From NCBI GenBank assembly GCA_026419775.2, contig JAOPGA020001493.1, positions 1 to 34,080 on the forward strand: a stretch of 34,080 bases of DNA, written 5' to 3'. This DNA is from Acrasis kona (Eukaryota; Heterolobosea; Eutetramitea; Acrasida; Acrasidae). Below, piece after piece: positions 1 to 34,080 of the stretch. Made by a program: the position numbers and the translations under genes. The first letter of the stretch is position 1. Each line of letters starts with the position of its first letter. The notes under the pieces were generated by a model, which was given only the letters and a program-made list of their open reading frames with translations, made no database searches and was not told the origin of the DNA.

Positions 1-142
1 GTAACGTGTTATCCATCAAAAATGTAATAATTTTTAATGAGGGGACAACATCCGGTTGTGACACTTACATTTTCGGCGATATTGCGGATAGTTTATCAAC
101 TGAATCCACCACTCACGTTCCTTAAAATTGTGAAAACGAAAC

Positions 143-1045
143 ATGGGAATCCCCGATCAGATCAGCGACTTCACTGGAAGATTAAAGTCAGACAAGGGAC
201 TAATCGTACGTGTGCTATTGGGATTACTATTTGTCATTGCATTGACCATTATGGGCTTTGCTTTGTTCATACGAACAGCAGTCTACAACAACCACCCAAC
301 AAAACACGCCATAGAGTACATTGGCTTCAATGATAAAAATTTCGAAGAGATTTTTCCAAGGATCTCTGTGTGCCCTGGTTACCACAATGACAGTACAACC
401 GGTCACTTTACCATGGGAGTAATCGATAAAGTTGAGTGCACATTCATCCAATTAATACCAGAAAGCCCAGATCACGTGGAGCCAGTACGTACTCCAGTCC
501 AGTCCACAGGTCCCGTCGAGCACACAATTGATTACCGCAAGTACACTAATTGCTTCGACATTAACATGGAGCGAACGAACTCGCCCAAGGTTGGATGGCA
601 AAATCCAGCCAGTCAAATTTCATGCAGGATTAATGCAAACTCCTGGGTACACGTTCATGTATACAATTTCAACCGCGATAAGCCCAGTCACTTGTTGAGC
701 CACTGGAACACTCTAAAGAATGGAGAGGCCACAAAGGTCAGCTTGAAATACGAAGAAGTTGCAAACACAAAGGGAGAGACCTGGGGATGGTATGCCATTG
801 ACAAGGAAGATGAAGAACTCAGATTCGGATCCAGAGGTCAAGCACCCGACCACTTGTACGTTTCATTCGGCTTTGACAGAATCTGGAAATCAAGATACCA
901 AGTATTCCACACCGCCCATCAATTCGGTGACATTACTTTCGGACAAATCGGTGGAATTTGCTTCTTGTTCTACATGTTATGGAAGTTGATTGCATGGTTT
1001 ACAACACTATTCGGAGGGGATCGTGCCGGTTATGAGAATGCCTAA
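143..1045 (+). CDS. Two-TM membrane protein, DEG/ENaC-like
   Basis: Single-exon gene of 300 residues starting at an ATG in an A-rich context (gaaacATG). A hydrophobic segment at about residues 21-44 is followed by a roughly 220-residue cysteine-containing region. A second hydrophobic segment at about 265-288 contains a GQIGG motif, and a short polar tail follows. Just after TM1 the sequence FPRISVCP resembles the FPxVTxCN motif that follows TM1 in DEG/ENaC/ASIC channels, and the Gly-Gly at the start of TM2 also recalls that family. With the usual two-TM topology the large loop would be extracellular and both termini cytosolic. It is much shorter than animal ENaC/ASIC subunits (500 or more residues) and lacks their full cysteine pattern. 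The family call is therefore a weak motif-level inference, and an unrelated two-TM family is possible. Its 3' end converges on the VPS9 gene. Confidence 0.6.
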   Translation: MGIPDQISDFTGRLKSDKGLIVRVLLGLLFVIALTIMGFALFIRTAVYNNHPTKHAIEYIGFNDKNFEEIFPRISVCPGYHNDSTTGHFTMGVIDKVECTFIQLIPESPDHVEPVRTPVQSTGPVEHTIDYRKYTNCFDINMERTNSPKVGWQNPASQISCRINANSWVHVHVYNFNRDKPSHLLSHWNTLKNGEATKVSLKYEEVANTKGETWGWYAIDKEDEELRFGSRGQAPDHLYVSFGFDRIWKSRYQVFHTAHQFGDITFGQIGGICFLFYMLWKLIAWFTTLFGGDRAGYENA

Positions 1046-1069
1046 ATAACAGATTTCTGTAATAATAAA
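1046..1069. terminator. Shared 3' end of convergent genes with AATAAA
   Basis: Only 24 nt separate the stop codons of the ENaC-like gene (+) and the VPS9 gene (-). A plus-strand AATAAA lies at 1064-1069, directly abutting the VPS9 stop codon. A minus-strand AATAAA (1082-1077) lies inside the last VPS9 codons. The two mRNAs must overlap at their 3' ends or have almost no 3' UTR. Confidence 0.6.
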
Positions 1070-3382
1070 TTATTCTTTTATTGAAGTTGATCTTGGATCG
1101 TGTATTAGTTGTTGAAGTTCTTCATCGGTTATGTTACATACATACATCACTGCACCTTCAAGACAAGTCAAAAAGTACATCACCTCCCCACTAACTTCTC
1201 CTGCATATTTACTCATGTATCCCAAGTTGGAGTGGATCATGTACAGCTCAGAATGCACCGCAACGTAAATCATTATTGGAATGAATTCATCCGCACCAAA
1301 TGATATTTCTTTATTGCGACGTGCACAGTTCTCTGCGGCAAGCACGTGAATCTGTTTAGCACAAGTATACACACAATGTAACATGTCGTTGGGAGTGCTA
1401 CATAAACCCAACAAGCTCAACACCCTGCATGGTTCTTCAAAAGTATTGGTTTCCTTCTTATGGATTGGCAAAAACTTGCTGCTTACACCAAGTTGTTGCG
1501 GTGTCAAGTGCTTCAGTAACCTTGCTTGCTTGTAGAATTTGTAATTGTCAACCTGATGCGTTTCATCATCAACACGTGAAAGTTTGGACCCCATTAGACA
1601 CCCATAAAAGAAATGATGATTTAAAAAGTGGAGCTTTTCACAATCAACTTGATCAGTCACACGATGGTTGCGAGCCATGTATTCGGAAAAAGTAACAACA
1701 AAATTAGAAACTTCTCTTGCAGGAACTATATCCCACCCGACGCGATCTAACTCTTGCAGCAGCCTTCTAACGTCTTGCTCCTCCTGACCACGTTCATCAC
1801 TCAATAAACAACAAAAATTTAAATGTACATGTTCCATGCTGTCATTACACAAACAATTTAACAACTCATACTGTGTCATTTCTTGGAACATACAATCATC
1901 GTTTTCTCTTCTGTATTTATTACAATAGTTTGGATACAATCTTAAATGATATTCACAAGGGTGGATGTGGACCTGACTCAACAAATTCTTCAATGTAGAT
2001 CCCTGATCCTTGGTCGACTTTTTTTTCTGGCTTGCATTGTACGTCTTTCTCAACTCTTGGTACTTTAATGTTAAAATCTGATCTCTCTTCTCCAACTTTT
2101 TAATGTAACGTGATTGTAACGATAAAGAAGGATGCATGCTCCACATTGACTCATGCGTGTCTTTGCTCAAAAAGTCCGAATCAATGTAATCAGGTACCCT
2201 TGGTGATGTCAAAACGTTCTTAACGATTAGAATGCGTTCCTTGATGTGCTGCTTCACTTTCTTTTCTAGTTTTATCCTACACTCGTAACGAAAGTTCTTT
2301 ACTAAAAATAACCATCTAAACGTCGGAATGATGTGTATGAGAGCGCATTTTCGTAGATATAACATTTCGGGGTGATAATTTTGAGTGATGCTGAGTTGCT
2401 TGGCCTTGTATTGTTTGATGAGGTTGCGACTTTCCTTGACCATGTTGTTGAGCTTTTTGTCATATTTTCTTAATTCGTACCGCAACTCACTCTCAGTCCG
2501 CTGCCCAATGTTTAATGTAGTGAAAATGCGTTTTAAAAGTGAAACCCGAGGGGAATTGGGATCTGATGCAGATGATGGGGATGTTGGTGTGGTTGGCGTG
2601 GTTGAAGTGATTGATGGAGATGGTGGAGAATTGTTCGGAGGTGTGTTTGGGGATTTCCTCGGCGATAGACTTTGAGACCGTAGGTCGTTATCTGTTGGGA
2701 CTCTATTTAGTTTGGGTATGCTCGGGATCATTGGAGAATTTATTTTTCTTCCTGAATGGTATGTGTCTATTGTTGTACCTCTGCGCAGAATGAGTGAGTC
2801 CTCCCTTCCCAAACTACTTGTTTCGCTTTCAGATGTATCAACGTCGTCTGTAAGTGCATTGCTATCATATGAAGAACTCAGCACCAAATCCTGCTGTTTC
2901 GCCAAGAGGATTTCTGTCGGTGTGAGTACTCTTTCCTCCATGGTAGATGCTTCTGTTGCATCGTGTTCATGACCTAAAAAGTATGTTGAGGCTGTGGTGT
3001 CCTCTGCCTTTTTGGTTATAAAATCTTTCAAGTGATTTCTTATTTTTTCGTTAGAATCACAATCGGCATCTGCATTTTCTTCTGTTACAACGGAGTCTGA
3101 AGATGTGGTTGAATTTGAACGAAATACGTGAGTCGAGTTGTAAGGGGTGTATCGACGAGAACTTCCACGTCTTTTTTCTGCAGTCGGGTCTTCCTTTGTT
3201 TCGAATGTAAGAGTTATGGATGATGTGACAGCAGAATTGGCATCATGCTTATCTTTGAAATACTCGTACTCTATTTTCACTTCGCCACCGCTTGACTCGT
3301 CTCTAACGACACGACCCACAACACGGGCGTTCCTTCTTCGAGCAAAAGTGGCGGAATCCCCATCTTCCGCCTTTGTGGCCAT
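1070..3382 (-). CDS. VPS9-domain Rab5-type guanine nucleotide exchange factor
   Basis: Single-exon gene of 770 residues, starting at the first ATG of the open frame (3382). The frame stays open upstream to 3481, but only with a GTG, so the ATG is chosen. The N-terminal half is polar and Ser/Thr/Pro rich (SPS and TPTSP runs near residues 240-290), followed by basic, helix-prone sequence. The C-terminal ~150 residues form a VPS9 domain. D698 and P702 (in ADEFIPIMIYV) and Y736 and T739 (in YFLTCLEGAV) match the Asp, Pro, Tyr and Thr that are catalytic in Rabex-5/Vps9p. Family members activate Rab5/Vps21 GTPases on early endosomes. No other named domain (Ras-binding, zinc finger, CUE) is evident. 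It follows nicalin tail-to-head on the minus strand with 120 nt between them. Confidence 0.85.
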   Translation of the reverse strand: MATKAEDGDSATFARRRNARVVGRVVRDESSGGEVKIEYEYFKDKHDANSAVTSSITLTFETKEDPTAEKRRGSSRRYTPYNSTHVFRSNSTTSSDSVVTEENADADCDSNEKIRNHLKDFITKKAEDTTASTYFLGHEHDATEASTMEERVLTPTEILLAKQQDLVLSSSYDSNALTDDVDTSESETSSLGREDSLILRRGTTIDTYHSGRKINSPMIPSIPKLNRVPTDNDLRSQSLSPRKSPNTPPNNSPPSPSITSTTPTTPTSPSSASDPNSPRVSLLKRIFTTLNIGQRTESELRYELRKYDKKLNNMVKESRNLIKQYKAKQLSITQNYHPEMLYLRKCALIHIIPTFRWLFLVKNFRYECRIKLEKKVKQHIKERILIVKNVLTSPRVPDYIDSDFLSKDTHESMWSMHPSLSLQSRYIKKLEKRDQILTLKYQELRKTYNASQKKKSTKDQGSTLKNLLSQVHIHPCEYHLRLYPNYCNKYRRENDDCMFQEMTQYELLNCLCNDSMEHVHLNFCCLLSDERGQEEQDVRRLLQELDRVGWDIVPAREVSNFVVTFSEYMARNHRVTDQVDCEKLHFLNHHFFYGCLMGSKLSRVDDETHQVDNYKFYKQARLLKHLTPQQLGVSSKFLPIHKKETNTFEEPCRVLSLLGLCSTPNDMLHCVYTCAKQIHVLAAENCARRNKEISFGADEFIPIMIYVAVHSELYMIHSNLGYMSKYAGEVSGEVMYFLTCLEGAVMYVCNITDEELQQLIHDPRSTSIKE

Positions 3383-3501
3383 GACGTTTAAATTGAAAGT
3401 CAACTGACACCTGAAAATCTGAACCACTGATGTCTGATATACTGTAGTACTTGGGACACGACTACGGATTAACAACCACACAAAAAGTATAAAATCAAAT
3501 C

Positions 3502-3507
3502 TTTATT
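3502..3507 (-). terminator. Poly(A) signal overlapping the nicalin stop
   Basis: The minus-strand AATAAA at 3507-3502 includes the TAA stop codon (3505-3503) of the nicalin gene. Confidence 0.5.
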
Positions 3508-5166
3508 TTGAGAACAGCGACGACAAGTTCTTCTTAAACTGAGACACGCCAACAATGGCTACGTGCAACAAGACAAGATAACCAACAATGGGTAACCACA
3601 ACAACAGGTCAAACCAAATGGGTTTAACCTTATAGACTGTTGCTTTAACTTTTGTGTTTCCATATAATTTGATGGAGTTGGTTGTACTACGGGGTTCAAA
3701 TTCTTGTACATTAACTTGGTTTGTTAGGCGGTCCAATACATTTTTCAAACTTGTTATTAACAATTGATTCTTCTCATGAATGCTTCTTGAAAAGTGTCCG
3801 AACGAGGTCAACCATGATTCAATGAACCTTTCACTTGGTGTCAGGCCTTCCTTAAATAATGTATAACTACTTTCCTTCTTGTAGATGATATTGGCGATGG
3901 CTTCCGCAATCATTTTAATGTTGTTCTTGAGAATGTTCACATCAACATGAACGTCCAATGCGCTGCTTCTTGATATTTGTGGTGAAACTGGCTTCTTGAA
4001 CCTTGATAATGTTGCTGATCTAATGTTCTTCCTTGACATGACTTCGTGTTCCCAAGCGATCTCCTTGCTGGTCACATCAACTCTCTTCAAGCTGAATTCC
4101 AATTTTGTGTTGTGATGTTGTGCGGATTGAGTGAACTCACGAAGGAGCGAGATGACATCATCTTCGGCGTACTTTTCGGCAACGTGCATGGTAAGTTCGC
4201 TACTTCCTAAACTCTCTAAGCATAGGACGAATGATAATTTATCAAGGGTGGCGTGAGGAAGTTTTTGGATCCAATGTCTTGCACCTTCATAGTTTAATCT
4301 TCCTCCGCTTGTGAGAACAAACATCAAGTCATATGATCCACGTGATGAAGCTGATGAGTATAAAAGTTGGAACAAGCGCGCTAATTCTAACAACGCAACT
4401 GCTCCACTACCATTTGTGTCCAAGCCACGTGTCAAGTCTGGTACAATACTTAATGTGTCATAATGAGCGACAATGGCGATTGCTGGTGCTGGTTGTACTT
4501 TGCCCCTTAAAGTAGCCTATAACTGTGTTAACTGCGCTAAGTAGGAAATAAACTTACTTCAAAGTTTGTTAATAAAATATTATTGATTGGTGATGCCTCT
4601 GAAGCGTCAATAATAATGTGGTGTGAATCTGGTAGGAAATCACCACCTTTTTCCGATATGATTTGGTCACAAAGTTTTTCCACTTGTGCGTTATTGAAGA
4701 CAAAGTATACTGGCTTTTCGATAGGTGTTTCTGAAAGGAATAATGATCTCTCGAGTGCCGAGAAGGACTTTAGTAGTGCCTCGTTGTTTTCCTTTGCTAA
4801 TGATTCACGATCAGGAACCACAATAATGATTCCCGTCACGTCATCTCTGCTTACTAATGTCTGAATTGAATTGATTTTACTCTTGTCGTTGTGTGTTAAA
4901 AGATCTGCTAGTTTGATAATAACAGTGCTGCGGGAGAAGCTTAGTGATTCACCACCGTAAGCGATGCTAGTATTGTTGCTTTTTATTTTTCCTGCTGGAA
5001 CAGATGTTAAATGGGACACTGGTCCATTCAGGGTTGTTCGTCTGCAACCCAACTGTGAGTTGCCACGATCATATTGTAGCATGCGATATACATCAAATGT
5101 CTGGCTGCAATATGCAAGATATAATATTGAAGCCAATACAAGAAGAGTTATTCTTGTTCTCATCAT
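3503..5166 (-). CDS. NCLN: Nicalin (NCLN), ER translocon BOS-complex subunit
   Basis: Two exons, 5166-4558 and 4516-3503, separated by a 41-nt GT-AG intron (4557-4517); together 540 residues, close to the ~563 of human nicalin. Residues 1-20 are a signal peptide. The mature N-terminus (FDVYRMLQYD) matches the nicalin signature FxVYRMQQYD. After the splice the sequence runs IAIVAHYD and later LDTNGSGAVALLELARL, matching the M28-peptidase-like luminal domain shared with nicastrin. WEHEVMSRKNIRS also matches nicalin. A single TM lies near the C-terminus (VKPIWFDLLLWLPIVGYLV). In animals nicalin works with NOMO and TMEM147 in the multipass-protein translocon and lacks aminopeptidase activity. The start is the first of two tandem ATGs. 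It is divergent from the Ca2+ pump gene with only 41 bp between start codons. Confidence 0.92.
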
Positions 5167-5207
5167 TGTTGTGTGTATTGGGTTGACAAATCATTCCGCT
5201 TGCCGCA
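5167..5207. promoter_or_regulatory. 41-bp bidirectional promoter/5' region
   Basis: This is the whole interval between the divergent ATGs of nicalin (-) and the Ca2+-ATPase/CNG fusion (+). It must hold both 5' leaders, so transcription start sites must lie very close to, or inside, the opposite gene's 5' end. No clear TATA box is seen. Core promoter elements may extend into coding sequence. Confidence 0.5.
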
Positions 5208-8200
5208 ATGGAAATCACGGTAGAGAGGCTAGTGGATTTGAATACTCATAGAGACCATGAAAAGCTCAAGGGGATTGGCGGCATTACCGAAGTTGCTAGA
5301 ATGTTAGGCGCGAATTTAAAAGACGGTCTAGATGACAAAAATAAAGAATTTGAAGATCGGAAGAGGGAGTATGTTAATCGTTCAAATTGTATTAATTTTT
5401 TAGATTCGGAGAAAACATTTACCCAGAACCTGAACTTAAAAATCTATTTTACTTTATACAAGATGCACTTAAAGATGATACACTTAGGATTTTGATTATT
5501 TGCGCTTTAGTATCGTTATTGTTTGGAGTAATAGTCATTAGAGAACCCTATGGTTGGTTAGATTCAGCAGGAATCTTTTTTGCTGTTTTTCTTGTTGTAA
5601 CCGTATCAAGTTTTAATAACTACAGCAAAGAAAGACAATTCAGAGCACTCAACAGAATCAAGGAAAATCGAGATGTTAAAGTCATTCGATGCGGAACTCA
5701 AATCATTTTACCTTCATCTGCAATAGTCGTCGGCGATATCATACGCTTGGAAGCCGGAGATCATGTCCCAGCTGATGGTCTCGTAGTAGAAGCATTCAAC
5801 ATGACTTGCGACGAATCAAACCTAACAGGAGAGACAGAAAGTGAACCAAAGGACACAAGTAATAATGTTTTCTTAATATCAGGATCACAATTAACTGATG
5901 GGGTCGGTACGATGTTGGTTACTGCAGTAGGTATCAACACCGGTATTGGTCAAGCACTCTTAAAGATACAAGAAGAAGATAACCAACAAACACCTCTTGA
6001 GAAATCTCTCGAAAGAGTTGCAGATGCAATTGGTCATTGTGGTCTCACTGTTAGTGTTCTCATGTTTTTTTTGTTATTGTCCAAACGCTTCTTTACAATC
6101 TTTTTCGATCCAAATGGAAAATGGTCATTAGAATTTCTAGCCGCCGTCCTTCGTGATCTTGTCTTGTCCGTTTCTCTTGTAGTAGCCGCTGTTCCTGAAG
6201 GTCTCCCACTGGCAGTCACTATTTCATTAGCCTATTCTACTAAAAAGATGTTAAGAGACAACAATCTCGTAAGAAACATATCCGCATGCGAAACCATGGG
6301 GAGCGCCACAAGTACGTTACATTCATTTCCATCAAAGAAATTAACAATGACAGCAATATGTTCGGATAAAACAGGTACATTGACAACGAATCGAATGACA
6401 GTTTCTGAGGCATGGATCTGTGGAGCCAATTACAAAATACTAAAGAAAAGACCAAGCATACGAGAACAGTGTATGGACATTTTATGCGATGCAATCGCCA
6501 TCAACAGCACTGCAAACATTCTACAACAAGAAGAAGCGAGACCCATCTACATGGGAAATCCAACAGAGTGTGCCATGTTAATGATGTTGGATAAAAATTT
6601 TGGAACAAGTTACCAGGACTTGCGTGATTCCAAAAAATCACAAATCGCACAAATGTAACATTTTTCACACGACCCTTCATTTAACTTTTTTTCAGATTTA
6701 CATTCTCTTCGGAAAGAAAGTGCATGAGTACCATTTTACATTCAACAACATTACCGTCCACATCATTTCGCATCTACACAAAAGGTGCTTCGGAAATTGT
6801 TTTTAATTTGTGCGATCGATACCTAGATGGATCGGCAAATGTTCAAAAAATAGATGACCAACTCAAACAATACGTACACGATGAAATACACAGAATGGCA
6901 GCATCGGGTCTACGCACCATTTGTATAGCCTACAATGATTTCAAATCAAACGACATTACTCAAACATGTGCACAAGATTTGGAAAATCAATTAATTTGTT
7001 TGGCGATAATTGGCATCAAAGATCCACTAAGAGGCGAAGTACCCGATGCCATTCAACGGTGCATCAAGGCCGGTATCATTGTTCGAATGGTTACCGGAGA
7101 TAATCTCCTCACCGCAAAACAAATTGCGATCGAATGTGGAATTTACGATCCTGATGTTGGAATTGCAATGGAGGGAAAAGACTTTAGAGTGCTTCCCCCC
7201 TCTGAAATGATCAAAGTCGTGCCAAAGTTACAAGTATTAGCTCGCTCTACGCCTATCGATAAACACTTGTTGGTGACCACACTTAAAACAATGGGTCAGA
7301 TTGTAGCGGTGACTGGAGATGGTACAAATGATGCAGCTGCTCTAAAAGCCTCTAATGTGGGTTTGTCCATGGGTAAAAGTGGAACTGAAGTAGCGAAAGA
7401 AGCCTCTGATATAATCATCATGGATGATAACTTTACATCAATAGTCAAATCGGTTTTATGGGGAAGAAGCGTTTATGAAAACGTTAGAAAGTTTTTACAA
7501 TTCCAAATGACAATCAACATTGCAGCAGTGTTGATTACATTCATAGGTAGTGTATTCGAGAATGGATTTCCATTAACTGCTGTTCAATTGTTATGGATCA
7601 ATTTGATCATGGATACATTTGCAGCATTAGCGTTATCTACCGAACCACCCACCGAACAACTACTTGATAGAAATCCACATGGGATGGACGAACCTATCGT
7701 CAATAATAACATGTGGAAAAACATTATTGTACAAAGTTTACTACAACTTTGCATTTTACTACCATTAATCAATTATCATGAATATTTTTTTGGACCCATA
7801 GGAGATCCAATTCTTTCCGTAAGCAATAAGAAAAATGTACAAGATTATACTCTTGTTTTTAATGTTTTTGTTTTTTTTCAATTATTTAACATGTGGAATG
7901 CTCGTAAAATTAATAATGAATTAAACATTTTTAATAATATTGGAAAGAGTAAAATGTTTTTAATAATTTTTGCAAGTTGTACTTGTATACAAGTATTGAT
8001 TGTTGAATTTGGAGGTTATTTTGGATTTGGAACTCATGGATTAACTATGCAAGAATGGATCACTAGTATTTGTTTATCTTTTTTAGCAATACCAGTTGGT
8101 TTTATTTTACGTTTTGTGCCTGTGCCTAAACACTTATTTTTTGGATATGATGTGAGGGCAGAGTATTTTGATATTATTTATTGGATTAAAGTATTGTTAG

Positions 8201-10593
8201 CAAAGAATACTTTTCATCCAGATAGTCCCACTACTCAATTTTGGAAGTATGCAACCATGTTGTGTTGGTTTCATGTCTTATTTGTTGTTCCTTTTAAAAC
8301 TGGAATATTGTCCACTCGTCCTAATCACTTTTTATCAGTATGTGACTTTGTTGTTGACTTTGTGTTACTTGTGCATACTATTTTCTTAGCAAGTCGTTTT
8401 CAACATCATCATGGTGGTGAATTAGTAACTGATTATAATGAATTGAAAAGAAAATATAGAGAGAATGACTTTGTGGTAGATTTGATTTATAGCATACCTA
8501 TCGATAGCATGTTTACTGCTTATCGTACATTATTTGGAGCTGATGGTAGAGCTCATTTATTAATGGAGTTATTAAGGTTGCCAAGGTTAATTATGTTAAT
8601 GAGACCTTTGCAGTTGTTAAATAGAACGGCTGTAAGGATTAGCAGCATCATTAACCCTGCATACATTCACATGGCAAGCATGTTGCTTTTAATTGGTCTT
8701 GTAACTCATTGGGTAGCGTGTGCTTGGGTGTTGTTATCACAAGTACAAGGTTATGGTACCAATGAGTTTATCATTAGTCAAGAATGGTCCGATTCATCTC
8801 CATTGGAGATTTATGGATATGCTCTTTTTTGGAGCTTGTATAAAATGACGGGTGGTAATGTGGGTGGAACGCCTACAAATAGAGCAGAGAGAAGTTTTGA
8901 AATTTTTATGAGCTTTGCTGGACTCACCATTTATGCATCCATTATTGGTTCTTTGAGTAATTTGGTGATGGATCTTGCAGAGGATCAAAACCATATTCAA
9001 GAAAAGATGGAAAAAGTAAATGCATTTCTTCGTCGTAAGAAAATGCCTAATAAATTACAAAATCGTATTCGATCCTTGATGGAATACAAATTGCATCACT
9101 CTGACGATGCGGAGAGAGAAATTATCAATGATTTGCCCGATAGTTTAAAAACAGATATTGTTTTGCATTCTCATAAGAGTCTTATTTCTAGTGTTCCTTT
9201 TTTACAAAGATGTAATGAGAAATTTATAAGTGAGGTTATTCTAAAGTTAATTCCATTGGTGTATGGTCCAGAGGAGGTTATTTTCAATTACAATGAATTT
9301 GGAACCAGCATGTTCTTTATAATAAAGGGAGATGTAGAAATCCACTTACCTAGCGACCCTCCAAAAATTATTGATCTTCATACCGGAGATTTCTTCGGCG
9401 AAGTCGCTCTTTTAGATTCCAAATATAAAAGATCTGGAAGTGCAAGGACAACTTCTTTTTGTGAAATTCTTGAGCTCACAAAGGAAGATTTGGATTCCAT
9501 TATTGAAGATTATGGAGATAAGACCTTCTTTGAAGATTTGGATAAGGTTTTGATTGAGAGAAAGATACAAAGACCAAATGGTGCGCTTGCACGACAAATT
9601 CATAAAGAGACGAGCCCCGTCACTCCCAAAGATGTAATTAACAAGAAGGTCGAAATGTTGACTCCAATCATTACAAAACTCAATCAAGATGTTTCTGTTC
9701 CAAAAATCAGAACACCAGTAAGCGACAAGACTCCCACTACATTGAGAAGACCCATGTTGAAACGCGAAAACTCATCTTCTGGTTTAATTCCACCTGCATT
9801 GAAAAGAGAAAATTCTTCTTCATTTTTGAGCATTGTAACAGAAGCGCAGAGACGCCAACAACGCACAAGAAGTATGGATTCCTCACCAACTGGTTCTTCC
9901 GATGTACAATCAAGTTCCAACAACGTTCCACTCTCCGATCATGTAGAAAATCTTCAGAGGCAACTCAACCAAGCACTGTCCGACTTATCCGTCGCAAGAG
10001 ACCAAATCCTAAAGTTCACTTACCCAGAACAGAAGAACGACCAGATCCAAAACGAACTCAATGAGACTAGAAACGAATTGAGAATCGTTAAGAATGAGAT
10101 GATGAACTTTGAGTTGAAATCAAAATCTGATGAGCGCATGATTCATTGCTATCAGGAAGAATTGAGAGTTGGCCAACGAAAATTAGAGTTGACTGAAATG
10201 GAATTGAATCAGGTAATGACGGATCTATCTGATGCTAGAAGGAACGCAAAGGAAGCATGGTCAGAAACATCTGTTAGGATTCGCGACACCGAACACATCT
10301 CACTGGCAGTCAATGACATTCAGTTGCAGTTGGAGAAATTAGAACGGGAGACGATAAGTAAGGACGATCGCATACATCACTTGGAGTCAAAGTTACATGT
10401 GGAGGAACAAGAGAAGAAACTAAAAGTACATGTCGCTAGACATTTGCGTCATAAAGTTAGTGAGTTGAGAATGTTGCAATCTGAGATTAAGAACGATTCC
10501 ATAGAAATGATGTCAAGTATTAAGAATGATTTGACGGTTCTCTCCAAGAGTGGTTTTGGTACGCTGCTAGACAATGTATTAAAAAAAATATAG
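5208..10593 (+). CDS. Fusion: P2B Ca2+-ATPase (PMCA type) + cyclic-nucleotide-gated channel
   Basis: Four exons (5208-5368, 5404-6311, 6354-6654, 6696-10593) joined by introns of 35, 42 and 41 nt give 1756 codons (1755 aa). Residues ~1-960 are a full P-type ATPase: FGENIYPEPELKN at the N-terminus, LTGE in the actuator domain, PEGLPLAV in M4, ICSDKTGTLT with phosphoacceptor D361, KGASE, KDPLR, TGDN, TGDGTNDAAALK, and the PMCA-type stretch NFTSIVKSVLWGRSVY. It continues through M5-M10 and then, in the same open frame, into S1 (~971), S2, S3, an Arg-bearing S4, S5, a pore helix (~1164; filter region MTGGNVGGTP), S6, a C-linker and a cyclic-nucleotide-binding domain (~1285-1400). That domain has the phosphate-binding cassette FFGEVALL followed by RSGSAR. 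The tail is Ser-rich, then a coiled coil (~1540-1745). The pump would export Ca2+ and the channel would pass cations when cyclic nucleotide binds. The usual PMCA C-terminal regulatory tail is replaced by the channel. Both halves look intact. Confidence 0.9.
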
Positions 10594-10720
10594 TAAACTG
10601 AATATGTATGTATTACAATGTTGTTTTTGAAAATTTAATGACGACACCAGTCGGGGAAGAAGGTTTTGATGAGATATAATATTTATTGTAAGAGTTCCTT
10701 TGAAATAACAAAAGAACAAT

Positions 10721-11283
10721 ATGGACAGGCTAACCAACGAACATTCTCAGGTGTTGTGCTTACCAGAGATCCTCCAGCACATCTTTGCATATATGGAAGA
10801 TAAAGATGTTGCGAGATCACATTTGGTAAACAAACATTTCAATCACCACTTGCCTCGTTTTCATCAAACAAATTATAACAATAAACATTTTATGGTGTCG
10901 GTCGACGACCCCGTAAAATTAGACCTTGACATTGCAGTCAAATCTGCAACGAGCATGAAAATTGAGTTGACGTAAGTGAGGTCGTACTGCAAAAACTAAC
11001 AAAATTTTACAGTTGGATGGACCAAGGCTGGGGCAATAAGAAGGGGACGTTCTTAATTAAAGAAATTAAATTAGACGAAGATGGAAAATCGTTCTTAACG
11101 TCAACCATTCAACCTTTTGATGTTGCTGGCCATAGAAGGAGTGTCAACGAAACTGAATTTAAGTTTGAAGAGGAGATACATGGATTAGAGTTTCGTGTGA
11201 TAGTGGGAGGTGGTGGGGGACACCAATTGAACATTGAAAAACTCAAGATTCTGATGACGTATCTCCCGCATTCCGAACTTTAA
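10721..11283 (+). CDS. F-box protein with C-terminal beta-rich module
   Basis: Two exons, 10721-10971 and 11013-11283, with a 41-nt intron (10972-11012) that contains a ctaac branch-point-like motif; 173 residues. Residues ~12-45 (LPEILQHIFAYMEDKDVARS, then a helix ending FNHHLPRFH) form an F-box, which docks to Skp1 in SCF ubiquitin ligases. The remainder is predicted beta-rich. It contains the motif DQGWGNKKG just after the splice junction and a strongly glycine-rich turn (VGGGGG), and would be the substrate-binding part. I recall similar DQGWGN-KG modules after F-boxes in other protists, but the family name is uncertain. It lies 127 nt downstream of the pump/channel gene in the same orientation. 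Confidence 0.75.
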
Positions 11284-11486
11284 CTAGTAAACAAAACGTT
11301 CTAATTTGAAATTTTGTTTTCATGATGAAACATTTAATTGGAAGGAATTTCTTTATATGTAGTATTATTATACCTTTATGATGTTGATTGTTTTAGTTAA
11401 TGATTTGCAGCTACCGTCAGTCCTTGTCTACGTCCACTTTTTGGTTTTGATGGTGTAGTTGACCTTGAGGAAGTTCAATATGAACA

Positions 11487-13301
11487 ATGTTGAAAATCCA
11501 TCAGACGCTAGGTACAACAAACAAATGTATTGGATCATGCGCTGTTGCGTTTAGAAGAGTGCAATGTTTACAAGTTATGAGGTCATATGCTCGTGTGAAA
11601 TTTTCGTCTGCAGATTCATTAATGCCCGGAAACATCAGAAGGAAACCAAAACAGCACTCTGGTCCTCGAATGGATGCTGAATCCTATTTACGGAAAAAGG
11701 AACAAAGAAAAGTTTTAACACCTCGAAAGCAACTATTCGCCACAGTAGTAAACGGCCTACGTTCGTTGTGTAAAAAAGAGAAAGCGGAGGAAATTATGCC
11801 ATATTACAGAGACGAAGTATGGCCGAATGCAATTCACATTCCACTTGATGATCAAGTTACAGTTTTCGAGTTACTTTCAAGACAGAACCCACCTCCCATT
11901 AAAAGCATGTTAGATTTATACAGCTCCATGATCAAGAACGATCACATCAAACCAGATTCAAGGTTGGTAGGACATCTTTTATTTGCATTCTCGGAATGTC
12001 CACATCCTAAAAACGGAATCCACAAGCATGTCGAACGAGCGAGTACTTTTGTGAAAGAACAAATGCCAAGGTACCACATTCCACTAACCCTCATCATTGT
12101 TAACAACATCCTCCGCGCATGCTTCAACCATCTGAAACAAGTACACTCACTCGTTGGTGGCGAAGGAAATAAAGAAGAGAAAAGAGAAGAGTTCCTAAAA
12201 TCAGCCGCACCAGTATACGATATTGCAAAGAGTTACTACGATAGTCTCGTCAAAAGGATTAAAAATGAAGACCAAGAATCAACTGAAGATCAACAACCAA
12301 TTGAAAAAGAAGAAGACGAAGGAGAGAAGGAAGAGGAGAACAAACACGTTGAATTATTAGAGACAGATCCCACCAAAGCTTCTTTAACGCCTGACTCTTC
12401 TACTTTTACATACATGATTAATGTCCATTCAGCAAATGATGCGATCCATAAAGATCCGAACGAAGAAGATCCCATAATAAAGTGTTTCCAAGTATACGAT
12501 CAAGCAAGATTGTCGAAGGTGCCTCTTAAAATACATTTGTACAATACTTTGATGGTTTGTGTAATGAATAATAAATATTGGCAAGGCGATGCGACCGAAA
12601 GGTCTGAGGTCATCCTTGGCATTTATAAAGATTTGATTGAAGACTCTTTCTCTAAACCCACATCACATACCTTCACTTTGATGTTACAATGTATAAATAA
12701 ATGTAGAGTCAACCGTGGTAAAACTGCACAACAAGAAGAGCGTATTGCGGGACAAAAGCATTATGTGCCCATTCGCATATTAGCCACGTACAAGGAGATG
12801 ATGCATCAGTGTAAAGTTACCGATCTTGATTCTGCACTATTGAATTACGCTTGTCAGAGTTTGGCTCAAAACAATCACTTGGAGGAAGCTCATGATTTAT
12901 TGATAAATAAAATGAGATTGAGTGCCACTAATAAAACTTCATACAATAAATTTAAAATTAGCGATCCATTCAAAGATCGTGACTCTGGACATTCTTTGGT
13001 GAGAAACTTGACCTGTCAAATACTTTTGAGAAAACTTGTAGCAAGAAAATGTAAAGACACAAGCGAATTGCACAAATTTGTGATTCCTGTGCTTGCTCTA
13101 ATGAGAGATGAAGGTCTCCACATGAGCAAGGAAAGACTAACCTATCTTGTTCAGAGAATGGTGGATACAACCAAACCTAAAACAGTTGTTAAAGAATTTT
13201 GTGAGTACTGCGAGCGTCACTTTGGTGTTATCCCTGGTGAAATCTCAACAGGAGTGATGGAGAAGAGGATCAAGAACGTCATCTCAAAAAGAAGAAAGTA
13301 A
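11487..13301 (+). CDS. PPR-like helical-repeat protein, probably mitochondrial
   Basis: Single exon, 604 residues. The N-terminal ~55 residues are basic, carry hydroxylated residues and have almost no acidic ones (RRVQCLQVMRSYARVKFSS), which suits a mitochondrial targeting presequence. The rest is alpha-helical with repeats in the pentatricopeptide register: PDSSTFTYMINVHS, PLKIHLYNTLMVCVMNNK, PTSHTFTLMLQCINKC and LDSALLNYACQSLAQNNHLEEAHDLL. PPR proteins bind organellar RNA for processing, editing or translation. A Glu/Asp/Lys-rich low-complexity insert (about residues 259-288) interrupts the repeats. The C-terminus is basic (KRIKNVISKRRK). A short ATG frame starting at 11480, out of frame, overlaps the start. 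The gene is convergent with the SH3 gene, with 9 nt between stops. Confidence 0.75.
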   Translation: MLKIHQTLGTTNKCIGSCAVAFRRVQCLQVMRSYARVKFSSADSLMPGNIRRKPKQHSGPRMDAESYLRKKEQRKVLTPRKQLFATVVNGLRSLCKKEKAEEIMPYYRDEVWPNAIHIPLDDQVTVFELLSRQNPPPIKSMLDLYSSMIKNDHIKPDSRLVGHLLFAFSECPHPKNGIHKHVERASTFVKEQMPRYHIPLTLIIVNNILRACFNHLKQVHSLVGGEGNKEEKREEFLKSAAPVYDIAKSYYDSLVKRIKNEDQESTEDQQPIEKEEDEGEKEEENKHVELLETDPTKASLTPDSSTFTYMINVHSANDAIHKDPNEEDPIIKCFQVYDQARLSKVPLKIHLYNTLMVCVMNNKYWQGDATERSEVILGIYKDLIEDSFSKPTSHTFTLMLQCINKCRVNRGKTAQQEERIAGQKHYVPIRILATYKEMMHQCKVTDLDSALLNYACQSLAQNNHLEEAHDLLINKMRLSATNKTSYNKFKISDPFKDRDSGHSLVRNLTCQILLRKLVARKCKDTSELHKFVIPVLALMRDEGLHMSKERLTYLVQRMVDTTKPKTVVKEFCEYCERHFGVIPGEISTGVMEKRIKNVISKRRK

Positions 13302-13310
13302 ATTTACATT

Positions 13311-14153
13311 TTATGTTGTTATCCTCAATTTATCTATTGGACAGTATCCCATCGGAGAGTAGTTGTTGCTGCCTTTAACTAGTTTCCGGATTACGCACCA
13401 TCCGTTATCTCTTTCCTCTAGTATCTGAACAGTGTCACCCTTATTCACTTGTGCTTCTCTTGGATCCTTGCCTCCAAAATGACTAAAAATAACTTTCGCA
13501 GTTTTAGGGTTGTCACACGTTGATTTTAAAACTATTACAGGTGGACTTATAGATCTAAGCGCCTCAAGCTGCGAAGTTGGTCTCTTAAAAGGATTGTTCT
13601 TATAGTCGCCACTATTCGGTCTAATGGTTGCGGTGGGTGTAACAGAGCGTTTCTTAGGGGTTGTGGGACTTGACGGGTTTGATGATTTCGTTGGTGTCGT
13701 GAAAGGGCTTTTTAGTGGAGATGCTGCATGGTGTTAATTTAAACAATTTTAAATTCGCATACAATTTCGAGAAGAACTGTTTTCGCTCTGTAGTTTTTTA
13801 TCGCTAACTTGTATTATTGCTTCTTTTATTGGTGTAAGCCTTGACTGTTGTATGTCATCAAAATCTGCAAGGTCCTCCAACGTAACCAATTCCTTCAACC
13901 TCCACTTTTCTGCAAAGTCTTTTAGAGTCTGCGACACTTTCTCTTTCATCATAATCTCTTGTTTTTGTAGCTTGATATCAAATTCTGCTTTTAAAAGTTC
14001 CAAATCCTTTTTATGGTCATCTTCCTTCTTCAAGATGTATTTTATTAGTTTAGTAGTAGCTGCCAATAATGCATCAGAAGAAATTGACGTTTGTTTGATA
14101 GATTCCAATTGAGTAAGCAGTTGATGAATGTCTGTGATGTCATCTGTGTTCAT
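13311..14153 (-). CDS. Coiled-coil protein with C-terminal SH3 domain
   Basis: Two exons, 14153-13763 and 13723-13311, joined across a 39-nt GT-AG intron (13762-13724), give 267 residues. Exon 2 has no ATG in its frame and is only recognised after splicing. Residues ~45-85 are a charged coiled coil (KKEDDHKKDLELLKAEFD). A Ser/Thr/Pro-rich basic linker at ~128-200 includes TPKKRSVTP. Residues 206-267 form a divergent SH3 domain: AKVIFSHFGG in place of ALYDY, then KGDTVQILEERDNGWC with W239, and GYCPIDKL with P259 in the position of the conserved proline. SH3 domains bind proline-rich peptides. The gene is divergent from the kinesin gene with 42 bp between ATGs, so the two may be co-expressed (inference). 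Confidence 0.8.
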
Positions 14154-14195
14154 TGTATTTTAGTAATTAACGAATTATTTCAAGTTGAGCGGTCC
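14154..14195. promoter_or_regulatory. 42-bp bidirectional promoter/5' region
   Basis: Entire interval between the start codons of the coiled-coil/SH3 gene (-) and the kinesin-vWA gene (+). It is AT-rich at the SH3 side. It must contain both 5' leaders, as does the 41-bp interval at 5167-5207. Confidence 0.5.
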
Positions 14196-17100
14196 ATGCG
14201 CGGGGTGCGAGTATTCTGTCGGTTTCGCCCTCTCCTTGACCATGAGAGGGTGGAGACAGCGGAGGAATGTGTGACGATGGACGAAACCAATGTGCATGTT
14301 ATGGTGAGTATCACTTAACCTTCCATTTTGTTCACATTGACAGAATCATGATACGTCTTTTGAATTCAATCACGTATTCGACTCCTCTGCAACTCAATCA
14401 CAAGTATATAATGTAATTGGATCATCAGTCGTGCAAGGTATAAAATCTTTGAACGCTCCCACTCAATTAGCGATTTAGATGTAAAAGATGGATATAATGC
14501 TACAATTCTTTGTTATGGGCAGGTCATGTCAGGAAAGACATACACAATGTTTGGACACGAGGACACAATCGACGAAGAATCTAAAGGACTTTCCAGAAGA
14601 ATTATCGACAAATTGTTTTTTTCTTTAGAAAATGACATTGAAATTATCCACTCCGTCTCCGTTCAATTCCTCGAGCTATACAAGGAAAAAATATATGATT
14701 TGATTGAGCGTTAGTTTTCAAAATTCCTAAATATTAACAACACACAGCCAGTAGGTCGCCTCATCTCAAAATAAAAGGAAGCACGGAGCTTGGTTTCCAC
14801 GTAACGGATGCCAGAACAGAGTACGTCACCACCGCGGAACAAGTATACGACATTGTGGAGACCGGATTCCGCAACAGCACATCAACAGACACTTCAAGTA
14901 AAAATTTTCCTTCACATTTGCTTACAAAATTTAACAGTTGCCAGTTCAGTAAGAGGACACACCATACTATTCCTTCAAGTTAACAGAAAACACAAATTAA
15001 ATCTATTTGATACCAAGAGCATCCTATTGCTCGCAGATCTCGCTGGATCAGAAATGGTGAAAAAAACAAGAGCCGAGGGAGGTATATTAGAGGAAGCAAA
15101 ATCAAATAACAAATCTCTACATCAATTAGGAAAAGTCATTGAAGCCATCACCAATCAAAAAACATTTATACCCTATCGAGATTCAAAACTCACTACTTTA
15201 TTGTGTGAAAGTTTAAAACGGAAAGCAAGAACAACATTAATCATCAATGCAAGTCCAAGTGTACTATGCGAGAGCGAAACCTTATCTGCACTACGTTTTG
15301 GAGCTAGATTTAAATTAATAAATGAAACAATCAAACAATCTAATCAACACACGCAAGATGACGCCAGATGTTTGCAACTCAAAAAGAAATTAGAAGAATC
15401 TAGAAAACAAAGAGCTTCAAAGAGCCAAATCAATCATACACACATCACAGTTACTCCCTCTGCTGAAAATAAGACCATTATAGGGTCTATAAGATTGGAG
15501 CTTTCCCATATGAAACAGCGCCTAAAGGTGCAGGATATAAGAAAGTCACCAACTAACAAAATTGATAATTTGGATTATCATAGAGAAATGTTAAATAGAA
15601 TAGAATTACTATTAGAAATGAAAGATAGAAGTGATCAAGAAATAGAAGACTTGAATAAAAGAATAATGAAAAATTTAAATGATATGGGAGCAATGAAGAG
15701 AAGAGAATGGGAGCAAAATAATAAAGTAAAAAGACTAAAAATTGAAAAAGCAAATTTAATAAAAGATCATGAGTCAAATGTAAAATCAATTCAACGCTCT
15801 TTTCAAGAAGAAATCAATGAATTGAGCTGTAATCAGCAAATAAAAGCTATGGAAGCTTTGATTCATGGAGAGCGCTCTGAAATTGAACTTGAAGAAAAGA
15901 TTCAACATCAAGTTACAAAAATTAGAGAGCAAACTGAAAAAGAGAAACATTATATATTTAACCAAATGCTTGATGAGATGCAAAAGTTAAGACAACAAAA
16001 TACTTTGGATTTGTCTTTACTTCAGGAGCGCATCATGAATGAGAGAATTGCTTTTAGCAGCCAGCATGAAGCCGAGCTGCTATATTTGAGAGATGAACAT
16101 TCTAATGAGCTTTTAAAACTCCATAAGCAGATAGCTAGTTTAAATAATATAATATTTGAAAAGGATGCGGAGCTATTGGCACTACGCTCCAAAAATAGTG
16201 CTCCAAAAATATTCCAAAACATTCCCATAAGAGTTGTAAAGAAGTGGAATATTCAAGATTTGTCTTGCTTTGTACAACTAAATGATGTAATAAATACACC
16301 GGCTCATCAGAGATCTCAGATGATTGCCAAATCTATTTTAGACCGTTGTAATATAAATAATCTAAATGATGTTTTTGTTTGGGACTCTGAGGATAATTGC
16401 ATAGATGAACTGAATGATGACCTTTTGGTTGATTCTTTGATAAAGAATCCAGAGTTGGTCATTACAAAGGATGGAGAACGTCTTTATAAAAAATTGTTGC
16501 TGAACATATCCGGTTCAACTTCTTGTTTAATTGAATTAAAGGTTGATCCGGAGGTGGTATGTAGCGATGACATTAAACAAAGCATCAGACAAGTTTTAAT
16601 TGATCAAGACATCTCCTGGAGTGATTTCATTTTGTTTGATACCAATGGTAACAGGATTATCGAGAATGCTGGAAGATTTAATGTTAGATCTGGTCAACAA
16701 ATTCTTGTCACACCAAAGTCAAAAACAATTGATTTGGACCTTCAGTGTGGCTCTCATATTAAGTTTTATGATTGTCCGCAATGGGACGCACCAGAAAAAC
16801 AAACATTCCGTGGGCAGTCATTGTTCTTGTGTAATTTGTATATATTGAGTAATGAAGTTGTTGTTACAGATGAAGTGTTGATGGAGTGGAAATCAATTTT
16901 AAATCCTGCTGCGGCGATTACTCTGCGTGAGTTTATCAATGATAATGGAAAATTTGATTTTGAGAAGTCTGTAATCTTGTCTCATAGTTTTTATCATAAA
17001 CTACTTGTGTGTAATCCACATATTCCTAAAAATGTTCTTTTTGAAAATTGCACACCCTTGTTCCACCAACTCAAATACGGATCTTCAGATGAGTCCATTG

Positions 17101-17891
17101 AGGATGGTTGTTTTGGAGTTGTCGGAATCATGAATGTCATTGCTAAAAATAGGCCTTGTGTCATTGATGATATTACAAAAAATCTATATGCCGTCTTTAC
17201 TCATCGTGTTCCTAATGTTGTTGGAATGATCAAGCTTTTGTATCCTTCAATTAGAACATATGATTCTGTTGACATTGAAGATTTGACAGAGTTGTTCGCC
17301 AGCAAGTTAGAATTAGAACAAGATAATTTGAAATCACAGATCAGGATTATTGGTAATGCCAATGAATCCGTCATGGTGTGTGTGGATACTAGTGGTAGTA
17401 TGAGCGTCTCCTTTGGCGAACAGAAGAGAATAGACTACGCCAAAATGTTCTTCCAAAAACTCATTGACTTGACCTACGAGAGTGGAAGAGCTCTTCAAGT
17501 GGGTTTAATATCTTTCAATTCAAATGCTGATTATATTTGTAACATTACGCGGGTGTACAAGAGGTATAGAAGAGCACTAAGCGATATAAAACCATCTGGC
17601 GGGACAGATCTCATAGGTGCTTTGAAAACGTCTTACTCTGAGCTCAGTAGCGAGAAGTGTAGATTTACAACAAAAAGAATTGTTGTATTGACCGACGGTG
17701 ACGTAAGCACAAGAGGTGGGGACGATCTGATGAATAAAATCAAATGCGGAAACATTCGGGTGGATATGCTTCAGATTGGCACCAATAGAGGAGCATGGAA
17801 GGCGCATTGTCAGGACAGTGGCGGTTGTTTCATAGAAGTTTCCAGAGATGACGAAATGGAATCTCTACTAAAAAGCATAGAATTGAAATAA
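14196..17891 (+). CDS. Kinesin motor with coiled coil and C-terminal vWA domain
   Basis: Five exons (14196-14303, 14344-14437, 14479-14709, 14748-14897, 14938-17891) with introns of 40, 41, 38 and 40 nt give 1179 codons (1178 aa). The start VRVFCRFRPL is the typical first strand of a kinesin motor. The P-loop reads GQVMSGKT (81-88) instead of GQTGSGKT. Switch I reads SSVRGH (197-202) instead of SSRSH. Switch II DLAGSE (228-233) and IPYRDSKLTTLL are canonical. The motor ends near residue 320 and a long charged coiled coil runs to ~620. A region of ~380 residues with no domain I recognise follows. From ~1005 to the end is a von Willebrand A domain with an intact MIDAS: DTSGSMS from D1011, GGTDL, and LTDGD. 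The last exon is continuous from switch I to the vWA domain, so the fusion does not rest on splice prediction. All four introns lie in the first sixth of the coding sequence. Confidence 0.88.
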
Positions 17892-17892
17892 A
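17887..17892 (+). terminator. Poly(A) signal overlapping the kinesin stop
   Basis: AATAAA at 17887-17892 contains the TAA stop (17889-17891). The stop of the convergent TPR gene is only 10 nt further on, so the mRNAs probably overlap. Confidence 0.5.
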
Positions 17893-17901
17893 ATTTTGTA
17901 T

Positions 17902-19265
17902 TTAAACTAAATCGGATATTGCTTTAAGAGTGGCATCCATCCGATTCAAGATTTCATTTACAGGTTTTATAATTTCAGATGAAGGGCTTCTCTTGCCATA
18001 AGATGCTTTTATAGCCTTTGATATTCTTTCTGTCTTCCTCCGTATATATCTTTTGTAAACGCGTTGTATTTTTGTCGCCGCTTCCTCTCGACTGATGACT
18101 GTATTTGGAGTTCGGGGTGTAAACGTATTTGAAGGACCATTGGTTCTAACTTTATTTGAAGTCGATACGTTGGCTGAGAATGTTCTTTTAAATGAAGACT
18201 GCATAGGTGTTTGGGGAGGTTTTGCAGACTTCGGTGTATTTAAGCTATTACTAGGCCTGCCTATTTGTTCGCTACTATATATCCTCCTCACTTCGTTCAG
18301 TTTAGCACTGTTTTTTCTCTTCGGAAGGCTTTTTGATAAACTATTCAGCGGCACGATATTTTTGTTTCTCTTGTTCAATGCTTTATTCATGTCTTCCCTA
18401 ATAGATGCTGTTGTGGGGTCATTATGACCAAAATCGTCCTCAGCAACCTGATGTGCCTTTTTATAAAATCTAATTGCGTTGTCATAGCTGTTAAGGAATT
18501 CATATTCAACAGCTATATTGTGGTATGTTACAGCAGAATATGTTTTGTTTCTCTCTGCGTTTCCATCTAACTTTTCGATGTAACGAAGCGCCGACTGTGC
18601 ATGTTCAAGAGCTTTTTCATGGTCGCCGAGTTGAGATAATATCACACAAATGTTTAAATTTGTAGCAATTGGTGTACATTTCAAGGACTTTGCCGCCTCC
18701 TCTAGAGACAATGCTCTTAGTAAAAATTTTAAGGCTTGGCGTGGATTCCCGCGTTTTCTATAAATACATCCAAAGTTGTTGTATGTGGCGGCTTGTAGTT
18801 TGTTCCGTATGTTTTCTTCAGATATAAAGCCAGCCTCTGGTTTTATGATTGCCTCTGCTCTCTTCAAGTAAACCATCGCAGAATCTGCGTCGTAGTCGTA
18901 TTTTTGCATTGCAATGGTGTTGCATTTTCCGATTAGAATTTCGGCCATGTCTTGAAGTACCTTCTTCCTAGGGGCAGAACAAGATTTTACATGCCCATAA
19001 ATGTCTCTACATAACCGCAAAGCAGCCTCATAGTGTTCTATGAATTTTTCATCGTCCTCCTATGATATTTTAAACAAACGCGCTATTAGAAGAGTACCCT
19101 TTCAGTATATTTGGCCGCTAATTCTAAATGATTATCCATTTTCACCCTTCTTTCGTCAAAGTGAGCGGTTTCTGACCTTGGAGTGAAGAGCAAGGTCCTA
19201 TCGGATGGACTTCTCGGTGTGCGAGGCAAAGAAATCGTTAACGAGTTCTGTACATACGACTTCAT
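17902..19265 (-). CDS. TPR-repeat protein with IQ motif
   Basis: Two exons, 19265-19098 and 19059-17902, with a 38-nt intron (19097-19060), give 441 residues. The chosen ATG at 19265 opens a 42-residue in-frame extension with several SP/TP sites (PRTPRSPSDRTLLFTPRS). A later ATG at 19139 would give 399 residues. Helical repeats follow from about residue 45. Clear TPR units include AATYNNFGCIYRKRGNPRQA, LNICVILSQLGDHEKALEHA and YHNIAVEYEFLNSYDNAIRF, similar in style to TPRs of kinesin light chains and flagellar proteins. A basic Ser/Pro-rich linker precedes an IQ motif (ATKIQRVYKRYIRRK, about 383-397), which normally binds calmodulin or a related EF-hand protein. It is convergent with the kinesin gene and probably an adaptor or scaffold; a direct partnership with the kinesin is speculation. 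Confidence 0.82.
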
Positions 19266-19287
19266 TACAATATTATTTACAAAAAAA

Positions 19288-19293
19288 TTTATT
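19288..19293 (-). terminator. Poly(A) signal at the NT-C2 gene stop
   Basis: Minus-strand AATAAA at 19293-19288 shares its first base with the TAA stop codon of the NT-C2 gene. Confidence 0.45.
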
Positions 19294-20218
19294 TAAAAGA
19301 AATCGAACACCGCAGAACTTGATCCCTGCTTTATGCTACCTTGGCGCTTTAGCACTTCATTCTCAATCTCCAGCTCGGCAATCCTCTTTTTCGCCCGCTC
19401 TAATTCCATTCTTAAAAGTGTAATTTCTTCATTCGCACTATTAGATCTCTGTAAGACAGGAGGTGATGCCTCTACATTAATGGTCCTGCTCATTTTTCGT
19501 TGAGCAATTTGTGCGAATGGATTCGAAGCGGGATCACTCGGTGTGGTGATTATTGGAGATGATGTAGAATTAAATGTAGTTGGAGAAGAAGTAACTTCGA
19601 GCTCTTGTGAAGGTGCGCTCGGAGTAGTCGGAGGTGAAGTTTTTAAATTGTCCGAGTCCCTCTCGAGGGACGGTATATTTACGCCCTGTAGCATGTCGCC
19701 CGTTATACAAAGGCAGGTTAGTAACAAGTCACCACACACGCCATCATGAACGAAAATTTCCAAGTCTTTCGAAACTTTTTCATTCTCTACAACAATAATC
19801 TCGGATAGGTCGAGATGCGACTTGCAGACCGTTTCTATTTTAGATCCGACTTGCTAAAAGGGTTGTCAACATCTTGATGAAATGTAAAAGTGTTACCTTT
19901 AAAACCTGTACCGCTATTCTTTTGTGTTCATACGTACCGTACTCGTCGACGTTCAGTACAGCCTCAAACTCAAAGGTCTGCTTGTATATAATGTGACCAC
20001 CACTTACTACTGTTTTGAATTTTGTACGCCCTATTGTTTCTACTTTATTGATTTTAAATTCCACTGCTATTGCTGGTTGATACCACATCGGTATTTTTTC
20101 AATTGATTCGACCTTAACTATGAACTGTGAGGGCCGTGTAGTGTACAAACAAACCTTGAAATAATAACTTCTGTTTGGTCCCTTTTGTTTTATTCCATGG
20201 AAACCTTGTGCCTAACAT
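19293..20218 (-). CDS. NT-C2 domain protein with C-terminal coiled coil
   Basis: Three exons, 20218-20155, 20117-19897 and 19853-19293, with introns of 37 and 43 nt, give 281 residues. The N-terminal ~150 residues match the N-terminal C2 (NT-C2) fold of EEIG1/EHBP1-type proteins. Landmarks are KLLFQVKVESIEKIP, AIAVEFKI, TFEFEAVLNVDEYGTYEHKR, VQVLKQVGSKIE and SHLDLSEIIV. This C2-like domain usually binds membrane or protein partners in actin and vesicle traffic. A Ser/Thr/Pro-rich linker follows, then a coiled coil (about 233-264: EEITLLRMELERAKKRIAEL). The first ATG lies in a 64-nt exon found by joining frames. Splice positions are supported by frame and domain continuity but are the least certain in the window. 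It is tandem with the TPR-IQ gene, whose ATG lies 27 nt beyond this stop. Confidence 0.75.
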
Positions 20219-20642
20219 GGTTGCGCTTCAACTTTTTGACGTCGGAACTTCAACAAATTTCCTGAAAGATGGTTTGCTATGTATTACAAACAACGTCTAA
20301 TTATCCTTTAGGCTTATTTGGTTGCCGGACGATTAAATTAATTGAAATCTTGATAATATCTGATCCTTTTACCTAAGTTACAAATATGTGTTGTTCAAAA
20401 CTCGGTACGCTCTAATTTAAACTTAGATATGCATCATCTTTTTTGTAAATATGGTCGGCTTTCAAGATCACCTAAGAAAATATACTCTGGAGTTGGCCAT
20501 TCGCACCTTATAATATCAAAACTTCAATTCCTACTTTCAATTTGAATAAAAATCGCAAAGAAATTATAAACAAATGTACCAAGATGATAATTCTTACAAG
20601 ATAATGAGTAGTCAGTGCAGTAATTAATCAAGTTCGTATTTA
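20219..20642. other. Intergenic region, 424 bp
   Basis: Lies between the start of the NT-C2 gene and the stop of the polycystin-1-like gene, both on the minus strand. It should contain the NT-C2 promoter and the short 3' end of its neighbour. It is AT-rich, with no convincing ORF, tRNA or repeat. Confidence 0.5.
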
Positions 20643-20644
20643 TT
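20639..20644 (-). terminator. Poly(A) signal overlapping the polycystin-1-like stop
   Basis: Minus-strand AATAAA at 20644-20639 overlaps the TAA stop (20645-20643), which is followed by a second in-frame TAA. Confidence 0.5.
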
Positions 20645-31669: not shown

Positions 31670-34080
31670 ATGATGTTGCAACATCACGCCATTTTGTGCC
31701 TTGCGCTCATCTTTGGTGTTTATGGACACGAGATGGCTCATGCACATGGAAGACAACAACCTCCTGCTCCTGTTGGTGGTGTAGGTGTAAATCCCCCAAC
31801 GTTCGTTGGCACTGCTCTTGGTCCTCATAGCTATTTGTATCCCAACCCTTCACCTTTGACAACACCTACCGTTATTACGTCCTCTAATGGAGCTCTAGTG
31901 GCTACCTTTACAGTAGACATGGCTAGGCTCAGTACTAACTTTGTCAATTACACAGCAAGAGCGTACTACTATAATGGCGTGGCGCAACTACCAGGACCTA
32001 CCCTTGTAGTCAATCCTGGTGACTGGATCAACATTACTATTGTTAACAATTTGGGAGCCAACGACTACAATGCCGCCACAAAATACCAAATGCATGCACC
32101 CAACACCACAAACATACATACTCATGGACTACATGTCGACCCTGGTACCGACTCTATTTTTATTAGTATTACTCCTGGTACCTCATACACATATAGTATA
32201 TATGTACCAGCGGATCATGCACCTGGATTCCATTGGTATCATAGTCATAAGCACGGCTCGAGTGCGTTACAGGTTATGGGAGGCTTAGTAGGAGCTATCA
32301 TTGTAAACCCCATTTCATCCCAAGTACCTACAAATCTATTCTCTGGTTATACTCGTCAAACATTAGTGTTGCATCACTTCTCTACTGTTTCCGCCAACCC
32401 AACCACCGATCCTCTAAAAATATATACCTACTACGACTACCAAGGATGGACTGCAGATTACACCAATCCCAACCCAACTTGGTTCAACTCTACTTATCAA
32501 GACATTTATACTGCTAATGGTTTATTCCAACCTACATATGACATGTCGGCTGGTACACCAGTTATCTTTGATATGGTAAATGCTGTGGGAGATCATTCAT
32601 TAGAAATAGTCATCATGACAACACCAGGAAACACTACTGGTACATTGACTTATCCATGCACAATGACTTTATTGGCTATTGATGGTGTCTATCTCTCCAC
32701 CTCAAGAGTTGTAAACTTTGTTCCTCTTGTACCTGGTAACCGTGCAACTGTAATGGTGCAGTGCAACAACCCAGGTACTTTCTACTTGCAATCATTTGCA
32801 GATACTATAAGTCGCCCCGATATTTTAGACCGTATGTATCGTTTCAACCAAGCACTAGTAACTCTCAAAGTAACTGGTGCCGCAGCAACTGGCACTTCGA
32901 CTATTGACTTGACTAAAATCACAAGACCTAGTTATTTAAGTGATTTGAGAGGTAACAGTGTATCAGTAAACCATTATTGGGAAACCATGCAAAACTTAAG
33001 AACGAGTGGTCCGTTAGGGTATGCATCGCTTGGGTTTGGGCAGTCTTGTGCCAGTACTGATCTAGATCCCACTACCAATCTCAACTGCAAATACGTTCCC
33101 TTCAACGCCTCTTCTTATCCAATAGACACTCAACTGCACATTGCAAAGTTAGGTACCATTGAGCAACTTGCAATCTTGGGATCTGGATTCTCTCCGGCTC
33201 ATAACATTCATATTCACGTTAATCACTTTCAAATTGTTGCATCTGAGTATAGAGCTGGTCAAGTCAGCGAAAGTACTTACGCAAAGTATTGGGGTGAGAT
33301 AGGTGACTGGAGAGATACTGTGGCTGCTCATCCAGGTAATTTAACAGTGAGGTATCCTCTACATTACTTCACTGGTAATGTTATCGTGCATTGTCATTTG
33401 TTGATGCATGAGGATCAGGGCATGATGAATTCATTTTATGTTGGCGATACGTCTTATACGGCTTGTACATGGCCAGATATCTGTTATACTAATGGAAAGA
33501 TTGTAAAGGCAGGCACGACCACTACGGCTTCATCTACCTCCACTACTACAACTTCTTCTCCAACGACTTCCTCCTCTACAACCACTACTACAAGTGCACC
33601 GGTTAAGGTTTCCATTAAACCATCAATTTCAACAATTGTCACTGGTAATGCGTCCTTGATTCCTCCGCCATTCAATAGTCAATCGTTAGTGTTGTTCACT
33701 TCAGCATTTGCTACTAGTAAACTAAACTTGACCATTGCTTCTACAAATGTACCAAAAGGATCTTACTTCACATCGGCTGTTTTGACTTTCTCAGTTACTT
33801 ATATTGCATCTACGTGTTCTATTGAAGTGGCTGCTATTGATGGGTCAACAGTCTTGGGTAAGAAAACAGTTAGTGTGTCTGCAGCAGGGTCAGTTAGTGC
33901 TGATATGGCATCTATTTTGTCATCAGCACGCTCTATTAAGCAGGTTGTTGTTAATGGTAGAAGTATAACATTTACAATGACGTCAGTAACACCAGGTGTT
34001 GCAGTAAGTATTAGCAGTACTTCTTCTCTTGATATGTCATATGCGTCAAATAGCACAACTGGGTCAACTAACGCTGCTGA
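31670..34080 (+). CDS. Secreted multicopper oxidase (laccase-like), 3' end cut by window
   Basis: Open from tandem ATGs at 31670/31673 to the window edge (803 codons, no stop). Residues 1-20 are a signal peptide (LQHHAILCLALIFGVYG), followed by a His-rich start. Three cupredoxin-type blocks carry all four copper-binding motifs: HTHGLH (H150, H152), HWYHSHKHG (H191, H193), HNIHIH (H511, H514, H516) and HCHLLMHEDQGM (H574, C575, H576, H580, M585). The type 1 and type 2/3 trinuclear copper sites therefore appear complete. Family members oxidise phenols, bilirubin-like substrates or metals with reduction of O2 to water. A Thr/Ser-rich linker (~615-645) is followed by a Ser/Thr/Val-rich, beta-type region that continues beyond the window. 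That part is unusual for a plain laccase and could be a wall-binding or surface-anchor domain. No introns are seen in this part. Confidence 0.9.
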   Translation, partial: MMLQHHAILCLALIFGVYGHEMAHAHGRQQPPAPVGGVGVNPPTFVGTALGPHSYLYPNPSPLTTPTVITSSNGALVATFTVDMARLSTNFVNYTARAYYYNGVAQLPGPTLVVNPGDWINITIVNNLGANDYNAATKYQMHAPNTTNIHTHGLHVDPGTDSIFISITPGTSYTYSIYVPADHAPGFHWYHSHKHGSSALQVMGGLVGAIIVNPISSQVPTNLFSGYTRQTLVLHHFSTVSANPTTDPLKIYTYYDYQGWTADYTNPNPTWFNSTYQDIYTANGLFQPTYDMSAGTPVIFDMVNAVGDHSLEIVIMTTPGNTTGTLTYPCTMTLLAIDGVYLSTSRVVNFVPLVPGNRATVMVQCNNPGTFYLQSFADTISRPDILDRMYRFNQALVTLKVTGAAATGTSTIDLTKITRPSYLSDLRGNSVSVNHYWETMQNLRTSGPLGYASLGFGQSCASTDLDPTTNLNCKYVPFNASSYPIDTQLHIAKLGTIEQLAILGSGFSPAHNIHIHVNHFQIVASEYRAGQVSESTYAKYWGEIGDWRDTVAAHPGNLTVRYPLHYFTGNVIVHCHLLMHEDQGMMNSFYVGDTSYTACTWPDICYTNGKIVKAGTTTTASSTSTTTTSSPTTSSSTTTTTSAPVKVSIKPSISTIVTGNASLIPPPFNSQSLVLFTSAFATSKLNLTIASTNVPKGSYFTSAVLTFSVTYIASTCSIEVAAIDGSTVLGKKTVSVSAAGSVSADMASILSSARSIKQVVVNGRSITFTMTSVTPGVAVSISSTSSLDMSYASNSTTGSTNAA
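33513..33601 (+). repeat. Coding Thr/Ser low-complexity linker
   Basis: Runs of ACT/ACC/TCT/TCC codons encode a Thr/Ser stretch (TTTTASSTSTTTTSSPTTSS and beyond) joining the oxidase core to its C-terminal extension. It is probably a glycosylated spacer. Confidence 0.7.

Follow-up and report, generated by a model that had tools for sequence, protein, structure and literature searches.

As a rule, the channels and pumps acting on one Ca2+ signal are brought together by co-localisation alone. In KdpFABC, a P-type ATPase subunit works together with a channel-like subunit, and in SLC9C1, the sensor is not known to have an S5-S6 pore. In P2B (PMCA-type) Ca2+-ATPases, PEGLP, an Asn in M5, and an Asp in M6 are the Ca2+-site residues. 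Their calmodulin-binding autoinhibitory tail, C-terminal in animals and N-terminal in plants, is a regulatory and not a fold-defining feature. Classical alpha subunits of cyclic-nucleotide-gated (CNG) channels carry an acidic residue (Glu) in the selectivity filter, and an Arg-Thr pair in the cyclic-nucleotide-binding domain (cNBD) makes the phosphate contact.

In this work, we describe a gene of the social amoeba Acrasis kona in which these two kinds of protein appear to be joined. It lies in a stretch of 34,080 nucleotides, referred to as the window. Our tentative preference is for a genuine fusion of a P2B pump and a CNG-type channel, most likely with both halves working.

Gene Model and Open Frame

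The gene begins with an ATG at 5208, downstream of an in-frame stop at 5184, and consists of the following parts:

5208 to 5368, plus strand: exon 1, with the start codon (identical in the deposited model P0001) and the pump N-terminus
5369 to 5403, plus strand: intron 1, 35 nt
5404 to 6311, plus strand: exon 2, the first part of the pump, with the A-domain (PF00122, 129.1 bits) and PEGLP (residue 318)
6312 to 6353, plus strand: intron 2, 42 nt, in frame
6354 to 6654, plus strand: exon 3, with the phosphorylation site D361 (codon 6365-6367) and the start of the N-domain
6655 to 6695, plus strand: intron 3, 41 nt
6696 to 10593, plus strand: exon 4, a single open frame with the remaining pump, linker, channel, C-terminal helical tail, and stop codon

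All three introns are of the GT-AG type and are shared by P0001; their removal gives 1755 residues, the length that an earlier note on this DNA had given. Intron 2, if retained, would break the motif TTICSDKTGT.

The same note had described exon 4 as uninterrupted, and so it is: the stop-free frame extends from 6685 to 10593 (1302 aa), passing from the pump through M5-M10, the ion channel, and the cNBD into a helical tail. Over 7900-8499, the 200 codons of this frame contain no stop, against 14 and 25 stops in the other two forward frames. In a first-order Markov simulation of 7760-8259, the 166-codon frame was open in 0 of 20,000 trials, which rules out a chance opening for the whole exon; a 30-codon stretch, about the size of the linker, stayed open in 9.4% of the simulations, so that an open linker alone does not decide the matter. 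Over 8119-8205, the pump/channel frame is the only one of six without a stop and has the top codon score (8.3 bits). On the narrower stretch 8161-8205, it scores 4.1, about level with a frame containing two stops (4.4). Translation as one chain is, in our judgment, very probable. No tandem repeats were found in a tandem-repeat scan, and a promoter/terminator scan with a bacterial model called 7 promoter-like sites, where 4.5 were expected, without any terminator.

The deposited A. kona protein AKO1_009094 (1705 aa), named ‘hypothetical protein’ or ‘Calcium-transporting ATPase’, is the same fusion. Its model carries two additional predicted introns, through which conserved residues of the paralogues and PMCA2 are lost:

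7819 to 7947, plus strand: extra intron of the deposited model, 129 nt, encoding the conserved YTLVFNVFVFFQLFNMWNARKINNE; probably coding
8066 to 8086, plus strand: extra intron of the deposited model, 21 nt, equal to seven M10 residues that align without gaps to the paralogues and PMCA2

Judging by alignment, both are probably wrong. The residues removed align in two paralogue pumps and in PMCA2, and Cation_ATPase_C matches at 137.5 bits when the extra introns are read through, versus 85.8 bits for P0001; the codon score is uninformative over a piece as short as 21 nt (8066-8086). The 129-nt intron also exceeds the range of 9-95 bp published for introns of the Acrasis genome (PMC11589745). 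According to the same source, the annotation pipeline used RNA-seq and manual curation, and the locus was kept as one gene in the deposited annotation (PMC11589745).

The Pump Half

The transmembrane part of the pump is contained entirely in exon 4:

7567 to 8115, plus strand: Cation_ATPase_C domain, M5-M10 (PF00689, 137.5 bits)

P0001 reaches 897 bits against the PMCA-type model TIGR01517 (cut-off 507.05), and the pump part of exon 4, which was aligned to PMCA2, reaches 540.5 bits alone and extends to position 881 of 882. The nearest solved pump sequence is PMCA2 (8.4e-130), with PMCA1 and plant plasma-membrane-type calcium ATPase 8 also among the best. TGE, D361, KGASE, TGDGTND, PEGLP, and the M5 and M6 stretches are all kept, and only 54 residues stand ahead of FGENIYPEP in the N-terminus. 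Read from its sequence, the pump half is a complete P2B (PMCA-type) Ca2+-ATPase in which the catalytic and Ca2+-site residues are kept.

The Channel Half

Three features follow the junction:

8236 to 8985, plus strand: channel segments S1-S6 (Ion_trans, PF00520, 62.8 bits when only the channel part was scanned)
9259 to 9513, plus strand: cNBD (PF00027, 51.3 bits), with FFGEVALL from 9391 and the R1374 codon at 9445-9447
9946 to 10533, plus strand: charged C-terminal tail, probably helical and possibly a coiled coil, with no Pfam family

A six-segment channel, a C-linker, and a cNBD thus stand in one frame. Ion_trans was unlisted in the Pfam scans of the whole exon 4 frame and of P0001; PF00027 scored 53.1 bits when the channel part was scanned by itself. 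The nearest solved channel sequences are 5v4s (the channel LliK; 1.4e-45), SthK, CNGA3, CNGA1, and HCN, and the alignment to 5v4s spans positions 38-463. The cNBD contains both the FGE motif and the phosphate-contact Arg (FFGEVALL, ARTTSF); this Arg is shared with the unfused channel AKO1_007944 of the same genome and is replaced by Lys in two environmental relatives.

The selectivity filter, GGNVGGTP at 8851-8874, has no acidic residue, and by eye a Gly stands in place of the Glu of CNG alpha subunits. Since some CNG beta subunits likewise have no filter Glu, the filter bears more on Ca2+ permeation than on CNG membership, and on its sequence the channel half is called CNG-type, not a CNG alpha subunit. 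The three nearest relatives have filters of the form [AS]DTGTG[SAP]P (ADTGTGSP, SDTGTGAP, SDTGTGPP). With no acid in the fused filter and a different filter in these relatives, conduction and Ca2+ permeability are uncertain, and self-limiting Ca2+ entry through the fused channel is put forward as a hypothesis.

The fusion proposed earlier, of a complete P2B pump with a complete CNG-type channel, is borne out by Cation_ATPase_C (137.5 bits) and cNMP_binding (51.3 bits) matches in one frame. The key residues claimed for both halves are likewise present: D361 in DKTGTLTTN, TGDGTND at 663, FFGEVALL at 1356, and R1374 in ARTTSF. By sequence, then, the frame is continuous, both halves are complete, and the catalytic, Ca2+-site, and nucleotide-contact residues are kept. 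For the supposed coiled coil, a helical, charged tail was found; heptad periodicity supports the coil itself only moderately (two of 11 windows over residues 1401-1736, with z of 2.5 and 2.2).

Relatives of the Two Halves

Unfused versions of both halves occur in the same genome, which indicates that a whole pump was joined to a whole channel. The unfused pumps share about 60% identity with the pump half and end just after M10 or about 55 residues after it; AKO1_007944 (485 residues) is 43-44% identical to the channel half and, together with the two environmental proteins, is the nearest channel relative found. In a search of its own genome, the channel DNA is single copy, and neither side of the junction has a near-identical second copy, the pump paralogues being about 70% alike there. 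A close pump copy on C632 was set aside: it is a fragment with a broken reading frame, resembles the C606-type pump, and has no channel match.

A protein search for a second fusion found none: 4674 candidates (965-3071 aa) were scored, 11 passed, and only P0001 had pump and cNMP domains. Such searches lose true relatives, as P0002 (1190 aa, in the length range) was found once and missed by two other searches; one of these two, which scored the best 7999 candidates, also failed to list P0024 and P0025, and the other covered 7480 candidates and gave 4 hits. The fusion is known from a single species, and the failure of these incomplete searches to find a conserved fusion weighs weakly.

Trees were built from nine channel rows, leaving out other protein-search hits and other own-genome cNMP matches, and from nine pump rows, leaving out the P2B-like C469, more distant P-type pumps, and the partial L043. 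In these trees, the exact sister of the fused channel and the sister of the fused pump both stand at open forks.

These comparisons bear on a second reading, in which the fusion is the same and the channel half does not conduct, serving as a voltage/cyclic-nucleotide sensor and oligomerization scaffold through which the Ca2+ pump is regulated, much as the exchanger of SLC9C1 is by its voltage-sensor domain and CNBD. S5, the pore region, and S6 are retained within the Ion_trans match, which speaks against it, as SLC9C1-type sensors keep less of these parts. By eye, the fused filter is also as long as a CNG filter. In its favor, this filter is one residue shorter than those of the three close relatives and has lost their Asp, the branch of the fused channel is the longest among the four (0.71 vs. 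0.45-0.53), and a transporter gated by a voltage-sensor domain and a CNBD has a precedent (PMC6052114). We regard the non-conducting channel as somewhat doubtful, though a serious contender.

The Junction

The passage from pump to channel is short:

8113 to 8220, plus strand: junction, with pump-like FVPVPKHLFFGYD (8113-8151), residues 943-956 (8152-8193), and LLAKNTFHP (8194-8220)

Residues 943-956 match neither parent, and LLAKNTFHP is weakly to clearly channel-like. The unfused paralogues of both halves bound the junction, so that the linker without a match to either set comprises about 14-20 residues. A separate channel start by Met was rejected, as no in-frame Met exists between M908 (M10) and M978 (S1). 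The topology is compatible, as the earlier note had argued: from knowledge of the families, the pump C-terminus and the channel N-terminus are both cytosolic.

That cyclic-nucleotide control has replaced the customary calmodulin tail of the pump, as also suggested there, is possible but doubtful. In a scan for a calmodulin-like segment, the linker had a net charge of -2 to +1 and a hydrophobic moment of at most 0.27, a charge/moment scan being a weak test. The ends of four Acrasis paralogue pumps are varied: one stops right after M10, two have tails of about 55 and about 35 residues, and that of C731 is short and basic.

A third reading supposes two products, a pump-only form made by cryptic splicing plus a fusion or channel form, with the fusion minor or noise. 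A GT-AG pair at 8163-8221 (59 nt) would give a pump ending in ...GYDVRAE*. Its length falls within the 9-95 bp published for introns, the genome is gene-compact and its authors used jaccard_clip against fused transcripts (PMC11589745), and the codon score over 8161-8205 alone does not single out the fusion frame. Against this, the acceptor at 8221 would cut TFHP, a stretch alignable with two channel relatives, the channel has no in-frame start codon between M10 and S1, and the score over 8119-8205 favors coding. We consider two products improbable.

454 sequencing is known for indels in homopolymers. Two adjacent or unrelated genes joined by a chimeric contig or a stop-removing indel are nevertheless a very unlikely explanation: the assembly is a 454/Illumina hybrid (MIRA, SSPACE; PMC11589745), the junction is on one contig only, and a run of six T (8137-8142) precedes a next-frame stop at 8153, but the window has no N bases anywhere, the two halves meet in frame at a point that makes biological sense, the genome search showed no near-identical second copy of either side, and after an indel the pump could stop, yet the other forward frames have no start codon opening into the channel.

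Proposed Mode of Action

Two working transporters in one polypeptide remain the leading reading, with a pump carrying a non-conducting channel module close behind. In the leading reading, a P2B pump would read without a stop into a CNG-type channel starting near the place of its former start codon; the product would be a single chain of 1755 residues with, by homology, 10 + 6 membrane segments. The channel halves would form a tetramer, possibly a heterotetramer, perhaps with the unfused AKO1_007944; fitting four pumps onto one such tetramer may be difficult for steric reasons. cAMP or cGMP would open or bias the channel. Given a conducting pore and pump-channel coupling, both of which we infer, the tethered pump would export Ca2+ at the same spot, and a cyclic-nucleotide signal would give a brief local Ca2+/cation signal. 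A protein with both functions, in which a cyclic-nucleotide-gated cation pore has its own Ca2+ extrusion pumps and the whole acts as an obligate influx/efflux unit for brief local signals, is possible, short of probable.

If true, the covalent 1:1 pairing would offer a natural experiment on the pump distance needed to limit a Ca2+ microdomain, and a primary-active Ca2+ pump would join the short list of module-fused transporters (SLC9C1, alveolate ATPase-cyclases). Calcium has been proposed as a possible Acrasis aggregation signal, and two plasma-membrane calcium pumps were reported as up-regulated (PMC11589745); the main text of that paper does not name AKO1_009094.

Comparison with Known Systems

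Among P2B Ca2+-ATPases, the Acrasis pump half belongs by its score above the TIGR01517 cut-off and differs in that a calmodulin-binding tail is unrecognized and a whole channel follows M10. With the CNG/HCN/KCNH superfamily, the channel half shares S1-S6 and a cNBD with Arg-Thr; it differs in the filter GGNVGGTP without an acid and in the N-terminus fused to a pump. KdpFABC is unlike the Acrasis fusion in that it consists of separate polypeptides, serves K+ uptake, and has a channel-like part that is not CNG-type. The sperm Na+/H+ exchanger SLC9C1 likewise combines a transporter, a voltage sensor, and a cyclic-nucleotide module (PMC6052114), an architecture that is analogous only, as the transporter families differ: an exchanger there and a P-type pump here. 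The alveolate P4-ATPase-guanylate cyclases, as described in PMC6592433 and PMC7858053, likewise unite a protist P-type ATPase with a cyclic-nucleotide signaling module; unlike the Acrasis protein, they join a lipid-flippase-like ATPase to an enzyme that makes cGMP and have no channel (PMC6592433).

Gene structure and the deposited model

The fused gene encodes a P2B (PMCA-type) Ca2+ pump and a CNG-type channel in one predicted chain, and a protein search matched it at 100% identity to Acrasis kona AKO1_009094, the deposited model of this gene (1705 residues).

Features of the fused gene
5208-10593 (+): fusion gene, ATG at 5208 to the stop at 10593, 4 exons with introns of 35, 42 and 41 nt, 1755 residues
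7819-7947 and 8066-8086 (+): introns predicted in deposited AKO1_009094, removing 43 and 7 residues of conserved pump segments

The last exon holds a frame of 1302 codons with zero stops, which bears out the unbroken pump-to-channel frame claimed in the earlier note. The deposited protein differs from our reading solely by the 43 + 7 residues net absent from it. Because both gaps fall within pump segments alignable in paralogues and PMCA2, and the Cation_ATPase_C score is 85.8 bits with the gaps versus 137.5 bits when read through, the two extra introns are probably gene-model errors, or else unproven alternative splicing. Third-position GC is low at 7846-8205, from M8 to the junction (0.12 and 0.20), which is at most mildly unusual, since the gene's 60-codon windows span 0.12-0.50 and two others are also low (0.17, 0.18).

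The two halves

Judged from its sequence, the stretch from residue 1 to about 935 is a complete P2B calcium pump. Against TIGR01517, the PMCA-type model (cut-off 507), the deposited protein scores 897 bits, and the alignment of the pump part from exon 4 alone reaches the final positions of that model. Among solved sequences, the pump half is best related to PMCA2, PMCA1 and plant plasma-membrane-type calcium ATPase 8. It has TGE195, D361-KTGTLTTN, KGASE486, TGDGTND663 and PEGLP318 as well as the stretches with the M5 Asn and the M6 Asp, all with functional roles that we take from family knowledge.

Similarity to CNG-type channels begins at about residues 957-963 and continues onward. Scanned alone, the channel part gives Ion_trans at 62.8 bits and cNMP_binding at 53.1 bits; when the whole exon-4 frame or the deposited protein is scanned, only the cNMP domain of these two is listed. 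Among solved sequences, this part is nearest to 5v4s (presumably LliK), SthK, CNGA3, CNGA1 and HCN. This half carries an S4-like stretch, RLPRLIMLMRPLQLLNRTAVR, together with FFGEVALL and R1374-T1375, and the key residues that had been claimed for both halves (D361 and TGDGTND663; FFGEVALL and R1374) are in place. The protein would have 10 + 6 membrane segments, a count taken from homology because the hydropathy scan alone does not resolve all 16, leaving M8, S3 and S4 below its threshold.

Junction and unfused paralogues

The most useful new evidence on the fusion comes from putative unfused parents in the same genome. Two pump paralogues, each of about 60% identity, were read from DNA: that on contig C606 (segments 48-60%) ends about 55 residues past M10, and that on C36 (136 kb) directly past it. 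A frame-broken fragment resembling the C606-type pump (C632:15784-16184) is apparently a pseudogene. The channel paralogue, AKO1_007944 on C237, has 485 residues; its N-terminus MKENTTILLPNSP aligns to fusion residues LLAKNTFHPDSP. No pump match lies in the surrounding 9.9 kb, and Cation_ATPase_C is absent from C237 among the genome matches listed. Of the contigs with Cation_ATPase_C (at least 20 matches) and with cNMP-binding (at least 15), both lower bounds, only C775 is common to the two among the matches listed.

The fusion retains the pump side of the junction, FVPVPKHLFFGYD, which aligns with C606 as far as residue 942; residues 943-956 resemble neither parent, the following LLAKNT is weakly like AKO1_007944, and from TFHP onward the match to channel relatives is clear.

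Relatives elsewhere

Outside Acrasis, the only close channel relatives found were two environmental proteins, P0024 (601 aa, 47% identity) and P0002 (1190 aa, 43% identity). Together with the fused channel and AKO1_007944 they form one clade (support 100/99), within which the sister of the fused member is an open fork. P0024 has an RRM domain ahead of the channel, with no Met between it and S1; N-terminal fusions may arise readily in this channel family, or the P0024 gene call may have merged two genes. In P0002 the channel is followed by a DIL domain at the C-terminal end, a combination that is unusual for channels. Protein searches, which miss some true relatives (e.g., P0002), turned up no second pump-channel fusion.

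Predicted function

What is said of function here is predicted from one genome. We place first, tentatively and at slightly under even odds, a live channel and a live pump in one polypeptide. About 37 residues separate M10 from S1, and the pump presumably ends, and the channel begins, on the cytosolic side, so the topology is compatible with one chain. If the channel forms tetramers, as in its relatives, one to four pumps would stand beside each pore, and co-assembly with AKO1_007944 would lower that number.

Second, with perhaps a one-in-three standing, comes the reading that the channel module is silent and regulates the pump; the filter of the fused channel reads GGNVGGTP, against ADTGTGSP, SDTGTGAP and SDTGTGPP in its three close relatives, and we take it to lack the glutamate of the CNG alpha type. 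Separate pump and channel products are improbable; no Met occurs between M908 (M10) and M978 (S1), and over 8119-8205 none of the other five frames is open and the fusion frame has the top codon score; at 8161-8205 alone that score does not discriminate between frames. An artefact comes last and is very improbable. The remaining probability is reserved for unlisted readings. We treat the fusion as one gene kept by the curators, because the published pipeline combined MAKER and PASA with RNA-seq and with curation by hand (PMC11589745).

Other candidate genes in the window

Neighbouring open frames and a weak family match
134-1045 (+): match to the amiloride-sensitive sodium channel family, weak (16.4 bits, below the cut-off of 23.6)
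14805-17891 (+): kinesin motor piece and von Willebrand A domain in one open frame, a second unusual pairing
20643-26366 (-): open frame of 1907 residues with REJ and GPS domains, presumably resembling polycystin-1-like proteins
29791-31236 (+): six-segment ion channel-like by eye, with no Pfam match at E 0.01

Comparison with known systems

No PMCA-CNG fusion was found by title or abstract opening among the entries listed from the open PMC literature, nor any mention of AKO1_009094 in the papers of that library. As the sequence was already public as unremarked annotation, what is new is its recognition. The nearest precedents, as far as the portions of the two sources consulted describe them, are SLC9C1 (PMC6052114) and the alveolate ATPase-cyclases (PMC6592433).
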